A DNA stretch of 64,000 nucleotides from an uncultured Candidatus Cenarchaeum sp. (GTDB lineage: Archaea > Thermoproteota > Nitrososphaeria > Nitrososphaerales > Nitrosopumilaceae): NCBI GenBank assembly GCA_958295735.1, contig OY282369.1, positions 356,161 to 420,160 of the forward strand, read 5' to 3'. The notes under the pieces are model-generated. The model saw only the letters and a program-made list of their open reading frames with translations, searched no databases and was not told where the DNA came from. The translations under genes were made by a program, and so were the position numbers. Every line of letters begins with the position of its first letter. The first letter of the stretch is position 1. Shown one piece after another: positions 1-64,000 of this stretch.

Positions 1-1
1 C

Positions 2-412
2 GGCGGGCTGCTCAGGTCGCTGCGCAGCCTCAGCGCCTCGGCGGGAAGCACCGGCGAAAAAGAGGGCAGGGCCGCCCTGCGCCGCATAGGATCCAACCCC
101 CTCCACACCGTATTCGTGGCCGAGGCGGGGGGGGAGGTGGTCGGGGCGGCCACCATCATCGTCGAGCCAAAAGTGATACACGGCGGCGGGGCGGCCGGCC
201 ACATCGAGGACGTCGCGGTGCGGGAGGACGCGCAGGGGAAGGGCGTGGGAAAAATGCTGGTCAGGGCGTGCCTGGAGCGCGCCGCCGAGGCCGGCTGCTA
301 CAAGACCATACTGGACTGCGAGGACGGGGTGGTGCCGTTCTACGAGGGAATGGGGTTCAGGCGGCGCTCCAACGGGATGAGGTTCGACCACGGGGCCGGC
401 GGCAGCGGCTAG
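2..412 (+). CDS. GNA1-like GNAT acetyltransferase (5' partial)
   Basis: The reading frame is open to the left edge, so the N-terminus lies outside the window; 136 residues are visible. The sequence is a GNAT fold: a conserved GHIEDVAV strand, the acetyl-CoA loop GKGVGKML, then GCYKTILDCED and FYEGMGF near the end. The order GHIED...GKG.GK...GCYK..LDC...FYE..GF is typical of glucosamine-6-phosphate N-acetyltransferase, which makes GlcNAc-6-P for UDP-GlcNAc. That would fit the GlcNAc-1-P transferase further along the window, but the substrate is inferred from motif similarity only. An internal GTG at 116 is too far into the domain to be the true start. Confidence 0.8.
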   Translation, partial: GGLLRSLRSLSASAGSTGEKEGRAALRRIGSNPLHTVFVAEAGGEVVGAATIIVEPKVIHGGGAAGHIEDVAVREDAQGKGVGKMLVRACLERAAEAGCYKTILDCEDGVVPFYEGMGFRRRSNGMRFDHGAGGSG

Positions 413-447
413 GCGCGATCCCTTTCCCGCGGCGGGCGGGACCGCGG

Positions 448-885
448 CTAGACGTACTCTTTCTTTTGCCGGCGCTTCCTGGTGCGCAGGAGCAGCGCCC
501 CGATCGCCATCACCGGCAGCGAGGCGGCCATGAACAGCGGCGCCACCACGGGGACCATGTCGCTCTCGTACGCCTCGTTTATCCCGCCCGCCATGGAATG
601 GGCGGCGGCCATGCCCGCCAGCATGGCGGCCCCCCCCGCCATTATCATGGCGGCCACGGGCCGCGAGCCGTAGCGCCTCGACATTATGTACGAGACGCCG
701 GACATCACCATGGCGGGCGCCGCGCCGATCGATATGAACTGGAGTATCTTAGGGTCCGGCTCCAGCACGAACGCGGAGGTCCCCACCGGGTCGTCCTGCA
801 TGAAGTTGTACAGCGTGACTATCTCGCCGGCGAACATGCAGAACAGCCCCAGCCCCGCGGCGGCGATGTATTTTTCGACCGCCAT
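448..885 (-). CDS. Small four-helix membrane protein, unknown function
   Basis: A 145-residue protein with about four hydrophobic segments (roughly residues 5-27, 45-65, 75-98 and 112-135) and a very basic C-terminus (RTRKRRQKKEYV) that should remain cytoplasmic. No catalytic motif is visible. A TATA-like sequence (GTTTATTTA in the minus direction, centred near 913) lies about 25 nt before the ATG at 885, so the start is well supported and probably leaderless. It is convergent with the upstream acetyltransferase and has its own promoter. I do not recognise a family; a lineage-specific membrane protein is the safest description. Confidence 0.7.
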   Translation of the reverse strand: MAVEKYIAAAGLGLFCMFAGEIVTLYNFMQDDPVGTSAFVLEPDPKILQFISIGAAPAMVMSGVSYIMSRRYGSRPVAAMIMAGGAAMLAGMAAAHSMAGGINEAYESDMVPVVAPLFMAASLPVMAIGALLLRTRKRRQKKEYV

Positions 886-990
886 GCGGGCCGGCGCCGG
901 CCGCCGATAAATAAACCATGTCCGGGCGCCGCGGCGCGGGCCCGCGCCAAGCGGCGGCGGGCCGCCCCCGGGTCCCGCGCCGCCGCCGGC

Positions 991-2007
991 CTACTCTATC
1001 CCGACCAGCCGGGCCATCTCGCGCCGCGCCGCCGCGCCCAGGACTGCCGCCGCGTCCTCGGGCGAGGTGCCGCTGACGAACACGCCGTAGCCGCGCTCCA
1101 GGGCGGACTGCGCCTGGGTCACCGGGTACACCTCTATGTGCCAGTGGAGCTGCTTGGTGTTCCTCTTTTCCGGCGAGAGGTGGAACGCCAGGCTGTACGC
1201 GGGGCTGCCGCACGACTTGGACAGGCCCCCCAGCGTCGAGCGCAGCATGAGCGCGAGATCGTTTATGTCCTTCTGCGTGGCCATCGCGAAGCTCGTGGCG
1301 TGCCGCATGGGACATATCCAGAACTCGTGCTGGTGGGACGGGGCCCACGGGGTGAACGCCACGAACCCCTCGGTCTTGAGTATCTCCCGGGGGCCGCCCG
1401 CCTCGGCCTCCACCATGCTGCATATGGGGCAGACCCCGAGCCTGTCCAGCGTGCGGTGGTGCGAGACGATCTCGGCGTCCACCACCGGCGGTATGGTGGA
1501 GAGCGTCATGATGTTGAGGTGGGAGTGCGGGTTGCGCGAGCCGGCCTCCTCCCCCTGGTTGGCGTACACGGCCACGTACGTGACCCCCCTCTTCGTGTAG
1601 AGCCACCTCAGGCGGTCCTGCACCACGACCATGGCGTTGGACCACTCCTCGAGGGTCAGCGTGGTCAGCGTGGAGGCGGGGTTGGGGGATGCGACCACCA
1701 CGTAGTGGTACCCGTACGCGGGCTCGCTGTAGTGCGGCATGTCCCCGTACAGGGTCCCCGGATCGAGGGTCACGGCCGGCGTCGAGCTCTCGAAGACGCG
1801 CACCAGCCAGTTCTTCACCACCTGGCCGTCCGCGTCCTCCAGCCTCTGCAGCATCCCGTCCCTGGACACCAGGGACAGCACCGACGGGTTGGTCTTCGAC
1901 TCGCGCCCGGGCGCGAACGGGGAGTTCTTCGGATCGGTCACGCGCGGGCCCGGCTTGGCCACTATGCTGAACCTGCCGCCCACGTAGTCCTTCCGTATGC
2001 CGGCCAT
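991..2007 (-). CDS. galT: Galactose-1-phosphate uridylyltransferase family (HIT superfamily)
   Basis: A 338-residue GalT-type nucleotidyltransferase. A CPIC pair near residue 195 and HQHEFWICPMRH are typical zinc and histidine positions, NPHSHLN around residue 160 carries the HIT-like active-site histidine, and LHWHIEVYP near residue 288 is the second conserved His block. The family moves UMP (or AMP in archaeal relatives) between a hexose-1-phosphate and a nucleotide sugar in the cytoplasm. The ATG at 2007 is preceded by a TATA-like GTTTTAACG centred near 2036, giving a leaderless transcript. The sugar specificity cannot be read from sequence, so the Leloir role is family knowledge, not shown here. 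Confidence 0.85.
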   Translation of the reverse strand: MAGIRKDYVGGRFSIVAKPGPRVTDPKNSPFAPGRESKTNPSVLSLVSRDGMLQRLEDADGQVVKNWLVRVFESSTPAVTLDPGTLYGDMPHYSEPAYGYHYVVVASPNPASTLTTLTLEEWSNAMVVVQDRLRWLYTKRGVTYVAVYANQGEEAGSRNPHSHLNIMTLSTIPPVVDAEIVSHHRTLDRLGVCPICSMVEAEAGGPREILKTEGFVAFTPWAPSHQHEFWICPMRHATSFAMATQKDINDLALMLRSTLGGLSKSCGSPAYSLAFHLSPEKRNTKQLHWHIEVYPVTQAQSALERGYGVFVSGTSPEDAAAVLGAAARREMARLVGIE

Positions 2008-2204
2008 CGCGGCCCGGCCGCAGCGGCGCGTTAAAACTTTTTCACGAGCGCCGCCGGCGCGGGGCCGGCGGCCCCGTCCCGGGCGCGGGAGGCCGTTGCG
2101 CCGTAGCCGCGGGGGCCGGCGCGCGGATCGGCGCTGGAAGGTTTAAAGAGCGCCCGCCGCGGCGCCGGGCGGGGCTGATTGTAACGCCGGAGAACTCGGT
2201 CCGC

Positions 2205-3491
2205 ATGGTGTACGTCCTGCTGGACGGGGTGGGCGACCTCCCGCACCCGGACCTGGGCGGCGCCACCCCCCTCCAGGCGGCGAGCACCCCCAACCTGGAC
2301 CGGCTCGCCGCGGGCGGCGCCATGGGCAGCGTCGTCTCCGTGGGGAGGGGGATAGCCCCCGAGTCCGACATCGCGGTGTTCAACATGCTCGGGTACAGGT
2401 TCCGGCACGCCGACTATGCCGGCCGCGGCGTGATAGAGGCCATAGGGGAGGGGATCGACTTCAGGGACGGCGACCTGGCCCTGAGGGGCAACTTTGCGAC
2501 GCTGGACGGGGACGGCATCATAACCGACAGGAGGGCCGGCAGGACGATAGAAAAGGGGGATGCCGTGGCCGCGGCCGCCGAGCTGGAGGCCGGCGTGAAC
2601 CTCTCGCATCCCGGCGCTTCCGTGGTGGTGGCCCACACGGTGGGGCACAGGGTCACGGTGAGGATAAGGGCGGGGGGCAGCCTCTCCCCGAACGTCACCA
2701 ACACGGATCCCGCGTACGCCAGGGTGGACGGCATGGGGATAGCCAAGGCCGTGGGCGACTACATGAGGATCGAGAGGTGCCTCCCGATGGACGGCTCCGA
2801 GGAGGCGAAGCTGTCGGCCCGCCTGGTCAACGAGTTCACGTCCCAGTCGCTCGGCATACTGGCGGCCAGCCAGATCAACGTACACAGGAAGGCGGAAGGC
2901 AAGAAGCAGCTCAGCTGCGTGCTGCTGCGGGACGCCGGCAGCAGGCGCCCCAGCGTGAGGCCCATAAACGACGAGTACTCCATGCGGTTCTCCTGCATAG
3001 TGGACATGCCGGTGGAGCTCGGGATATCCAGGGTGCTGGAGATGCGGGCGTTCGAGGCCGGCGGCCTCGGCGACTACGAGGAAAAGGCGCGCGCGGCGGC
3101 GCGCGCCCTGGAGACGCAGGACGCCGTGTACGTACACATCAAGGGGCCCGACGAGTTCGGGCACGACGGGGACGCCCGCGGGAAGACGGCGAGCATCGAG
3201 GAGATCGACGGGCGGTTCTTCGGGACGCTGCTCGGCCTCATAGACCTGTCCCGCACGGCGGTCGTCGTGTCCGCCGACCACTCCACCCCGTGCATAAGCA
3301 AGGGCCACAGCGACGACCCCGTCCCCCTCCTCGTGTCCGGCGGGGGCGCGGCCCCCGACGGGACTATACGGTTCACCGAGGAGGAGGCCGCGAAGGGCGG
3401 GATGGGAACCCTGGAGGGCGCGCAGGTGGTGCGCGCCGCGCTTGACCGCGTGCGCGGCGGGGGCGGGGGCGGGGGCGCCCCCAGATCCTGA
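2205..3491 (+). CDS. apgM: 2,3-bisphosphoglycerate-independent phosphoglycerate mutase, archaeal type
   Basis: A 428-residue alkaline-phosphatase-superfamily enzyme that interconverts 3- and 2-phosphoglycerate in glycolysis and gluconeogenesis. The metal-binding start MVYVLLDGVGDLPHP, the PESDIAVFNMLGY block (catalytic Ser region), YVHIKGPDEFGHDGD and VVVSADHSTPCISKGHSDDPVP are all present and in the right order. Length matches archaeal ApgM. The last residues form a poly-Gly tail (GGGGGGGAPRS), probably not conserved. A TATA-like GGTTTAAAG near 2143 would start transcription around 2170, leaving a short leader before the ATG at 2205. A non-ATG start slightly upstream is possible but no good codon is present. 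Confidence 0.93.
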   Translation: MVYVLLDGVGDLPHPDLGGATPLQAASTPNLDRLAAGGAMGSVVSVGRGIAPESDIAVFNMLGYRFRHADYAGRGVIEAIGEGIDFRDGDLALRGNFATLDGDGIITDRRAGRTIEKGDAVAAAAELEAGVNLSHPGASVVVAHTVGHRVTVRIRAGGSLSPNVTNTDPAYARVDGMGIAKAVGDYMRIERCLPMDGSEEAKLSARLVNEFTSQSLGILAASQINVHRKAEGKKQLSCVLLRDAGSRRPSVRPINDEYSMRFSCIVDMPVELGISRVLEMRAFEAGGLGDYEEKARAAARALETQDAVYVHIKGPDEFGHDGDARGKTASIEEIDGRFFGTLLGLIDLSRTAVVVSADHSTPCISKGHSDDPVPLLVSGGGAAPDGTIRFTEEEAAKGGMGTLEGAQVVRAALDRVRGGGGGGGAPRS

Positions 3492-3551
3492 ACGGCGGGG
3501 CCCTTCCCGATCGGCAGCTCGCGCCACAGCTCCCCGCGGAACCGCGCGCCC

Positions 3552-4118
3552 TCAGATCCTGAACAGCGAGGCCCTTCCCGAGGCCCTCATGCCGGAGATC
3601 AGCGACCTCACGCGGTCCACGTCTATGGCGTGGTACGACCCGCGGTAGCCGCCGATCTTCTCCAGGGCCCTGCCGAACATGTTGATCCCCACGCCGTTGT
3701 CGTTCTTCTGCATGTGGGCGAACGCGACAGCGACCAGTATTATCCCCTGCACCAGCAGCTTTTCCTCCCCGGAGCACTGCTTCCAGGCCCCCTCCCACGC
3801 CTCGTGCGCCTCCCAGAACCGCTCGCTGTTGAAGTAGGCCACGCCCTCCCGCATGCCCTCCTCCTTGGGGACGGGATCCTCCTCGGCCACGTGGCGGACG
3901 TTGTCCAGCGGGCCTATCGGGGCCAGCCTCGCCGCCACGTCGTCGAACATCTCCGGCTCCACGGACACGTCCAGCTCCACGAACGTCGTGGCCACGCGGG
4001 CCACCCGGACGGACGCGCCGGCGGCGGAGCACAGGAACCGCGCGCGGTGCACTATGCTGCGCGAGTCGGGCGGGCCGTACCGCCCGTCGTTCGCCAGGTG
4101 CACCATGTAGCGCTCCAC
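3552..4118 (-). CDS. DUF309-domain protein
   Basis: A 188-residue protein whose C-terminal half carries the DUF309 signature: FNSERFWEAHEAWEGAWK around residues 95-112, followed by a helical segment with LVQGIILVAVAFAHMQK. DUF309 proteins are small all-helical proteins of unknown biochemistry, common in archaea. The N-terminal ~85 residues are a separate alpha/beta-looking segment without a recognised family. I chose the GTG at 4118 because the TATA box (AAATTTAAG, minus direction, near 4144) lies about 26 nt before it. A longer frame to 4181 runs through the promoter and is unlikely; an ATG at 4106 is the alternative. It converges on apgM. Confidence 0.75.
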   Translation of the reverse strand: MERYMVHLANDGRYGPPDSRSIVHRARFLCSAAGASVRVARVATTFVELDVSVEPEMFDDVAARLAPIGPLDNVRHVAEEDPVPKEEGMREGVAYFNSERFWEAHEAWEGAWKQCSGEEKLLVQGIILVAVAFAHMQKNDNGVGINMFGRALEKIGGYRGSYHAIDVDRVRSLISGMRASGRASLFRI

Positions 4119-4165
4119 GCGGGCGGCGGGCCGCCGTTTCCTTAAATTTCTTGTTCGGCCGGCGG

Positions 4166-4256
4166 CGCGCGGGGCCGGCAATCCCCGATCCGCAGGCGCG
4201 AATCCGGATCGAGTCCGTTTTCGCGCCCGCGGCCGGCAGGCACGCGGCCCCGCACG
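4166..4256 (-). repeat. Dispersed ~90-bp hairpin repeat (copy 1)
   Basis: Read on the minus strand, this stretch aligns end to end with the three tandem units at 8283-8583 and with the copy at 27316-27406. The conserved core is an inverted pair GGGCGCGAA ... TTCGCGCC separated by about 20 bases, inside outer arms of the GGGGTCA/TGGCCCC type. It lies between the DUF309 promoter and a transposase-like remnant. No coding function is apparent. Confidence 0.65.
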
Positions 4257-4414
4257 GAATGCCCCTTACCCCACAGCCATCCTCGACGGCGCCCGGGCCC
4301 CGCTCCCGCCGCTCCCCGCCACCCGATCTTCCCGTCCGAACCCCCCGATGCCGTGCCTGCCGGCCTGCCGCGGGGCGCCGCCCCGGGTTCGGCCGCCCGG
4401 GCTGCGTTGTCCCC

Positions 4415-4506
4415 CCCCCCATCCGGGCCGCGATCCCGGCGCTCCGGCCCCCCTTCTCCACCTCGTCCACCATCCACTTCGCCTTGTCGGGATCCGGTTT
4501 CGCCAT
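4415..4506 (-). pseudogene. Possible remnant of an integrase N-terminal helix-turn-helix
   Basis: A short frame begins MAKPDPDKAKWMVDEVEKGG and continues SAGIAARMGG before running into featureless GC-rich sequence. The pattern (charged start, W at about residue 11, a GxxSxxxIAxxMG helix-turn-helix) resembles the N-terminal helix-turn-helix of rve-type archaeal integrases. Nothing after about 30 residues is recognisable, so this would be a decayed fragment. The evidence is one short motif only. Confidence 0.3.
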
Positions 4507-4626
4507 CACTGCGTACCTCCTTCGCCGTGTCACTACGTAACGTTTTCGCCATGGGGAGCGCTCGGGACCTCCACACACACCTTCATTTCCGCCCCGGCCG
4601 CGCGGCGGGCCAGCCCGCCGGCCAGG

Positions 4627-4716
4627 ATGCGAAATGATTTCGGGATCACCCCGCCGGCCCCTCCCCCGCGAACCCCCTGTTCCTGTCGTGGATCGGCATG
4701 CGAAATGATTTCGGGA
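4627..4716 (+). promoter_or_regulatory. Two identical 19-bp palindromic sites, candidate operators
   Basis: The 19-mer ATGCGAAATGATTTCGGGA occurs at 4627-4645 and again at 4698-4716, 71 bp apart. Its centre CGAAATgATTTCG is a perfect 6+6 palindrome around one base. Both lie upstream of the TATA-like ACTTAAATG (near 4749) that serves the secreted-protein gene starting at 4775. Identical spaced palindromes before a promoter are typical of a dimeric regulator's operators; the regulator is unknown. Confidence 0.55.
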
Positions 4717-4774
4717 GTGTACACGGTGAACTAAGTTATACAAGACTTAAATGCTGCACAGAAGAATATAAGCA

Positions 4775-4969
4775 TTGGACGCCAAAGGGGTGCCAAGCAC
4801 GTTGCTGTTTGCTTTTTTGATTGCGGCAGTTATGTCATTTGGTGTTGTAGGATCTCACACGGCAGAAGCTGCAAAAACACCATATACATTAGTTGAAGTA
4901 GATCGCGCCTTTCAAAACTCCGAGGGGTATGTTACGTATGACAGCGCGGGGAATATGGTCCCCAATTGA
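4775..4969 (+). CDS. Small secreted protein, first of a pair
   Basis: A 64-residue protein starting at a TTG that sits about 25 nt after a TATA-like CTTAAATG, consistent with a leaderless transcript. Residues 9-33 form a Sec-type signal peptide (hydrophobic stretch LLFAFLIAAVMSFGVVG, then small residues ending HTAEAA). The mature part is only about 30 residues with no cysteine. Base composition is lower in GC than neighbours. Its stop overlaps the TTG of the next gene (TTGA), so the two are co-transcribed. Function unknown; it may be a leader-like partner of the next secreted protein. The two palindromes at 4627 and 4698 are candidate regulatory sites. Confidence 0.55.
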   Translation: MDAKGVPSTLLFAFLIAAVMSFGVVGSHTAEAAKTPYTLVEVDRAFQNSEGYVTYDSAGNMVPN

Positions 4970-5292
4970 GATTTTTCATTTTGAAGCCTAGACGCCTCGT
5001 CGTTGCCGGGCTCGCGGTTTCGATGCTTCTTGCGGCCGTCGCGTTCGTCCAGGCCACGCACTACGGTTCCTTGATGACGCCGCAGTTCCTGGACGACGCC
5101 GGCTTTCGGATAAGCTGCGACGAGCATTTTCTGCAGTCCCCGACGGACTGCAGGATCACCGACAAGGAGTCGGGCGAAACGCTGTCCAACGATGAGATGG
5201 GGCGCGAGGAGTTCGGCCCGTTCGAAGGCTGCTGGTACATGTACGACGGCATCCACATGCTTCCCTGTACCGATGCCAAAAGTGGGAGTTGA
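4966..5292 (+). CDS. Small secreted cysteine-containing protein, second of a pair
   Basis: A 108-residue protein starting at TTG 4966, overlapping the previous stop by the TTGA arrangement. A basic start (KPRR) followed by VVAGLAVSMLLAAVAFVQA makes a clear signal peptide. The mature part is acidic and holds four cysteines (RISCDE, PTDCRI, EGCWYM, LPCTD), which suggests two disulfides outside the cell. No family is recognised. The region coding for the C-terminal WYMYDGI segment is partly duplicated just after the stop (near 5305). Confidence is limited by the non-ATG start, but the signal peptide and overlap support it. Confidence 0.55.
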   Translation: MRFFILKPRRLVVAGLAVSMLLAAVAFVQATHYGSLMTPQFLDDAGFRISCDEHFLQSPTDCRITDKESGETLSNDEMGREEFGPFEGCWYMYDGIHMLPCTDAKSGS

Positions 5293-5304
5293 TTTCTTTC
5301 ACGC

Positions 5305-5340
5305 TGGCACGTGTACGACGGCATCCGCGCGGTTCCCCGC
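5305..5340 (+). repeat. Partial duplication of the 3' end of the preceding gene
   Basis: The sequence here encodes WHVYDGIR, a degenerate repeat of the WYMYDGIH segment encoded at about 5230-5256. It follows directly after the stop codon of the secreted-protein gene, in another frame relative to that stop. It looks like a short tandem duplication that is now non-coding. Confidence 0.5.
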
Positions 5341-5739
5341 CGGATCCCGTGATCATCCCGCATCCTGGCCAGCGCGATGTGCCGCCCCCGCGCACTCGCC
5401 TTTTTGCCGCCTGCCCCTTTTCGGGCATCCCGCGCGCGGGCGCCGCGGCCGGCGCATCCGGCGTGCCCCGGCCCGGGGAGTCGCGGGGCGCGCCGCGGGT
5501 GTGCGGCCGGACGGGCCAGCCGATCCCGCCGAACCGCCTGATCCGCCCCCCGATCCCGCCGCTGAGCCCTCCGGCCCGCCCCCGGCCCGGCGATGCCCCG
5601 CCCCGGCGATGCCCCGCCCCGCCGGGATCCGCGCCGCGCGCATCCGCGCCGCGCGCGGGCTGCCCGGTGGGATCGGAGTCCGGGGCGCGCCCCGCTTTCC
5701 GCCGGCCGGGCCCGCGCTCTTTCCCGGTTGCCCCGTCCT

Positions 5740-6072
5740 CCCGCACGTCAGGGCGCGCCTCGGCGTGCCGTCGTCGCCCAGCGCCTGCCGGGCCAGGCCC
5801 TCCAAGGCCCGGTGCGGTGCGCCGGTCAGGCACCTTGTGGCCGCCGGGGCCAGGAACACGAGCTCGGGGTCCTGCACGGGGCCCCGACATTCTTCCGGCC
5901 CATCCCCTCGAGCTCCTCGCCCCCGTTCGGATCCCCCCGCAGGACGAGCATCCTGCCGCGCGCCACGTACTCGGATTCAGCCGCGCCATGGTATGGCCGG
6001 ACGGGTTCTTGGCCGGCATTGTCAAAAGCCACCCGTTCGCGATCATTGTCTTGGGCTGGATCGGGTTTCAGG
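5740..6072 (-). pseudogene. Frameshifted, unidentified coding remnant
   Basis: On the minus strand a frame from about 6072 encodes protein-like sequence with YHGAAESEYVARGRMLVL and GDPNGGEELEGMGRKNVGA. At a GGGGCCCC run near 5885 the protein-like signal moves to the next frame and continues as QDPELVFLAPAATRCL and LEGLARQALGDDGTP before fading into low-complexity GC sequence. A TATA-like TCTATATCATA lies near 6085. This looks like a gene broken by one indel and then decaying. No family is recognised. The rest of 5341-6270 shows only GC-rich sequence and short direct repeats (for example near 5590-5640). Confidence 0.35.
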
Positions 6073-6128
6073 CGTGATTATGATATAGACTAGACTTGGG
6101 CCAAGATAAGGTTGCGCAACGCGCGGGC

Positions 6129-6225
6129 CCGCCGGGGCGGCAGAGTCGCGGCGGGAAGGGGGGTTGTGCACGAACCCCGTGTTGTCCTTGCCGAACATCC
6201 CGCCGGGGCGGCAAAGTCGCGGCGG
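6129..6225. repeat. 26-bp direct repeat pair
   Basis: Two near-identical 26-bp copies (core GCCGGGGCGGCA.AGTCGCGG) at 6129-6154 and 6200-6225 differ at one base and lie 71 bp apart. They are downstream of the 6271-7188 gene. The sequence between them is unremarkable. Confidence 0.5.
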
Positions 6226-6270
6226 CGCCGGCGGCCGCTCGCAACCGGGCGCCGTGGGAATCCCGCGGAT

Positions 6271-7188
6271 CTATAGGTTTTTGAATTCTGAACGCAGTCT
6301 TTCCGCGTATCTTTCCCGATCGAAAACGAGGTAGCCGTGTGCGGCCGGCGATCTCAGGGTCAGTCGCGTGAGCGCCTGCACCGCTATGTCTTGCGGCAAG
6401 TTGTCAGCGTACTTTGTGGGGCGGCTTATGGCGCCCACGTCGTAGGGCCACGTCGCGTGCACGTAGTCCCGCACCACGTCCTCGCCCGTCACTTTGTGGA
6501 CGATCTCGCGGAAATTCCCGCGATCGTGCGGGGGAGCGGCGTTGTCCTGTTTGCGCCCCGCATCCGCCCCGAACCGCCCGTCCCCGCCAAACCGGCCGGA
6601 AGATGCCGCGGGCGGTTTGCTTTGGCCCGCCGCCTTCGCATCCGGCGGAACCGCGAGGGCGAACACCTTGTACACGTCTACGCTCACCCCGAAGTTCACC
6701 TCGTCTACGTTGAGATTCCTGTAGGTGTTTTCAAGCATCTCGGTGTCTTTAATGCGGGCCTCCAGCATGTACCTGTCGCACTTTTCGTCGCCGCATTTAG
6801 CGGTCAGGGGGTTTATGTAGACTATGGAATCGAGGGAGTTTTTGCTGATGCGCCCCTCCACCTCAACCAGATAGCGCTGCGAAGCGAGATCTTTCGCGTC
6901 CAGCACGAGGTCGGTGCCGTCTCGTTTCCACAGGTATTTTTGCTCTTGAAGGCCCACGTCGACCATCCGGATCAGCCCGTATCCCTCCGGTGTCGGGATC
7001 CTCACCTTCCTGGAGCTCTTCCGCCAGCCTGCGGGAACGGTGATCTGGAACCCAAGCCGGGCCGTTCTTTTTGAAAAATTTATGGTCATAGCTACTGCTT
7101 CCGGCCCGAAGTCCGTAAAAAACTCCCTGAGTCGGTCGTGCAGGTCGATGATGGCGGTGGCGGTGCCGGGAACGGCGCTAGGATCCAA
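6271..7188 (-). CDS. Unknown cytoplasmic protein, second gene of a pair
   Basis: A 305-residue protein with no signal peptide or membrane helix. Residues about 1-175 look like alternating beta strands (for example RTARLGFQITVPAGW, RYLVEVEGRI). They are followed by a Gly/Pro/Ala-rich linker with GRFGGDGRFGADAGR (about 195-225) and a C-terminal helical segment. A pair of cysteines (KCGDEKCDRY) sits near residue 133. The ATG at 7188 lies inside the end of the upstream gene (11-bp overlap), so the two are translationally linked. I do not recognise a family. Being co-transcribed with an Ig-like/beta-rich protein suggests a two-subunit complex, which is inference. Confidence 0.65.
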   Translation of the reverse strand: MDPSAVPGTATAIIDLHDRLREFFTDFGPEAVAMTINFSKRTARLGFQITVPAGWRKSSRKVRIPTPEGYGLIRMVDVGLQEQKYLWKRDGTDLVLDAKDLASQRYLVEVEGRISKNSLDSIVYINPLTAKCGDEKCDRYMLEARIKDTEMLENTYRNLNVDEVNFGVSVDVYKVFALAVPPDAKAAGQSKPPAASSGRFGGDGRFGADAGRKQDNAAPPHDRGNFREIVHKVTGEDVVRDYVHATWPYDVGAISRPTKYADNLPQDIAVQALTRLTLRSPAAHGYLVFDRERYAERLRSEFKNL

Positions 7189-8266
7189 TCACCATGTCCT
7201 CGGCGTTCCAGTACGCCGCGCTCTCGTCGATGCCGACCACTTTCAGCGGGATTTCCACCGCCGCGCCTCCCGGGGATTCGCGCTTGTCGATCAGTTCCAC
7301 CGTCCGTTCTACCGGATCGTACTCGTTGCCGAGCGCGTCCTTGTAGCGCAACCGCACGTCCATCTTGGTGGCCGGGGGCCGGATCTGCGCGAGTACCGTG
7401 GTTGTCGATTCCAGCCGGCAGTTGCGGCTTAGGTAGCGGCTGAAGCTTTCCGAAGTGAACCGCGCCAAGTGCGACTTCATCGCCTCGCGGAACACTCCCG
7501 CGACATTCCGCTTCTCTTCCTCGCTCATCCTGCGGAGCATGCCCGCGTGCTCGTCGTCCAGGCGGCCCTCGGCAAGCAGCCTTTGGATTCCGGCGTCGGA
7601 GAGGAATTCCCCCATGGCTTTGGCGATCGGCTCCGCATAGTCCCCGTTCGTGATCACTTCGTCCGCGGGGCGCCCGCCGTCGAAGGCCATGCTTTCTCCG
7701 ATCAGCCTGAGAAACGCCTCGTCAAGCGCGGAGGTTCCCGCCGAGACCACCGCCCCGCCGATCCGGCACTCGACCCGCAGGGTGACTTCCCCGAATCCCG
7801 AGTATTTCAGCCGGATGGGAAGGCAGATCCCGTCGCTTCCCCCGGCGAGAGTCACGCTCCCGGGGACCTCCAGATCCAGCAGGGGGCGGAATATCCTCGC
7901 GCGCGCGTAGCCGGTCTCGGCCGTCCCGTCTAGGTACCGGAACGTGACCGGTATCGGGATCTCCCTCGCGAGCTCGTCGAACGGCTCGCGGGTGGCTATG
8001 ACTATACCAAAGTAGTCGTAGTCGCGATGCCGGGATTTTTTTATCCCGCTGACGACGATCCGGCCGCTTGAGGAGCATTTCCTCACGTTTATCGTGTCCA
8101 CTACCCGAAAGCAGGCGGGCAGGTCGATCTCGACGTGCTTCAGCCTCGGCACCAAGTCGTTGTTGATTTCCACGTGCAGCGGGATCTCCTCCCTCGGCAA
8201 CGCCCACCTCCGGCAAGTTATGTCGAACTTTGCTACCTGCACGCGGTAGACCGGCCGTACTTGCAT
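7178..8266 (-). CDS. Unknown beta-rich protein, first gene of a pair
   Basis: A protein of up to 362 residues, beta-rich in the first ~200 (CARDB/Ig-like alternation, for example EIPIPVTFRYLDG and LEVPGSVTLAGG), then a helical stretch around 205-300 (LAEGRLDDEHAGMLRRMSEE), and a final beta-rich part similar in style to the N-terminus of the next protein. No signal peptide. ATG at 8266 is the longest sensible start, but TCTATATA centred near 8270 is too close to it; by the 25-nt rule GTG 8242 is the more likely leaderless start. Family not recognised. The tandem hairpin repeats at 8283-8583 lie immediately upstream and may contribute to its regulation. Confidence 0.65.
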   Translation of the reverse strand: MQVRPVYRVQVAKFDITCRRWALPREEIPLHVEINNDLVPRLKHVEIDLPACFRVVDTINVRKCSSSGRIVVSGIKKSRHRDYDYFGIVIATREPFDELAREIPIPVTFRYLDGTAETGYARARIFRPLLDLEVPGSVTLAGGSDGICLPIRLKYSGFGEVTLRVECRIGGAVVSAGTSALDEAFLRLIGESMAFDGGRPADEVITNGDYAEPIAKAMGEFLSDAGIQRLLAEGRLDDEHAGMLRRMSEEEKRNVAGVFREAMKSHLARFTSESFSRYLSRNCRLESTTTVLAQIRPPATKMDVRLRYKDALGNEYDPVERTVELIDKRESPGGAAVEIPLKVVGIDESAAYWNAEDMVIGS

Positions 8267-8282
8267 ATATAGATTGAATTGG

Positions 8283-8583
8283 GATGCCGGTACGGGGTCA
8301 CGCGCCCGCCGGCCGCGGGCGCGAAAGCGCCTCCGTTGATCCGGATTCGCGCCCGAGGAGCGGGGGTTGCTGGCCCCGTGCGGATGCCGGTACGGGGTCA
8401 CGCGCCCGCCGGCCGCGGGCGCGAAAGCGCCTCCGTTGATCCGGATTCGCGCCCGAGGAGCGGGGGTTGCTGGCCCCGTGCGGATGCCGGTACGGGGTCA
8501 CGCGCCCGCCGGCCGCGGGCGCGAAAGCGCCTCCGTTGATCCGGATTCGCGCCCGCGGGGGAGGGGCGCTGGCCCCGTGCGCA
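8283..8583 (+). repeat. Three tandem 100-bp copies of the dispersed hairpin repeat
   Basis: Units begin at 8283, 8383 and 8483. The first two are essentially identical; the third diverges near its end. Each unit starts with GGTACGGGGTCACG, ends with GCTGGCCCCGTGC (imperfect inverted ends), and contains the inner inverted pair GGGCGCGAA ... TTCGCGCCC. Single relatives occur at 4166-4256 (other strand) and 27316-27406. The rest of 8584-8735 shows no gene. Confidence 0.85.
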
Positions 8584-8772
8584 TCCTGCCGCGGACGGGC
8601 CAAATCGCGGGGCGGGGGACGGCGGGTTACCCAAGCGGCCAAGGGGCGGAAGCGGCGGCGCGGGGCCGCCTGCCCCCCTCCGCCGGACGCGGACCCGGAT
8701 CGGCCGCGGCGCTCCCGCGCCCGGCAGATCCGCCGTTCAAGGTTTATATGAATACCCGGGGCGCGGGGCCAC

Positions 8773-9111
8773 ATGTCCGCCATCGAGACGGTCAGCGACG
8801 TCGAGAACGCCTTCCTGTCGAGGAGGGAGATCACGTGCGTGTTCGCCGGGCTGGGCGGGAGGCTGGGCAAGCTCGAGGCCGCGGGGATGGTCTCCGAGCG
8901 GTTCGGCCTGGGCGGCAAGACCGTGATACCCATGGGGCTCAAGAACCACGTCGGGAGGCCGGCGGTCACGGGGACGTTCTACGTGTACGGCGACGAGGCC
9001 AAGGCAAAGGCGCACATACGGCCGGCCGTGTTCGAGAGGCTTGAAAAGGCCAGGAAGGCCGCCGAGGAAAAGGCGGCCGGCGGGGCCGCGGGGCCGGACG
9101 GCGGGGAGTGA
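8773..9111 (+). CDS. rps24e: 30S ribosomal protein S24e
   Basis: A 112-residue S24e: FLSRREITCVFAG, then LGGKTVIPMGLKNHVGRPAVTGTFYVYGDEAKAKA in family order, ending in a charged Ala/Lys/Glu tail. It is a small-subunit protein found in archaea and eukaryotes. A TATA-like GGTTTATATGA near 8743 lies about 27 nt before the ATG. The stop overlaps the GTG of the S27ae gene (GTGA), giving the usual archaeal S24e-S27ae operon. Confidence 0.95.
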   Translation: MSAIETVSDVENAFLSRREITCVFAGLGGRLGKLEAAGMVSERFGLGGKTVIPMGLKNHVGRPAVTGTFYVYGDEAKAKAHIRPAVFERLEKARKAAEEKAAGGAAGPDGGE

Positions 9112-9290
9112 GCGGGTCGGCCGGCAGGAAGGGATCGAGCCCGAAGATCTCGTCGTACTACAAGGTGAAGGACGGCGCGGTGACCAGGCTGAGGAAGAAC
9201 TGCTCGCGGTGCGGCAAGGGCGTCTACATGTCGGACCACGCCAACAGGCGCACCTGCGGCAAGTGCGGCCTCACCGAGTTCTCTAGGTAG
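9108..9290 (+). CDS. rps27ae: 30S ribosomal protein S27ae
   Basis: A 60-residue zinc-ribbon ribosomal protein, starting at a GTG that overlaps the S24e stop. The four zinc cysteines are seen as NCSRCG and RTCGKCG, with YYKVKDGAVTRLRKNC in front as in other archaeal S27ae. It belongs to the small subunit and is co-expressed with S24e. Length is normal for the archaeal family, which lacks the ubiquitin fusion found in eukaryotes. Confidence 0.95.
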   Translation: MSGSAGRKGSSPKISSYYKVKDGAVTRLRKNCSRCGKGVYMSDHANRRTCGKCGLTEFSR

Positions 9291-9303
9291 CTGGAAGGCC
9301 GCG

Positions 9304-10020
9304 TCAGCCGGGCGCCCCGGCGCGCCTCCCCTGCATGCGGAGGCTCTTCTCCGCCATGCCGGCCAGCCGCTCCGCGAGGCCGTCCCCCAGCCGCATCCTG
9401 GAGATGGCCCCGGCCGGGAGCCTCGCCGTGTTCGAGTCCAGTTGCACGGCGGTGCGCGGGAGCCCCCCGCCTATCCAGAGATCGATGGTCTTCCGCTCCA
9501 GCCGCGCGTCCCTGAACCCCGCGGGGAACCTCTTCGTGACGTGCGAGACCAGGGTGCGGTCCCGGAACACGGCGCCCGGCTCGAACAGCCGCCCGCGGTC
9601 GGCGTGCGCGCTCTCGAACACGCTCCCCGTCACCTCGTCGGAGAGCATCCCCATCCTGGACGCCCTGTGCACGAGCTCCAGGAAGTGCAGGAACTCGTGC
9701 GCCAGCACGGCGTGGATCGTCCCCTTGAGGCCGTACGCCACCAGGGGCGCCGAGACCTGCACCACCACGCGCACGTCGCCGCCGAGCACCAGCGGCACCG
9801 TCCTGGCGAACAGTATCCCGCGCGCCATCGAGGACGGGTCGGGGGCGGAGACCACCGCGGAGGGCTCCACGTAGGCCACCGGATACTGCAGGCCGGAGGC
9901 CCGCTCTATCCTGTCTATCCCGGACACCACGAGCGGGAACCGCGACGCCACGGCCGCGTGCGCCGCCTCCGGCAGCAGCCCCTTCCCGAACGCCTCGCGG
10001 ACCTTGAACAGCGGATCCAA
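9304..10020 (-). CDS. Putative zinc metalloprotease-like protein (HExxH-type motif)
   Basis: A 238-residue protein with AVLAHEFLHFLELVH around residues 105-119, matching the HExxH zinc-protease pattern (HEFLH) within a helix. A third ligand is not obvious; a later glutamate such as in VTGSVFESAH is a candidate. There is no signal peptide, so it would act in the cytoplasm. A TATA-like CAATTTTACG near 10045 lies about 25 nt before the ATG at 10020. It converges on the S24e-S27ae operon. Family unknown; the catalytic assignment rests on the one motif. Confidence 0.65.
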   Translation of the reverse strand: MDPLFKVREAFGKGLLPEAAHAAVASRFPLVVSGIDRIERASGLQYPVAYVEPSAVVSAPDPSSMARGILFARTVPLVLGGDVRVVVQVSAPLVAYGLKGTIHAVLAHEFLHFLELVHRASRMGMLSDEVTGSVFESAHADRGRLFEPGAVFRDRTLVSHVTKRFPAGFRDARLERKTIDLWIGGGLPRTAVQLDSNTARLPAGAISRMRLGDGLAERLAGMAEKSLRMQGRRAGAPG

Positions 10021-10076
10021 CAGGGCGGCGGGCCGCGGTTGCCGTAAAATTGTTTTCCCGGCGGCCGGCCTAGGCG

Positions 10077-10178
10077 CTACCGCGCCCGCGGCTTGCCCCG
10101 CTTGGAGGTCTTCGCGGCGCGCCTCGCGGCGCGGTCGTCCGCACGCCTGTGGTGCTTGCCCTTCTTCCTCGGAGGCAC
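10077..10178 (-). CDS. Very small basic protein (33 residues)
   Basis: A GTG-initiated frame of 33 residues beginning VPPRKKGKHHRRADDRAARR and ending SKRGKPRAR. Over half the residues are Arg, Lys or His. An AAATAACTA TATA-like sequence lies just upstream on the minus strand (near 10200), at about the spacing seen for leaderless genes here. The gene fits snugly between Pus10 and the metalloprotease-like gene on the same strand. The composition suggests RNA binding, perhaps a ribosome-associated peptide, but no family is recognised. Confidence 0.5.
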   Translation of the reverse strand: MPPRKKGKHHRRADDRAARRAAKTSKRGKPRAR

Positions 10179-10210
10179 GCGGCGGCGCCTGCGGCTCTAG
10201 TTATTTGTGT

Positions 10211-11539
10211 TTAGTCGGCGCGGCCGGCCGCGATCCCCGCCCGGCGCGCGCGGGATCCGCCGCGGCGCGCGGGGCCCCGCCGCGCGCCGCCCTGCCTGGA
10301 CAGCCCGACCACGCGGACGCCGCGGAAGTCCAGGCGCTCGCACGAGCAGGGGGCCCCCAGCAGGTCGGGCACGTTCGGGAACACCTCGCCGCCCTCTATG
10401 AGCCGGCGCAGCGGCAGCCCCCCCTCCGCGTCCACCACCATGGTGAACGAGCCCGGGGCCCCGCCCGGCGCCCTCCCCAGCAGGCGGAGGGACCTCTCCG
10501 AGCGCGCCCCGGCCCCGTCGTACGAGGCCACCGTGCAGTCGGACAGCGCGTCCAGCCTTCCCAGATCGCCCTCGGGGACGGGCCCGCCCAGGCGGGAGCC
10601 GTCCCCGCCGAGCACGGCCACCCGCGCCTCGGCCACGGAGCGGAACCGCACGGGGCGCCGCGGGATCGACCGCACGCGGCGCAGCCCCGCCACCGCCACC
10701 CCGCCCAGATCCGCGGCCCCCCCGCCGAGGGGGGCGTCCCTCCTCCTGGGATCCAGCACCTGGGCGAAGAACGGCCTCCCGTCCCCCCCCACCAGGCTGT
10801 CCCTGTCCTCCCCCCCGATCCAGGTCACCTTCACGCGCCCCCCCGAGAACTTCTCGCGGAGGAACCCCGCCACGAGGCCCTCCACGCTGCCGGGGCCGGC
10901 GGCGGCGCCGAGGAACGAGCAGGCCGCGCAGCCCTTCCCCGCGCACCCCGCGCACGGCGCCTGCCTCTGCGGCAGGCCGCGGGATGCCTTGGCGTACCGG
11001 CCGGCCAGCACCACCGGCCGGGAGCGCACCGAGACCGAGCCGTCCCTAAAGTCGACGGTCGCCGCGAGGTCCGGCGAGGAGGCGACCGCGGCGGATCCCG
11101 TCGACGCGGCGAGCGCCGCGGCCAGCGCCGCCGAGACCCCCGCCTTCACGCCCCCCGCCCCGGCCAGGCCGTGCCGCGATCGGACGCGGTCGTCGCGCTC
11201 CAGCATCGAGGCCTTGAGCGTCACGCCCACCAGCACCGAGGAGAACCGGTACCCCGCCGCCGCCTCCAGCACCCGCGAGTGGAACGGCGCCAGGCCGTCC
11301 ATGAGGCCGCGGCACACGCGGCAGGGGGCGGCCGGCGGCCGGCGGCGGGCGGCGGCGGCGCGCAGCCTCGCGCCCAGCCGGCGGTGCGACGAGAGCATCA
11401 GGCTGTTCGCGAACAGGCGCCCCAGGCAGTGGTCGCACAGGGGGCCCGCGGCCAGCACGCCCCGCGCCCGGGAGGCGGCAAGCTCGAACGCCCCCCTCCG
11501 GTCCACGGCCCGCGGGGGCCGCGCCGTTATTACTACCAT
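10211..11539 (-). CDS. pus10: tRNA pseudouridine(54/55) synthase Pus10
   Basis: An archaeal Pus10 of 442 residues that forms pseudouridine at tRNA positions 54 and 55. The N-terminal zinc-binding CDHCLGRLFAN and a second pair in APCRVCRGL are typical, a further cysteine cluster (CAGCAGKGCAAC) follows, and the catalytic domain has GGEDRDSLVGGDGRPFF, whose Asp is the expected nucleophile. The C-terminus runs on into a basic Arg/Gly/Ala tail. ATG 11539 is the longest start; a TATA-like GTAATAAC near 11530 would instead favour GTG 11506, which removes 11 residues before the conserved region. About 200 bp of GC-rich sequence separates it from the DUF6293 gene. Confidence 0.88.
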   Translation of the reverse strand: MVVITARPPRAVDRRGAFELAASRARGVLAAGPLCDHCLGRLFANSLMLSSHRRLGARLRAAAARRRPPAAPCRVCRGLMDGLAPFHSRVLEAAAGYRFSSVLVGVTLKASMLERDDRVRSRHGLAGAGGVKAGVSAALAAALAASTGSAAVASSPDLAATVDFRDGSVSVRSRPVVLAGRYAKASRGLPQRQAPCAGCAGKGCAACSFLGAAAGPGSVEGLVAGFLREKFSGGRVKVTWIGGEDRDSLVGGDGRPFFAQVLDPRRRDAPLGGGAADLGGVAVAGLRRVRSIPRRPVRFRSVAEARVAVLGGDGSRLGGPVPEGDLGRLDALSDCTVASYDGAGARSERSLRLLGRAPGGAPGSFTMVVDAEGGLPLRRLIEGGEVFPNVPDLLGAPCSCERLDFRGVRVVGLSRQGGARRGPARRGGSRARRAGIAAGRAD

Positions 11540-11669
11540 GGGGGCGGCCGGCCGGCCGCGCGGGGCCGCGCCCGCATCGAAGCCGCGCCCGGCGGCGGCG
11601 GCCGCCCCCCGATCGCGCGCCCGGATCGCGGCGGACGCGGGCCCGCGCCCCTCCCGCCCCGCCGCCGGC

Positions 11670-11778
11670 CTAGCGCGGCAGGAACTCGGCCGGGTTCCTC
11701 CCCTCGCGGAATTGCGGCATCGATCTGCAATATTCGAGCCTAGTACGGCAGGAACTCGGCCAGGTTCCTCCCCTCCTG
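11670..11778. repeat. Duplicated 3' end of the DUF6293 gene
   Basis: The last ~39 bp of the downstream-reading DUF6293 gene (11740-11778, encoding RNLAEFLPY and stop on the minus strand) are repeated almost exactly at 11670-11708, where they would encode RNPAEFLPR and stop. The copy is 70 bp beyond the real stop. It looks like a tandem duplication that has since diverged. Confidence 0.7.
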
Positions 11779-12489
11779 GTTTATCGTGACGTGCCGGTTC
11801 CTGCCCACCTTCTCGACGTCCACGAGCCTCCACTGCAGGAGCGGCTGTATGATGTTCTTGTCCAGCGTGGTGTAGCGCACCACCGCGTGGTTCTTTTCTT
11901 GCGCGTTGACCTGTATGATCCCCCTCTCCTCGGCCACCTCGGCGAGCCTCTTCTTGGTCATCCTCCCCCCGCCCTCCTTTATGACGTGCAGCGTCCTGAC
12001 CAGGGCCTCCTTGGGGGTGCGGATCTCGAAGGTCGGGAGCGGGTTCACCCCCTTCACGCCGCTCGACTGCTGCCTCCCCTCGAACCCCGCGTACTCCTCG
12101 GCCTCGGCGTAGAACGGCTTGATCTCCCGGCCCCCGGCCTGCATGGTCATGCACGCCATCATGCACCCTATGGCCTGGATCTTCGATCCGGAGGCCGCGT
12201 TGACGTACACTATGTTGTCCGCCGGCTCGTCGGCTATTATCTTGCGGGCCGCCCTGATTATGCCGAACAGGCTGAGCCGGTCGGCGTAGGCCTCCCTCGC
12301 CTGTATCTTGGACTTTTTCAGGCGCTTCTTGATCTCCTCGGCGAACCGCAGCGCCTTGTCCTCGGCCCGGTTGTCGTGCACGAGGAGCCAGACCCTGTCC
12401 GCCTTCAGCCGCCTGGCCGGGATCACGATCCTGTCGATCTCGAACCCGACGGGGGCTATGTGTACGCGCTCGCTCTCGAGTTGTGCCAT
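11740..12489 (-). CDS. DUF6293 (HFX_2341-like) CARF-wHTH regulator
   Basis: A 249-residue two-domain protein. Residues 1-150 form a Rossmann-like CARF-type domain (start VHIAPVGFEIDRIVIPA; NIVYVNAASGSKIQAIGCMMAC holds the ligand-facing loop), and residues 165-249 a winged helix with ALVRTLHVIKEGGGRMTKKRLAEVAEE. This family is widespread in archaea and is thought to sense a nucleotide and regulate transcription. No CRISPR array or cas gene is in the window, so the ligand and target are unknown. It is divergent from the PIN gene across a 66-bp promoter region rich in TATA-like sequence; regulation of that neighbour or itself is possible. Confidence 0.85.
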   Translation of the reverse strand: MAQLESERVHIAPVGFEIDRIVIPARRLKADRVWLLVHDNRAEDKALRFAEEIKKRLKKSKIQAREAYADRLSLFGIIRAARKIIADEPADNIVYVNAASGSKIQAIGCMMACMTMQAGGREIKPFYAEAEEYAGFEGRQQSSGVKGVNPLPTFEIRTPKEALVRTLHVIKEGGGRMTKKRLAEVAEERGIIQVNAQEKNHAVVRYTTLDKNIIQPLLQWRLVDVEKVGRNRHVTINQEGRNLAEFLPY

Positions 12490-12555
12490 GGTACTATTCC
12501 TAGTATCAATAGTATATTGATGGTATATAATAATTTCGATCCCGCGCCCTCAGGC
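12490..12555. promoter_or_regulatory. Divergent AT-rich promoter region
   Basis: The 66 bp between the DUF6293 and PIN genes contain TATATAATAATTTCG for the plus strand (TATA centre ~25 nt before ATG 12556) and an AATATACTATTGAT box for the minus strand (about 25 nt before ATG 12489). The repeated motifs TATCAATAGTATATTGATGG form an imperfect inverted repeat around TAGTATA that could bind a dimer such as the DUF6293 protein. Confidence 0.6.
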
Positions 12556-12975
12556 ATGGACGGCAGAACCGCGGTCAAGGTCGCGCTGGATTCCTGCGTG
12601 GTGATAGACGTGCTGAACGGCCGGCACGCGGCGGTGGCATCGGCGCTGAAGGGCGAGCGCGTCGTCCTGGTGCTGTGCGAGACCGTGCTGCGCGAGGTCC
12701 GCCGCGTGAGGGGGGTGGAGCCCGGGGAGACGGCGCGGCTGGTGGGCGCCAGGCTGGGCAGGCGCGTCGAGACGGTGTGCTCCACGCCGGGGCACAGGAC
12801 GGAGGCGCGGCGCCTGTCGTGCAGGCTGCTCCACTGCCACGCGGGCGACGACATGATAGTGGCCGCGTGCATCGACCTCAGCTGCATCCTGATCACGTCC
12901 GACCGCAAGCTGCTGGACGTGTGCGGCATGGTCGGCGTCACGGCGCGCCGGCCGCGCGGGCGGCGGGGCCGTTGA
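12556..12975 (+). CDS. PIN-domain ribonuclease-like protein
   Basis: A 139-residue PIN domain with the acidic residues in order: LDSCVVIDVL near residue 11, ETVLREV near 42, GDDMIVAAC near 98 and ITSDRKLL near 116. PIN domains are metal-dependent RNases, as in VapC toxins or rRNA-processing factors; no antitoxin partner is visible. A TATA box at about 12528 gives a leaderless start at the ATG. The stop codon is supplied by the first unit of a 27-bp minisatellite. After the repeats another frame continues AAFYPRIIREFDDGPDEEP, so the original C-terminus may have been displaced by repeat expansion and a frameshift. Confidence 0.75.
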   Translation: MDGRTAVKVALDSCVVIDVLNGRHAAVASALKGERVVLVLCETVLREVRRVRGVEPGETARLVGARLGRRVETVCSTPGHRTEARRLSCRLLHCHAGDDMIVAACIDLSCILITSDRKLLDVCGMVGVTARRPRGRRGR

Positions 12976-13345
12976 CCGCCGCGCGGGCGGCGGGGCCGTT
13001 GACCGCCGCGCGGGCGGCGGGGCCGTTGACCGCCGCGCGGGCGGCGGGGCCGTTGACCGCCGCGCGGGCGGCGGGGCCGTTGACCGCCGCGCGGGCGGCG
13101 GGGCCGTTGACCGCCGCGCGGGCGGCGGGGCCGTTGACCGCCGCGCGGGCGGCGGGGCCGTTGACCGCCGCGCGGGCGGCGGGGCCGTTGACCGCCGCGC
13201 GGGCGGCGGGGCCGTTGACCGGCGCGCGGGCGGCGGGGCCGTTGACCGGCGCGCGGGCGGCGGGGCCGTTGACCGGCGCGCGGGCGGCGGGGCCGTTGAC
13301 CGGCGCGCGGGCGGCGGGGCCGTTGACCGGCGCGCGGGCGGCCGC
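12950..13345 (+). repeat. Minisatellite, 14 copies of a 27-bp unit
   Basis: The unit CCGTTGACCGCCGCGCGGGC plus GGCGGGG repeats 14 times between the PIN domain and the following intergenic stretch. The last units carry a CCGGCG in place of CCGCCG, so two subtypes are blocked rather than mixed. In one frame it encodes AARAAGPLT and is open through to 13440, ending in a protein-like tail. In the PIN frame each unit contains a stop. There is no spacer sequence, so it is not a CRISPR array. Confidence 0.95.
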
Positions 13346-13551
13346 CCCGGCCGCGTTCTACCCGCGGATAATACGCGAGTTCGACGACGGGCCGGACGAG
13401 GAGCCCATGCTGTACAGGCGCGGCCGCCCCGGCCGGGCGTAGGCCCGCGTCCGCCGCCGCCTGGCGCGGCTTCGGTTTTGGCACGGGCCCGCGCATCCGG
13501 CGCGGCCGCGGCGCGAGGGGGGCGGCCGGGCGCCCGCCGGCGGGCGGGCCC

Positions 13552-14886
13552 TCAGCCCAGCCCCATGCGCCGCAGCGTGCCCTGCAGCTGGCGGCCCCTG
13601 GACGACTTCATCACGCCCTTGGTGGTGCGGTACGCGGCGAGCATGGCCTTGACCTCGTGCTCGGACCGGCCCGAGCCGCGCGCCACCCTGCGTATGCGCG
13701 AGGCGTTGAACAGGTCCGGGTCGGCCTTTTCCCCCGCGTTCATGCTCTGCAGGATGGAGCGCCACTTGCCCATCCTGCCCTCCAGCTGGTCGAGCTGGCC
13801 CTCGGAGACCGCCCCGGACATCCCCGGCACGTTCTCCAGGATGCTGCGGAACGAGCCGGCCTTGCCGACGTCCTCGAGGTTGCTGTAAAAGTCCTCCATG
13901 TTCATCCTCCCCCCGGCTATCCTCTTGAGCCTGGCCTCGCTCCCCTCGCTCTCCAGCCGCCTCGCCATGTCCAGCACGGCCTTGACGTCCCCCATCCCGA
14001 GCAGGCGGCCCACGAACCTCGTCGGGGAGAACTGCTCTATGTCGTCTATGCGCTCGCCGGTCCCGATGTACATCACGCGCGCGCCCGTGGCCGACGAGGC
14101 GGCCAGCGCGCCGCCGCCCTTCGCCGAGCTGTCGAGTTTCGTGACCGCGATGCCCCCCACGGGGACGGCCCCGTGGAACGCCTCGGCCTGCGAAAAGCAG
14201 CGCCGGCCCATCGTGCCGTCTATGACGAGCAGCGACAGGTCGGGCTCGGCCGCCGCGCCTATCTCGGACATCTCGTCGAGCAGGCCGCGCTCCTCCTTGT
14301 GCCGGCCGGCCGTGTCCACTATGACGACGTCGGGGGACGACTCCTCGAAGTGCTTCAGCCCCCTGCGCACAACGCCGGCCGAGTCGCCGCGGGGGGCCCC
14401 GTCCTCCCCGTACACCCCCACGCTGGACCGCTCGCACAGCGCCCGCAGCTGCGCCAGCGCGCCGGGCCTGTGCGTGTCGGCGCCGACGGCCCCCACGGAA
14501 TACCCCTGCCTCGTGAGCATCTTTCCGAGCTTGGCGGCCATGGTGGTCTTGCCGCTCCCCTGTATGCCCAGCATCAGGACGCGGTTCGTGCGGCCCGGCT
14601 TGAACGAGAACTCGGCGGCGCCGTCCCCGAGCATCCCCGCCAGCTCGTCGTACAGTATCTTGACGATGTGGTCCTTGCGGGACAGGCCCGGGGGGGGCGC
14701 CTCGCCGAGCGACCTCTCCCGGAGCCTCTCCGTGACCGGCAGGACTATCCTCGCGTCCACGTCCGCGCGTATCAGCGCGGTCTGGACGTCGCGGGCGAGC
14801 TCGCGTATGAGCTCCTTGTCGACCCCGGACGAGCCGACGACCCTCTTGATGGCGGCGCGGAGGCCGGTCCGCATCCCGTCAAGCAC
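13552..14886 (-). CDS. srp54: Signal recognition particle GTPase SRP54
   Basis: A 444-residue SRP54 (Ffh). The N-domain helices lead into the G domain with GIQGSGKTTMAAKLG (G1), GADTHRPGALAQLRAL (G2 region), VDTAGRHKEERGLL (G3) and TKLDSSAKGGGALAA (G4). The Met-rich M domain (RMNMEDFYSNLEDVGK, RSILENVPGM, NASRIRRVARGSGRSEHEV) binds 7S RNA and signal peptides. It works with the SRP19 gene found at 30161 in this window. The start ATG overlaps the end of the Dph6 gene by 8 bp, so they form one operon. C-terminal QLQGTLRRMGLG is short, as in other archaea. Confidence 0.95.
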   Translation of the reverse strand: MLDGMRTGLRAAIKRVVGSSGVDKELIRELARDVQTALIRADVDARIVLPVTERLRERSLGEAPPPGLSRKDHIVKILYDELAGMLGDGAAEFSFKPGRTNRVLMLGIQGSGKTTMAAKLGKMLTRQGYSVGAVGADTHRPGALAQLRALCERSSVGVYGEDGAPRGDSAGVVRRGLKHFEESSPDVVIVDTAGRHKEERGLLDEMSEIGAAAEPDLSLLVIDGTMGRRCFSQAEAFHGAVPVGGIAVTKLDSSAKGGGALAASSATGARVMYIGTGERIDDIEQFSPTRFVGRLLGMGDVKAVLDMARRLESEGSEARLKRIAGGRMNMEDFYSNLEDVGKAGSFRSILENVPGMSGAVSEGQLDQLEGRMGKWRSILQSMNAGEKADPDLFNASRIRRVARGSGRSEHEVKAMLAAYRTTKGVMKSSRGRQLQGTLRRMGLG

Positions 14887-15568
14887 GGCGCGGGCCGAGC
14901 TCGGCCTCTTTTATTTCCAGCCGCCCGCGGCACCCGTCCCACGCGGCCGCGGACCGCAGTATGCGGAGGGGGCGGGAGAACATGGGGCAGTCCAGCACCA
15001 GCGTCTCGGCCTCCCCCCCCTCGAAGTCCAGGCCGAAGCCGTGCCGCACGGACAGGCGCTCCAGCTCTCCCAGCGCCGCGCCGTCCACCTCGCGGCCCAG
15101 CCACTCCCTGCCGAGGCCCCCGGCGGCCACCCCGGTCACCGCGAACCTGAACCCGCCCGCGAGCAGCCCGCGCATGTACGCGCGGGCCTCCTCCCCCCAC
15201 ACGGGCGAGAGCGCCGCCAGGCCCAGCGCCCCGCACGCGGCCTCGAACCGCGACCTCTGGAACCGGCTGCGTATCCCGCCGTGGACCACCCCGCGCGCGC
15301 CGTGCTCGCGGGCGGCCTCCCCCAGCGCGGAGGCCAGGGCGGAGGCGTCGCTCTCGCCCCTCCCCTGCTCCGCGTACACGTGCGGCAGCCCCATCGACTC
15401 GGCCTGCAGCGCGGTGAGCCGTGTACAGGGGTGGTGGAACAGCCAGCTCTCCTCCGAGCGCGGGGCCACCGTGACCAGGCACGCCACCTCGTGCCCGCCG
15501 CGGCCCGCCGCCCTGTGCGCGGCGCAGGCGCTGTCCTTCCCCCCCGAGAACAGCGCGGCGACCCTCAC
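14879..15568 (-). CDS. dph6: Diphthine-ammonia ligase (Dph6/ATP pyrophosphatase family)
   Basis: A 229-residue PP-loop enzyme that adds ammonia to diphthine on elongation factor 2 in the final step of diphthamide synthesis. It shows the ATP-binding ALFSGGKDSACAAH near the start, GGIRSRFQRSRFEAAC, PVWGE near residue 130 and the C-terminal EGGEAETLVLDCPMF typical of the family. I chose GTG 15568 because a TATA-like GATATTTT (centre near 15594) lies about 25 nt upstream. A longer frame to 15601 would start inside that TATA box. It overlaps the SRP54 start by 8 bp, an operon linking translation and targeting genes. Confidence 0.85.
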   Translation of the reverse strand: MRVAALFSGGKDSACAAHRAAGRGGHEVACLVTVAPRSEESWLFHHPCTRLTALQAESMGLPHVYAEQGRGESDASALASALGEAAREHGARGVVHGGIRSRFQRSRFEAACGALGLAALSPVWGEEARAYMRGLLAGGFRFAVTGVAAGGLGREWLGREVDGAALGELERLSVRHGFGLDFEGGEAETLVLDCPMFSRPLRILRSAAAWDGCRGRLEIKEAELGPRRA

Positions 15569-15792
15569 GCGCCCCCTCCGGCGCCGCCCAAAATATCCCA
15601 TGCCCCCGCCGCCGTGTGTGCGGGCGCCTCATCACTCATAATCCCCATCACCGATCAGACGGCTTTTCCGCTCATCATCGGCGCCCCGCGGCCCCCGCGG
15701 TAGCGCTATTTTAGTCAGCCCCGGCCCGCGGGAACGGCCCCGCCGGCCCGCGCGGCCGCGGGGCGGGGGCCGCCGGCCCCGCGCCGGCGGCG

Positions 15793-16044
15793 TCAGGGCG
15801 AGTCCTGCCGGTACCCGCTGATCTCGCGGTGGAAGACCCAGTCCTTCACCTTGGACAGCACGAGGATCCACGCGGCCACCATGCCCACGGCGGCGGCCGC
15901 CTTCACGGCCGAGTCGACCAGCGGGCCCGCATCCCCGAACCCGGGCAGCGACAGCGGGCCCAGCACCAGGACGGCGATGCCGCCCCCCGCGATCATCAGC
16001 AGCCACATGGCCGCCATGAACACGTAGACCGACCGGAGCGCCAC
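15793..16044 (-). CDS. Small two-helix membrane protein
   Basis: An 83-residue protein with two hydrophobic segments (about residues 7-33, VYVFMAAMWLLMIAGG..., and 46-66, VKAAAAVGMVAAWILVLSKV) and a charged C-terminus. It follows the GlcNAc-1-P transferase gene on the same strand with only a 3-bp gap, so the two are co-transcribed. It has no recognised motif. It may be an accessory to the glycosyltransferase, which is inference from position. The stretch from 15602 to 15792 contains only GC-rich sequence. Confidence 0.65.
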   Translation of the reverse strand: MALRSVYVFMAAMWLLMIAGGGIAVLVLGPLSLPGFGDAGPLVDSAVKAAAAVGMVAAWILVLSKVKDWVFHREISGYRQDSP

Positions 16045-16047
16045 CCG

Positions 16048-17082
16048 CTACCACCACCGCGCCCACGTGTGGGATCCCGCCAGCAGCGTCATCGCGGCGG
16101 TGGCCACCGCCAGCGCGGCCGATGCGGCGGCCAGCTTCAGCACCGCCGAGCAGACCTCCCTCTCGCCCATGCGGTCCCTCCCCAGTATGAGCCGCACCAG
16201 CGTGACCGGCGCCTCCCTGAACGCGGTGGCCTCCATGCGCATGTCCTCCAGTATGCGCACGTCCCTGGCCTTGACGTGCCTGTACTCCATGACCTTCCTG
16301 GTGCTGGCCAGGAACAGGAACGAGTTGGCCACGGCGGGGAGCAGCGCGACGGCCGCTATGACCTCGACGCCCCCGGCCACGGCGATCGCCCCGAACATGG
16401 CGCCCATCGCCAGCGCGCCCGAGTCGCCCGGGAATATGCGGCACGGGTACCGGTGGAACTTCCAGTACGCTATGGACGCGGCGGCCAGCGGGAGGGCCGC
16501 GGCAGCCACGGTATAGTTGCCCAGCACGAGCAGGGCGGCGACCAGGGCGAGCCCGGATATGGCGGTGAACCCGCTCAGCACGCCGTTCATCACGTCTATG
16601 GAGTTCATGGTGTTGCCGGTTATGGCTATCACTATGGGCGGCACCGCCAGGTACAGCAGCGGTATGTGCACGTCGCCGAACAGCGGGAAGGTGAGGTCGG
16701 GATCGTACGCGCCGAGCAGCAGGAGCGGGGCCGAGGAGGCGGCCAGCGTCGCCGGCTTGAACCACCCGCCCATCCTCTTCCAGTCGTCGACGAGCCCGGC
16801 CGCGAACGCCCCGGCCGTCGTGGCCGCTATGGCCGCCACCGCGGGGGACGGGACCGCGGCGTACAGCGCGCCCTCGGCGGCCAGCAGCGCGGCGGCTATC
16901 GATATCCCGCCGGGGCGCGGGACCATCACCCTCCCCTTCTTGAAGACGTCCCTCACGCAGCTGCCCCGCGCCTCCAGCCACCGCGCGAGCGGGGGCGTCG
17001 CCGCCAGCACCACGGCGGCGGCGATCGCCGAGGCGGCGGCCGCGCCCGCGGCGAGGGCGAGCGGATCGGCGGGCTGGGTCAT
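16048..17082 (-). CDS. GlcNAc-1-phosphate transferase family (MraY/AglH/DPAGT1-like)
   Basis: A 344-residue polytopic membrane enzyme of glycosyltransferase family 4, which transfers a sugar-1-phosphate from UDP-sugar to a polyprenyl phosphate and starts N-glycan assembly in archaea. Visible signatures are FAAGLVDDWKRMGGW (metal-binding Asp pair), GNTMNSIDVMNGVLSG and RIFPGDSGALAMG. The ATG at 17082 begins MTQPADPL just before the first membrane helix; a longer frame to 17208 adds a charged, low-complexity leader and runs through the likely promoter. About ten hydrophobic stretches are seen, as expected. It is followed by the small membrane protein at 15793. Confidence 0.88.
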   Translation of the reverse strand: MTQPADPLALAAGAAAASAIAAAVVLAATPPLARWLEARGSCVRDVFKKGRVMVPRPGGISIAAALLAAEGALYAAVPSPAVAAIAATTAGAFAAGLVDDWKRMGGWFKPATLAASSAPLLLLGAYDPDLTFPLFGDVHIPLLYLAVPPIVIAITGNTMNSIDVMNGVLSGFTAISGLALVAALLVLGNYTVAAAALPLAAASIAYWKFHRYPCRIFPGDSGALAMGAMFGAIAVAGGVEVIAAVALLPAVANSFLFLASTRKVMEYRHVKARDVRILEDMRMEATAFREAPVTLVRLILGRDRMGEREVCSAVLKLAAASAALAVATAAMTLLAGSHTWARWW

Positions 17083-17293
17083 GGCCGCCGCCGGGAGCCG
17101 GGGGGGCCCGCTCCCGATCCTGGCGCGGCGCGCGCTTTTGTCCGGATCGCCAAGCTGGCCCCGCGCGCCCGGCGCGGATAAATAATCTTGCGGCCGCGGC
17201 GGTTTCACGCTCCCGGAATCCGGGCCGCGGGACGGGCCGGGCCTCGGCAGTTGCCGACATGATTATTATTTGCCCGCCCGGCGGGGGTGCGCC

Positions 17294-18748
17294 ATGGAAC
17301 CGTCCGGAGTGGAAGGCGGCCCCGGAAAGGAGCCTCCCGGAGGGGAGCCGCGGGGCGAGAGCGCAGAGCAGCCCGGAGGGGAGCCGCGGGGCGAGAGCGC
17401 AGAGCAGCCCGGAGGGGAGCCGCGGGGCGAGAGCGCAGAGCAGCCCGGAGGGGAGCAGCCCGGAGGGGAGCAGCCCGGAGGGGAGCAGCCCGGAGGGGAG
17501 CAGCCCGGAGGGGAGCAGCCCGGAGGGGAGCAGCCCGGAGGGGAGCAGCCCGGAGGGGAGCAGCCCGGAGGGGAGCAGCCCGGAGGGGAGCAGCCCGGAG
17601 GGGAGCAGCCCGGAGGGGAGCAGCCCGGAGGGGAGCAGCCCGGAGGGGAGCAGCCCGGAGGGGAGCAGCCCGGAGGGGGCGCGGGGCCGGCCGGGGGGGA
17701 GCCCGGCGGCAGGGGCATCGCCGAGCTCGTGAGGCCCGGGCCGGCGGCGGCCGCGCCGCCCCGCGAGATAGAGGAGCTCAACGCGGGGGCGGAGGAGGCC
17801 TCGCGCCTGCTCGCGGACATGCGCGCGGAGGTGGGCAGGGTCATAGTGGGCCAGGATGCCGCCGTGGACAAGCTGATCATCGCGCTGCTCTCTCAGGGCC
17901 ACGTCCTGCTGGAGGGCGTCCCGGGCCTCGCCAAGACGCTCCTGATAAGGACGCTGGCGGAGTGCATCGACTCGGGGTTCGTGAGGCTCCAGTTCACCCC
18001 CGACCTCCTCCCCGCGGACATCACGGGGACGAAGGTGTACGACCACGGGACCGCCTCGTTCACGACGGTGAGGGGCCCCATATTCTCCAACTTCGTGCTG
18101 GCCGACGAGATCAACAGGGCGCCGCCCAAGGTGCAGTCGGCCCTGCTGGAGGCCATGCAGGAGGGGCAGGTGAGCATACAGGGCGAGACGCACGGGCTGG
18201 ACAGGCCGTTCTTCGTCATGGCCACGCAGAACCCCATAGAGTCCGAGGGGACGTACAGGCTGCCCGAGGCCCAGGTGGACCGGTTCATGTTCAAGCTGCT
18301 CATGTCGTACCCGAAGAGGGAGGAGGAGGAGCGCATAATCGAGCGGTTCACCGAGGGCATAACGGCGCGCGCGTCCAGGGTCGTGACGGCGGCCCAGCTG
18401 CTAGGCATGCAGGAGGCGAGCAGGAGGACGCACGCGGACGCCGAGATAAGAAAGTACGCGGCCAGCCTGGTCGACGCGACGAGGAGGCCCGGGGCGTACG
18501 GGCTGGACGGGGAGGCGGCCGGGATGATCGAGTTCGGCGCGTCCCCGAGGGCGTCCATATGGCTCACCCTCGGGGCAAAGTCCCACGCGCTCATGCGCGG
18601 CAGGGGCTACGTCACGCCGCAGGACGTGAGGGAGGTGGCCGCCGACGTCCTCAGGCACCGCGTCCTGATCACGTACGAGGCCGAGGCCGGGGGTGCCACC
18701 AGCGACGATGTCATACGGGAGATACTCGACAGGGTCAGGGTTCCCTGA
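17294..18748 (+). CDS. MoxR-type AAA+ ATPase with an N-terminal repeat tail
   Basis: A 484-residue protein. Residues ~15-125 are tandem repeats: three copies of PGGEPRGESAEQ and then fifteen of PGGEQ. The AAA+ domain follows, with VGQDAAVDKL, the Walker A GVPGLAKTLL, LQFTPDLLPADITG, the Walker B VLADEINRAPPKVQSALLEAM and the GTYRLPEAQVDRFMFK sensor region. MoxR ATPases act as chaperones with VWA proteins. The next three genes (DUF58, VWA membrane protein, BatD-like) complete the classical set. ATG 17294 lies about 27 nt after the TATA-like ATTATTTG. The repeat tail is unusual for the family; length is expected to vary between strains. Confidence 0.9.
   Translation: MEPSGVEGGPGKEPPGGEPRGESAEQPGGEPRGESAEQPGGEPRGESAEQPGGEQPGGEQPGGEQPGGEQPGGEQPGGEQPGGEQPGGEQPGGEQPGGEQPGGEQPGGEQPGGEQPGGEQPGGEQPGGGAGPAGGEPGGRGIAELVRPGPAAAAPPREIEELNAGAEEASRLLADMRAEVGRVIVGQDAAVDKLIIALLSQGHVLLEGVPGLAKTLLIRTLAECIDSGFVRLQFTPDLLPADITGTKVYDHGTASFTTVRGPIFSNFVLADEINRAPPKVQSALLEAMQEGQVSIQGETHGLDRPFFVMATQNPIESEGTYRLPEAQVDRFMFKLLMSYPKREEEERIIERFTEGITARASRVVTAAQLLGMQEASRRTHADAEIRKYAASLVDATRRPGAYGLDGEAAGMIEFGASPRASIWLTLGAKSHALMRGRGYVTPQDVREVAADVLRHRVLITYEAEAGGATSDDVIREILDRVRVP
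17336..17682 (+). repeat. Coding tandem repeats in the MoxR gene (3 x 36 bp, then 15 x 15 bp)
   Basis: Three 36-bp units start at 17336, 17372 and 17408. Fifteen perfect 15-bp units (CCCGGAGGGGAGCAG) run from 17444 to 17668, followed by a partial one. The 36-bp unit begins with the same 12 bases, so the 15-bp array probably arose from it. Both periods are multiples of three, which keeps the frame. Confidence 0.97.
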
Positions 18749-18809
18749 CCGCGCCGGGCGCGGCGCGGCGGCAGCGCCGGGCGCGGGGGCCGCCGCGGCC
18801 GCGGCGGCC

Positions 18810-19685
18810 ATGCTGGGCAGGGCGAGGAGGCTGGAGCTGGCCGCCAGGAAGCCGGCCGACGGGCAGGCCGCCGGGGACTACCGGTCGGCCTTCAGGGGGA
18901 ACGGCATCGAGTTCTCCGAGATGCGCGAGTACCGGCCGGGCGACGACGACGTGAGGGCCATAGACTGGAAGGTGACCGCCAGGCTCGGGCGCCCCCACGT
19001 GAGGCAGTTCGTCGAGGAGCGCGACCTGCGCGTGTACGTGGCCGCCGACCTCTCCGGGTCGGGCCGGTTCGGCAGCGGCCGCGCAAAGTCGGCGCGGGCC
19101 GCCGAGGTGGCCGCCTCCCTGCTCGCGGCCGCGGCGCGCGGCAGCGGCGCGGTCGGGGCGTTCTTCATGACGGACTCGGTGGAGCGGTCCGTCCCGGCCA
19201 GGAGCGGGACGGGGCACGCCCTGAAGGTGCTCGCCGAGATGCTGTCGTTCGAGCCCCGCTCCGCGCGCACGGACCTGGCCGCGTCGCTGCGCCACGTCGC
19301 GGGGGCCCTGCGGAGGAGGAGCCTGCTGTTCGTGCTGTCCGACTTCATGGGGGCGGGGGACTATTCGCGGCCCCTCAGGGCGCTGTGCGGCAGGCACGAC
19401 GTGGTGGCCGTGAGGGTGGCGGACCCGCGCGAGCGCGAGCTGCCCGACGTGGGCCTCATACAGCTGGAGGACGAGGAGACCGGCGAGCAGGAGCTGGTCG
19501 ACACGTCCGACGCGCGGTTCCGCGCGGCGTACGCGGAGGAGGCCCGCCGGTGGGAGGCCGGGCTGGAAGGGGAGATGGGGCGGGCGGGGGCCGACATGGT
19601 GACCGTGATGACGGACGACGGGGCGTACGAGGCGCGCCTGAGGGGGCTTTTCCGGCGCAGGGCCGGCGGGCGGGGGCGGCGCTAG
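18810..19685 (+). CDS. DUF58 domain (VWA-like) protein
   Basis: A 291-residue DUF58 protein: an N-terminal segment with GDYRSAFRGNGIEFSEMREY and the hallmark RPGDDDVRAIDWKVTAR, then a degenerate VWA fold (VYVAADLSGSGRFGSG). DUF58 proteins pair with MoxR ATPases. The ATG at 18810 is 61 bp after the MoxR stop; upstream in-frame sequence is an Ala/Gly-rich stretch, so this start is favoured but not certain. The stop TAG overlaps the GTG of the next gene (TAGTG). The DxSxS metal site is visible as DLSGS. Confidence 0.85.
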   Translation: MLGRARRLELAARKPADGQAAGDYRSAFRGNGIEFSEMREYRPGDDDVRAIDWKVTARLGRPHVRQFVEERDLRVYVAADLSGSGRFGSGRAKSARAAEVAASLLAAAARGSGAVGAFFMTDSVERSVPARSGTGHALKVLAEMLSFEPRSARTDLAASLRHVAGALRRRSLLFVLSDFMGAGDYSRPLRALCGRHDVVAVRVADPRERELPDVGLIQLEDEETGEQELVDTSDARFRAAYAEEARRWEAGLEGEMGRAGADMVTVMTDDGAYEARLRGLFRRRAGGRGRR

Positions 19686-20635
19686 TGGCAGGGTTCGAGT
19701 CGCCCGAGATCCTGCTGGGGCTCCTGGCGCTGCCCCCCGCGTACGCGCTGTACCGCCGCGTCCTGTCCAGGAAGAAGAGCGAGGCGGTGCGGTTCAGCAG
19801 CCTGGCCTTCGTCAGGACGGCCATGGGCGACGCGAGAAAGTCCAGGAGGGGATCGCTCATGTTCCTGCTCACCGCGGCGGCCGCGGCCCTCATGATCGCG
19901 GGGCTGGCCGGCCCGCACGTCCCCATAGAGCAGAGCAGGGAGGGGGTCAACGTGGTGCTGGTGATAGACGTGTCCGGCAGCATGCAGGCGCGGGACTACG
20001 AGCCGAGCAGGCTCGAGGCGGCGAAGGGATCGGCCGCCGTGCTGGTCGGCTCGCTCCAGCCGAAGGACCACGCGGGGATAGTCACGTTCGAGACGGGGGC
20101 CACCACGGCCGCCTACCTGAGCCCGTACAAGGACAGGGTGCTGGACAGGCTGGCCAACATAGCGCCGCGCGACGGGCAGACCGCGATGGGGGACGGGCTC
20201 AGCCTAGGTATAGAGATGGCCACGTCCATACCCAACAAGAGGAAGGTCGTCATACTGCTCAGCGACGGGGTGAACAACGCCGGGATAATACCGCCCGAGG
20301 AGGCCGTCGCGTTCGCCCGGGCCAGCGGCATCACGGTGCACACCGTGGGGATGGGGACCGAGGAGGAGGTCGTCATAGGGTACGACTTTTACGGCAGGCC
20401 GCAGTTCGCGGAGCTGGACGAGGACACGCTGCGCTCCATAGCCGGCAGGACGGGGGGGACGTACTACAAGTCGGTCGACTCGGAGACCCTGGACGAGATA
20501 TACGACGGCATCGGCCAGGACATCGAGCGCGAGGTGGAGGAGTCGGACGTGTCCAGCTGGTTCTTCGCGGCGGCGCTGGCGGCGCTGGGCGCCGAGGCGT
20601 ACGGGCGGTACGGCAGGGGAAGGGTCATACAGTGA
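19685..20635 (+). CDS. BatA-like VWA membrane protein
   Basis: A 316-residue protein starting at GTG 19685, overlapping the DUF58 stop. One N-terminal helix (SPEILLGLLALPPAYALY) and a second (FLLTAAAAALMIAGLAG) flank a basic loop, then comes a VWA domain with a full MIDAS: VIDVSGSMQARD (DxSxS), GQTAMGDG (Thr) and LLSDGVNN (Asp). A third helix near residue 300 (SWFFAAALAALGAEAYG) anchors the C-terminus. The arrangement matches bacterial BatA/BatB proteins. It most likely binds metal-bridged partners outside or at the membrane. Its stop overlaps the start of the next gene. Confidence 0.88.
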   Translation: MAGFESPEILLGLLALPPAYALYRRVLSRKKSEAVRFSSLAFVRTAMGDARKSRRGSLMFLLTAAAAALMIAGLAGPHVPIEQSREGVNVVLVIDVSGSMQARDYEPSRLEAAKGSAAVLVGSLQPKDHAGIVTFETGATTAAYLSPYKDRVLDRLANIAPRDGQTAMGDGLSLGIEMATSIPNKRKVVILLSDGVNNAGIIPPEEAVAFARASGITVHTVGMGTEEEVVIGYDFYGRPQFAELDEDTLRSIAGRTGGTYYKSVDSETLDEIYDGIGQDIEREVEESDVSSWFFAAALAALGAEAYGRYGRGRVIQ

Positions 20636-22593
20636 GGGGCCGCGCGCGCGCGGCGGCGCTGCTGCTGCTGGCCGCGGCGGCGGGGGCGGCAACGGCGGGG
20701 GCGGGGGCGCCCGCGGCGGCGGCCCAGGGCGGGGAGGCCATCGAGTTCACCGTGGAGCAGTCGGAATACTATTTCGTCGCGGGGGGCGAGGCGGTCATAG
20801 ATATGGAAGTGCGCAACGAGCACGGCAGGAACGTCGGCGGGACGCTCTCCCATACCGTGACGGAGACCGTGTCGTCCGGCGGGGCGGCGGCACAGATGAG
20901 GCGGTCCGACGCGGTGCCGTTCACGGTGGCGGCCGGGAACAGCAGCGTGCGCATAGACCTCGGGGCGGGCGCCGTCCCGTCCACGAAGCTGTTCGAGCTG
21001 TCCTTCACGTACACCGAGGGGGCCGTGAGCAGGTTCGTCGCGCTCGGCCCCATAACCATACACACGGTGGCCGACGAGTCCCAGGCGGACAACCGCCCCG
21101 ATCCCGTGAGCGGGCGCTCGCAGCAGGGGGCGCCTCCCCCCCAGGGGCAGCAGGCTCCCCCCCAGGGGCAGCAGCAGGGCGGCGCGGGGCAGCCGCAGGG
21201 GCAGGGGCAGCAGCCGCCGCGGCCGCCCGACCCCCACAGCAGGCTCCAGAACAACCAGATGGACCAGGACAGCTCGGCGCTCAGGAGGCAGATACAGGAG
21301 CGGGTGGAGGAGGAGGCCAGGGAGAGGGACGCGCTCGCGGAGAGGCTGTTCGCCGACGAGAGGTTCGCCGAGAGGCACGCCGAGCTGCTCGAGGAGGGAT
21401 ACGCCGTCACCAGGAGCGCCGTGGATCCCGCGCCGGGCGGGGGGCGGGAAGATCCGGGAGCGGGCGGCGGGCAGGATCCGGGAGCGGGCGGCGGGCAGCA
21501 GGATCCGGGAGCGGGCGGCGGGCAGCAGGATCCGGGAGCGGGCGGCGGGCGGCAGGATCCGGGAGCGGGCGGGCAGGATCCGGGAGCGGGCGGCGGGCAG
21601 CAGGATCCGGGAGCGGGCGGCGGGCAGCAGGATCCGGGAGCGGGCGGCGGGCAGCAGGATCCGGGAGCGGGCGGGCAGGATCCGGGAGCGGGCGGCGGGC
21701 AGCAGGATCCGGGAGCGGGCGGCGGGCAGCAGGATCCGGGAGCGGGCGGCGGGGGCGGCAGCTTCGAGGTGGAGTACGAGAACGCCGAGGGCGAGTGGGC
21801 GTCGGTCAGCGGGCAGATGGAGGAGGGCGCGGTGACCGAGATCGAGACGCAGACCCAGGATCACCAGGAGCGCGTGGCCGAGGCGCTGCGGCAGGACGAG
21901 AGGTTCAGGCAGTTCGAGGCCCAGCTTGCCGCGGCGGGGTTCTCCGAGTCGGGCATGGAGTTCGCCGGGGACGCCAACGGCACCACCACCGCGACCGTCA
22001 GGTACGAGTCCGGGGGCGGCGCGGGGGCGGGGGAGGAGGCGGAGATCACCGCGGTGTTCGAGGACGGCCGCGTGGTGGAAGTGGCGCTGGAGGGCGGGCC
22101 GGAGGAGGAGGAGAAGGACTGGGAGGAGTTCCTGGCCTCGGCCGGGATCGCGGCCCTCCTGGCCGCCGCGCTCGGCGGCGCGGTTGCGGCGGCGCTGCGC
22201 GCCTCGAGGAAGGGGGGCGCCGCGGAGCCGGCGCCGGCCGCCGCGCCGGCCGCCGCGCCGCGGCCCGACCGCGCGGCGGCCGCGGCCGGCCTGATGGCGG
22301 AGGCCAAGAGGCTGCACGGGGAGGGCGACGAAAAGGCGGCGTTCGCCGCCGCCGGCAGGGCGGTGAGGCTGCTCCTGGCGCGCGGGCGGGGGATCGGGGG
22401 CGAGGTCTCCAACGAGGAGATCTGCGAGGAGATCCGCCGCGCGCCGGAGGGCGGCGGCCCGCCCGCGGGGGAGGTAGAGGGGTGCCTGCGGACGGCGACC
22501 CTCGTGGAGTTCGCCATGGCCGAGCCCGCGGGGGGCGACTTTGCGCGCATCGACTCGCTGTTCTCGCGGCTGGAGGAGGCCGGCCGCGGCTAG
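20632..22593 (+). CDS. BatD-like secreted/membrane protein with internal repeats
   Basis: A 653-residue protein starting at a GTG overlapping the previous stop. An Ala/Leu-rich signal peptide (about residues 5-32) is followed by a beta-rich domain (EFTVEQSEYYFVAGGEAV; Ig-like, as in BatD), a Gln/Pro-rich linker, a coiled-coil-like segment (EERVEEEARERDALAERL region), and twelve DPGAGG-type repeats (about residues 270-375). A second folded segment, one membrane helix (about 500-525) and a cytoplasmic helical C-terminus (KRLHGEGDEKAAFAAAGRAV) complete it. It closes the MoxR operon. The repeat array is a length-variable spacer; the role in envelope stress is inferred from the bacterial Bat operon. 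Confidence 0.8.
   Translation: MRGRARAAALLLLAAAAGAATAGAGAPAAAAQGGEAIEFTVEQSEYYFVAGGEAVIDMEVRNEHGRNVGGTLSHTVTETVSSGGAAAQMRRSDAVPFTVAAGNSSVRIDLGAGAVPSTKLFELSFTYTEGAVSRFVALGPITIHTVADESQADNRPDPVSGRSQQGAPPPQGQQAPPQGQQQGGAGQPQGQGQQPPRPPDPHSRLQNNQMDQDSSALRRQIQERVEEEARERDALAERLFADERFAERHAELLEEGYAVTRSAVDPAPGGGREDPGAGGGQDPGAGGGQQDPGAGGGQQDPGAGGGRQDPGAGGQDPGAGGGQQDPGAGGGQQDPGAGGGQQDPGAGGQDPGAGGGQQDPGAGGGQQDPGAGGGGGSFEVEYENAEGEWASVSGQMEEGAVTEIETQTQDHQERVAEALRQDERFRQFEAQLAAAGFSESGMEFAGDANGTTTATVRYESGGGAGAGEEAEITAVFEDGRVVEVALEGGPEEEEKDWEEFLASAGIAALLAAALGGAVAAALRASRKGGAAEPAPAAAPAAAPRPDRAAAAAGLMAEAKRLHGEGDEKAAFAAAGRAVRLLLARGRGIGGEVSNEEICEEIRRAPEGGGPPAGEVEGCLRTATLVEFAMAEPAGGDFARIDSLFSRLEEAGRG
21448..21755 (+). 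repeat. Coding tandem repeats (12 units of 21-27 bp) in the BatD-like gene
   Basis: Twelve units share GATCCGGGAGCGGGCGG and differ by the presence of one or two CAG codons, giving (G)GGQDPGA and GGGQQDPGA variants of 7 to 9 residues. All units are multiples of three bases. The longer and shorter forms alternate in a higher-order pattern (short unit, three or four long units, short unit), which suggests duplication of blocks. Confidence 0.93.
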
Positions 22594-22705
22594 CGGCTCC
22601 CCGGCGCGGCCGCGCGCGCCGAACGGCCGCGCGGCGCGCCGCGGGGGCGGGGCGCGGCTCGGGACAGGCCGGCCGCGGCGGGACCGGCCCGCGCGCCGGC
22701 GGCGC

Positions 22706-23119
22706 CTACTGGCTCTTCACCCGCATTATCTTGGTGCGTTCCATTACCTTCCAGTACTCGACGTTCTGGCCGTTCTCGAGGCTCCCGCGGAGGTCGCCCT
22801 CGACCAGCGTGACGTCTATGGTCTCGAAGGTCTCCGAGTCCATCACTTGTACTATGTCGCCCGTCATGGATATTATCTGGGCCGTCCTCTTGTCGATGAG
22901 GGGCACGTGCACCTGCATGCTTACCGGCCCCACGTGCGGCCGCTTTTGGCCGTCAAACACGCCGACCCCGACTATCCTGGCCTTGGCGGCCCCGTGCTTT
23001 CCGGGCTTGCTGGTGTCGTACTCGGAGATCCTGCACGGCTCGCCCGTGGCCTGGTCGCCCACCGGAAGCAGTATGTAGGATCCAATCTTGAGGGAACCCA
23101 AGTCGGCGGGCTTGCTCAT
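22706..23119 (-). CDS. eif5A: Translation initiation factor aIF5A
   Basis: A 137-residue archaeal IF5A. The hypusination loop is seen as DTSKPGKHGAAKARIVG with the modifiable lysine in GKHG, followed by the OB-fold C-terminal domain (ISMTGDIVQVMDSETFETIDV). The factor helps ribosomes through stalling sequences and carries a hypusine or deoxyhypusine. ATG 23119 is chosen because MSKPADLGSLKIGSYIL matches the family N-terminus and a TATA-like GTTAAATAC lies upstream near 23150. A longer frame runs into the neighbouring gene and is not real. Confidence 0.95.
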   Translation of the reverse strand: MSKPADLGSLKIGSYILLPVGDQATGEPCRISEYDTSKPGKHGAAKARIVGVGVFDGQKRPHVGPVSMQVHVPLIDKRTAQIISMTGDIVQVMDSETFETIDVTLVEGDLRGSLENGQNVEYWKVMERTKIMRVKSQ

Positions 23120-23178
23120 GGGATGCCGGCCCGGCGCGGCGTATTTAACCCATGCGGGGGCGATCCCGGCGCGCCGGC

Positions 23179-23808
23179 TCACTTGAGCGACTCGAGTATG
23201 GAAAAGCTCACCAGGTTGGTCATCGTGATCCCCTTGCGGCACACGTCCCTCCGCGTCTTCTCGCAGTACTTGTTGACGCTCTGGTGGTTCTTGTCGCTGG
23301 AGACCTCCAGGACCACTATGTGGTCCCTGTACGGGAAGGTGAACCTCTGCGGGACCGTCGAGCAGACGTCCATGCGCCCGATCCCCGCCCTGCCCACCTT
23401 GTCCCTCCTCGCCACGGCCAGCGCCACCTCCCCGACGTCCTCGTCCGACTCGTTGTACTCCAGGTAGTACACCGAGACGAAGTTCATCCTGGCGGCGGCC
23501 TCGCGCATGAACAGGTCCTCGTCCACGCTGAACATGAACGAGGAGCCGGCCTGCCTGTGCCGCTCCAGATCGCGCATCATCCTGGCCCCGTCCCGGAACT
23601 CGGCCAGCACGTAGTGGTTGGCGGTGGAGGACAGGTACGATCTCCCCTCGTCGGAAAAGGTGGCCGTGACGAAGTACATGCTGCCTATGTTCTTGGAGCC
23701 GTGCCACTCCTCCTTGATGTCCACCGAGCCGTGGTCGTGGGTGTACGGGGCGCAGACGTACCCGCCGAGCTGCCGCAGCGGCTGCCGCCTCGCGCGCGTC
23801 TGTGACAC
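23179..23808 (-). CDS. Unknown protein of 209 residues
   Basis: A 209-residue soluble protein with mixed alpha/beta character (SMYFVTATFSDEGRSYL, FVSVYYLEYNESDEDVGEV, FPYRDHIVVLEVSSDKNHQ). It has four cysteines that do not form an obvious site. The GTG start at 23808 follows a TATA-like GTTAAATACGC by about 25 nt. It lies upstream of aIF5A on the same strand with its own promoter between them. I do not recognise the family. Codon use is like the core genes, so it is not recently acquired. Confidence 0.7.
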   Translation of the reverse strand: MSQTRARRQPLRQLGGYVCAPYTHDHGSVDIKEEWHGSKNIGSMYFVTATFSDEGRSYLSSTANHYVLAEFRDGARMMRDLERHRQAGSSFMFSVDEDLFMREAAARMNFVSVYYLEYNESDEDVGEVALAVARRDKVGRAGIGRMDVCSTVPQRFTFPYRDHIVVLEVSSDKNHQSVNKYCEKTRRDVCRKGITMTNLVSFSILESLK

Positions 23809-24136
23809 GGTGGCGCCTCCGGGCGTGCGTATTTAACGATTCACGGTTCCGGCGCGCGCGCCGCGGCCCGCTTCGGCGGGAGGGGGCGCGGGCCGCCGCG
23901 CGCGCTCGCCTCCCCCCTCCCGCCGCGCCCCGCGCGGCGGCGCCGTCCCCGATCCCGCCGTGCCGGCGCCGCGATCCGCCGTGCCGTCGCCGACCAGCCG
24001 GCGGATCCCGCCGCCCGGCCGGGATCGCGCCGCGCGCGGGCCGGCCGGGGCGGCCGCGGGGCGCGGCGGGGGGAGGCAGGCGCGCGCGGGCCGCCCGGCG
24101 ATAGTTATTTAATGCCGGCGCGCGGCGGAGCGCCGT

Positions 24137-24260
24137 CCCAAGCTAGCTCAGCCTGGTAGAGCTTCCGGCTGTAGATGTCGGCTTTCGGCTGACCGTACGA
24201 CAGCATATCAGGCCAACAGAAACCGGGTTGTCGAAGGTTCAATTCCTTCGCTTGGGACCA
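24137..24260 (+). tRNA. tRNA-Tyr (anticodon GTA) with intron; CCA encoded
   Basis: The acceptor stem CCCAAGC pairs with GCTTGGG at 24250-24256, followed by A and an encoded CCA. D-arm GCTC...GAGC, anticodon stem TCCGG/CCGGG, and T-arm GAAGG-TTCAATT-CCTTC are all clear. The anticodon GTA is at 24171-24173. About 47 nt (24175-24221) separate base 37 from base 38, the usual archaeal intron site. The C1:G72 pair is the archaeal/eukaryal Tyr identity element. A TATA-like AGTTATTTAATG lies near 24110. Confidence 0.93.
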
Positions 24261-24292
24261 CACAAGCGGCCGGCGGGGGGGCCCCGCCGCGG

Positions 24293-25357
24293 TCAGGGGT
24301 TGATGATCGCCCTGCCGGTGAGCCTCCGGGCCTTGAGATCCTCCAGGGCCCCGTTGGCGCCGTCCAGGCCGTAGCGCCTCGCTATGCGGGGGCGGATCAC
24401 GCCCTTCCGCGCGAGGCCGACGAGCTCCACCATGTCGGCGTAGCTTCCCGTGTACGCCCCCTGTATGGTGATCGCCCTGAGCGGGATCGTGACCAGCGAG
24501 ACGTCCAGCTTGCCGCCGAACAGGCCGACCAGCACGAGCGTCCCGCGCTTCCGGAGCGACGAGAGGCCGGTCCTCGCGGTGGCTGGGGCGTTGACGAAGT
24601 CGATCACGCTGTCCGCCCCCTTGCCCCCGCACAGCCCGGTTATCCTGCGCGCCACCTCCTCGGGGCCGGCGCCCGCGCCGGAGTGCACCGTGTGGTCGGC
24701 CCCCATCCTTTTCGCGGTCTCCAGCTTGGCCTCGTCCAGATCGACGCACACCACCTCGGCATCGGTGACCGCCTTGGCTATCTGCACGCCCATGAGGCCC
24801 AGGCCGCCCGCGCCGATCACCACGATGAACCCGGGGGATGCGGCCGCGGCCTTCTTGACGGCGGTGTACGCGGTGAGGGCCGCGCAGGCCAGCGACGTCG
24901 CCTCGTCGGGGTCCAGCCCGCCTATGCGCGCCAGGTACCTGTGGCTCGGGATCAGCACCTTCTCCGCGTAGCCGCCGTCCCTGAACAGCCCCATCGAGCG
25001 CGGCTCGTCGCACAGGTTCTCGCTCCCGGCCCTGCACGTGGGGCACCGGCCGCACCCCATCCACGGGTACACCAGGACGGCATCGCCCGCCGAGTATCCC
25101 GCGGCCCGCGGGCCGGCCGCGGCCACGGTGCCGGCGATCTCGTGCCCCGGCGTGACGGGGTACCTGACCCCGCGGTCCGTGACCTTCAGGAACGCGCCGT
25201 CCCCCATGTCGTACCCGCCCTCCCACAGGTGCAGGTCGCTGTGGCAGACGCCGGCGGAGCGGACGTTCACCACCACCTCCTCGCCCTGCGGGACGGGATC
25301 CTCGACGTCGGATATCTGCAGCGGCTTCTGGGGCTCTACGATTCTGGCCGCCCTCAA
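24293..25357 (-). CDS. Zinc-dependent alcohol dehydrogenase family (MDR)
   Basis: A 354-residue medium-chain dehydrogenase. The catalytic zinc site is GVCHSDLHLWEG plus PVTPGHEIAG, the structural zinc cysteines are MGCGRCPTCRAGSENLC, and the NAD(P) fold has IGAGGLGLMGVQIAK with a following Asp (CVDLDEAKLE), which favours NAD. The family oxidises alcohols or reduces aldehydes in the cytoplasm. TTG 25357 is chosen as start because the TATA-like ACTTATAT lies about 25 nt upstream and the protein then begins MRAARIVEPQKPLQ. It converges on the tRNA-Tyr gene. Confidence 0.9.
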   Translation of the reverse strand: MRAARIVEPQKPLQISDVEDPVPQGEEVVVNVRSAGVCHSDLHLWEGGYDMGDGAFLKVTDRGVRYPVTPGHEIAGTVAAAGPRAAGYSAGDAVLVYPWMGCGRCPTCRAGSENLCDEPRSMGLFRDGGYAEKVLIPSHRYLARIGGLDPDEATSLACAALTAYTAVKKAAAASPGFIVVIGAGGLGLMGVQIAKAVTDAEVVCVDLDEAKLETAKRMGADHTVHSGAGAGPEEVARRITGLCGGKGADSVIDFVNAPATARTGLSSLRKRGTLVLVGLFGGKLDVSLVTIPLRAITIQGAYTGSYADMVELVGLARKGVIRPRIARRYGLDGANGALEDLKARRLTGRAIINP

Positions 25358-25893
25358 CGGCGGCGGGCGGGCCCGCGACAATATAAGTTGTGGACGGGCG
25401 GCGCGCGGGTCCGGGCGGCGCGCGGTGCGTATTTGGGCGCCCGGCGCGGTGCGTATTTGGGCCGCGCGGGCGGGGGCCGCGCGGGCGGGGGCGGGTTCGG
25501 CGCGGGGGAGGCCGCGGCGCGATTCGGGGCAGGGGGGCCGAAACGCGGCAAAAACGGAAAAAAACGCGGCAAAAAGCGCGAAAAATGCAGGGGGCGGATG
25601 CAGGGATCGCGGCGCCCCCGCGGCGCCGGCGGAACGGCGGGCCGGCCCGCGGCGCCGGCCGATGCGCCCGGGGCCCGCGGCCGGGCGGGCGGCGGACCGC
25701 ATCCCCGGCGGCCCGCGCGCGGCGCGGCCGCCGGGATGCGCGGCGCGGCGGGGGGGGAGCGCGGCCCGGCGGGGGGGCGCGGTGCGCAGTACGGGCGGCG
25801 GCCTGGACCTGCGGCCCCCCGCCGCGGCGGCGGCGCGGTGCGCGGACGCGGCCCGCCGGATCGCAAAGGGTATTAGCAGGATGGGGGCACGTG
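25358..25893. other. Non-coding GC-rich region with short repeats
   Basis: No gene is visible between the dehydrogenase and ScpA. Near 25420-25465 the sequence GCGCGGTGCGTATTTGGG occurs twice, and a close relative is found at about 38045 next to an insertion sequence, so it may be a small dispersed repeat. Around 25550-25590 there are A-rich CGGCAAAAA repeats. The last 25 bases hold the TATA-like GGTATTAG for ScpA. Confidence 0.5.
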
Positions 25894-25897
25894 ATGC

Positions 25898-26614
25898 ATG
25901 GGAGGGCAGGAGGCGGCGGCGGCCGGCGCCGCGGCGGCGGCCGGCGAGGAGCCGAACATATCCAAGGCGCCGGTGAACATACTGTTCGACACCCCGTCCA
26001 TATCGAAAAAGGACGTGTGGGAGATCGATCTGGTGAAGATACTGGACGTCATGATCGGGATACTGGAGAGATCGGAGGAGAAGGATCTCAGGGTGGCCGG
26101 GATGGCGGCGCTCTCCTCGGCCATCATATACAGGATGAAGGTGGAGAGCATATTCGCGCTGCAAAAGGCGGCCGCCGAGAGGGCCCCCCCGAGGCGGAGG
26201 ACCGACGTCGACATCGAGATCGTCGGCGTCCCGTACAGGCACGAGCCCACGTACCCCGTCACCCTGGACGAGCTCCTCGGCATACTGCAGAACCTCATAG
26301 GATCCATAGCCAACCCGAAGGAGCGGGCCGGCAGCATCACCGTCGTGCCGGCGGAGCCGGACTTCAAGGAGTACTTCATATCGCTCGAGAGCGCCATAGG
26401 CAGGTACGAGGATCTGGTCGCCTCCAAGCTCGCCGGGGCGGGCACCGGGCTGCTCAGCGCGCTGTCGGCGGGCCTGGATCCGGCCGACTCGCTCAAGTGC
26501 TTCTTCGCGGTGCTGTTCATGGCGCGGGACTCCAAGGTCGAGCTGGCCCAGGAGGGCGACGACATCAGGGTGACCCTGGCGGGAAGGGGCGGCCCGGCGG
26601 GCGGGCCGGCCTAG
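25898..26614 (+). CDS. scpA: Segregation and condensation protein ScpA (kleisin)
   Basis: A 238-residue kleisin. The family signature is seen as APVNILFDTPSISKKDVWEI near residue 24, followed by LVKILDVMIGIL and LRVAGMAALSSAIIYRMKVE, then a C-terminal winged-helix part (DSLKCFFAVLFMARDSKVEL). ScpA bridges the two heads of an SMC dimer with ScpB in chromosome compaction. The N-terminal 20 residues are Ala/Gly-rich and probably disordered. ScpB follows after 16 bp on the same strand. The ATG at 25898 lies about 25 nt after GGTATTAG; another ATG 4 bp upstream is out of frame. Confidence 0.9.
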   Translation: MGGQEAAAAGAAAAAGEEPNISKAPVNILFDTPSISKKDVWEIDLVKILDVMIGILERSEEKDLRVAGMAALSSAIIYRMKVESIFALQKAAAERAPPRRRTDVDIEIVGVPYRHEPTYPVTLDELLGILQNLIGSIANPKERAGSITVVPAEPDFKEYFISLESAIGRYEDLVASKLAGAGTGLLSALSAGLDPADSLKCFFAVLFMARDSKVELAQEGDDIRVTLAGRGGPAGGPA

Positions 26615-26630
26615 CCGCGCGGGGGAGGGA

Positions 26631-27350
26631 ATGGGGCGCTCGGCGGCCGCGGGCGGGGCCGGGGGCGAGAGGGAGGCGGCGGCCAGGATCGAGGCGGCCC
26701 TGTACTCGGCGGGGAGGCCGCTCACGATGGACGAGCTCGTGAGGGCCTCGGGCACGGGCTCCCGCACCAGGACGGGGGAGATCCTCCTGGGCCTGGTCAA
26801 GAGGGCGAGGTCGGCGTTCAGGGCCATAGAGATCGCCGCGCTGCCGGACGGCTCGTACGTGTTCCAGCTCAAGCCCGAGTACAGCAGCGTGGTGAGGAGG
26901 TACGCCTCGAAGCCGATCCTCCCGAAGGCGACGCTCAAGACGCTCTCGTACATCGCGTACCAGCAGCCCATATCCTCCAAGCAGCTCGTCGAGACGAGGG
27001 GCACCGGCGTGTACGCCCACCTGAAGGAGCTGAGGCAGATAGGGTACGTCTCGCACCAGAACGTCGGGAGGCTGAAGATCTACGGCACCACGGAAAAGTT
27101 CCAAAAGTACTTCGGGATACGGGGCGACCAGGACACCCTCAGGGAAAAGCTGTTCAGCAGCGTGCGGCGCACCGCGGGGACGGCGCCCGGGGCGGGCGGC
27201 TCGGGGCGCGGCTCGGGGCCGGCGGGCGGCTCGGGGCCGGCGGGCGGGCCCGGCGGCGCGGGGCCGCGGGGAGCCGATCCGGGCCCGGGCCCGGCGGCGC
27301 GGGGCCGCGGGGAGCGTACGAGGTCAGCAACCCCCGCTACCCAGGCGTGA
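26631..27350 (+). CDS. scpB: Segregation and condensation protein ScpB
   Basis: A 239-residue ScpB: a first winged helix (AARIEAALYSAGRPLTMDEL) and a second one (KATLKTLSYIAYQQPISSKQ, then RGTGVYAHLKELRQIGYVS, GRLKIYGTTEKFQKYFGI), as in archaeal and bacterial ScpB. After about residue 180 the sequence becomes a Gly/Ser/Pro-rich tail made by a ~29-bp duplication (27246-27275 and 27285-27314). The last dozen codons and the stop lie inside the dispersed hairpin repeat at 27316. The tail is therefore probably not native. It is co-transcribed with ScpA. Confidence 0.88.
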   Translation: MGRSAAAGGAGGEREAAARIEAALYSAGRPLTMDELVRASGTGSRTRTGEILLGLVKRARSAFRAIEIAALPDGSYVFQLKPEYSSVVRRYASKPILPKATLKTLSYIAYQQPISSKQLVETRGTGVYAHLKELRQIGYVSHQNVGRLKIYGTTEKFQKYFGIRGDQDTLREKLFSSVRRTAGTAPGAGGSGRGSGPAGGSGPAGGPGGAGPRGADPGPGPAARGRGERTRSATPATQA

Positions 27351-27406
27351 ATCTGGATCAGCGAAGGCGTTTTCACGCCTGCAATTGACGGGTACGTGAC
27401 CCCATA
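27316..27406 (+). repeat. Dispersed ~90-bp hairpin repeat (copy 5)
   Basis: This copy has ends GTACGAGGTCAGCAACCCCC and GGTACGTGACCCCATACGG (imperfect inverted ends). The inner pair reads CAGGCGTGAA ... TTCACGCCTG, where other copies have GGGCGCGAA ... TTCGCGCCC, so the paired positions have changed together. It overlaps the 3' end of scpB and stops immediately before the target duplication of the IS66-type element. Confidence 0.8.
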
Positions 27407-27414
27407 CGGGGAGC

Positions 27415-29732
27415 GTGTAGACTTACGTCCATTGCCCGGCCGCGCCCAAACGCGGCCCCGAGCCGGCGCGGCGGGCCCTCCGCTTCGCGGGCCGCGCGCC
27501 TGCCGGCCGTCCGGCCGGCTCCGGCCGCATCCGGCGGGCGGGGCGCCCCCGCCGCGGCGCATCATTCGGCGCGATCCGACGGCGCGGCGAACCCCGCCCG
27601 GGGCCGTGCCGGCATCCGGGCTGGTTGTACCGCTTGCGCCGCCTCAGCACGGGGCGGCACGGCGCAAGCCGTCGTCGTCGTCGGCCGGGCGGCTGCCGCT
27701 GCCGCCGCCCTTGCCGGGGGGTGGCGGCCCGGTGGCCGGCGGATCGAGTATGTTCCAGTTCGGGTCGGTGGCGGCGGCCTCCAGTATGCGCGCCGGCCAG
27801 ATTCCGCGGCGCTTCCCCGTCTGGAACACGGAGCACGTCACGGCGAGGCAGCGCATGCCGGACGCGCTCCTCAGCTGGCGGCGCGACCTCTTTTCCTTGG
27901 CCGGCCCCTCGTGTATGGCCTGCTCCACCCGGTTGTTGTGGCACGGCATGCCGGGATGCCTCAGGAACGTGAACATGTTCGGCCGCGCGTTGGAGAGGGC
28001 CGTGTGCATCTTGTGCCCCTCGCCGTACTCGCCCGCTATGTCGAGCACCTGGCTGTCCAGCTCCTTGATCGTGGCCCCGCCCGCGGTGTCCATGGGTTTG
28101 ACCGTCCTGTACATGCCCCGCAGCCGATCGTACGGCCGCTTCTCCTTCTCCTTCTCGTCCGCGTCCTTGGTGCGGACCACGCCGCTCTCGGAATGCCGCA
28201 GGACATGGATGAGGCAGGTCTGCCTCTCCTTGATGCCGTTGTACCCCGAGTACTGGTCGGTCACCGCCGGCTTGTCCTTCAGCCCCGGGAAATGGGCGTC
28301 CAGCACGGCCGCGCTCCTGCTGAAAACGCACACCATGTACACCGCATCCCCCCAGCAGGCCAGCCAGACGTACCCCTGGGCCCCGGCGATCCTGATGGGG
28401 GTCTCGTCGAACTGCACGAACGTGGCGTAGGCCACCATGTATTCCAGGATGCGCCGGTACACTGCCTCCAGGACGCGGGCGATGGCCCTGCGGGCCTTCA
28501 GTACCGCGGACGGCGAGATCTTCAGGCCGTGCAGCTGCTCCATGAGGTCGGCGATGTCCGCGTCCGGCAGGGCCTTCGCGATGTACGCGGCCACGATCCC
28601 GAGCAGCGCCAGCCCCAGCTGCGTGCCCGGAATCGCCTCCGACTTTGCCTCGCTGATCTTGCAGCATTTCATGCACTTCGCCCGCTCGGCCCAGATGCCG
28701 ACGGGCGTGATGCTGCCGTCGCTTTCCAGCATCAGTGCGATCCTGTTGGCCGGCCGCAGCGGCTCCAGGTGCTCGCAGGACCCGCAGTGCTCGCACGCGT
28801 GCAGCTTGGCGACGGTCTTCCTTCCCGGCTTGTGCCGGTGCGACGCCCCCTTGTGCCCCGCCGGCGCGCCGATCTTTCCCGGCTTGCGGTCGCTGTCGTA
28901 CGTGCCGTTCTCCCTGCGGAACTTGGCCCGATCGGCGTTGTACGCCCTGGCATCGGTCCTGTTGTGGTGGTCGTACAAGGCGAGCCGCCTCTTGGCATCC
29001 TTCAGCTCCGCGGCCATCGCGCCCGCGTCCTTCTCACCCCCGGCGGGCTCCCGCCCCGGCTTGGCAGCATCGCCCCCGGCGCCGGCGCCGCATTCCCCGC
29101 CGCGCGCGCCCGGCGCCGCATTCCCCGCCGCGCGGCTCCGCGCCGCCGGCGCCGCCGGCCCTGCCCCGGGGCGATCGTTGCCGCCCCGCAGGCGATCGAT
29201 CTCGCCCCGCAGCCGGGCAATCTCTGCCTTGTCCTCGCCCCGCAGCCGGGCAATCTCTGCCTTGTCCCCGCAGCAGCCGGCGTGCTGCGCCGCCGCGACA
29301 TTCAGGCGATCGATCTCGCCCCGCAGCCCGGCAATCTCCAGCCTCATGTCCCCCGTGTCTTTCGCGTATTTTGCCTTCAGGTCATCCAGGAGCCGGGTCA
29401 CCGCCACCAGCTCCCTCCGCAACAGCACCGTTTCCGAGTCTGGCACGGATGGGGTCACGGACCGGTGATCCTTAAGCGTGCCTACTGAAACATTGCTACA
29501 AGATGGTGAAGCAATGTTGACCCGCGGCGCGCTCGGCGGGCCTCCGGCGGGACGGAGCCCTGCTCTGGCGGCCGTCCGCGCCCGCCTGCCCGCCCGCCCG
29601 CGCCTGCCCGTCCGCCGGCCCCCCGATGCGGGAACGGCCTGCTCTGGCGGCCGCCCGCGCCTGCCGGCGCACTGCTCGCCTGCGTGGTGGCGCCCCATCA
29701 GGCGTGGCTAGGCAATGGACGTAAGTCTACAC
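27415..29732. mobile_element. IS66-type insertion sequence (type A), intact ends and 8-bp target duplication
   Basis: Terminal inverted repeats GTGTAGACTTACGTCCATTG (left) and its complement on the right end at 29732. The 8-bp sequence CGGGGAGC is found directly outside both ends (27407-27414 and 29733-29740), matching the target duplication size known for IS66. One transposase gene on the minus strand fills the element. An inverted repeat AACATTGCT/AGCAATGTT at 29489-29518 lies upstream of it. A lone 13-bp copy of this end (GTGTAGACTTACG complement) is at about 43243-43256. Confidence 0.93.
27644..29458 (-). CDS. IS66-family transposase (type A)
   Basis: A transposase of about 604 residues. 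The N-terminal ~120 residues are coiled coil with repeats (EIARLRG twice or more). A cysteine cluster follows (HACEHCGSCEHLEPL and KCMKCCKISEAKSE), typical of the IS66 zinc region, and the DDE core shows VQFDETPIRIAG, AVTDQYSGYNGI and HNNRVEQAIHEGPAKEKRSR. I take GTG 29458 as start, as upstream in-frame sequence lacks an ATG and covers an inverted repeat. The C-terminus is Pro/Gly-rich. The gene appears intact, so the element may be active. Confidence 0.88.
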   Translation of the reverse strand: MTPSVPDSETVLLRRELVAVTRLLDDLKAKYAKDTGDMRLEIAGLRGEIDRLNVAAAQHAGCCGDKAEIARLRGEDKAEIARLRGEIDRLRGGNDRPGAGPAAPAARSRAAGNAAPGARGGECGAGAGGDAAKPGREPAGGEKDAGAMAAELKDAKRRLALYDHHNRTDARAYNADRAKFRRENGTYDSDRKPGKIGAPAGHKGASHRHKPGRKTVAKLHACEHCGSCEHLEPLRPANRIALMLESDGSITPVGIWAERAKCMKCCKISEAKSEAIPGTQLGLALLGIVAAYIAKALPDADIADLMEQLHGLKISPSAVLKARRAIARVLEAVYRRILEYMVAYATFVQFDETPIRIAGAQGYVWLACWGDAVYMVCVFSRSAAVLDAHFPGLKDKPAVTDQYSGYNGIKERQTCLIHVLRHSESGVVRTKDADEKEKEKRPYDRLRGMYRTVKPMDTAGGATIKELDSQVLDIAGEYGEGHKMHTALSNARPNMFTFLRHPGMPCHNNRVEQAIHEGPAKEKRSRRQLRSASGMRCLAVTCSVFQTGKRRGIWPARILEAAATDPNWNILDPPATGPPPPGKGGGSGSRPADDDDGLRRAAPC

Positions 29733-29780
29733 CGGGGAGCCGGGCCAAATGTTAAATTAGCGCCGCCCCGCGGGCCGCGC

Positions 29781-30164
29781 GTGAGGAAATCCGTCGAGAA
29801 CCTGGCCACGAGCAAGCTCACGGGCGGCAGGCGCCACCCGCTCCGCACGAGGCGGAAGTACGAGATCGACAGGTACCCCAACGAGGCCCTGAACGGGGCG
29901 CAGGAGACCGTGACCAGGAAGGTGCGCGGGAGGGGAACGAAGACCGCGCTGAAGGCGGTCGACTTCGTGAACCTCGCGTCCGGCGGCAGGGTCGCCAAGG
30001 CGAAGATCCTGAAGGTGCTGGAGAACCCCACCAACAACGACTACAGGAGGCGCGGCGTCATAACCAAGGGCGCCGTGCTGGAGACGAGCGAGGGGAGGTG
30101 CAGGGTCGTCTCCAGGCCGGGGCAGACGGGCACCGCGAGCGCCGTCCCCGCCGGGCCGGCATGA
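29781..30164 (+). CDS. rps8e: 30S ribosomal protein S8e
   Basis: A 127-residue S8e beginning VRKSVENLATSKLTGGRRHP, followed by RRKYEIDRYPNEA and a C-terminal TSEGRCRVVSRPGQTG, all as in archaeal S8e. GTG 29781 is the start because the TATA-like GTTAAATTAG (near 29753) lies about 25 nt upstream. The IS66 type A element ends only about 15 bp before this TATA box, so the promoter's upstream side was changed by the insertion. The stop overlaps the ATG of SRP19. Confidence 0.95.
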   Translation: MRKSVENLATSKLTGGRRHPLRTRRKYEIDRYPNEALNGAQETVTRKVRGRGTKTALKAVDFVNLASGGRVAKAKILKVLENPTNNDYRRRGVITKGAVLETSEGRCRVVSRPGQTGTASAVPAGPA

Positions 30165-30469
30165 AGGACTACGACCACGTCGTGGTGTGGCTCGACTACT
30201 ACAACAAGCACCTGACCAAGGCGCAGGGGCGCAGGGTGGCCAAGGAGGGGTGCGTGTTCGATCCCTCGCTCAAGGAGCTGTCCACGGCGGCCGGGGAGGC
30301 CGGCATCAAGGTGGCCGAGTCGTCCGAAAAGGCCCGGTTCCCGAGGCGCCCCTACGTCAGATCCGGCTACATAGCCGTCCCCAAGGGCCAGGAGCCCAAG
30401 TCGGGGGCCCTCGGCCGCATATCGGGCAAGCTGGTGGCGGGCAGGGCGAAGCGGGCCAAAAAGCGGTGA
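30161..30469 (+). CDS. srp19: Signal recognition particle protein SRP19
   Basis: A 102-residue SRP19, the 7S RNA-binding assembly factor of archaeal SRP. It begins MKDYDHVVVWLDYYNKHLTK and contains GRRVAKEGCVFDPSLKEL and FPRRPYVRSGYIAVPKG in family order, ending in a Lys/Arg-rich tail. ATG overlaps the S8e stop (ATGA), so it is co-transcribed with S8e. SRP54 is encoded at 13552 in this window. Downstream, a short hairpin (CAGCT/AGCTG near 30480) precedes the next promoter. Confidence 0.93.
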   Translation: MKDYDHVVVWLDYYNKHLTKAQGRRVAKEGCVFDPSLKELSTAAGEAGIKVAESSEKARFPRRPYVRSGYIAVPKGQEPKSGALGRISGKLVAGRAKRAKKR

Positions 30470-30539
30470 AAATGTTTCAGCTTCGTGTGAGCTGATTTAG
30501 ATCGAACAATATGTTAACTGCCGGTTCCAAGGGTAGCCG

Positions 30540-30803
30540 ATGCAGGATGCAGGAGAGCTGACCCACATGGCAAGGAGCGGCAGGGTCATCGTGCGGCTCG
30601 CCAGGGCGCTGCCCGAGGGCCAGATACTGTGCGACGAGAGGTCGCGCAAGGTGGCCAAGGTGATGGAGATCATAGGCCCCGTCTCCAGGCCGTACGCCTC
30701 GGCCGTCCCCCTCACGAACAGCATCGAGAAGCACATCGGCCGGAGGCTGTTCGTCCAGCCGCCCCCCGCGGGCGCGCAGAAGGGGCGGGGGAGGAGGAGA
30801 TGA
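30540..30803 (+). CDS. gar1: H/ACA RNP component Gar1
   Basis: An 87-residue Gar1/Naf1-type protein of the H/ACA pseudouridylation complex. The core GQILCDERSRKVAKVMEIIG and PYASAVPLTNSIEKHIGRRLFV match archaeal Gar1, followed by a basic tail (KGRGRRR). A TATA-like ATATGTTA near 30510 supports ATG 30540; ATG 30567 (MARSGRVIV) is the alternative and begins at the conserved part. The stop overlaps the ATG of the TFB gene, the gar1-tfb pairing common in archaea. Confidence 0.9.
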   Translation: MQDAGELTHMARSGRVIVRLARALPEGQILCDERSRKVAKVMEIIGPVSRPYASAVPLTNSIEKHIGRRLFVQPPPAGAQKGRGRRR

Positions 30804-31795
30804 GCGGGATGGAGAGCCAGTGCTGCCCGGAGTGCAGGTCCGCGCTGGTGGACGACGAGCACAACGGCGAGGTCATCTGCTCGTGCTGCGGCATAGTGGT
30901 GACCGAGCAGACCGAGTACCACGGCCCCGACGCGAGCATGGTGGACGAGGGCGGGCTGATCAAGAACACCAGGACGAGCGGCCACGTCACGTACGCCATG
31001 CACGACCTGGGGATGACGACCGAGATCTCCATAGGAGGCAAGGACTTCAGCGGCAAGGCGATAGGCAGGAAGGTGGCCAGCCAGGTGAAGCAGATGCGCA
31101 TGTGGCAGCAGAGGGTCCGCGTCACGTCCGCCAAGGACAGGAGGCTGACCAACGTGCTCATGAAGATCGGCGAGATCTGCAGGAGCGCGTCGCTGCCGGA
31201 GAACGTGGTGGAGACGGCGGCGATGGCGTACCGCGACCTGGACGACCGCCTCAGCCTGAGGTGCAAGTCCATATCCGGGGTGGCCATGGCCGTCACGTAC
31301 ATGGCGTGCAAGCGGTGCGACGTGGTGAGGTCCATAACCGAGATGTGCATGAGCACGTACGCGCCCGACGAGGAAAAGCCGGGCAAGGAGATCAAGGCGA
31401 AGGCCAAGCTCGCGGCCAGGTACTACCGCGAGATGGTGATGGAGGCCGGCCAGTACAAGACGCCGGCGATGTCGCTGGGCAAGTACATCGCCAAGATCTC
31501 CAACATGACGAACACGGACGCGCGCGTGGAGAGGCTGGCCCTGGAGATGGCCGAGAAGACCGAGGATTCCGAAAAGTCGGGGGGCAAGTCCCCGAGCGGC
31601 ATAGCCGCGGCGTACCTGTACGTCGCGTCGATCCTCATGGGCCAGCCGATGGTCCAGCGGGAGGTCTCGGCCGTGGCGGGAGTCACCGACATCACCATAC
31701 GGAACCGGTGCAAGGAGATGCTGGCCGGCCACAGGCTGAAGATCGTCCTGCGGCCCTCGCTGGCGAGGCGCCGGACGGGCCTGAAGCTGGACTGA
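30800..31795 (+). CDS. tfb: Transcription initiation factor B (TFB)
   Basis: A 331-residue TFIIB homologue. The N-terminal zinc ribbon is CCPECRSALVDDEHNGEVIC with a second CSCCG, the B-reader/linker includes GHVTYAMHDLGMTTEI, and two cyclin folds follow (about 115-210 and 220-310), ending with a helix-turn-helix (QREVSAVAGVTDITIRNRCK) that reads the BRE. It recruits RNA polymerase to TBP-bound TATA boxes, consistent with the promoter pattern seen throughout the window. ATG overlaps the Gar1 stop. Confidence 0.95.
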   Translation: MSGMESQCCPECRSALVDDEHNGEVICSCCGIVVTEQTEYHGPDASMVDEGGLIKNTRTSGHVTYAMHDLGMTTEISIGGKDFSGKAIGRKVASQVKQMRMWQQRVRVTSAKDRRLTNVLMKIGEICRSASLPENVVETAAMAYRDLDDRLSLRCKSISGVAMAVTYMACKRCDVVRSITEMCMSTYAPDEEKPGKEIKAKAKLAARYYREMVMEAGQYKTPAMSLGKYIAKISNMTNTDARVERLALEMAEKTEDSEKSGGKSPSGIAAAYLYVASILMGQPMVQREVSAVAGVTDITIRNRCKEMLAGHRLKIVLRPSLARRRTGLKLD

Positions 31796-31922
31796 ACCGA
31801 GGGGAGCCGCCCGCGGCGGCGACCTACCCCCTTTTTTTGCGGCGCCGGGGGGCCGGCCGCGCCCGCATTAGGGCAAGCTAAAATCCGCCGGCAATATATT
31901 ACCGGGCCGGGCCGGGCGGCCC

Positions 31923-32699
31923 GTGGCGGAGCTTGAGATAAGGGACCTGCGCGTGTCGAGGGACGGCAAGGAGATACTGAAGGGCGTCAACCTGAAGACG
32001 GGGCCCGGGGAGGTGCACGCGATAATGGGCCCGAACGGCTCCGGGAAGAGCACGCTGGCGTACACCCTGCTCGCCCACCCAAAGTACGAGGTCACGGGCG
32101 GCGACATACTCTTGGACGGCTCCAGCATACTGGGGACGAGCGCGGACGAGAGGGCCAGGAAGGGCCTGTTCCTGGGGTTCCAGTACCCGACCGAGGTCTC
32201 CGGCGTCGGGTTTTCCCACTTCCTGCGCACCTCGTACAACTCGCTCAGCAAGGCGCTGCAGGGCCAGGACAGGGAGGTCTTCATCACGGTCAGGGAGTTC
32301 CAGAAGTACCTGAAGGACAACCTGCGCCAGGTGGGCCTCAAGGACGAGTTCCTCGCCAGGTACCTCAACGAGGGGTTCTCGGGCGGCGAGAAGAAGCGCT
32401 CCGAGGTGCTCCAGATGGCGGTGCTAAAGCCGCGCATATCCATACTGGACGAGCCGGACTCGGGGCTGGACATCGACTCGGTGCAGGCGGTGGCCGGCGC
32501 GATAAGCGAGGTCTCGGCGAGCGACTCCACCGTCGTGGTGATAACGCACTACGCCAGGATACTGAAGTTCCTCAAGAAGCTCGACCGCGTGCACGTCTTC
32601 GCCGGCGGGAGGATACTCAAGAGCGGGAGCGCCGGCCTGGCCGACGAGCTGGACGAGCGCGGGTACGACTGGGTCCTGGAAGGCGCCAAGCAGGAATAG
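31923..32699 (+). CDS. sufC: Fe-S cluster assembly ATPase SufC
   Basis: A 258-residue ABC ATPase: Walker A GPNGSGKSTLAYT, Q-loop LGFQYPTEVSGV, signature FSGGEKKRSEVLQ, Walker B ISILDEPDSGLDID and switch VVVITHYARIL, all SufC-specific. It forms the Fe-S scaffold complex with SufB and SufD. GTG 31923 is about 28 nt after the TATA-like GCAATATATTA. SufB/SufD are expected next in this group but are absent here; the gene is followed directly by ~200 bp of GC-rich sequence and the mobile-element island, so the operon may have been split. Confidence 0.95.
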   Translation: MAELEIRDLRVSRDGKEILKGVNLKTGPGEVHAIMGPNGSGKSTLAYTLLAHPKYEVTGGDILLDGSSILGTSADERARKGLFLGFQYPTEVSGVGFSHFLRTSYNSLSKALQGQDREVFITVREFQKYLKDNLRQVGLKDEFLARYLNEGFSGGEKKRSEVLQMAVLKPRISILDEPDSGLDIDSVQAVAGAISEVSASDSTVVVITHYARILKFLKKLDRVHVFAGGRILKSGSAGLADELDERGYDWVLEGAKQE

Positions 32700-32919
32700 C
32701 GGAGGCGCCGCATCCCGGTGCGGGGGCGGGGCGCCCGCGGCGCGGATGCGCGGCCGCGATAGCGACGGCCCGCAGGCCGCGGCGGACGCGTTGGACAGAC
32801 ATCTCATCCTCATCATGCAGGAGTTACTGAGGTGGAGGCACGCGCACATGGGCGAGACCGCTCTTGGATCGGCGTGATGGGCAGCACTATCTGCGTCTAA
32901 CTGTAGGCCGTGCCCAACG

Positions 32920-33195
32920 CTAGATGATTGGAGTTCGCACCCACCACGGAGTGGCAGTCTTGCTGTGGTGCTTTAAGCGGCTATTCGGCCAAGCGGTAGC
33001 GAGTAGCGGGCGTACCACGGCGAGTTCGCGCAACTGCAGAGGTGCCGTGGGCACACGCTTGCTCAGAACAAGGCCGCGGCAGGCAGCGATGCGGCGGATG
33101 AGGCGAGGCACGATCGGCTACTGGTCTTTTACCGCAAGTTATGCGGAGTGAAGACGCACCTCGCCAACGCCATACCGCACATGTTCACATTCCTA
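32920..33195 (+). pseudogene. Remnant of another IS66-type transposase
   Basis: Two frames together resemble an IS66 DDE core. One gives GVRTHHGVAVLLWCFKRL and FGQAVASSGR; after a shift near 33005 the other gives RAYHGEFAQLQRCRGHTL, a linker, and DRLLVFYRKLCGVKTHLANA followed by IPHMFTFL. The last block aligns with HTALSNARPNMFTFL of the type A transposase. The fragment stops exactly where an IS630 element begins (TA at 33194-33195), so it was interrupted there. The rest is missing. 32700-32919 shows no gene. Confidence 0.65.
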
Positions 33196-34080
33196 TAGCC
33201 GCGTAAATAAGTAACTGAGCTAATCACGGACGTTCATTTGGGTTGTTTTTGCAGACACGGCGCGCCGACTTGCGCGGAGCCCGACCGCGCGCGAGGCGCC
33301 GTCAGACGATCTTCGCGACGGGCTTCCTGAACAGAAACCGCATGACGTCCAGGTGGAACCGGTGCGTCCTCAGGTATTCCGACGACTTCGCGATCCTCGC
33401 GTCCACCGTCGGGCAGGCCTGATGCGCGTGCGGCTGCCGCTTGAGCGTGTTCTAGCAGGATTCGACCGGGTTGAGTTCGGGCCACCCGGTGGGGAAGTAC
33501 CCGATGCGCACGAGTCCCCCGTTGTCCGCGACGAAGTCATTCGTGCCGAGCCATCCGTGCGGCGTCGCCCTGTCCATGAGCAGCGCCACCGGGCCGTGCC
33601 GGGCCATCAGGCGTCTGATGAACTTGATCGTCGACTCCGTGTCGAACTTCCGCGTGGTCATGAACGCCTGGTCGCCGTTTACGGACAGCGCCCCGAAGAT
33701 TATCCTGCGCGTGTGGTTCCCCGCGTACCGCTCGTAGGCCCGCTCCCCGACCAGCGTCCACAAGCTCCGCCTGGGCTGGTAGTCGTGCAGCAGGCTGCTC
33801 TCGTCCACCGCGAACGTCAGAAATCCGTCGTTTTCCGCCCACATGAGCCACGATTTCAGCCATTTTTGCCATTTTGTTACGTTCTTGACCGACTCCCTCC
33901 TGGCGCGCGCCGGCTCGGGAACCTTGGGGGAATAGCCGCCGTCGCGCAGCTTGCGGCGCACCGCCCCCTCGCAGTACGCGATGCCGGCCTTCTCCTTAAT
34001 GAAAACGGCAGAAAAGTGGATTATTCGAAGATCCGCGGCCGGCGCGCCCAACGGATGCCGCGGCGGGACGTAAAAAAAAA
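33196..34080. mobile_element. IS630 element copy 1, truncated at its 5' side
   Basis: The left end TAGCCGCGTAAATAAGTAA is the same as in copies at 48705 and 51071. The right part is missing from about 34015 on, where an A-rich run (AAAAAAAAACTAGCC) starts. It inserted at a TA inside the IS66 remnant. The element is therefore dead. Confidence 0.8.
33300..34015 (-). pseudogene. IS630 transposase, truncated and interrupted by a stop
   Basis: Aligns with the intact 334-residue transposase at 48809-49813 from GIAYCEGAVRRKLRDGG to the end. The DDE residues are visible in FAVDESSLLHDYQP, LLMDRATPHG and WPELNPVESC. The codon after ESC is TAG where the intact copy has TGG, and the N-terminal ~110 residues are gone. 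About 10% of residues differ from the intact copies, so this is an older insertion. Confidence 0.85.
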
Positions 34081-34394
34081 CTAGCCATTTTGTAAATTAT
34101 TCTCACTGGGCCGTGCCCGACTGGTGCACCCTCGATGCTCCCGAATCAGGGCTTGTGCGCCCGCTCGGCTCCGCGGCGGGGCATCTGCCGGCTTCTGCAA
34201 CAACGGCCGCTTGACCGTCCGCGGCCGGTCCTACCGGACGCGCGCGGGCGGCGTCAGTCCGTGCCCGGCGCCGGAACGGCGCCGTACGGAGACGGATGCG
34301 CGCCGAAAGATCCTGAACCCGGCCGCGATCACACGCCGGTCGGGGCGGTCGGGGCGGTCCGGGGGCGCGGCGGGCGGCGGGAGGGGGGGAGGTG
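34081..34394. other. No gene recognised
   Basis: GC-rich sequence between the dead IS630 copy and repeat element A. Short open frames exist on both strands, but none has family features, a promoter or a sensible start. One plus-strand stretch (NNGRLTVRGRSYRTRAGG) looks mildly protein-like and could be another decayed transposase segment. Confidence 0.4.
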
Positions 34395-34660
34395 AGTGTG
34401 TACGCGAGATCGTATGAAGTCAGCACCCCCCCCCCTCCGCGCCGTCGGCGTCCCGCGATCAACTAGCTGGAGAAGCAGGTGCTAGAGACAGCCCGGGGCG
34501 GGGAGCCTCCCCGCCGCCGGCGTCGGTCCCGCGCCGGCCGCGGTGCTTCGCCTAGGCCGGCGCGGGGGGAGGCTCCCCGCCCCGGGCCGGCCCGGGCGCG
34601 GGTCGCTGCGGCCGGCGCGGGGGGGGGGTGCTGACCCCATACACGAGATCTTACGAAATA
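34395..34660 (+). repeat. Repeat element A (~265 bp) with inverted ends, upstream of the DUF262 gene
   Basis: The left end GATCGTATGAAGTCAGCACC and the right end GGGTGCTGACCCCATACACG are imperfect inverted repeats next to C and G runs. Inside is a long GC-rich inverted structure, and a ~60-bp block (34449-34509, with GATCAACTAGCTGGAGA) is shared with element B at 47996-48055 in the same orientation. The ends resemble those of the small hairpin repeats. The right end lies about 5 bp before the TATA box of the DUF262 gene. Confidence 0.75.
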
Positions 34661-34689
34661 GTTTTAAAGAGTGAGTTGTGTGCTTAGGC

Positions 34690-36597
34690 ATGTCGTATGA
34701 AGACTACAATGTGCATCGCCTATCATTAGACAACCTGCTCAGTAATTACACGTTTGATGTTCCATCCTACCAAAGAAGCTATGCTTGGGATGCTGATAAC
34801 GCCGAACGGCTGTTTGAGGCCCTGGTAGAAACATCGATCACCGAGCGTGGGGCCCGGAACTCCACCAACTTGCTCGGAGCAATGGTTGTGCTTGTTAAAA
34901 AGAGGGGTTACGCGATGTTCGAGGTTGTCGATGGCCAACAGCGCCTCGCAACACTCTCTATGATATTTGGCTCTATGCGTGCACACTTGTCTCATTTCAA
35001 GCAGATGCACCAACCTGGTATGGGCGCCGCCGTTGAAGAAGCTGTGAGCGAGCTTAGTGAAATGTTGGAAATTGAGAACAACTGCCCCCGAGTCACATTA
35101 GGTGAGTCTGATTCTAAGCTGTTCAAAGAGATCATAACTAGTGATGATCCTAATTATGCGGATCTTTGTAAAAAGTTACGATCTAGATACCAAAACGGAA
35201 AGAAAAGAATAGCAGAGTCGCACTTGTCGCTTATAAACAACTATAGAATATTGTGTGAGAAAACAGGCAAGTGGATACAAGAGTTCCAACTACAAGAGGC
35301 CATAGACCAAAAAGATATGGCGGCATTTATGCTCTCGCTCGGTAAACTGAAGAAATGTATTAAAAAGATGAAGGATCAGAACCACTTCGCATTTGTCGAA
35401 GTGCGCACGAGAGATGCGGCATACAAGATATTCAACACATTCAACTCGAGAGGCCAACACCTCACACATGTAGATCTAGTAAAGTCGCATCTTTTAAGCA
35501 ATGTAGAACCAGATCAGGGTAAAAAAGTGATTGAGAATCGTTGGCGGGATATATTTGACGAACGTTTAAAAGATCGCGATCGCTTCTTGTACGAGTCGTT
35601 GTCTTCTAGACACCCGACAGGAAATGTCGACGGCGTCAAAATAACCATAGACAACATATTCAGAATCAATGAGCCGCGTATAAAAGATCTCCCTAGCGCA
35701 GAAAAATATGTTGAAGAGCTTAACACCGACGCCAAGTTCATTAAACAGATGGACTATCCAGGAGATCTTCCAGATGAACAACAATACGATAAAATCAAAA
35801 GCCTCCTTTACGGGATCTTACTACTTAATGCCAGATACATTCGCGTGCCCATACTTGCGGCATGTAGGCGGTGGGGCGGCCTGGAAAACAACGACCTACG
35901 AGATCTAGTAGACTGCCTTCTCACTTTTTTCTTCAAGTTCAAATTCATAAACGACGGCACAGCAGAAGATGTTAGGTCTATAGCCAACGCGATTACAAAA
36001 AAGATAGAAAATGGGGAAAAATTACCAGAGATCATCTACACTGTGCTAGTAAATGAAGACGTTCCAGGAGATCCGGTGAAGCGAATAGATGACGAAAGAT
36101 TTGCAGATAACTTTGCCCCCAAGATGTTCAAGTTGGCAAAAAATACTGCAAAGTACATCTTGTTGTCTATGGAAATTCACACACGGAATGAGATGGGAAA
36201 AGAATGCGTGTACCTCAACTCGCGCTTTGAGTTAGAACACATACTTCCGACGCATCACCAGAAGCATTGGGATGAAAAAAAATTCCTAGGCCAGAATCCA
36301 GAAAGTGGGGACATAAGCAAGTACAAAAACCGCCTAGGTAACCTCACTCTCCTTTCTAAAAAATGGAATCTGAATATAGGAGCGAAAGAATTTTCTGTCA
36401 AACGCGATAATGCTAGCGGGTACGCAAAGTCTGACTTTATGATCAACAAGAAATATCTTAAAGATTACAACGAATGGACTGCAATCAACCTACAACACAG
36501 AGAAAATGATCTTTGTGAAATTGCTTCCAAGGTGTGGTCACTAGACAAGCATTACGCGTATCTCAAGCATAGCGGATACAAAGATCCTAGTCAGTAA
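34690..36597 (+). CDS. DUF262-DUF1524 protein (SspE/GmrSD-like defence nuclease)
   Basis: A 635-residue protein. The N-terminal DUF262 (ParB-like) domain has VPSYQRSYAWDADNAERLFE near residue 24 and the catalytic DGQQRLATLSMIF near 80. The C-terminal DUF1524 domain is a His-Me finger nuclease: LEHILPTHHQKHWDE near 515, then YKNRLGNLTLLSKKWN. Proteins of this build include GmrSD and SspE, the restriction partner in phosphorothioate-based defence, in which NTP hydrolysis by the DGQQR motif controls DNA cutting. ATG 34690 is about 25 nt after GTTTTAAAG. GC content is far lower than core genes, a sign of transfer. Given sspA-D-like genes nearby, an SspE role is my preferred inference. Confidence 0.85.
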   Translation: MSYEDYNVHRLSLDNLLSNYTFDVPSYQRSYAWDADNAERLFEALVETSITERGARNSTNLLGAMVVLVKKRGYAMFEVVDGQQRLATLSMIFGSMRAHLSHFKQMHQPGMGAAVEEAVSELSEMLEIENNCPRVTLGESDSKLFKEIITSDDPNYADLCKKLRSRYQNGKKRIAESHLSLINNYRILCEKTGKWIQEFQLQEAIDQKDMAAFMLSLGKLKKCIKKMKDQNHFAFVEVRTRDAAYKIFNTFNSRGQHLTHVDLVKSHLLSNVEPDQGKKVIENRWRDIFDERLKDRDRFLYESLSSRHPTGNVDGVKITIDNIFRINEPRIKDLPSAEKYVEELNTDAKFIKQMDYPGDLPDEQQYDKIKSLLYGILLLNARYIRVPILAACRRWGGLENNDLRDLVDCLLTFFFKFKFINDGTAEDVRSIANAITKKIENGEKLPEIIYTVLVNEDVPGDPVKRIDDERFADNFAPKMFKLAKNTAKYILLSMEIHTRNEMGKECVYLNSRFELEHILPTHHQKHWDEKKFLGQNPESGDISKYKNRLGNLTLLSKKWNLNIGAKEFSVKRDNASGYAKSDFMINKKYLKDYNEWTAINLQHRENDLCEIASKVWSLDKHYAYLKHSGYKDPSQ

Positions 36598-36763
36598 GGT
36601 TTCTGCTAATAGGCCCATAGCGCCATCAAAAAATCTTTGCAAGAGTTCAAATCAATCCTGTCCTGTGTGCAAGTCAGATCTGTACGTTCTCACGCAAATC
36701 GCCATTAGGGTTTACGCGTATTGACCAAATGCCAAAACAAGTTCACACCACGGGTTAAGGAGC
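36598..36763. other. Intergenic region, nothing recognised
   Basis: AT-richer sequence between the DUF262 gene and the broken IS5-type transposase. No inverted repeat or promoter stands out. Confidence 0.5.
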
Positions 36764-38035
36764 CATGGCGCGACAGGATGGCATGCCAAACTCGCTCAAG
36801 CGGCGGCTCGCCATGGCTGAGAACGAGATAAAGCGGCTGAAGGCGGAACGGGAGGCCGAGAGGGCGCTCTGAAAGTCGCCCGTCGCCGAAAGGAGGCTCC
36901 AGCGCGGCGATCCCGCGCTCATGCACTCGGCAGAGTGGCTGCACCGCATCATGAACGACCCCGTGCAGTCGGAGTGCTGGACAGGGCTGGCGCCGGAGGA
37001 GATCAAGCTCGTGCTGGCCAACTACGTCGAGGCGATCGAGCGCATGCGCAAGACCCCGCTGCTCAGGAATCGCGAGCACCGCGTCGGCCCGGGGCAACGG
37101 GCGCAAGCTGGAGCACGAGCACGCCGTGTACCTTTTCCTGATACGCATCAAGGCCGACCCGACGCAGGATCAGCTGGCTGGCCTGTTCGGGGTGGACCAG
37201 AGCTCCGTCTGCAAGTACCTAATGCTGAACGAGCGGGTGATGGAGGTGCTGCCCACGCCCAAGAACATCTCCGGGGAGATAGCGGCCTGCAAGACCGACG
37301 AGAAGCGCAAGAAGTTCATGCCCGGCAAGAAGGGCGGCGACCTGACGGTCGACGGCACCCGGGTGCCCCGCGCGCGGCCTTCCGACGAGGCGGAGCAGAG
37401 GGACTACTATACCCGCAAGAACAAGACGCACTGCACGAACACGCTGACGGTCATCAACCGGAAGACGGTGACCGTGCACATGAGCAATACGCTTCCCGGC
37501 AGCAGGAACGACATCGTGATGCTGGAGGAGCTGCCGAGGTGTTCCCTAGCATGGCGGATCCGGGCACGCCCGAGGAGAGGATAAGGCTGATCGGGGACTC
37601 GGGGTTCCAGGGATCCGAGAAGCGCCTTCCCGGAATCATCCCCGTGAACCCCGCGAAAAGTACCGCGAACATGGACCTGGCAGCGGCGCAAAAGGAGTGG
37701 AACGCGAAGATCAGCAGGACGAGGTACAGGATCGAGAACACCTACACGGACATGAAGCACAACCAGATACTCCGCAGGCCGTTCAGGGGGACCCCTGAGC
37801 ACTTCAACAGAATATTCAACATAGTGGCGGGCCTGCGCAACTTCGTCCTGCCGTTCAAGGAGATAGCCGCCGGCACCGGCCTGTACGGATCCATGATGGC
37901 CAGGTGGCGCGAGGCGCGGCTGAAGCGGCCCCCGTGCCGCCGACGCGGGATTCCCGCCGCGCGAAACCGCCACGCCGCACAGATTCCGGGGCATCCTGCA
38001 ATGGAGATAATGCGCATTCGCACGAGTGACAAATG
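36764..38035 (+). pseudogene. IS5-type (DDE_Tnp_4) transposase, broken by a stop and frameshifts
   Basis: Three frames in succession match the intact paralogue at 38194-39381. It begins MARQDGMPNSLKRRLAMAEN, with a TGA after about 35 codons and then MHSAEWLHRIMNDPVQSEC. A shift near 37075 is followed by QDQLAGLFGVDQSSVCKYLM and LTVDGTRVPRARPSDEAEQR; a second shift near 37545 is followed by VFPSMADPGTPEERIRLIGD and the C-terminal RYRIENTYTDMKHNQILR. The catalytic Asp positions are DGTRVPR and GDSGFQG. It lies tail to tail with the intact copy. Confidence 0.85.
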
Positions 38036-38193
38036 ACGCGCTTTGCGCGGTGCGTATTTGCGCCGCGCGGGGAACAACCGCGCAATTTGCCGATCCGGGG
38101 CGCGCGGGCTCGCAGCACTGCAAAGTGCCCCGGAATGAAACGCGATGCTGCCCTGGCCGCGGGAATTCCCGGCGCCGGGAGTCCCGCGCTGCG

Positions 38194-39381
38194 TCAGCGG
38201 CGCGGGGGCCGCTTCAGCCGCTGCCCGCGCCACTTGGTTGCCAGGGACCCGTGCAGGCCGGCGCCGCTGGAGATCTCGTCGAACGCCCGGACCAGGTTGA
38301 CCAGGCCCCCCACGGTGTTGAATACGCGGTGGAACTGCTCCGGGGTCCCCTCGAACGGCACGCGGAGTATCTTGTACCTCTTCATCCTCTCGAAGATGCG
38401 CTCGATCAGCGACCTCATCCTGCTGAGCTTCCTGTTCGCTTCCTTCCGGGCCGCGGTGAGATCCTTCCCCGGCTTCCTCTTGTGCGGGGTCACCGGGATT
38501 GTCCCGGGAAGGCGCTTCCCCAATCCCTGGAACCCCGCGTCCCCGACGACCGTTATCCTCTCCTTCTCGGGCGTGCGGGGGTCCGCCATGCTCGGGAACA
38601 CCTTGGCCAGCCCGCCCACCATGACGATGTCGTGCCGGCTGCCGGGGAGCGTCTCGCTGGCGTACAGCAGCATCCCACTCGGGCTGGCGCCCGCCACCGT
38701 GTTGAGGCAGCGCATCTTGTTCTTGCGGGTGTAGAAGTCCTTCTGCTCTTCCCCGTCGGAGGGCCGCGCGCGGGGCGTCCGGGTCCCGTCCAGCAGCATC
38801 TTGCCCTTGCCCTTGCCCCTGCCCTTGCAGCCGTCGGTAAGGAACTTCACGCGCTCCTCGTCCGTCTTGCACGCGGCTATCTCCTTGGAGTACTTGTCCG
38901 GCGTGGGAAGGATCGCTTCCAGGATCGGCATGCACGCCTTGATGTACCTGCAGACGGTGCTCTGGTCCACCCCGAACTGGACGGACAGATGCCCCTGCGT
39001 CGCGCCGGTCTTGCAGCGCATGATGACGAGGAGCAGGGCGTGCCTGCGCTCGAGACTGCACCTGTTGCCGGGATCCGACGCGCCCGGGCCGCCGTCCCTG
39101 AACAGCGGGGTCTTTTTCCTGCGCTCGATCTCCTCGACGAACGGGGGCAGCAGGTAGTCGAAATGCTTCCGCGTCATCCCGGTGCAGGCCTTCAGGAGCT
39201 TGTCGCTGGCCAGGATGGTGTCCAGCATCGCGAGCGCGTGCATGAGCTGGGGGCAGTCCCGCGCGAGCCTGCCCGCGGTGGAGGGCGACGGCCAGAGCGC
39301 CCTCTCGCCCTCCAGCTCCTCCTTCAGCCGCTTGTTCTCGTTCCGGAGTATCGCCGCCTCCTGCTCGGCCGAGTTCGGCAT
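38194..39381 (-). CDS. IS5-type (HTH_Tnp_4/DDE_Tnp_4) transposase, intact
   Basis: A 395-residue transposase. A short coiled coil (NENKRLKEELEGERA) precedes an HTH domain (GATQGHLSVQFGVDQSTVCR), and the DDE core shows LLDGTRTPRARPSDGEEQKD, LPGSRHDIVMVGG, VVGDAGFQGLGKRLPGTIP and the Glu region KLSRMRSLIERIFERMKRYK. The ATG at 39381 is preceded by TTAAAGCC. The right end of the element (ATTACCCCCAATG near 39462) is shared with the third copy at 55730. It looks intact and may supply transposase for the broken relatives. Confidence 0.85.
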   Translation of the reverse strand: MPNSAEQEAAILRNENKRLKEELEGERALWPSPSTAGRLARDCPQLMHALAMLDTILASDKLLKACTGMTRKHFDYLLPPFVEEIERRKKTPLFRDGGPGASDPGNRCSLERRHALLLVIMRCKTGATQGHLSVQFGVDQSTVCRYIKACMPILEAILPTPDKYSKEIAACKTDEERVKFLTDGCKGRGKGKGKMLLDGTRTPRARPSDGEEQKDFYTRKNKMRCLNTVAGASPSGMLLYASETLPGSRHDIVMVGGLAKVFPSMADPRTPEKERITVVGDAGFQGLGKRLPGTIPVTPHKRKPGKDLTAARKEANRKLSRMRSLIERIFERMKRYKILRVPFEGTPEQFHRVFNTVGGLVNLVRAFDEISSGAGLHGSLATKWRGQRLKRPPRR

Positions 39382-39544
39382 GCCATGGTATCGCGGGCGG
39401 GGGCTTTAACCTATCGTGTGAGCTTGTGTCGACAATATGGTGAATTCTGCATTACCCCCAATGCTGCAAGTCCGCGCGTCCCGGGCCGGCAGATTGCGTT
39501 GTTATTCTCCAATGGCGCAACATTCGGGCCGCGCAGGGCAGGCA

Positions 39545-39697
39545 GTCGCCGCAACGAGCCAAGCGCATTAACTCTACTGGCCGGACTCAAAGCCGCACCG
39601 CTCGGGGCCCTTGTCGCGATCTGCCGCGAGTTGCTTTAGCTGGTCCACGTCCAGGCGGTATTTCCCCCCGCGCCCCTTGTGCTCGTGCCTCGCGCGT
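39545..39697 (-). pseudogene. Fragment of an IS630-like helix-turn-helix domain
   Basis: On the minus strand the frames GIRARHEHKGRGG and, after a one-base shift in a G run, KYRLDVDQLKQLAADRDKGP with ERCGFESGQ follow the second-HTH pattern of IS630-type transposases (the expected next residue W is missing because a stop follows). It abuts the end of the integrase remnant at about 39697. Only this part is left. Confidence 0.45.
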
Positions 39698-40335
39698 ATG
39701 CCTACGCGTTTTCCGATGTCGCATCACCGAACATTACTGACGATTGGCGATAATTTCGTATCAAACACCGCGTTTCAGACACGCGTGAATGTCGAACTTG
39801 ATGGAGCATTAGAAAGGATTGTAACTAAATTCGTCTCACGCGATCTAAAAACCGAAAGGTTTAAGCAGCAAAAGTTTGGGGGGTCTGGCATGGACGAGAC
39901 AAACATCCTCACGGAGGCCATGCGCGCCGAGAAAAGCATTAAGCTGTATACCAGGATCTCGGCAGTGCGTTACGTGCTGCTGGGACATTCCACGTCAGAC
40001 GCAGCCACACATGCGGACGTGACGCAGCGCACGGTGCAGTTGTGGGTCGAAAGATTCCGCGCAGACGGGGTGGACGGCCTCCGCGACCTCCCCGGCAGGA
40101 GGGGCCACCCGAAGTGCGACCCAGCCAAGGTGGCAAAGCACGCGCTCGTTCTGAGCAGGAAGAACGCGCTCACGCCGAAGAGCCTGTGCGAGCGAGTGAG
40201 GAGCAAGCTGCACGTCCGCTACAGCGTAGTCAACATGAGGGCGATCATGCGCGAGGCGGGATTCTCGCGCAAGGTGTCCGTGACTAGGCTGGGCAACGCG
40301 GCCGACCCGGCCGATGTAAAAAAATGGCAAATAGA

Positions 40336-42276
40336 GTAATAGCTCACGATTTTGAGGCAGTTTTGCCCGCATCCGCGTCCGCGTCCGCGGGCTCGGGGAA
40401 CGGCCACGCCTCCCCGCCGGGCGCCGGCCCGGCCGCCGCGCGGCGGGACGCCTCCGGGGACCCCCTGTCCAGGTACTTGACGCAGAACTCGTAGAAGTTC
40501 AGGCCGTTCATCCTGCACGTCTCCTTCACGCTCATCAGCACCGCGTGGCCGCGCGCTCCCTTCCGCGAGCGGCTCCCGCCGGTGATGTTCCGTATGATCA
40601 CGCTGAGCCGCAAGGCCCGCTCCGCCCTGTTGTTGTCGCTCGGGATGCCGGCCATTATGAACGTGAACGCGCGGTCCCTCTCGCGCTTCAGCCTCTTGAC
40701 GAACCGCTTGCAGTTGGGCTCGTCGTAATCCTTGGAGATCAGCCTGTCCAGCCGGGCCTGTAGCCTGGCCGCCCCGCGCTTCCGCTCCTCCGGGTCCGCG
40801 CGCGCGGCCACCTCGCGGGAGTCGTGCAGCATCTTCTTGAACGTGCGCGCGAAGCGCCGGAACTGGGGCCCGGGATCCTTTAACTCGAGGGTCTCTTTTA
40901 CCTCGCGCAGGTAGTGCACGTGGCACTTTTGGTGCGAGTCCCCCACGTGGTTGTACGGGGGATGCGAGTCGCTGGTCATGGTGCCCTTGAATCCATCCAG
41001 CAGGGACAGCAGGACGGACGCGCCGCGCGAGTATTCGACCTTGAACACGGCGAACCGCTCGGCGACGAGCACCCACAGCCACGCGTTCGCGCCGTTGATC
41101 CGCCACGAGGTCTCGTCGCCGTTTATCGCTTTGGCCTTGCGCAGCATTCCCGCCATCGCCGCGTGCAGCGGCTCGAGCGCCCTGGCCGCCCTGCCCACCA
41201 TCTTCACGATCGTCCCCGCCGCGACGTCGATGCCCAGCACCGTCCGGAATATGTCCGCTATGTTGCGGTATGACATGCCGCACATCTTGAGGCTGACCGC
41301 CGCCATCTGCGTGTTCAGGTCGTGCCTGCAGCCGGGCATGGCCCCGGGGGTGTGCGGCGTGTGCACCTTGTTGCACCGGGGGCAGCGCCTCTTGACCTTG
41401 TCGTACCTCACGTTCTCCGTCTCGATCTTCAGCCTTTTCACAGTGCGCGAGCACCTGCCTTCGATCCCCGCCAGCTCGCAGCCGCAGTCCTGGCACGCGC
41501 GCGGGTCGACCTCGACGATCCTGTCGGGCTCCTCGCAGATCTTCCAGGCGCCCCCCCTCTTCTTGGCCTCGCCCTTCTTGGCCTCGCCCTTCTTGGCCTC
41601 GCCCTTCTTGGCCTCGCCCTTCTTGGCCTCGCCCTTCTTGGCCTCGCCCTTCTTGGCCTCGCCCTTCTTGGCCTCGCCCTTCTTGGCCTCGCCCTTCTTG
41701 GCCCGCACGTTGGGCTTTGCCCTGATGAGCTTGGCCGAGACGGCGGAATTGATCTTCCTGGCCTGCACGAGATCCTCCTTCAGCCGCTTGTTTTCTTCCC
41801 CGTACGGGCACGGGCCGCCGCCGTGCGCTTTCTCGCACGCCTGCTCCTTCAGTTTTTTGTTCTCCTCCTTCAGCTCGCCGTTCTCCTTGCCGAGCTTCGC
41901 GACCTCCGCGTCCCGCGCCGAGAGGGCCCTGCCGAGCTTCGCGACCTCCGCGTCCCGCGCCGAGAGGGCCCTGCCGAGCTTCGCGACCTCCGCGTCCCGC
42001 GCCGAGAGGGCCTTCCTACCGGCCCTCCTGCGGGAGCGCTTGGACTTCGTCATCTGCGTGGGGGTAAATATACGCAGCAATAAACTTACCCATTCGAGCC
42101 GTTCCGGGACGGCCAGGAAAGCCCGCTCCGGCCGAACGCCGTCGCGCAGCGCGGGATTTCGCGGGCGTGCCCGGAATGCTTGCCGATCTGCTTCAAAAGC
42201 GCGGGATTTTGCGGCCCTGCTTGGATCTCAAAGCCGCGGTTGCGAGGCAAATCGCCTCAAAATCGTGAGCTATTAC
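40336..42276. mobile_element. IS66-type element (type B), copy 1, intact
   Basis: Ends GTAATAGCTCACGATTTTGA (left) and its complement (right). An 8-bp target duplication CAAATAGA lies at 40328-40335 and 42277-42284. Length 1941 bp. The insertion is inside the IS630 type B transposase gene. Sequence identity with copies 2 and 3 is high, so movement is recent. Confidence 0.95.
40344..42053 (-). CDS. IS66-family transposase (type B), copy 1
   Basis: A 569-residue transposase. Residues 14-55 hold three copies of [14 protein letters not shown] (coiled coil), followed by [14 protein letters not shown], nine copies of AKKGE, a zinc site (ACQDCGCEL and [15 protein letters not shown]), and the DDE core with [23 protein letters not shown] and [23 protein letters not shown] 42053 is preceded by GCGTATATTTA; a longer frame to 42080 crosses this TATA box. 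It is the longest of three copies because of the AKKGE repeat number. Confidence 0.9.
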
Positions 42277-42929
42277 CAAATAGACGCATTTGATGCCATT
42301 TCTAGAGCGAAAAGGCGCGGCAAGCGCATTATAGTGGTAGATGAGTCAATATTCGGCAGGGTCGGCAAGAACGGCGCCAAGTTGTGGAGCCTTGTGGGCG
42401 AGAGGATCGAGGTGGTGAGGGAGGGCTACCGTGACAAGGTGGTGGTGTACGGCGGCATCGCGGACAACAACACGAGCATAATGCGCACGTACGACAAGTT
42501 CAACGCGGCGAACTTCGTCAATTACTTGGCTCAGTTGCTCAGGAAGTACCCGGAAGGGGTGCTCCTGATCATGGACAACGCGGTGCAGCACAAGTCCAAG
42601 AAGGTCAGAAAGTACCTGGAGAGGAACCCGGAGATGGAGGTGCTGTTCCTGCCGGTCGCCAGGCCGGAGCTGAGCGCGATCGAGGAGATCTGGAGGCGGG
42701 CAAAGTACAGGCTGATCACGTCGAAGTACTACAAGTCCTCCGCCGAATTAAGGACCGCCGTTTCGGAACATTTCAGGACATGCTCCATCAAGATCGACAT
42801 CTACGCGTATCTGAAACGCAGTGTTTGACACGAAATAATTACCAATCGCCAATATTGCTCCGTCAAGATCGACGCCTACGCGTGCCTGAAACGCGGTGTT
42901 TGATACGAAATTATCGCCAATCGTCAGTA

Positions 42930-43530
42930 ATGCCTGCCCTGTCACACATCGGGACGAATCATCAAGACATACGGCCAGATTGAGGCTCCTAAAGCGCGAA
43001 TCAATCACCTCGCGCCAGCCTGCGTGCCACATAGCGTTGTAGTACCGCTTCTCAAAACTGACCCATTTCCTGCACCCCGGCCTGGCCAGAGACAGCACCA
43101 CCAGCCCGCCGTTCATCATGATCTTGCAGGCCTTGTTATGGATTATGGCGTGATCGACCATTAGCGCGCGTAGATAGGTCCATTGCGATCTAGGCGTGAG
43201 ACCAGGGGGTGATTTACTGTTGCTGGGCGTGGTTTCGGTTTGGGCGTAAGTCTACACTCAGCGCATTGGCGGTGCGCCAGACGCCGGCATGAGCCTTCTT
43301 GCGTTGCCGCTCCATCAGTTCGGCTTCTGCTTGGTGATCTGCGCGAGGGACCTGCCCGGTCGAAGAATTGGGAGCGGCTCGCCCGTCCGTCTGTATTCCA
43401 CGAGCTGCTTCTGCACGTGCCTCAGGGTCATTTTGATCTCTTAGGCCATCTCGGACGTCTTGCGCCCCTTCTTGTACCCCCTAATCGCGCATCTGATCTG
43501 CTTGTCGGTCAGGAGGCATGCCATCTGCTT
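42930..43530 (-). pseudogene. Integrase (rve/IS481-like) remnant, interrupted by the IS630 type B element
   Basis: On the minus strand an HTH part (LTDKQIRCAIRGYKKGRKTS, a stop, then EIKMTLRHVQKQLVEYRRTG) is followed after further stops by the rve core: RKWVSFEKRYYNAMWHAGWR and LNLAVCLDDSSRCVTGQA. The core breaks exactly at the TA target of the IS630 element and resumes on the far side (39734 down to about 39697) as LMFGDATSENA. The first catalytic Asp seems replaced by Gly in MWHAGW. A 13-bp IS66 type A end lies at 43243-43256. It is a dead element used as a landing site. 43531-43642 shows no gene. Confidence 0.7.
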
Positions 43531-43642
43531 TGTGACTGGTATAGCCTAGAAAAACTGTCCGCTAGCCGCCCGGAGTTGGGGCGACCTAATTTCCACACAA
43601 CGTAAGTCACGGCGCAGTGGTTAACTTTTAATCTACAAGTCC

Positions 43643-45415
43643 CTAGCGCCTGAGGTAATCGTCCAAAACCATCCCCCAGTGGAATCGCGTGTTTGCAAGA
43701 TCTTTTCGTTTTTGATCATTTGGTTCTTCGTCCTCATAGCGCGCCCAAGAACCAAGCAACAGCAGGAGTCCTATCTGCGCGTCTTTGAGTCTTCGGATCG
43801 CATCTTCCCGCCCAATGTCGTCATCAAAGTCGTCTAGAAGAGTGATGAAGTTTTTGTATGCGTTGTGGTTCATGTTTAGTTTTATGACCTCGACGCCGCC
43901 TTCAAGGCTTAGGTCAAAAAGCTGTGAGCCACTTAGCGCGGCCTTTGTGAATACGACTTGGAGGCCATCCTCTATGATCTTCTTGACTTTGGTGTCGAGG
44001 TCCTCACCCGTGAGCAGGTCGCTTAGTGTGTTCCGAAGGGCAACAGAACGCTTTGCATCTGGAAATGCCTGTCGGTCTTCACCGGTGTGGCTTGTGTGCC
44101 CCTCTTTTTCCCTGCGTTTTGATGCCTCATCTACATGGTGACGCCGCTTCGGATCTGTGGTTTGCGTCTTTTCCTGCTGCATGATCTGGGTGCGCATGTG
44201 CCGAATCCGCATTATCAGTGTTTTTACAATAGTGGCCATGTCGTGATCTTCAACTTCGTCGTAGGGCATGTCTGTTGCAGACTCTTGAGCGCTGCGAGCT
44301 CCCATGATCTTTGTCATGGTGGAAAAGTTGGTCGCGTACTGCTTGTTGTTGGTGACGCCGAAGAATTCGTCAAGTCCTGGAGGGAACTCTATTTCCGCAC
44401 CCCACCATCGTTCTCGTGGATTGTATGTCTGGAGTAGGTTTTGATCGATATCGATCTCGCGATCAGCCCTCATAACGGAAACTCCGAGATTTTTGCTAGC
44501 GTGTATGCCGTGCGGAAGTGTGCCAGCTAGCTTACCATCGATTTTTTCTCTAGCCGTGTTGCTAGCAAACGCAAATCGCAGTTTGACCTGATGTGTGGTT
44601 CCGTCGTTGCCAGTAACGTCGAATGTGACTTCTGGCTTTTCTCCATCAAGTTTGAACATGGGCGTGGTATCCCATGGCGCTGGAGTAGATGATGGAACCA
44701 TCTGATATAGTGGATCATTGGGGAGCACGTCAAACTCTTCTTTTATATCGTCCGCTTGAGTTATCGATGCCATTCGTATGCGAAGCTTTTTCGAGTGCAA
44801 GAACCGGCGATAAGTCCGCCCGGCAATATTCTTTGAGTTTCGGATGATCGTTGTGGATTTTTTCCACATGCAACGATCTAGTTTTGACCAGACGACTATG
44901 GTTCCCGTAGGGGCAGGGAGGACTTTCGAGGCAGAGCGCCACGAGTCTGGCATTGCCACTTCTGTCGGGATGGGAATTTCGCGCAACTGGTTCTTTTTGA
45001 TCTCGTCAAGATCCATGTGCGTCGTGATGATGCAGTCTTGATTCCTCCAAGTGTACACATCAACCCTGCTACATTGTGATATAGATGCGTACGGTAGCCC
45101 CATGCCGAATCTTCCGATGCCGCGACGTGCGGTTCGCGTACCCACGCCCAGCCGCAGTGCGTGCCACAGCTCGTCTTTTGACATGCCGGACCCGTTGTCA
45201 AGTACGGCGATCTCGTTTATACGCTCTACTGTGTTCTGTTTGTATTGTTCTACGCGATCCTTGCAGAGGACCTCAACTTGTGTGGCTCTCGCTTCAAACG
45301 AGTTGTCGATCAGCTCGGCCAAGGCGGTAGCTGGATTAGAGTAGCCGCCGTATCTCATCGAGTCAATGAGACCAGGAGACAGGATGGAATGATCGTTGTT
45401 TAAGCTCAATCCCAC
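43643..45415 (-). CDS. GHKL (Hsp90/MORC-like) ATPase in the phosphorothioation gene cluster
   Basis: A 590-residue protein with an N-terminal Bergerat-fold ATPase: ALAELIDNSFEARAT (N box, Glu34 and Asn38), VLDNGSGMSKDE (G1) and RRGIGRFGMGLPYAS (G2), then a transducer-like region. A charged middle part (TTDPKRRHHVDEASKRREKE) and a helical C-terminus follow. GHKL ATPases of this kind occur beside helicases in several defence loci and could act as DNA clamps. It starts at GTG 45415, 10 bp inside the helicase gene, and is the last gene of the sspD-helicase-GHKL operon. Low GC. The specific role is unknown; a part of the restriction or sensing arm is inference. Confidence 0.85.
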   Translation of the reverse strand: MGLSLNNDHSILSPGLIDSMRYGGYSNPATALAELIDNSFEARATQVEVLCKDRVEQYKQNTVERINEIAVLDNGSGMSKDELWHALRLGVGTRTARRGIGRFGMGLPYASISQCSRVDVYTWRNQDCIITTHMDLDEIKKNQLREIPIPTEVAMPDSWRSASKVLPAPTGTIVVWSKLDRCMWKKSTTIIRNSKNIAGRTYRRFLHSKKLRIRMASITQADDIKEEFDVLPNDPLYQMVPSSTPAPWDTTPMFKLDGEKPEVTFDVTGNDGTTHQVKLRFAFASNTAREKIDGKLAGTLPHGIHASKNLGVSVMRADREIDIDQNLLQTYNPRERWWGAEIEFPPGLDEFFGVTNNKQYATNFSTMTKIMGARSAQESATDMPYDEVEDHDMATIVKTLIMRIRHMRTQIMQQEKTQTTDPKRRHHVDEASKRREKEGHTSHTGEDRQAFPDAKRSVALRNTLSDLLTGEDLDTKVKKIIEDGLQVVFTKAALSGSQLFDLSLEGGVEVIKLNMNHNAYKNFITLLDDFDDDIGREDAIRRLKDAQIGLLLLLGSWARYEDEEPNDQKRKDLANTRFHWGMVLDDYLRR

Positions 45416-47013
45416 ACGTCTTCCCAGTTGCCAAATGCGCTGACCATGCTGTCAAAGCCCGGCAGGCTTGTATCTACTACTGTAGCGATCGTGCATCTTT
45501 TTGTCCCACCCACCTTTGGTCCGCGTATGGCCCTGCCAACCATCTGGCTGTAGAGGACCAGAGACTTGGTCGGCCTTGCGATCAGTACAGCAGTTGTTTT
45601 GGGAGCATCGAATCCTGCAGTTAATACCCCAAAATTGCACAAAATTATTGGTGACTCCGAGTCGGACTTGTACTCGCTAATGGCCCTGTTGCGGATCTCG
45701 CCCGGCGTTGCCGCGTCTATGTAGGAGGAGCGGTGGCGGCGCGCATGCAACGTCATAGAAATGTCTTTGGCGTTGGCCACGCTAGTCGCGAAGTATATGA
45801 TCCGTGTATGGCCTTTGCTGATCATTTCTTCGAGTTTCGATATGATCATGATGTTGCGCGCTATATCTCTTGCGAGCTTGTCTAGTATGTGTTGCGGGAT
45901 ATCAATGTCAAGGTGTAGCCGCTCGAGGTCTTCGGGAATGAGGTGATCTTTGTATTCTAGCCGTTCCATAGCTTGTCTTGCGATAAACTCGTTTTTGACC
46001 AGAAAATCGATCGGACTTTCTGTATTCAACGTAACCTTGTTGCGATGAAAGAACAGTGCTAGCTTCTCGTCTTTTAAGCGGTCATTCCACGTACGACCCG
46101 GCGTTGCGCTTAGGCCCAGGAGCCTTACATTGTGTTTTTCTACCAGTGAGTCCAGTATGAATTCATAGGTTTCAGCGATCGCCTGGTGAGCCTCGTCTAT
46201 TACGACGAGGGACATCCTGTCAGCAAGCGTGGTTAGGAACATGTCATGTCTTTGCGCCAAGCGGAACATCTTCGAGAGACCCGCCACTATAAGGCCCGTC
46301 CGGTGGGCCTTAGACAGTAGGTCGGGCGCGTGGTTTCCGTAAAGGCGGTAGACTCGCACATCTTGGTTTCCCACGCTCCCCCATGTTGCTACAAACTCTT
46401 CAATGGCCTGCTCGCAAAGCTCTTCACTGTGGGCCAGCCAGATCACGAGCGCGTCGGGATCGTTTAAGAACACGTCAGCGACGTACATCAAAGCCGTCTT
46501 CGTCTTGCCGGCCCCCGTCGGCATGTGAAGCAAGGCCCTAGCACCAGGCTTGTCAAGCTTCCGCTTGATCGTTAAGATCGCGGCGATCTGGTGATCAAAC
46601 AGTGGCTTTGCAGGTCTAGCCGTGTCTATCGAGCTGACGACAGCAGGACTTTCGTGCTCTTCCCAAACCACTTCGAAGAACCCAAAAAGCACCCTCTCGC
46701 TGTTGGAGTTTTTGCGAAACGACATGCGGCATATCTTGGAGTACAGGTCGTCGCCGTCTGCGCATGCGAGTTGGAGTTCGCGTGCAAGTCCCACTATCCT
46801 CTTTCTTGTTAGGGCCATTATCAACGCCGATCGCATCGCCTTGTCACGCAACATAGCGCTTTGCGAGACCCTTTCAAGGACGATCTGCCGGAGGCGCTCT
46901 GGCTCGATCGACACAGGATCGAGTGTTTTGAGCGTCTCGATGCAAGCCTTGCTCAGAAATACCTCTTGCAACCTGTGTTCGCCCATATTTACGAGCGTAC
47001 TCTCTATCTTCAT
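45406..47013 (-). CDS. SF2 (DEAD/DEAH) helicase in the phosphorothioation gene cluster
   Basis: About 535 residues. An N-terminal ~135-residue helical domain of unknown type precedes a full SF2 helicase: LLHMPTGAGKTKTAL (I), VVIDEAHQAIAE (II, DEAH), LLGLSATPGRTWNDR (III), TAGFDAPKTTAVLIARPTKS (V) and YSQMVGRAIRG (VI). No nuclease motif is seen. Such helicases accompany DNA phosphorothioation gene sets as part of the restriction arm. ATG 47013 (AMKIESTLVNMG) lies 11 nt after the sspD stop; a GTG at 47046 would make the genes overlap. A ~34-bp stretch around motif III recurs inside a transposase remnant at 55517. Confidence 0.88.
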   Translation of the reverse strand: MKIESTLVNMGEHRLQEVFLSKACIETLKTLDPVSIEPERLRQIVLERVSQSAMLRDKAMRSALIMALTRKRIVGLARELQLACADGDDLYSKICRMSFRKNSNSERVLFGFFEVVWEEHESPAVVSSIDTARPAKPLFDHQIAAILTIKRKLDKPGARALLHMPTGAGKTKTALMYVADVFLNDPDALVIWLAHSEELCEQAIEEFVATWGSVGNQDVRVYRLYGNHAPDLLSKAHRTGLIVAGLSKMFRLAQRHDMFLTTLADRMSLVVIDEAHQAIAETYEFILDSLVEKHNVRLLGLSATPGRTWNDRLKDEKLALFFHRNKVTLNTESPIDFLVKNEFIARQAMERLEYKDHLIPEDLERLHLDIDIPQHILDKLARDIARNIMIISKLEEMISKGHTRIIYFATSVANAKDISMTLHARRHRSSYIDAATPGEIRNRAISEYKSDSESPIILCNFGVLTAGFDAPKTTAVLIARPTKSLVLYSQMVGRAIRGPKVGGTKRCTIATVVDTSLPGFDSMVSAFGNWEDVWD

Positions 47014-47024
47014 CGCAACTGCCC

Positions 47025-47861
47025 TCACACGTGGCACAAAGTGCACGAAGCGCTTTCTTCTTCTTCGTCGAGAGCGTCAGACAATACATCAACCAAGGGC
47101 AAGTTTTTGCGCTTCATCTTGGCTCTTTTGAGGTTTTCCTTGTGGCGCGCCATGATCTCGTCCTTACGCTCGAGCAGTTGTAATAGCGTCTCGCCCTGCG
47201 ACCACGTGTAGTTGCCACTCTTCATGGCGCTAGACTTAAACGATGCATCTCTGCCCGCTCCTGCGTCCTTTAGTATTTTTTGCTCTATAGCCACCGCTCT
47301 CTTGAAGAGATCCGGGTGGGTGTCTGCTAGTCCGACCCATTCGGACTTGCGCTGAAAGAAGCAGAAGTAGCAACCCGACCGTGTCCGCCATTTGTAGTAG
47401 TCGGGCAGGTTCAGTCCTGAGTCTTCAAGTATGCGGATCACTCCCGCATGGTCTATTTCGTTGTCTATGAACGGAAACTCGGTTTTGATGTTCGGCTTGG
47501 TCGAGATGTAGCCCTTTCGGTTGTTCTCGTCGGCCCGTATAGCAACATAAGATACGACATCTTCGTTTCCTATCCACTCTTCCAAGGGCTTTATCTTTAG
47601 GAGGGTGGTGCACCATCTCATCTGCGGAGAAGGCAACGTGCCACGGAACACCTCAAAGTAGTGATCGAACCCGCGGGTTGAATTCAGGCGGGTTATGGGC
47701 TTGCCCAATACGACTTCAAGCTTGGCCAAGTATGCGTATGTCTCCGGCAACTCCGCCCCCGTATCGCAGAAAAAGTACTCCATGTCGGAGATTTTTTTGC
47801 GCATGTATATCGCCAAAGCGCTCGAGTCTTTTCCACCCGAAATGCCGCATATGTGCCTCAC
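47025..47861 (-). CDS. PAPS reductase/DndC-like ATP pyrophosphatase (SspD-like)
   Basis: A 278-residue N-type ATP pyrophosphatase. The PP-loop is CGISGGKDSSALAIYM at the start, Cys84 (QMRWCTTLLKIKP), Cys164 and Cys167 (GCYFCFFQRKSEW) fit an Fe-S site as in DndC, and a CTLCHV ends the protein. Enzymes of this family activate DNA phosphate so that sulfur from a cysteine desulfurase can replace a non-bridging oxygen. GTG 47861 is about 26 nt after TTTATTAAG, giving a leaderless transcript starting close to repeat element B. It leads the operon with helicase and GHKL genes. With the sspA/B/C-like genes at 57-63 kb it would complete the modification set. Confidence 0.85.
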   Translation of the reverse strand: MRHICGISGGKDSSALAIYMRKKISDMEYFFCDTGAELPETYAYLAKLEVVLGKPITRLNSTRGFDHYFEVFRGTLPSPQMRWCTTLLKIKPLEEWIGNEDVVSYVAIRADENNRKGYISTKPNIKTEFPFIDNEIDHAGVIRILEDSGLNLPDYYKWRTRSGCYFCFFQRKSEWVGLADTHPDLFKRAVAIEQKILKDAGAGRDASFKSSAMKSGNYTWSQGETLLQLLERKDEIMARHKENLKRAKMKRKNLPLVDVLSDALDEEEESASCTLCHV

Positions 47862-47904
47862 GGATCAGGCGGGGTTTGGCTCCTTAATAAAGATGGGGTG
47901 TGTT

Positions 47905-48222
47905 TAGGGGTATGAGGTCAGCACCCCCCCCCCCCCGCGCCGGCCGCGGCGCCCCGCGCCCAGGCAGCCCGGGCGGGGAGCCTCCGCGCCGCCGGCGTCC
48001 CGCGATCAACTAGCTGGAGAGGCAGGCACTAGAGGCAGCCCGGGCGGGGAGCCTCCGCGCCGCCGGCGCTTGCTGCGGGAAGCGCCCCGACGAGTACGAC
48101 GAGAAGGGCTCGGAGATCCAGCCTCCGCGCCGCCGGCGCTTGCTGCGGGAAGCGCATCTCCGATCCCGCGCGAGGCCGGCCCGGGCGCGGGAGGGGTGCT
48201 GACATTATACAAGAGTAGGCCT
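47905..48222 (+). repeat. Repeat element B (~318 bp), upstream of the sspD-like gene
   Basis: The left end GGGTATGAGGTCAGCACCCC leads into a C13 run, and the right end AGGGGTGCTGACATTATACA is its imperfect inverted partner. It shares the GATCAACTAGCTGGAGA block with element A. A 35-bp unit (GCCTCCGCGCCGCCGGCGCT...) is repeated at 48050 and 48122 around a segment that reads CGKRPDEYDEKGSEI. The left end is 44 bp before the sspD start, just outside its promoter. Confidence 0.75.
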
Positions 48223-48698
48223 CCCGGCATGCCGTTTTCAGCCCGAAAATTCCAAGAAACGCGAGGTCTAGCGGGCCGGGGCGGCGCTGGAGGGATCGCG
48301 GCAGTTCTGGCGGTGCGCCCCGGGACGCGGCGGCAGGAAGTCGGAGCGGGTCGGGGCAGGGACACAGCCGCGCACGATGTAGCGCGCTGAATCCCCCGAC
48401 GGAACATGTAGCGCGGGAATAGCGGCGGCCGCGCGTAGAATGGCGCTAGAGATCGCCGCCGGGCGCGGCGAGCCGCGCGGGAGGATGGGGCAGGCCAGCT
48501 ACGGCGCAACAGGCGGTGGGCTCGGGCCTGGGCCCGGGTACCACACCTGGACGGCCATGTCAACCAGCGCCAAGTGTATCCTGATCGCACGCCTCGCGCA
48601 GTCCGCATCGCTTGGCAGCCTAGCCAGCGCACCAACCAGCACCCGCGCGTTGAAGTGCATAGTGGAGCGAATATGTTTTTCAAAGAGTGGCAAATGAC
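48223..48698 (-). pseudogene. Non-coding region with a possible truncated gene fragment (48500-48695)
   Basis: On the minus strand, 48695 down to 48500 reads LRHLPLFEKHIRSTMHFNAR, VLVGALARLPSDADCARRAI and RIHLALVDMAVQVWYPG in one frame, protein-like with good codon use, ending in a Pro-rich run and a stop. It is cut on its N-terminal side by the IS66/IS630 composite. No family is recognised. The remainder to 48223 shows short palindromic AT GTAGCGCG repeats only. Confidence 0.35.
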
Positions 48699-48704
48699 GT
48701 AATA

Positions 48705-50004
48705 TAGCCGCGTAAATAAGTAACTGAGCTAATCGCGGGCGTTCATTCGGGTTGTTTTTGCGGACGCGGCGCGCCGGCACGCGCGGGGCCCGACCGCGCG
48801 CGGCGCCGTCAGATGATCTTCGCGACGGGCTCCCTGAACAGAAACCGCGTGACGTCCAGGTGGAACCGGTGCGTCCTCAGGTATTCCATCGACTTCGCGA
48901 TCCTCGCGTCCACCGTCGGGTAGACCTGGTGCGCGTGCGGCTGCCGCTTGAGCGTGTTCCAGCAGGATTCGACCGGGTTGAGTTCGGGCCACCCGGTGGG
49001 GAAGTACCCGATGCGCACGAGTCCCTCGTTGTCCTTGACGAACTCGTTCGTGCCGATCGATCGGTGCGGCGTCGCCCTGTCCACGAGCAGCGCCGCCGGG
49101 CCGTGCCGTGCCGTCACGCGCCTGAAGAACTTGATCGTCGTCTCCGTGTCGAACCTCTGCGCGTTCATGAACACCTGGTCGCCGTTCATGGACAGCGCCC
49201 CGAAGATCATCCTGCGCGTGTGGTTCCCCGTGTACCACTCGTAGGCCCGCTTCCCGACCAGCGTCCACAAGCTCCGCCTGGGCTGGTAGTCGTGCAGCAG
49301 GCTGCTCTCGTCCACCACGAACGGCAGAAATCCGTCGTTTTCCGCCTTTTGGAGCCAATGTTTCAGCCATTTTTGCCACTTTGCTACGTTTTCGACCGAC
49401 TCCCTCCTGGCGTGCACCGGCTCGGGGACCTTGGGGGAATAGCCGCCGTCGCGCAGCTTGCGGCGCACCGCCCCCTCGCTGTACGCGATGCCGGTCTTCT
49501 CCTTCACCTTCTCCGCGAGCAGCTTCGGGAACCTGGACAGCGTGTCCCCCTCTTCCATGAATTCGGTGAGCTTCCGGTTCGTCATCTTGGGCGGGCGGCC
49601 GGGGCGGGGGCGATCGCTAAGGCCCTTGAGCCCTTCCCGCAGGTAGCGCTCGTGCCACGCCCTGATCGTGTTGTACGACTTGTACATGATCCTCGCGACT
49701 TCCCTGTAGCTTTCCTTCTCGATCACGATCCTGCAGATTCCGTGGATCCTCGTCACCTTGCGCGGATCCTTTTCCGTCACGAGGGCGTGCATGAGCTCCG
49801 CGCGGGTCAGCATGCCGTGCCCTCGAAAACAATCTAAATGAACGTTCCGGATCGGCCGGGCGTTTTTTCCTAATTATTGCGCAATTTGATCCCTCGCGAC
49901 TAGGGGCGAGGCACCCGCGAAAAACGGCCCGAATCAGCCCCCAGACTAGCTCAATTACTTATTCCGCCGCCGAAGACCAGCTCAGTTACTTATTTCCGTG
50001 GCTA
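48705..50004. mobile_element. IS630 element copy 2, intact
   Basis: Ends TAGCCGCGTAAATAAGTAA (left) and TTACTTATTTCCGTGGCTA (right), flanked by TA at 48703-48704 and 50005-50006. Length 1300 bp. It sits four bases into the left inverted repeat of IS66 copy 2. A second internal AGCTCAATTACTTATTC near the right end repeats part of the inverted end. Confidence 0.93.
48809..49813 (-). CDS. IS630-family transposase, intact
   Basis: A 334-residue transposase. Two N-terminal helix-turn-helix segments (YREVARIMYKSYNTIRAWHE and GIAYSEGAVRRKLRDGGYSP) flank a DRPRPGRPPK linker. The DDE catalytic core shows FVVDESSLLHDYQP, LLVDRATPHRSIGTNE and WPELNPVESCWNTLKR. ATG 49813 follows a basic leader region; the mature reading frame equals that reconstructed for copy 3 (both 1005 bp). 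It can serve in trans for the interrupted copies. Confidence 0.92.
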   Translation of the reverse strand: MLTRAELMHALVTEKDPRKVTRIHGICRIVIEKESYREVARIMYKSYNTIRAWHERYLREGLKGLSDRPRPGRPPKMTNRKLTEFMEEGDTLSRFPKLLAEKVKEKTGIAYSEGAVRRKLRDGGYSPKVPEPVHARRESVENVAKWQKWLKHWLQKAENDGFLPFVVDESSLLHDYQPRRSLWTLVGKRAYEWYTGNHTRRMIFGALSMNGDQVFMNAQRFDTETTIKFFRRVTARHGPAALLVDRATPHRSIGTNEFVKDNEGLVRIGYFPTGWPELNPVESCWNTLKRQPHAHQVYPTVDARIAKSMEYLRTHRFHLDVTRFLFREPVAKII

Positions 50005-51739
50005 TAGTTCACGATTTTGAGGCAGTTTTTCCCGCGTCCGCGTCCGCGTCCGCGGGCTCAGGGAACGGCCACGTCACCCCGCCGGGCGCCGGCCCGGCCG
50101 CCGCGCGGCGGGCCACCTCCGGGGACTCCCTGTCCAGGTACTTGACGCAGAACTCGTAGAAGTTCAGGCCGTTCATCCTGCACATCTCCTTCACGCTCAT
50201 CAGCACCGCGTGGCCGCGCGGTCCCTTCCGCGAGCGGCTCCCGCCGGTAATGTTCCGTATGAGCACGCTGAGCCGCACGGCCCGCTCCGCCCTGTTGTTG
50301 TCGCTCGGGATGCCGGCCATTATGAACGTGAACGCGCGGTCCCTCTCGCGCTTCAGCCTCTTGACGAACCGCTTGCAGTTGGGCTCGTCGTAATCCTTGG
50401 AGATCAGCCTGTCCAGCCGGGCCTGTAGCCTGGCCGCCCCGCGCTTCCGCTCCTCCGGGTCCGCGCGCGCGGCCACCTCGCGGGAGTCGTGCGGCATCTT
50501 CTTGAACGTGCGCGCGAAGCGCCGGAACTGGGGCCCGGGATCCTTTAACTCGAGGGTCTCTTTTACCTCGCGCAGGTAGTGCGCGCGGCACTTTTGGTGA
50601 AAGGTCTCAACGCGGTCGTGCGGGGGGTGCGAGTCGCTGGTCATGTTGCCCTTGAATCCCTCCAGCAGGGACAGCAGGACGGACGCGCCGCGCGAGTATT
50701 CGACCGTGAACACGGCGAACCGCTCTGCGACGAGCACCCACAGCCACGAGTTCGCGCCGTTGATCCGCCACGAGGTCTCGTCGCCGTTTATCGCTTTGGC
50801 CCCGCGCAGCATTCCCGCCATCGTCGCGTGCAGCGGCTCCAGCGCCCTGGCCGCCCTGCCCACCATCTTCACGATCGTCCCCGCCGCGACGTCGATGCCC
50901 AGCACCGTCCGGAATATGTCCGCTATGTTGCGGTATGACATGCCGCACATCTTGAGGCTGACCGCCGCCATCTCCGTGTTCAGGTCGTGCCTGCAGCCGT
51001 GCATGGCCCCGGGGGTGTGCGGCGTGTGCACCTTGTTGCACCCGGGGCAGCGCCTCCTGACCTTGTCGTATAGCCACGGAAATAAGTAACTGAGCTGGTC
51101 TTCGGCGGCGGAATAAGTAATTGAGCTAGTCTGGGGGCTGATTCGGGCCGTTTTTCGCGGGTGCCTCGCCCCTAGTCGCGAGGGATCAAATTGCGCAATA
51201 ATTAGGAAAAAACGCCCGGCCGATCCGGAACGTTCATTTAGATTGTTTTCGAGGGCACGGCATGCTGACCCGCGCGGAGCTCATGCACGCCCTCGCGACG
51301 GAAAAGGATCCGCGCAAGGTGACGAGGATCCACGGAATCTGCAGGATCGTGATCGAGAAGGAAAGCTACAGGGAAGTCGCGAGGATCATGTACAAGTCGT
51401 ACAACACGATCAGGGCGTGGCACGAGCGCTACCTGCGGGAAGGGCTCAAGGGCCTTAGCGATCGCCCCCGCCCCGGCCGCCCGCCCAAGATAACAAACCG
51501 GAAGCTCACCGAATTCATGGAAGAGGGGGACACGCTGTCCAGGTTCCCGAAGCTGCTCGCGGAGAAGGTGAAGGAGAAGACCGGCATCGCGTACAGCGAG
51601 GGGGCGGTGCGCCGCAAGCTGCGCGACGGCGGCTATTCCCCCAAGGTCCCCGAGCCGGTGCACGCCAGGAGGGAGTCGGTCGAAAACGTAGCAAAGTGGC
51701 AAAAATGGCTGAAACATTGGCTCCAAAAGGCGGAAAACG

Positions 51740-53662
51740 GTAATAGCTCACGATTTTGAGGCGATTTGCCTCGCAACCGCGGCTTTGAGATCCAAGCAGG
51801 GCCGCAAAATCCCGCGCTTTTGAAGCAGATCGGCAAGCATTCCGGGCACGCCCGCGAAATCCCGCGCTGCGCGACGGCGTTCGGCCGGAGCGGGCTTTCC
51901 TGGCCGTCCCGGAACGGCTCGAATGGGTAAGTTTATTGCTGCGTATATTTACCCCCACGCAGATGACGAAGTCCAAGCGCTCCCGCAGGAGGGCCGGCAG
52001 GAAGGCCCTCTCGGCACGGGACGCGGAGGTCGCGAAGCTCGGCAGGGCCCTCTCGGCGCGGGACGCGGAGGTCGCGAAGCTCGGCAGGGCCCTCTCGGCG
52101 CGGGACGCGGAGGTCGCGAAGCTCGGCAGGGCCCTCTCGGCGCGGGACGCGGAGGTCGCGAAGCTCGGCAAGGAGAACGGCGAGCTGAAGGAGGAGAACA
52201 AAAAACTGAAGGAGCAGGCGTGCGAGAAAGCGCACGGCGGCGGCCCGTGCCCGTACGGGGAAGAAAACAAGCGGCTGAAGGAGGATCTCGTGCAGGCCAG
52301 GAAGATCAATTCCGCCGTCTCGGCCAAGCTCATCAGGGCAAAGCCCAACGTGCGGGCCAAGAAGGGCGAGGCCAAGAAGGGCGAGGCCAAGAAGGGCGAG
52401 GCCAAGAAGGGCGAGGCCAAGAAGGGCGAGGCCAAGAAGAGGGGGGGCGCCTGGAAGATCTGCGAGGAGCCCGACAGGATCGTCGAGGTCGACCCGCGCG
52501 CGTGCCAGGACTGCGGCTGCGAGCTGGCGGGGATCGAAGGCAGGTGCTCGCGCACTGTGAAAAGGCTGAAGATCGAGACGGAGAACGTGAGGTACGACAA
52601 GGTCAAGAGGCGCTGCCCCCGGTGCAACAAGGTGCACACGCCGCACACCCCCGGGGCCATGCCCGGCTGCAGGCACGACCTGAACACGCAGATGGCGGCG
52701 GTCAGCCTCAAGATGTGCGGCATGTCATACCGCAACATAGCGGACATATTCCGGACGGTGCTGGGCATCGACGTCGCGGCGGGGACGATCGTGAAGATGG
52801 TGGGCAGGGCGGCCAGGGCGCTCGAGCCGCTGCACGCGGCGATGGCGGGAATGCTGCGCAAGGCCAAAGCGATAAACGGCGACGAGACCTCGTGGCGGAT
52901 CAACGGCGCGAACGCGTGGCTGTGGGTGCTCGTCGCCGAGCGGTTCGCCGTGTTCAAGGTCGAATACTCGCGCGGCGCGTCCGTCCTGCTGTCCCTGCTG
53001 GATGGATTCAAGGGCACCATGACCAGCGACTCGCATCCCCCGTACAACCACGTGGGGGACTCGCACCAAAAGTGCCACGTGCACTACCTGCGCGAGGTAA
53101 AAGAGACCCTCGAGTTAAAGGATCCCGGGCCCCAGTTCTGGCGCTTCGCGCGCACGTTCAAGAAGATGCTGCACGATTCCCACGAGGTGGCCGCGTGCGC
53201 GGACCCGGAGGAGCGGAAGCGCGGGGCGGCCAGGCTCCTGGCCCGGCTGGACAGGCTGATCTCCAAGGATTACGACGAGCCCAACTGCAAGCGGTTCGTC
53301 AAGAGGCTGAAGCGCGAGAGGGACCACGCGTTCACGTTCATAATGGCCGGCATCCCGAGCGACAACAACAGGGCGGAGCGGGCCTTGCGGCTCAGCGTGA
53401 TCATACGGAACATCACCGGCGGGAGCCGCTCGCGGAAGGGAGCGCGCGGCCACGCGGTGCTGATGAGCGTGAAGGAGACGTGCAGGATGAACGGCCTGAA
53501 CTTCTACGAGTTCTGCGTCAAGTACCTGGACAGGGGGTCCCCGGAGGCGTCCCGCCGCGCGGCGGCCGGGCCGGCGCCCGGCGGGGAGGCGTGGCCGTTC
53601 CCCGAGCCCGCGGACGCGGACGCGGATGCGGGCAAAACTGCCTCAAAATCGTGAGCTATTAC
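51740..53662. mobile_element. IS66-type element (type B), copy 3, intact
   Basis: Ends GTAATAGCTCACGATTTTGA and complement, with 8-bp target duplications GGAAAACG at 51732-51739 and 53663-53670. Length 1923 bp. It is the innermost element of the nest, so the youngest insertion here. Confidence 0.96.
51963..53654 (+). CDS. IS66-family transposase (type B), copy 3
   Basis: A 563-residue transposase with the same architecture as copy 1, but four [14 protein letters not shown]-type units and five AKKGE units. The zinc site ([15 protein letters not shown]) and DDE core ([30 protein letters not shown]) are intact. Length relative to copy 1 (-6 residues) equals one 14-residue unit more and four 5-residue units fewer. 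ATG 51963 follows GCGTATATTTACCC. A few substitutions (for example [12 protein letters not shown] for [12 protein letters not shown]) separate it from copy 1. Confidence 0.92.
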
Positions 53663-55042
53663 GGAAAACGACGGATTTCTGCCGTTCGTGGTGGACGAGA
53701 GCAGCCTGCTGCACGACTACCAGCCCAGGCGGAGCTTGTGGACGCTGGTCGGGAAGCGGGCCTACGAGTGGTACACGGGGAACCACACGCGCAGGATGAT
53801 CTTCGGGGCGCTGTCCATGAACGGCGACCAGGTGTTCATGAACGCGCAGAGGTTCGACACGGAGACGACGATCAAGTTCTTCAGGCGCGTGACGGCACGG
53901 CACGGCCCGGCGGCGCTGCTCGTGGACAGGGCGACGCCGCACCGATCGATCGGCACGAACGAGTTCGTAAAGGACAACGAGGGACTCGTGCGCATCGGGT
54001 ACTTCCCCACCGGGTGGCCCGAACTCAACCCGGTCGAATCCTGCTGGAACACGCTCAAGCGGCAGCCGCACGCGCACCAGGTCTACCCGACGGTGGACGC
54101 GAGGATCGCGAAGTCGATGGAATACCTGAGGACGCACCGGTTCCACCTGGACGTCACGCGGTTTCTGTTCAGGGAGCCCGTCGCGAAGATCATCTGACGG
54201 CGCCGCGCGCGGTCGGGCCCCGCGCGTGCCGGCGCGCCGCGTCCGCAAAAACAACCCGAATGAACGCCCGCGATTAGCTCAGTTACTTATTTACGCGGCT
54301 ATACCTCACGATCTCCGTCCCGATCTTCAGCCTTTTCACCGTGCGCGAGCACCTGCCTTCGATCCCCGCCAGCCCGCAGCTGCAGTCCTGGCACGCGCGC
54401 GGGTCGACTTCGACGATCCTGTCGGGCTCTTCGCGGATCTTCCTGGCGCCCCCTCCCTTCTTGGCCTCGCCCTTCTTGGCCTCGCCCTTCTTGGCCTCGC
54501 CCTTCTTGGCCCGCACGTTGGGCTTTGCCCCGATGAGCCTAGCCGAGACGGCGGAATTGATCTTCCTGGCCTGCACGAGATCCTCCTTCAGCCGCTTGTT
54601 TTCTTCCGCGTACGGGCACGGGCCGCCGCCGTGCGCCTTCCCGCACGCCTGCTCCTTCAGCTTTTCGTTCTCCCCCTTCAGCTCGCCGTTCTCCTTGCCG
54701 AGCTTCGCGACCTCCGCGTCCCGTGCCGAGAGGGCCCTGCCGAGCTTCGCGACCTCCGCGTCCCATGCCGAGAGGGCCCTCTTGCCGGCCCTCCTGCGGG
54801 AGCGCTTAGACCTCGTCATCTGCGTGGGGGTAAATATACGCAGCAATAAACTTACCCATTCAAGCCGTTCCGGGACGGCCGTGAAAGCCCGCCCCGGCCG
54901 AACGCCGTCGCGCAGCGCGGGATTTTGCGGGCGTGCCCGGAATGCTTGCCGATCTGTTTCAAAAGCACGGGATTTTGCGGCCCTGCTTGGATCTCAAAGC
55001 CGCGGTTGCGAGGCAAATCGCCTCAAAATCGTGAGCCATTAC

Positions 55043-55735
55043 AACTTCACGCGCTCCTCGTCCGTCTTGCACGCGGCCATCTCCTTGGAGTACTTGTCCG
55101 ACGTGGGCAGTATCTCTTCCAAGATCGGCATGCACGCCTTGATGTACCTGCAGACGATGCTCTAGTCCACCCCGAACCGGGCGGCAGTTGCCCCCGCTTC
55201 GCACCGGTCCAGCAGCGCATGAGGGCGAGGAGCAGGGCGTGCCTGCGCTCGAGCTTGCACCTGTTGCCGGGATCCGACGCGCCCGGGCCGCCGTCCCCGA
55301 ACGGCGGGGTCTTTTTCCTGCGCTTGATCTCCTCGATGAACGGGAGCAGCAGGTAGTTGAAATGCTCCCGCATCAACCCGGTGCAGGACTTCAGGCACTT
55401 GTCGCCGGCCATGACGGCGTCCAGCATCGCGAGCGCGTGCATGAACAGGGGACAGTTCCGCGCGAGCTTGCCCGCGGTGGAGGGCGACGCCCAGAGCGCA
55501 TCCTCGCCCCCCAGCTACGCTACGACCCGGCGTTGCGCTTAGGCCCAAGAGCCTGCGACGCCCAGAGCGCATCCTCGCCCCCCAGCTCCGCCCCCAGCCG
55601 CTTGATCTTGTTCCGGAATATGGCCATCTCCTGCTTGGTCGAGTTCGGCATGCCATAGTATCGCGGGCAGGGGATTTGCCCTGTCGTGTGAGCTTGTGTC
55701 GGCAATATGGCGCATTGTGCATTACCCCCAATGAC
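55043..55735 (-). pseudogene. Third IS5-type transposase copy, truncated by IS66 copy 2 and carrying a helicase-derived patch
   Basis: The N-terminal part MPNSTKQEMAIFRNKIKRLG begins near 55650, and HTH and linker segments related to the intact copy follow with several frame changes to 55043, where IS66 copy 2 starts. At 55517-55553 about 34 bp match the SF2 helicase gene around LLGLSATPGR (46095-46128 region) with one mismatch, bordered on both sides by a ~30-bp direct repeat of the transposase sequence (about 55483-55512 and 55555-55586). The right end with ATTACCCCCAATG lies near 55735. Confidence 0.75.
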
Positions 55736-55760
55736 TTCTTTAGTTCGTCACTGTGGCCAT

Positions 55761-56630
55761 TCAACAGCGCGGAAGTGTGTTGGTCCTTATCAGATTTTTC
55801 TTCCATTTCAGATATTTTGGATCAGGGGGGTACCGCGCATCTTGTTTTATGCTTAGTTCTGCAGGAATGGGATCAATCCACGACCTTACAACATCCTCTC
55901 GTCTCTCTCTCAAGCATTCGGATATTGTTATTCCCAGATCCGCCTCAACTGTTATGGAGCCTTTTTCAAAAGCAACATCACAAAGCCGACACAGTAGCAA
56001 CCCATTGACAGGATTCATGGCGTTTTTGGGATCCTCTTCTCGCATTATAGAATAGGGGACAATGTGTGCGCCTATCATGTATGTGGGAATCTTAAACCCA
56101 CACAGCGCACACATGCCATACTCTGCCAAAAGTTCATTTCTAAAGGCGTTTTGCTTTGCCCTGACGTATACTGTGTGCAGGTGGTCGTCAGAACGAAAAT
56201 TTTTGTTTTGCATTTCTGATTTAGCCCATCCACATACAAACGTGTCAAGCCTTGTCTTATCAAGACGCCATATTCCCATTCCTTTTTGTTTATTTTTGTC
56301 GTACATCCAATCAATTATGACTTTATCTTTTCGCAATCTTCCTATCTCTCTAGTCACCTTACCATAAAATGGGTTGTGGCGTGTCTTTGTCGGGTAATCG
56401 CCCAATTTTAGACCCAACGCATTTGCCACGTATTCGTCCAACCATTTCTTGCTGTGCCAGATCGGTTTGTCCTTTGACTCTGTATGTTCAGGATCACCAC
56501 GGACATTTCGCCCCTCTTCGTCCCGTATCTGCGATATAGTTCTTCCAATAGTGTTTAGTCCCTCCCAGACAAATTTTTCTAAGCCCTCAAACTCTGGGTT
56601 AGCAATATGTTGGGGCGTCAGCATTGGCAC
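55761..56630 (-). CDS. HNH restriction endonuclease-like protein
   Basis: A 289-residue protein ending in an HNH nuclease: MCALCGFKIPTYMIGAHIVP, then NAMNPVNGLLLCRLCDVAFE and KGSITV. Four cysteines (CALC, CRLC) bind the structural zinc, and AHI and NPVNG hold the catalytic His and Asn region. The N-terminal ~180 residues (SKKWLDEYVANALGLKLGDY) probably bind DNA. Families with this C-terminus are mostly restriction enzymes. GTG 56630 is 26-28 nt after CTTATATATGCG; ATG 56624 is equally possible. Very low GC, unlike the flanking sspC gene, so it was acquired separately. No methyltransferase is adjacent. Confidence 0.8.
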   Translation of the reverse strand: MPMLTPQHIANPEFEGLEKFVWEGLNTIGRTISQIRDEEGRNVRGDPEHTESKDKPIWHSKKWLDEYVANALGLKLGDYPTKTRHNPFYGKVTREIGRLRKDKVIIDWMYDKNKQKGMGIWRLDKTRLDTFVCGWAKSEMQNKNFRSDDHLHTVYVRAKQNAFRNELLAEYGMCALCGFKIPTYMIGAHIVPYSIMREEDPKNAMNPVNGLLLCRLCDVAFEKGSITVEADLGITISECLRERREDVVRSWIDPIPAELSIKQDARYPPDPKYLKWKKNLIRTNTLPRC

Positions 56631-56699
56631 TTCACAGTTACGTGGTTTGTCGCATATATAAGTAAGTGACGTTGTGTTAAAATTTGTCTGCAACTAGTG

Positions 56700-57220
56700 C
56701 TACCTTCCCTGCGGTGTTCGAGAACCAAAAGAGTTCTGCGCCGTACAGCAACATGTAAAATAGCAGATCAGGGCAGAGTGATAACAAAAGGCAGCTACTG
56801 TGGCACGGGCGGGCGACAGCCACGCATGTGAAGCCCATAGCGGCTGGTGCTGGGCGGAACCCGATCGTGGCCCCGTGCCAATCTGCCACATGCAAGCCCT
56901 GCTAGCGTGCGTCCATCATCACCCACACCGAGAATCTGGCGCGTTCGCATGCGTGTGCATGGATCCTCGCTCCACAGGTGCGAAGCTGTGCAGCGGCAAG
57001 ATGCATTAGTGCCGGAGGAACGGAGGAACCAAAACGCACGTGATCACATTCCGATGCGACCCGCCCAACCCGTAGACACAAACGCACGCGTTCGTGCTTG
57101 GTTTTATCAGTCAGCCGCCCTTCAAGCCGGTGGCCATAATGTGTTTGCTGGAGCGATCGGCGCAGGCGGCCTGCGGCCGGAGGTGACGCCACTCTGCTAC
57201 AAGCCCGCACCCGTGCGCGG
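56700..57220. other. No gene recognised between HNH and SspC-like genes
   Basis: About 520 bp of intermediate GC content. The minus strand has short frames (for example FYMLLYGAELFWFSNTAGKV near 56700-56780) without family features or promoters. Given the low GC at one side it may be the decayed end of a gene lost between the two operons. Nothing here resembles a terminator. Confidence 0.4.
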
Positions 57221-60200
57221 CTACGGCGGTTCGGCTGCACGCTCAGCGGCGTCAAGAACTCCGTCGGACGAGATGCGGGTACTTAGCTCAGCCAAGAATG
57301 CTCGTAAGTGGTCGTCGGTGTATCCCTTGCCACGTAGGTCGTTGATCGCGCGGTCTGCCATTTCTTTGACATGGCGCCTTTTGGATGGCGGCAGCGATAC
57401 GATGGAGTTGTCCTCGCGGCCGTCGGCATGCGTCACCGTCAAGCGGTAGGCAGGCTGTGCATAGCTGTCTGACACGTCCGCAAACCGCATCGATGACAGA
57501 CGAGCAAACCGCGCAGAGATGTACTTTAGGTTGTTGGTAAACAGGATGCGCTGTTCGTCGCTCCAGTTAGAAGGCGGCACGCCGGTGAGCGCGAGCGCCA
57601 CGTATTTTATCCAGTCCATGTCGTGCTCAAGCACGTCGTTTGTGACTGCGGTCAGGAAGATCTTCATCTCGTGATCTAGAACGGCCGGTGCCACTGTCGC
57701 CGCCGCCTTGGATAGCTTTTCGCGAGTCTGTATCAAGGTCGACTTTAGAAGAGTCTGCACAAGATCATCTAACATTCTGTCAAACGCCGATCCCAGTTCG
57801 GCTACAGACTTTGCGAGGTCGGTGGCAAACTTTTCGGCTTCAGCCCCCCTGTAGCGGTTGCGGGCGAGCGGCGTGTGGCCGAGGGCTCGAGGCAAGGAAT
57901 CAAGCAACAGCGTGTCCGGCTCGACGGCCGTCTCAATGGCAAGACGGACGGCGAGAGTTTTTTTGCTGAGCATTTTTGTTTTTTTGATGTGTGGCGAGAG
58001 AGCGGCGTACACCCTGACGAGGTGTGATACGATGGAGAGAACTGATGTGCGCGCGGCTTTTTCCTCCCCCTCCAGGCCGAGCTCGCCGGCGATGCATTCG
58101 AGTGTGGCCCGGTTTGCCGCCCCGTGCTCAAAATGTTTTACTTCAAAATGCGCGGGGTTTCGCACCAGACGCTCGGCGATCTCTAGCGTGAGTGCGCGAC
58201 AGTACGTCCCGTGCTCATACAGGGCCATGCGATCTCGGCGCACGAGCAGGACAGAGACCAAGATCACCGGCAACAGGCCAGCTTTGACGCCGTATGGAGG
58301 CTTTGAGAGCGTTTCGTACAAGGAGGCCACAGGGACGCGCTTGCCAGCATCCTTCGCCATGCTGACGATCTTTCTCCACGAGTGCTTGAGGTGTGCATCA
58401 GAAGGCGCGTGCAGGCCAAATTCAAAGCCGGAAGCGCGGTGTATTCCGGTTCTGCCCAGCACTGCCTCATACATGGCTCGCTCTGGGCCCCACCCATCCA
58501 TCCCCAAGACGGGCCTATCAGATCGCTCGATCATGGCCCCCAGCAGTTTGTTCAGGGCAGTCGACCCTTGCGCGGTCAAGGCGTTGCGGGTGATCATCTC
58601 GTTGAATATGCGAGGCGCTTGCGAGTACTGCTCGTCACAGAGGGCCGACACGGTATGGCTAAGCGTCACTTCCGGCCTGCCGCGCCTAGCGCCTCCGCGC
58701 CCCGACGCCGCCACGGATGCCGTCTCGAACGCTCTTTCGAGTGACGACTCGGCCCAAGCCAAGCGCTCTGCCAGCTCACTCTGCGAAACCCAGTCCGCCT
58801 GTATTTCAGGGCTGTTGTTGCGTACGTCTCGTATGGACGCCACTTCAAGGGCCGCCTCGCGCAAGTCCTCCAGATGTGACAGCCTTATGTAGTTCGCGGG
58901 CATTTTTCGGCGCTCGGAGGGAGGCGTCGGGCCCGTCAAGTATACTATCACGCCGTCGAATTCAGACTGCGGCTCGACGGGCGCGGAGTCGGGCTGATCC
59001 GCAAACACTCTCTCGAATATGCGGACGGTGCCCGTCTGCAGGGCGTGCCTGGCAGCCACAACTGGGTCAAGCTGCAGCGTCGACTCAAGTATGTCTGTGA
59101 GCGAGGCGGCGGCCAGCTTGCGGCGCGCGATCTCGAGTTTTGCCTGTATGTCGACATCTGTGCCGTGCCATATGCGGTATTCGTCGGAGTGGCGGCGGTA
59201 CGTCACGATGGATCGCCGTTCAAGGGCCTTTAACGCCTTGTCGGGGTTGGCGCCGATCGCGTACTCTATCATGGTCCTTGATGCGCGCAGGCGTCCGGCG
59301 CGCCCGACCAAGTTGAGGATGCCTATAGACTTGAGCACGGCCGTCTCTTTGTCTGACAGCCCTTGCGTGTCTCGTATGATGGTCTCTATCTCCAAGAGCC
59401 GCGACGTTTTTGACGATATGGAATGGACCAGTGGCGATCCGGACACGAAATAGTCGTACAGCGCGTCAAGGCGCACCAGCGGAAGGGCGCCCCTACCGTC
59501 CCACGACGCACGGTCGATGAAGCGCGACACCGTGTGTTCTCCGCCGCCGGTAATGAACGAGATCAGGGTGCGTTCGTGCTGGCCGTACCGCGAGCACAGC
59601 TCGGGAATGACTTCCAGCGCGAGCGGGTGCAGCGGGTAGCAGGCCAGCAGCAAGCCGGCGTTCAGATCGCTTCCGAGTCCTACAGATGCCGCTTCCCGCG
59701 CCTGGGACCTGGCCCATTTGTCAATGGCGCGCTTTGCGGTCCCGGCGCTCCGGCCGCCGGCCATTTGGAGCATGCTTGTTATGAGCAACCGCGTCTGCTC
59801 GGGCGAGTTTGCGAACGGTATGTCGTCGAACCTGCCTTGGACCTTGGCCCACTCCTGCTTTAGCGCCGAGGATGCCCCCGTCGCGTATTCCTCAAAGGCC
59901 ATGTGCTGCAGCGTTATCATGAACAGCGGGACATCACGAGTTCCGCCCGACATCTCTGCAAGCTCCTGCAGCAGAAACAGGTCGCCCTCGTGCGTGTTTT
60001 CGTCGGTAAAGTACTCCACGTTCTTGCCGAATTCGTCTATGACCATCAGAACGGGACCTACGGCGCACAGCCCCCTGACGACGTCGGTTATGGAGGCAAC
60101 ATCCGGCGGCACCCCGCGGGCGAGCCCCCGCACCATCCGGTTGAGGGCGGCCGCCCCCGAAAAGCTGCCCGCGCGGTACTTGCCAAACCTTTGCCTCGCC

Positions 60201-60658
60201 CCCGCATCTAGCGCGCGCAGGATCGTTGCAGCTATCGGCTCTCGTCTGGACGTGACGAGGCAGCGGATCATCCCGCTTCGCTTGACTCCCAGCGCCCTCC
60301 TGGACCTGTCAAACGTGTCGGCGAGCCTAGGGTCGGACCTGCGCAGGATGGCTTTGGCGGCCTTCCACTCCTTGCTCGTAGACGGCGCAACGAGCCCGTC
60401 GAGAAATACGCACATGGTCGATTTTCCCGAGCCGTACGGACCGGTCACGGAGATTGCGTGGCCGCGCTTGCCGCCGCGCATTCCGGCGCCGAGCCTGGCC
60501 ACGGTCTCAAGCGTTCCAGAGCCCGGTATGTAGTCTTCTAGCGTCTTTATGTTCCGATCCTGCTCGATGCTGATCGAGGCGTACGCGGGCGGCCTCGCCT
60601 CGACAATCCTCGTCAGCGGCGTGGCCCTAGCCTGCGGGAGCGACTCCTGGCGAGTCAC
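57221..60658 (-). CDS. Large P-loop ATPase (SspC-like) of the phosphorothioation cluster
   Basis: An 1145-residue protein. An ATPase domain near the N-terminus has SVTGPYGSGKSTMCVFLDG (Walker A, about residue 73) and VLMVIDEFGKNVEYF (Walker B, about 203), with MITLQHMAFEEYA as a sensor. The rest is long and mostly helical with winged-helix-like stretches (ETAVLKSIGILNLVGRAGRL). GTG 60658 overlaps the DUF4007 stop (GTGA), so they are co-translated. A cysteine desulfurase, DUF4007 protein and large ATPase in one operon match the sspA-B-C arrangement of single-strand phosphorothioation systems. The assignment to SspC rests on this order and size, as I cannot run an alignment. GC is moderate, higher than the sspD operon. 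Confidence 0.75.
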   Translation of the reverse strand: MTRQESLPQARATPLTRIVEARPPAYASISIEQDRNIKTLEDYIPGSGTLETVARLGAGMRGGKRGHAISVTGPYGSGKSTMCVFLDGLVAPSTSKEWKAAKAILRRSDPRLADTFDRSRRALGVKRSGMIRCLVTSRREPIAATILRALDAGARQRFGKYRAGSFSGAAALNRMVRGLARGVPPDVASITDVVRGLCAVGPVLMVIDEFGKNVEYFTDENTHEGDLFLLQELAEMSGGTRDVPLFMITLQHMAFEEYATGASSALKQEWAKVQGRFDDIPFANSPEQTRLLITSMLQMAGGRSAGTAKRAIDKWARSQAREAASVGLGSDLNAGLLLACYPLHPLALEVIPELCSRYGQHERTLISFITGGGEHTVSRFIDRASWDGRGALPLVRLDALYDYFVSGSPLVHSISSKTSRLLEIETIIRDTQGLSDKETAVLKSIGILNLVGRAGRLRASRTMIEYAIGANPDKALKALERRSIVTYRRHSDEYRIWHGTDVDIQAKLEIARRKLAAASLTDILESTLQLDPVVAARHALQTGTVRIFERVFADQPDSAPVEPQSEFDGVIVYLTGPTPPSERRKMPANYIRLSHLEDLREAALEVASIRDVRNNSPEIQADWVSQSELAERLAWAESSLERAFETASVAASGRGGARRGRPEVTLSHTVSALCDEQYSQAPRIFNEMITRNALTAQGSTALNKLLGAMIERSDRPVLGMDGWGPERAMYEAVLGRTGIHRASGFEFGLHAPSDAHLKHSWRKIVSMAKDAGKRVPVASLYETLSKPPYGVKAGLLPVILVSVLLVRRDRMALYEHGTYCRALTLEIAERLVRNPAHFEVKHFEHGAANRATLECIAGELGLEGEEKAARTSVLSIVSHLVRVYAALSPHIKKTKMLSKKTLAVRLAIETAVEPDTLLLDSLPRALGHTPLARNRYRGAEAEKFATDLAKSVAELGSAFDRMLDDLVQTLLKSTLIQTREKLSKAAATVAPAVLDHEMKIFLTAVTNDVLEHDMDWIKYVALALTGVPPSNWSDEQRILFTNNLKYISARFARLSSMRFADVSDSYAQPAYRLTVTHADGREDNSIVSLPPSKRRHVKEMADRAINDLRGKGYTDDHLRAFLAELSTRISSDGVLDAAERAAEPP

Positions 60659-61611
60659 GCCGCCATCGTCTCCTGCCGCGCCCGCGGCCTTTCCTTGGGG
60701 GGTCGGCGCCCGTACAGGCTGTGCAGTACCGCGCGCTTAGCGTCCTCCGCGCCGTCCTTGAACGACAGGCTGGGCACGCCGTTGACGTTTTGCACGGCGA
60801 TGGCGCCGCAGGCGTCGGCCGCCTCCGTGAGAAGATCAGAAACGTCCGCCTCGTCTAGCCTGAATACCCTTCCCGGGCCGCCCGCCTCCATGGCCAAGCG
60901 GTGCACTGTTATCGTCCTTCCCTGCGACTCGGCGCGGTCGACAAAGTCGAGGCACGCGAAGGCGACGGCGAGCGGAGCCATGCCCGGCTTGCGGCCGGAC
61001 ACGAACCTCATTTCGTCTCGGGTGTTCTGCCGGAGCATGCGCAAGTTCCGGAACGGGCAGTCCAGGTAGTCCTCGATCATCGTGCGGCCCCTCTTTGACG
61101 AGTAGGTGTGGACGAACACGTCTAGATCCTTGTCGACGGAGAGGAGGCTGGGCGATTTCCACCGTTCGACCCCCTCGACCGCGGCCCGCACGCGTTTCTT
61201 GAGCTCGACTGTATCGATCACGGTGGCCAGCATGTCGTTCATTATAATCCACCACGCGGGCAAGAGGCACGGCGGCGCAAAGATGAGCCAGTGCAGGATC
61301 CAGAGCGTGCCGGGATTCTCCATGTACGGATCGAGGCCGTCCTTGTCGTCGAGCACGGCGCGGCCGAGCGCGGTCGGTTCCACGATCTGCGCTTTTTTGT
61401 CGGCCCTGTACATCTTGGTTGCCAGGCCCCAGAAGCGCATGGACCTTACCATGTTCTTGCCGACGCCGAGCCGGACGGTGGCATCGTCGCGCAAAAATAT
61501 GCGGTTGTCCTTGAGCAGGCCGTCGTACCCCTTTTTGAGCCACCCGTATCGCAAGTGGAATGTCTCGTGGCGCGCGAATGATGCCGCGGGCGCGGCTTCG
61601 TCGGGGCGCAT
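60655..61611 (-). CDS. DUF4007 protein (SspB-like)
   Basis: A 318-residue DUF4007 protein. The diagnostic start is FARHETFHLRYGWLKKGYDG, followed by FLRDDATVRLGVGKNMVRSM and RFWGLATKMY, as in this family. DUF4007 proteins are encoded with sulfur-transfer enzymes in phosphorothioation operons, where SspB is described as a DNA nickase; I infer the same role. No metal-site motif is evident. ATG 61611 overlaps the cysteine desulfurase stop (TGATG); a longer frame upstream lies inside that gene. The stop overlaps the start of the ATPase gene. Confidence 0.85.
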   Translation of the reverse strand: MRPDEAAPAASFARHETFHLRYGWLKKGYDGLLKDNRIFLRDDATVRLGVGKNMVRSMRFWGLATKMYRADKKAQIVEPTALGRAVLDDKDGLDPYMENPGTLWILHWLIFAPPCLLPAWWIIMNDMLATVIDTVELKKRVRAAVEGVERWKSPSLLSVDKDLDVFVHTYSSKRGRTMIEDYLDCPFRNLRMLRQNTRDEMRFVSGRKPGMAPLAVAFACLDFVDRAESQGRTITVHRLAMEAGGPGRVFRLDEADVSDLLTEAADACGAIAVQNVNGVPSLSFKDGAEDAKRAVLHSLYGRRPPKERPRARQETMAA

Positions 61612-62879
61612 CAGGTGGCCGACCCCCGCGCGGAGGCCGCCTGCCCCGATGCAGGCGCCGTGGCCGCAGACGCAACCAATTCGATCCTGCGCAAGCGCGC
61701 GGCCGCCGCGGCGAGTTCTTTCACGGCAGTGCGGACGTCGGGCTCGGCGGACGGCCTGCCGAACGAGACTCGCACGCACTCGTCGGCCGCCGTCCTGTCG
61801 CGGCCCATCGCGAGTAGCACGTGTGACGGCTCAACGGTGGCCGACGTGCACGCGCTGCCCGTGGCGATCTCGATGCCCTTGGCGTTGGCCAGCACGGCGT
61901 CGGCAAACACGCCGTCGATCCTCACGTTGGACGTGTTGGGCAGGCGCTCGGCGCCCTTTCCGTTGACGGTAACGCGAGGCACCGCTTCCAAAAGATCGTC
62001 CTCGAATCGGTCGCGCAACGCGGCCTGATGCGGCGCGCCGCGAAGGCCTTCGTCCAGGGATATCTCGCACGCGACGCCGAACCCCACTATGCCTGGCACG
62101 TTTAGCGTGCCGCCGCGCATCCCGTTTTCCTGCCCGCCGCCGTGCAGCACGGGCCTGAGCAACCGTCGCGCCTCCCGGGTGGCGACGAGCGCACCGCATC
62201 CCTTTGGGCCGTACATCTTGTGCGCGCTGAGCGTGACCATGTCGACTCCGAGATCGCCCGCGTCGAACGGGATCTTCCCGGCCGCCTGCGTCGCGTCGCA
62301 GTGGAACAAGGCGCCGTGCGAGTGGGCAATGCTGGCCGCATCTCTGACTGGGTGAATGACCCCGGTCTCGCTGTTGGCCGCCATCACGGACACGATGTCC
62401 GCCCCGGGGCCGCCGTCGCCGTGGCCCGATGCCAGCATGTCCCCTAGTGCCGACAGGTCGAGCGTGCCGCCCGAGTCGACGGGCACGGTGTTCAGAGTAG
62501 AACCCTCGTCGGCCAGCGATCTGCACGCCTCGAGGACGGACTTGTGCTCCGTCGCGCCGGCCAGCATGCGTATGGGCCTCCCCCTGCCCTTGCGCAGCCC
62601 CGCCACGGCCAGATTGTTCGCCTCGGTCGCGCCCGATGTGAAGATGACGTCTCCCTTGCTCATGCCAACCAGTTTGGAGACGCGGCCGCGCGCCTCGCTG
62701 ACCAGCGCTGTGGCCTCGCGTCCCGTGGCGTGGCCTGCGCTTGACGGGTTGCCAAACCGCATCCCGAATACGGGGATCATCGCGTCAATGACGCGCGAAT
62801 CCGTGGGCGTAGTTGAATTGTAGTCCAAGTATAGCGGGGCGGCCGCGGTGCCCGTCTCCGCGACTGTGGAGATTGCCAT
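61611..62879 (-). CDS. Cysteine desulfurase (IscS/DndA class, SspA-like)
   Basis: A 422-residue PLP enzyme that takes sulfur from cysteine. It begins APLYLDYNSTTPTDSRV; GATEHKS holds the PLP-stacking His112, LSAHKMYGPKGCGAL the PLP Lys221, and ATGSACTSAT the active-site Cys344 in the long IscS-type loop. A TATA-like ACTTAATTA lies about 25 nt before ATG 62879. It heads the overlapping operon with DUF4007 and the ATPase, which favours a role as sulfur donor for DNA modification. A general function in Fe-S assembly cannot be excluded, as sufC is also in the window. The Ala/Ser-rich C-terminal tail (ATAPASGQAASARGSAT) is likely unstructured. Confidence 0.9.
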   Translation of the reverse strand: MAISTVAETGTAAAPLYLDYNSTTPTDSRVIDAMIPVFGMRFGNPSSAGHATGREATALVSEARGRVSKLVGMSKGDVIFTSGATEANNLAVAGLRKGRGRPIRMLAGATEHKSVLEACRSLADEGSTLNTVPVDSGGTLDLSALGDMLASGHGDGGPGADIVSVMAANSETGVIHPVRDAASIAHSHGALFHCDATQAAGKIPFDAGDLGVDMVTLSAHKMYGPKGCGALVATREARRLLRPVLHGGGQENGMRGGTLNVPGIVGFGVACEISLDEGLRGAPHQAALRDRFEDDLLEAVPRVTVNGKGAERLPNTSNVRIDGVFADAVLANAKGIEIATGSACTSATVEPSHVLLAMGRDRTAADECVRVSFGRPSAEPDVRTAVKELAAAAARLRRIELVASAATAPASGQAASARGSAT

Positions 62880-63565
62880 GCACTGTTGAGCGGCACAACG
62901 TAATTAAGTTGTATGAAAACCGTGCCGCCTGCCCATTTCCGTCCCGCCTCGTCCCCCGTTACGCCGGACAGTGGCCGGCGGCGCGCCGCGGGATCGCGTG
63001 AGGGCTTTTCGCGCCGCCGCGTCGGTAAGGTGAGATCGCAACCCGACGATCCGGCCCCTGAGCGCCGCCCGGCGAAGATGCGGCGCCCGGACCCGCCAGG
63101 GCGGGGGGCGGGGGCGGCCCGCGGCGCGCGCGGCGGCAGGCCGGCGCGCATTCCCGCCGGCATCACGGGGAGCGGCCGCCGGCGCCCCCGATCCCGGCCG
63201 GGCGGGCGGCATCGCCGGGCCGGGCGCCAGGATTACCGGCGCCACGGAGGCCCGCGCGGGATCCCGAAAGGCGAGGTTCCGCCCCCACGGATCCGCCGGG
63301 GCGGGGCGGGGCGGGGCGGGGCGGGGCGGGGCGGGGCGGGGCGGGGCGGGGCGGGGCGGGGCGGGGCGGGGCGGCGCCCCCCGGCTCCGGCGCCCGCGGG
63401 ACGGGCCCTTCCGCGCGCGGCGATAGCCGCCGGCATCGCCCCCATCCTCCCCGGCCGCGGCATCGGCCGGCGGATCGGCGGGGCCCGCGGCATCGGCCGG
63501 CGGATCGGCGGGGCCCGCGGATCGCCGGCGGGCCCTGCCGGCCCCGGCGCGGGAGGCGGCCCCGG
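62880..63565. other. GC-rich non-coding region with simple repeats
   Basis: After the promoter of the desulfurase gene no real gene is seen for about 680 bp. A GGGGC pentanucleotide repeats about 15 times at 63298-63374, and a 25-27-bp unit containing GGCCGGCGGATCGGCGGGGC is duplicated near 63465-63520. All longer open frames are low-complexity. Confidence 0.6.
63298..63374 (+). repeat. (GGGGC)n microsatellite, about 15 units
   Basis: Uninterrupted GGGGC units run from about 63298 to 63374. Strand asymmetry (G on the plus strand) makes the tract able to form G-quadruplexes. It is not in a credible reading frame, so it differs from the coding repeats elsewhere in the window. Confidence 0.95.
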
Positions 63566-64000
63566 CTAGCAGTTGACGACGAACGTGACGGTCTGCGATA
63601 TGAGGTCGGCCCGGAGCACGTCCAGCTCCTCCAGGTTGATCCGGAAGTCGACGTCCACGCTGCCGCCCGGCGGCGTCCCGCCCGGTATCGCCGTGCCCGC
63701 GGCCAGCGGGGCGGAGTCGGCCCGCCGCGGGGGGGCGCCGTCCAGGCCCACGGCCATCTCCGTGTACGAGAACGGCAGGTGTGCATCCGGTATGGGGACG
63801 CCGCCCAGGAACTGCGTCCAGTCCGTGGCGGACACGGACACCGCGGGCAGCGGGACGGTTCCCGTGTTGGTTATGGTCTGCCGCGCCGGCCTGCTCGTGC
63901 TCCCCGCGGTCAGGGGGGGGAGCGCGAGCGCCGACTTTTCCAGCTCTATCCCGCAGCCGGTCAGGCCCAGGAGCAGCTCGGGGGCCCTCACCCACTCCGC
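63566..64000 (-). CDS. Ig-like domain protein (5' partial at the window edge)
   Basis: The frame is open to the right edge, so the N-terminus is missing; 144 residues are visible. The sequence is beta-rich with repeated TN.GT.P and VSVSATDW patterns, for example RQTITNTGTVPLPAVSVSA, and ends DLISQTVTFVVNC. This is the look of an Ig- or CARDB-type domain in archaeal surface proteins. A late cysteine ends the protein. Function unknown. A GTG at 63991 is visible but unlikely to be the start, since the segment before it is also coding. Confidence 0.6.
   Translation of the reverse strand, partial: AEWVRAPELLLGLTGCGIELEKSALALPPLTAGSTSRPARQTITNTGTVPLPAVSVSATDWTQFLGGVPIPDAHLPFSYTEMAVGLDGAPPRRADSAPLAAGTAIPGGTPPGGSVDVDFRINLEELDVLRADLISQTVTFVVNC

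What the first reader, a model, noticed from the sequence alone, without database searches (positions are those of the whole stretch)
43643..47861. sspD-helicase-GHKL operon as a possible new restriction arm
The DndC-like gene is tightly followed by a DEAH helicase lacking a nuclease domain, and then by a GHKL ATPase with complete N, G1 and G2 boxes. Known phosphorothioation restriction modules use other protein sets (DndFGH, SspE, SspFGH); a GHKL clamp plus helicase could move along DNA and test its modification. The nuclease would then be provided by the DUF262-DUF1524 or HNH protein.
Basis: inference. Interest (0 to 1): 0.75.

Follow-up and report, generated by a model that had tools for sequence, protein, structure and literature searches.

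The report
Three-gene restriction arm for sulfur-tagged DNA
Next to genes that tag an archaeon's own DNA with sulfur lies a pair of DNA-motor genes that, in many unrelated bacteria and archaea, travels with those tagging genes and usually with a DNA-cutting enzyme, which suggests an undescribed antiviral restriction module whose cutter has been lost at this one locus.

Summary
In detail: sspD (47025-47861), a DEAH helicase without a nuclease domain (45406-47046) and a GHKL ATPase with intact N/G1/G2 boxes (43643-45415) overlap head to tail on the minus strand, with sspA, sspB and sspC upstream (57221-62879).

The restriction-arm reading is largely supported. Of 46 well-flanked relatives of this GHKL, 41 carry SspB/C/D within about 10 kb, 40 the cognate helicase just upstream and 35 a phospholipase-D (PLD/HKD) nuclease. 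All 12 plasmids with full-length homologues also carry sspC. In a cyanobacterial sample, 15 of 17 GHKL genomes have sspC, against 48 of 276 others (p=2e-9). A sister clade of the arm sits beside Dnd genes in three archaea and beside Ssp in others.

Its slot here holds transposon debris, and the genome's only PLD relative has lost catalytic residues. Neither the HNH nor the DUF262-DUF1524 protein is a constant partner.

Best explanation: a MORC-like clamp plus RadD/SauUSI-like translocase plus PLD nuclease, an unnamed restriction arm of phosphorothioate systems. Activity and the direction of PT sensing are untested. The copy in this window may be crippled.

The parts
61611..62879 (-). sspA, cysteine desulfurase of the phosphorothioate modification module
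   Evidence: PADLOC SspA E=1e-123
60655..61779 (-). sspB (DUF4007 family); homology begins at residue 67, so the real start is probably near 61581
   Evidence: PADLOC SspB E=3e-90, residues 67-356
57221..60658 (-). sspC, large AAA+ ATPase of the modification module
   Evidence: PADLOC SspC E=2e-299
47025..47861 (-). sspD, PAPS-reductase-like protein; modification module, first gene of the coupled cluster
   Evidence: PADLOC SspD E=8e-108; Pfam PAPS_reduct
45406..47046 (-). SF2 DEAH helicase/translocase of the arm; Walker A K181, DEAH 284-287 and motif VI QMVGRAIR intact; about 140-residue helical N-terminal region; no nuclease domain
43643..45415 (-). GHKL (MORC-like) ATPase of the arm, N/G1/G2 boxes intact, invariant NNKQ with candidate S5-domain lysine K358
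42840..43605 (.). repetitive transposon debris filling the slot where the same-genus genome G001 has the convergent PLD nuclease gene; ends about 40 bp from the GHKL stop codon
   Evidence: 51 partial copies in the same genome; no PLD homology in the window; G001 order in L027
55761..56693 (-). HNH_2 endonuclease-like protein between sspC and sspD; probably a hitch-hiker, as it is absent from the other loci surveyed
34678..36597 (+). DUF262-DUF1524 (GmrSD-type) protein; occasional neighbour of the arm (relatives in six other loci); possible separate effector

Best explanation
The helicase and GHKL genes are the two-gene core of an unnamed restriction arm of phosphorothioate (PT) defence systems; in most genomes the third gene is a PLD-family (HKD) nuclease. 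Proposed working (inferred): the MORC-like GHKL protein dimerises on ATP and closes round DNA; the SF2 motor translocates or remodels DNA; PT marks made by SspABCD (or by Dnd in the sister clade) decide whether the PLD dimer is allowed to nick or cut. Shown here: gene content, intact motifs, family-specific association with PT genes, exchange between Ssp and Dnd, substitution or loss of the nuclease. Inferred: complex formation, DNA loading, PT sensing, cleavage. In this genome the cognate PLD is missing from the locus and the only relative elsewhere has a broken HKD motif, so this copy may be impaired or may borrow another nuclease. Whether PT blocks the arm (as with SspFGH/DndFGH) or is needed for it (as with SspE/Pbe) is open. 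I lean slightly to the second, because the same-genus genome G001 keeps an intact arm with PLD but no detectable sspC.
For: Of 80 relatives, 69 have the helicase directly upstream, 57 a PLD gene and 65 SspB/C/D; with at least 9 kb on both sides, 40, 35 and 41 of 46. Plasmids: 12 of 12 with full-length GHKL carry sspC, against 67 of 72,556 overall. Cyanobacterial sample: 15/17 versus 48/276, Fisher p=2e-9. Annotated loci show helicase-GHKL-PLD beside SspA/B/C/D. The sister clade (GHKL-helicase-PLD) lies beside Dnd genes in G006, G110 and G086 and beside Ssp in G016, G201 and plasmid pSC52_2. The PLD profile matches SauUSI, an ATP-dependent PLD restriction enzyme; the helicase model matches RadD and SauUSI; the GHKL model matches MORC. 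More distant GHKLs without the helicase have no Ssp or Dnd module next to them.
Against: No experiment. PLD is absent near the arm in 11 of 46 well-flanked loci, and four of four PLD-less Nostocales genomes with the arm and Ssp genes have no PLD of this family anywhere, so the nuclease is not universal. Some helicase-GHKL pairs lie in neighbourhoods with no PT genes (L044, L047, L066, L077). In the window itself the PLD is missing.
Confidence: 0.7

Rival explanations
1. Independent defence system parked in the same islands: helicase-GHKL-PLD is a self-standing restriction or abortive system of the MORC/paraMORC type that only shares defence islands with PT genes, without functional coupling.
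For: Prokaryotic MORC/paraMORC genes are known to sit with SF2 helicases in many R-M islands (PMC2292703). A few helicase-GHKL pairs stand alone.
Against: Coupling is far tighter than island sharing: 41 of 46 loci and 12 of 12 plasmids, direct gene overlap with sspD here, and exchange between two unrelated PT modules (Ssp and Dnd) rather than other modification types.
Confidence: 0.15
2. The helicase and GHKL assist PT modification rather than restriction: for example, opening or holding DNA so that SspB/C/D can insert sulfur into one strand.
For: They are overlapped with sspD in the window, and some lineages keep helicase+GHKL+Ssp without any PLD of this family in the genome.
Against: SspABCD suffices for PT modification in the published systems (PMC8092258), and most sspC genomes in the sample lack the arm (48 of 63). 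A nuclease follows the GHKL in most loci. One genome lacks sspC but keeps the whole arm.
Confidence: 0.1
3. Relic (about this copy only, compatible with the best explanation for the family): in this window the arm is a decaying remnant with no function, because its nuclease gene was replaced by insertion sequences.
For: IS debris reaches within about 40 bp of the GHKL stop. The genome's only PLD relative has lost the catalytic Lys and Asn. The island is riddled with transposases.
Against: Helicase and GHKL ORFs are full length with every catalytic motif intact, and PLD-less arms persist in several Nostoc genomes.
Confidence: 0.35

Closest known systems
SspABCD-SspFGH and SspABCD-SspE (PT-based defence)
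   Same: Same modification module (SspA, B, C, D); a separate effector arm beside it, as with sspFGH (PMC8092258)
   Different: Different effector proteins: the SspFGH paper has 0 occurrences of 'helicase', 'GHKL' or 'HATPase'; SspE is a single DUF262-DUF1524 protein. The window's DUF262-DUF1524 protein matches HEC-06/Orf5 far better than SspE
DndCDEA-PbeABCD / CxC ABC-ATPase systems
   Same: PbeA fuses an HKD (PLD) nuclease to an SF2 helicase in a PT-linked, partly archaeal system (PMC6459918, PMC10853773); our helicase matches PbeA models in the helicase part
   Different: Here PLD and helicase are separate proteins, the partner ATPase is a GHKL/MORC protein and not an ABC ATPase, and no PbeB/D genes were seen
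Prokaryotic MORC/paraMORC-helicase R-M systems (Iyer, Abhiman, Aravind 2008)
   Same: GHKL ATPase next to an SF2 helicase and a nuclease, occasionally HKD (PMC2292703); MORC modules are the best structural matches
   Different: Those operons were linked to DNA methylases; the 2008 paper has no mention of phosphorothioation or PAPS (0 occurrences)
SauUSI (ATP-dependent PLD restriction enzyme)
   Same: PLD nuclease and SF2 helicase in one machine; matches both the PLD profile and the helicase model
   Different: Single polypeptide acting on modified-cytosine DNA (own knowledge), with no GHKL partner and no PT link
VcSduA (GHKL-type Shedu, type I-D)
   Same: A GHKL ATPase thought to gate a nuclease in phage defence (PMC12137116)
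   Different: PD-(D/E)xK nuclease fused to the GHKL; no helicase, no PT

Membership tests
SspABCD PT modification module | SspA, SspB (DUF4007), SspC, SspD all present | tested here: met
   all four by PADLOC models, ORFs complete
SspABCD PT modification module | PT in the host DNA | not testable with these tools
   needs LC-MS of symbiont DNA
SspFGH restriction arm | SspF, SspG, SspH beside sspBCD | tested here: not met
   PADLOC scan of the six flanking proteins lists no such match, and the arm has helicase and GHKL instead (the paper's description)
SspE effector | DUF262-DUF1524 protein that matches SspE models best | tested here: not met
   window 34678-36597: HEC-06 6e-72, Orf5 1e-54, SspE 4e-21
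PbeABCD | PLD-helicase fusion plus ABC ATPase (PbeC) and PbeB/D | tested here: not met
   helicase has no PLD domain; partner is GHKL
Prokaryotic MORC/paraMORC-SF2 helicase restriction systems | GHKL+S5 ATPase module, MORC-like | tested here: met
   MORC/SMCHD1 top Foldseek and profile matches, GHKL followed by further alpha/beta region
Prokaryotic MORC/paraMORC-SF2 helicase restriction systems | operonic SF2 helicase and nuclease | tested here: inconclusive
   helicase met; nuclease (PLD) met in 35/46 loci but absent from this window
Prokaryotic MORC/paraMORC-SF2 helicase restriction systems | assignment to MORC or a specific paraMORC1-5 family | not tested
   the family alignments were not available here
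ATP-dependent PLD restriction enzymes (SauUSI type) | active HKD nuclease acting with an SF2 motor | tested here: inconclusive
   HKD conserved in nearly all relatives, but the own-genome copy reads HLS for HLK and lacks the Asn; activity untested

The most novel reading that the evidence does not exclude
A widespread, undescribed class of PT restriction complex in which a MORC-type DNA clamp and an SF2 motor read phosphorothioate marks and license a PLD nuclease, interchangeable between single-strand (Ssp) and double-strand (Dnd) PT systems and present in bacteria and archaea. It would account for part of the roughly 84% of sspBCD loci with no known effector.
Probability: 0.6. Interest if true: 0.85.

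Novelty: new variant of a known kind. Interest (0 to 1): 0.72.

Why it matters
A published survey found that 83.9% of 2,678 sspBCD loci had neither SspE nor SspFGH and asked what their restriction partners are (PMC8092258). This arm is a concrete, testable answer for a good share: 15 of 63 sspC genomes in the cyanobacterial sample and at least 12 of 67 sspC plasmids. It also places a relative of the eukaryotic chromatin-silencing MORC ATPases in a system that appears to read a backbone modification rather than a base modification, and its pairing with both Ssp and Dnd offers a way to ask what part of the PT mark is sensed.

Tried and rejected
Chance neighbourhood of sspD: rejected. HNH as the arm's nuclease: rejected as a general partner, since no relative occurs in the other loci surveyed. 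DUF262-DUF1524 as the arm's nuclease: weak, relatives in only six loci. Known PT arm under another name: PADLOC has no named model for the GHKL (only MzaB, over the ATPase domain) or the PLD (weak DrmC/ZacB); no held paper joins phosphorothioation with GHKL, and the MORC-joined hits that were opened are reference-list or unrelated mentions. The 2026 BREX paper uses DUF4007 for type-4 BREX but never mentions GHKL or MORC. BREX type 4: PADLOC scores for the window genes favour SspB/C/D over BrxC/BrxP by wide margins. Phage collection: only two weak, partial matches. The first attempts to centre a sample on a locus id failed and were redone with a genome handle.

Full report
What is there. PADLOC identifies the first as SspD (E=8e-108), and the same strand upstream carries SspC, SspB and SspA, so the locus holds a complete Ssp phosphorothioate (PT) modification module split by about 9 kb of transposons and an HNH gene. 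The arm is 51-54% G+C in flanks of 65-75%, as expected of a mobile defence island. The host is a Nitrosopumilaceae/Cenarchaeum-type archaeon: the contig of a related genome is titled Cenarchaeum sp. SB0662_bin_33 (the family name is inferred from that title).

The proteins. The helicase has ResIII, DEAD and Helicase_C domains and no nuclease; Walker A, DEAH and motif VI are invariant among 32 relatives, and its model (pLDDT 85) matches RadD and the motor of SauUSI. The GHKL protein has HATPase_c_3, invariant N, G1 and G2 boxes and an invariant NNKQ. Its model (pLDDT 85) is closest to SMCHD1 and MORC2/3/4 ATPase modules, then MutL and Hsp90, and the profile search of solved structures also ranks MORC2 first.

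Neighbourhood survey. A profile of this GHKL family found 327 relatives in 84,980 genomes; the best 80 loci were read and annotated with HMMs built here. 69 have the cognate helicase directly upstream on the same strand, 57 a PLD-family gene (55 directly next to the GHKL), 65 SspB, SspC or SspD. Among the 46 with at least 9 kb on both sides the numbers are 40, 35 and 41. Hosts span Cyanobacteria, Chloroflexi, Actinomycetota, Bacteroidota, Pseudomonadota, Bacillota, Acidobacteriota, Armatimonadetes, Gemmatimonadetes and archaea. On plasmids, all 12 records with a full-length homologue (H103-H114) also carry sspC, though only 67 of 72,556 plasmids do (hypergeometric 1e-37, which ignores relatedness). 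In an evenly drawn cyanobacterial sample of 293 genomes, 15 of 17 with the GHKL have sspC against 48 of 276 without (Fisher p=2e-9); in 13 of the 15 both lie on one contig within about 13 kb. The sample sets were chosen by GHKL or by lineage, not by Ssp. Related genomes are not independent, so the p values are only indicative.

The missing third gene. Typical loci read helicase-GHKL-PLD beside SspA/B/C/D. The PLD profile matches phospholipase D proteins and SauUSI, an ATP-dependent restriction enzyme. In the same-genus genome G001 the order is sspD-helicase-GHKL followed by a convergent PLD gene. In the window the corresponding slot is filled by repetitive transposon sequence (51 partial copies in the genome) reaching to about 40 bp from the GHKL stop, and no PLD homology remains. 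The only PLD relative in the genome (G000:C1:2473797-2474702) reads HLS where relatives read HLK and has lost the conserved Asn, so it is probably inactive. Four of four PLD-less Nostocales genomes with the arm and Ssp genes likewise have no such PLD anywhere, and some have an HNH gene in the slot. Agrobacterium and Aminobacter plasmids have an unrelated 359-residue protein there. The constant core is thus helicase+GHKL; the nuclease is usual but replaceable.

Two clades, two PT systems. The sister GHKL clade (order GHKL-helicase-PLD) lies beside DndB/C/D/E and a cysteine desulfurase in G006 (L032) and G110 (L133), beside DndD/E and a cysteine desulfurase in G086 (L135, cut at the contig end), and beside Ssp genes in G016 (L033), G201 (L134) and a Rhodobacteraceae plasmid (L116). 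The tree separates the clades (SH-aLRT 96) and shows pairs without PT genes nested within the Ssp-linked clade. More distant GHKLs on plasmids, without the helicase, have no Ssp or Dnd module beside them. An arm that follows two unrelated PT-making modules is best read as a PT effector.

How it most likely works. Shown: gene content, motifs, linkage, modular exchange. Inferred: an ATP-driven MORC-type dimer clamps DNA, the SF2 motor moves or remodels it, and PT marks govern whether the PLD enzyme cuts. Two directions are possible. SspFGH attacks DNA without PT and is toxic without sspBCD; SspE needs PT to act (PMC8092258), and PbeABCD also depends on PT (PMC6459918). G001 keeps sspD, helicase, GHKL and PLD with an intact HKD, plus a second sspA-sspB-sspD set, but has no sspC by two searches. 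If PT is then absent, an arm attacking unmodified DNA should kill the cell, which tilts me slightly to PT-required action, or to an arm silent until triggered. This is weak evidence from one genome.

Relation to the known. The arm fits the MORC/paraMORC-helicase theme proposed in 2008 (PMC2292703), where the partners were methylases; the PT link is not in that paper. It resembles PbeABCD in using PLD plus helicase (PMC10853773) but differs in protein set. No held paper joins phosphorothioation and GHKL, and PADLOC-DB has no named model for the GHKL or PLD as a PT partner. The library holds only open-licence papers, so an earlier description elsewhere cannot be excluded.

Verdict. Observation confirmed; interpretation partly supported and extended. 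It is a new variant of PT-based restriction, with the copy in this window likely missing its own nuclease.

Noticed in passing
G000:C1:1637423-1640800 (L031, L122): The same genome has a second, clade-II GHKL-helicase pair (60% identical to the Dnd-linked one of G006) among transposases, with no PLD or PT genes near it.
   Followed up: partly
L035 9726-11060 (G000:C1:2473797-2474702): Lone PLD homologue with G+C-rich, genome-like composition and a broken HKD motif (HLS for HLK, Asn lost).
   Followed up: yes
L149 12065-15070 (G001:C1:624064-627069): G001 has a second sspA-sspB-sspD set with sspC missing between sspB and sspD, and no sspC anywhere in a one-contig genome.
   Followed up: partly
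L022 9028-10107 and L025 11765-12844: In Agrobacterium and Aminobacter plasmids the PLD slot holds an unrelated 359-residue protein without Pfam match; the pattern D-I-L-W...QVKSS hints at a PD-(D/E)xK-type nuclease (by eye only).
   Followed up: partly
L116 19656-20288: A PC4-type single-stranded-DNA-binding protein sits between GHKL and helicase in the clade-II arm of plasmid pSC52_2.
   Followed up: no
L141 end and L036 start (G015 contigs C6 and C124): Contig ends suggest sspB-C-D followed by a clade-II GHKL, then helicase, clade-I GHKL and PLD: possibly two GHKLs flanking one helicase. The join was not made.
   Followed up: no
window 40344-42080 and 51936-53654: Copies of one IS66-like transposase differ in the number of in-frame AKKGE and [14 protein letters not shown] repeats.
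   Followed up: no
L017 5345-8166, L016 5333-8358, L020 12722-14502: A DndB-like protein with a small companion gene recurs between sspD and the helicase (or beside sspD) in several Ssp loci with this arm.
   Followed up: partly
L044 8388-11821, L047, L066, L077, L087, L095: Helicase-GHKL pairs without Ssp or PLD in otherwise housekeeping neighbourhoods of Microcoleus and Chloroflexi.
   Followed up: partly
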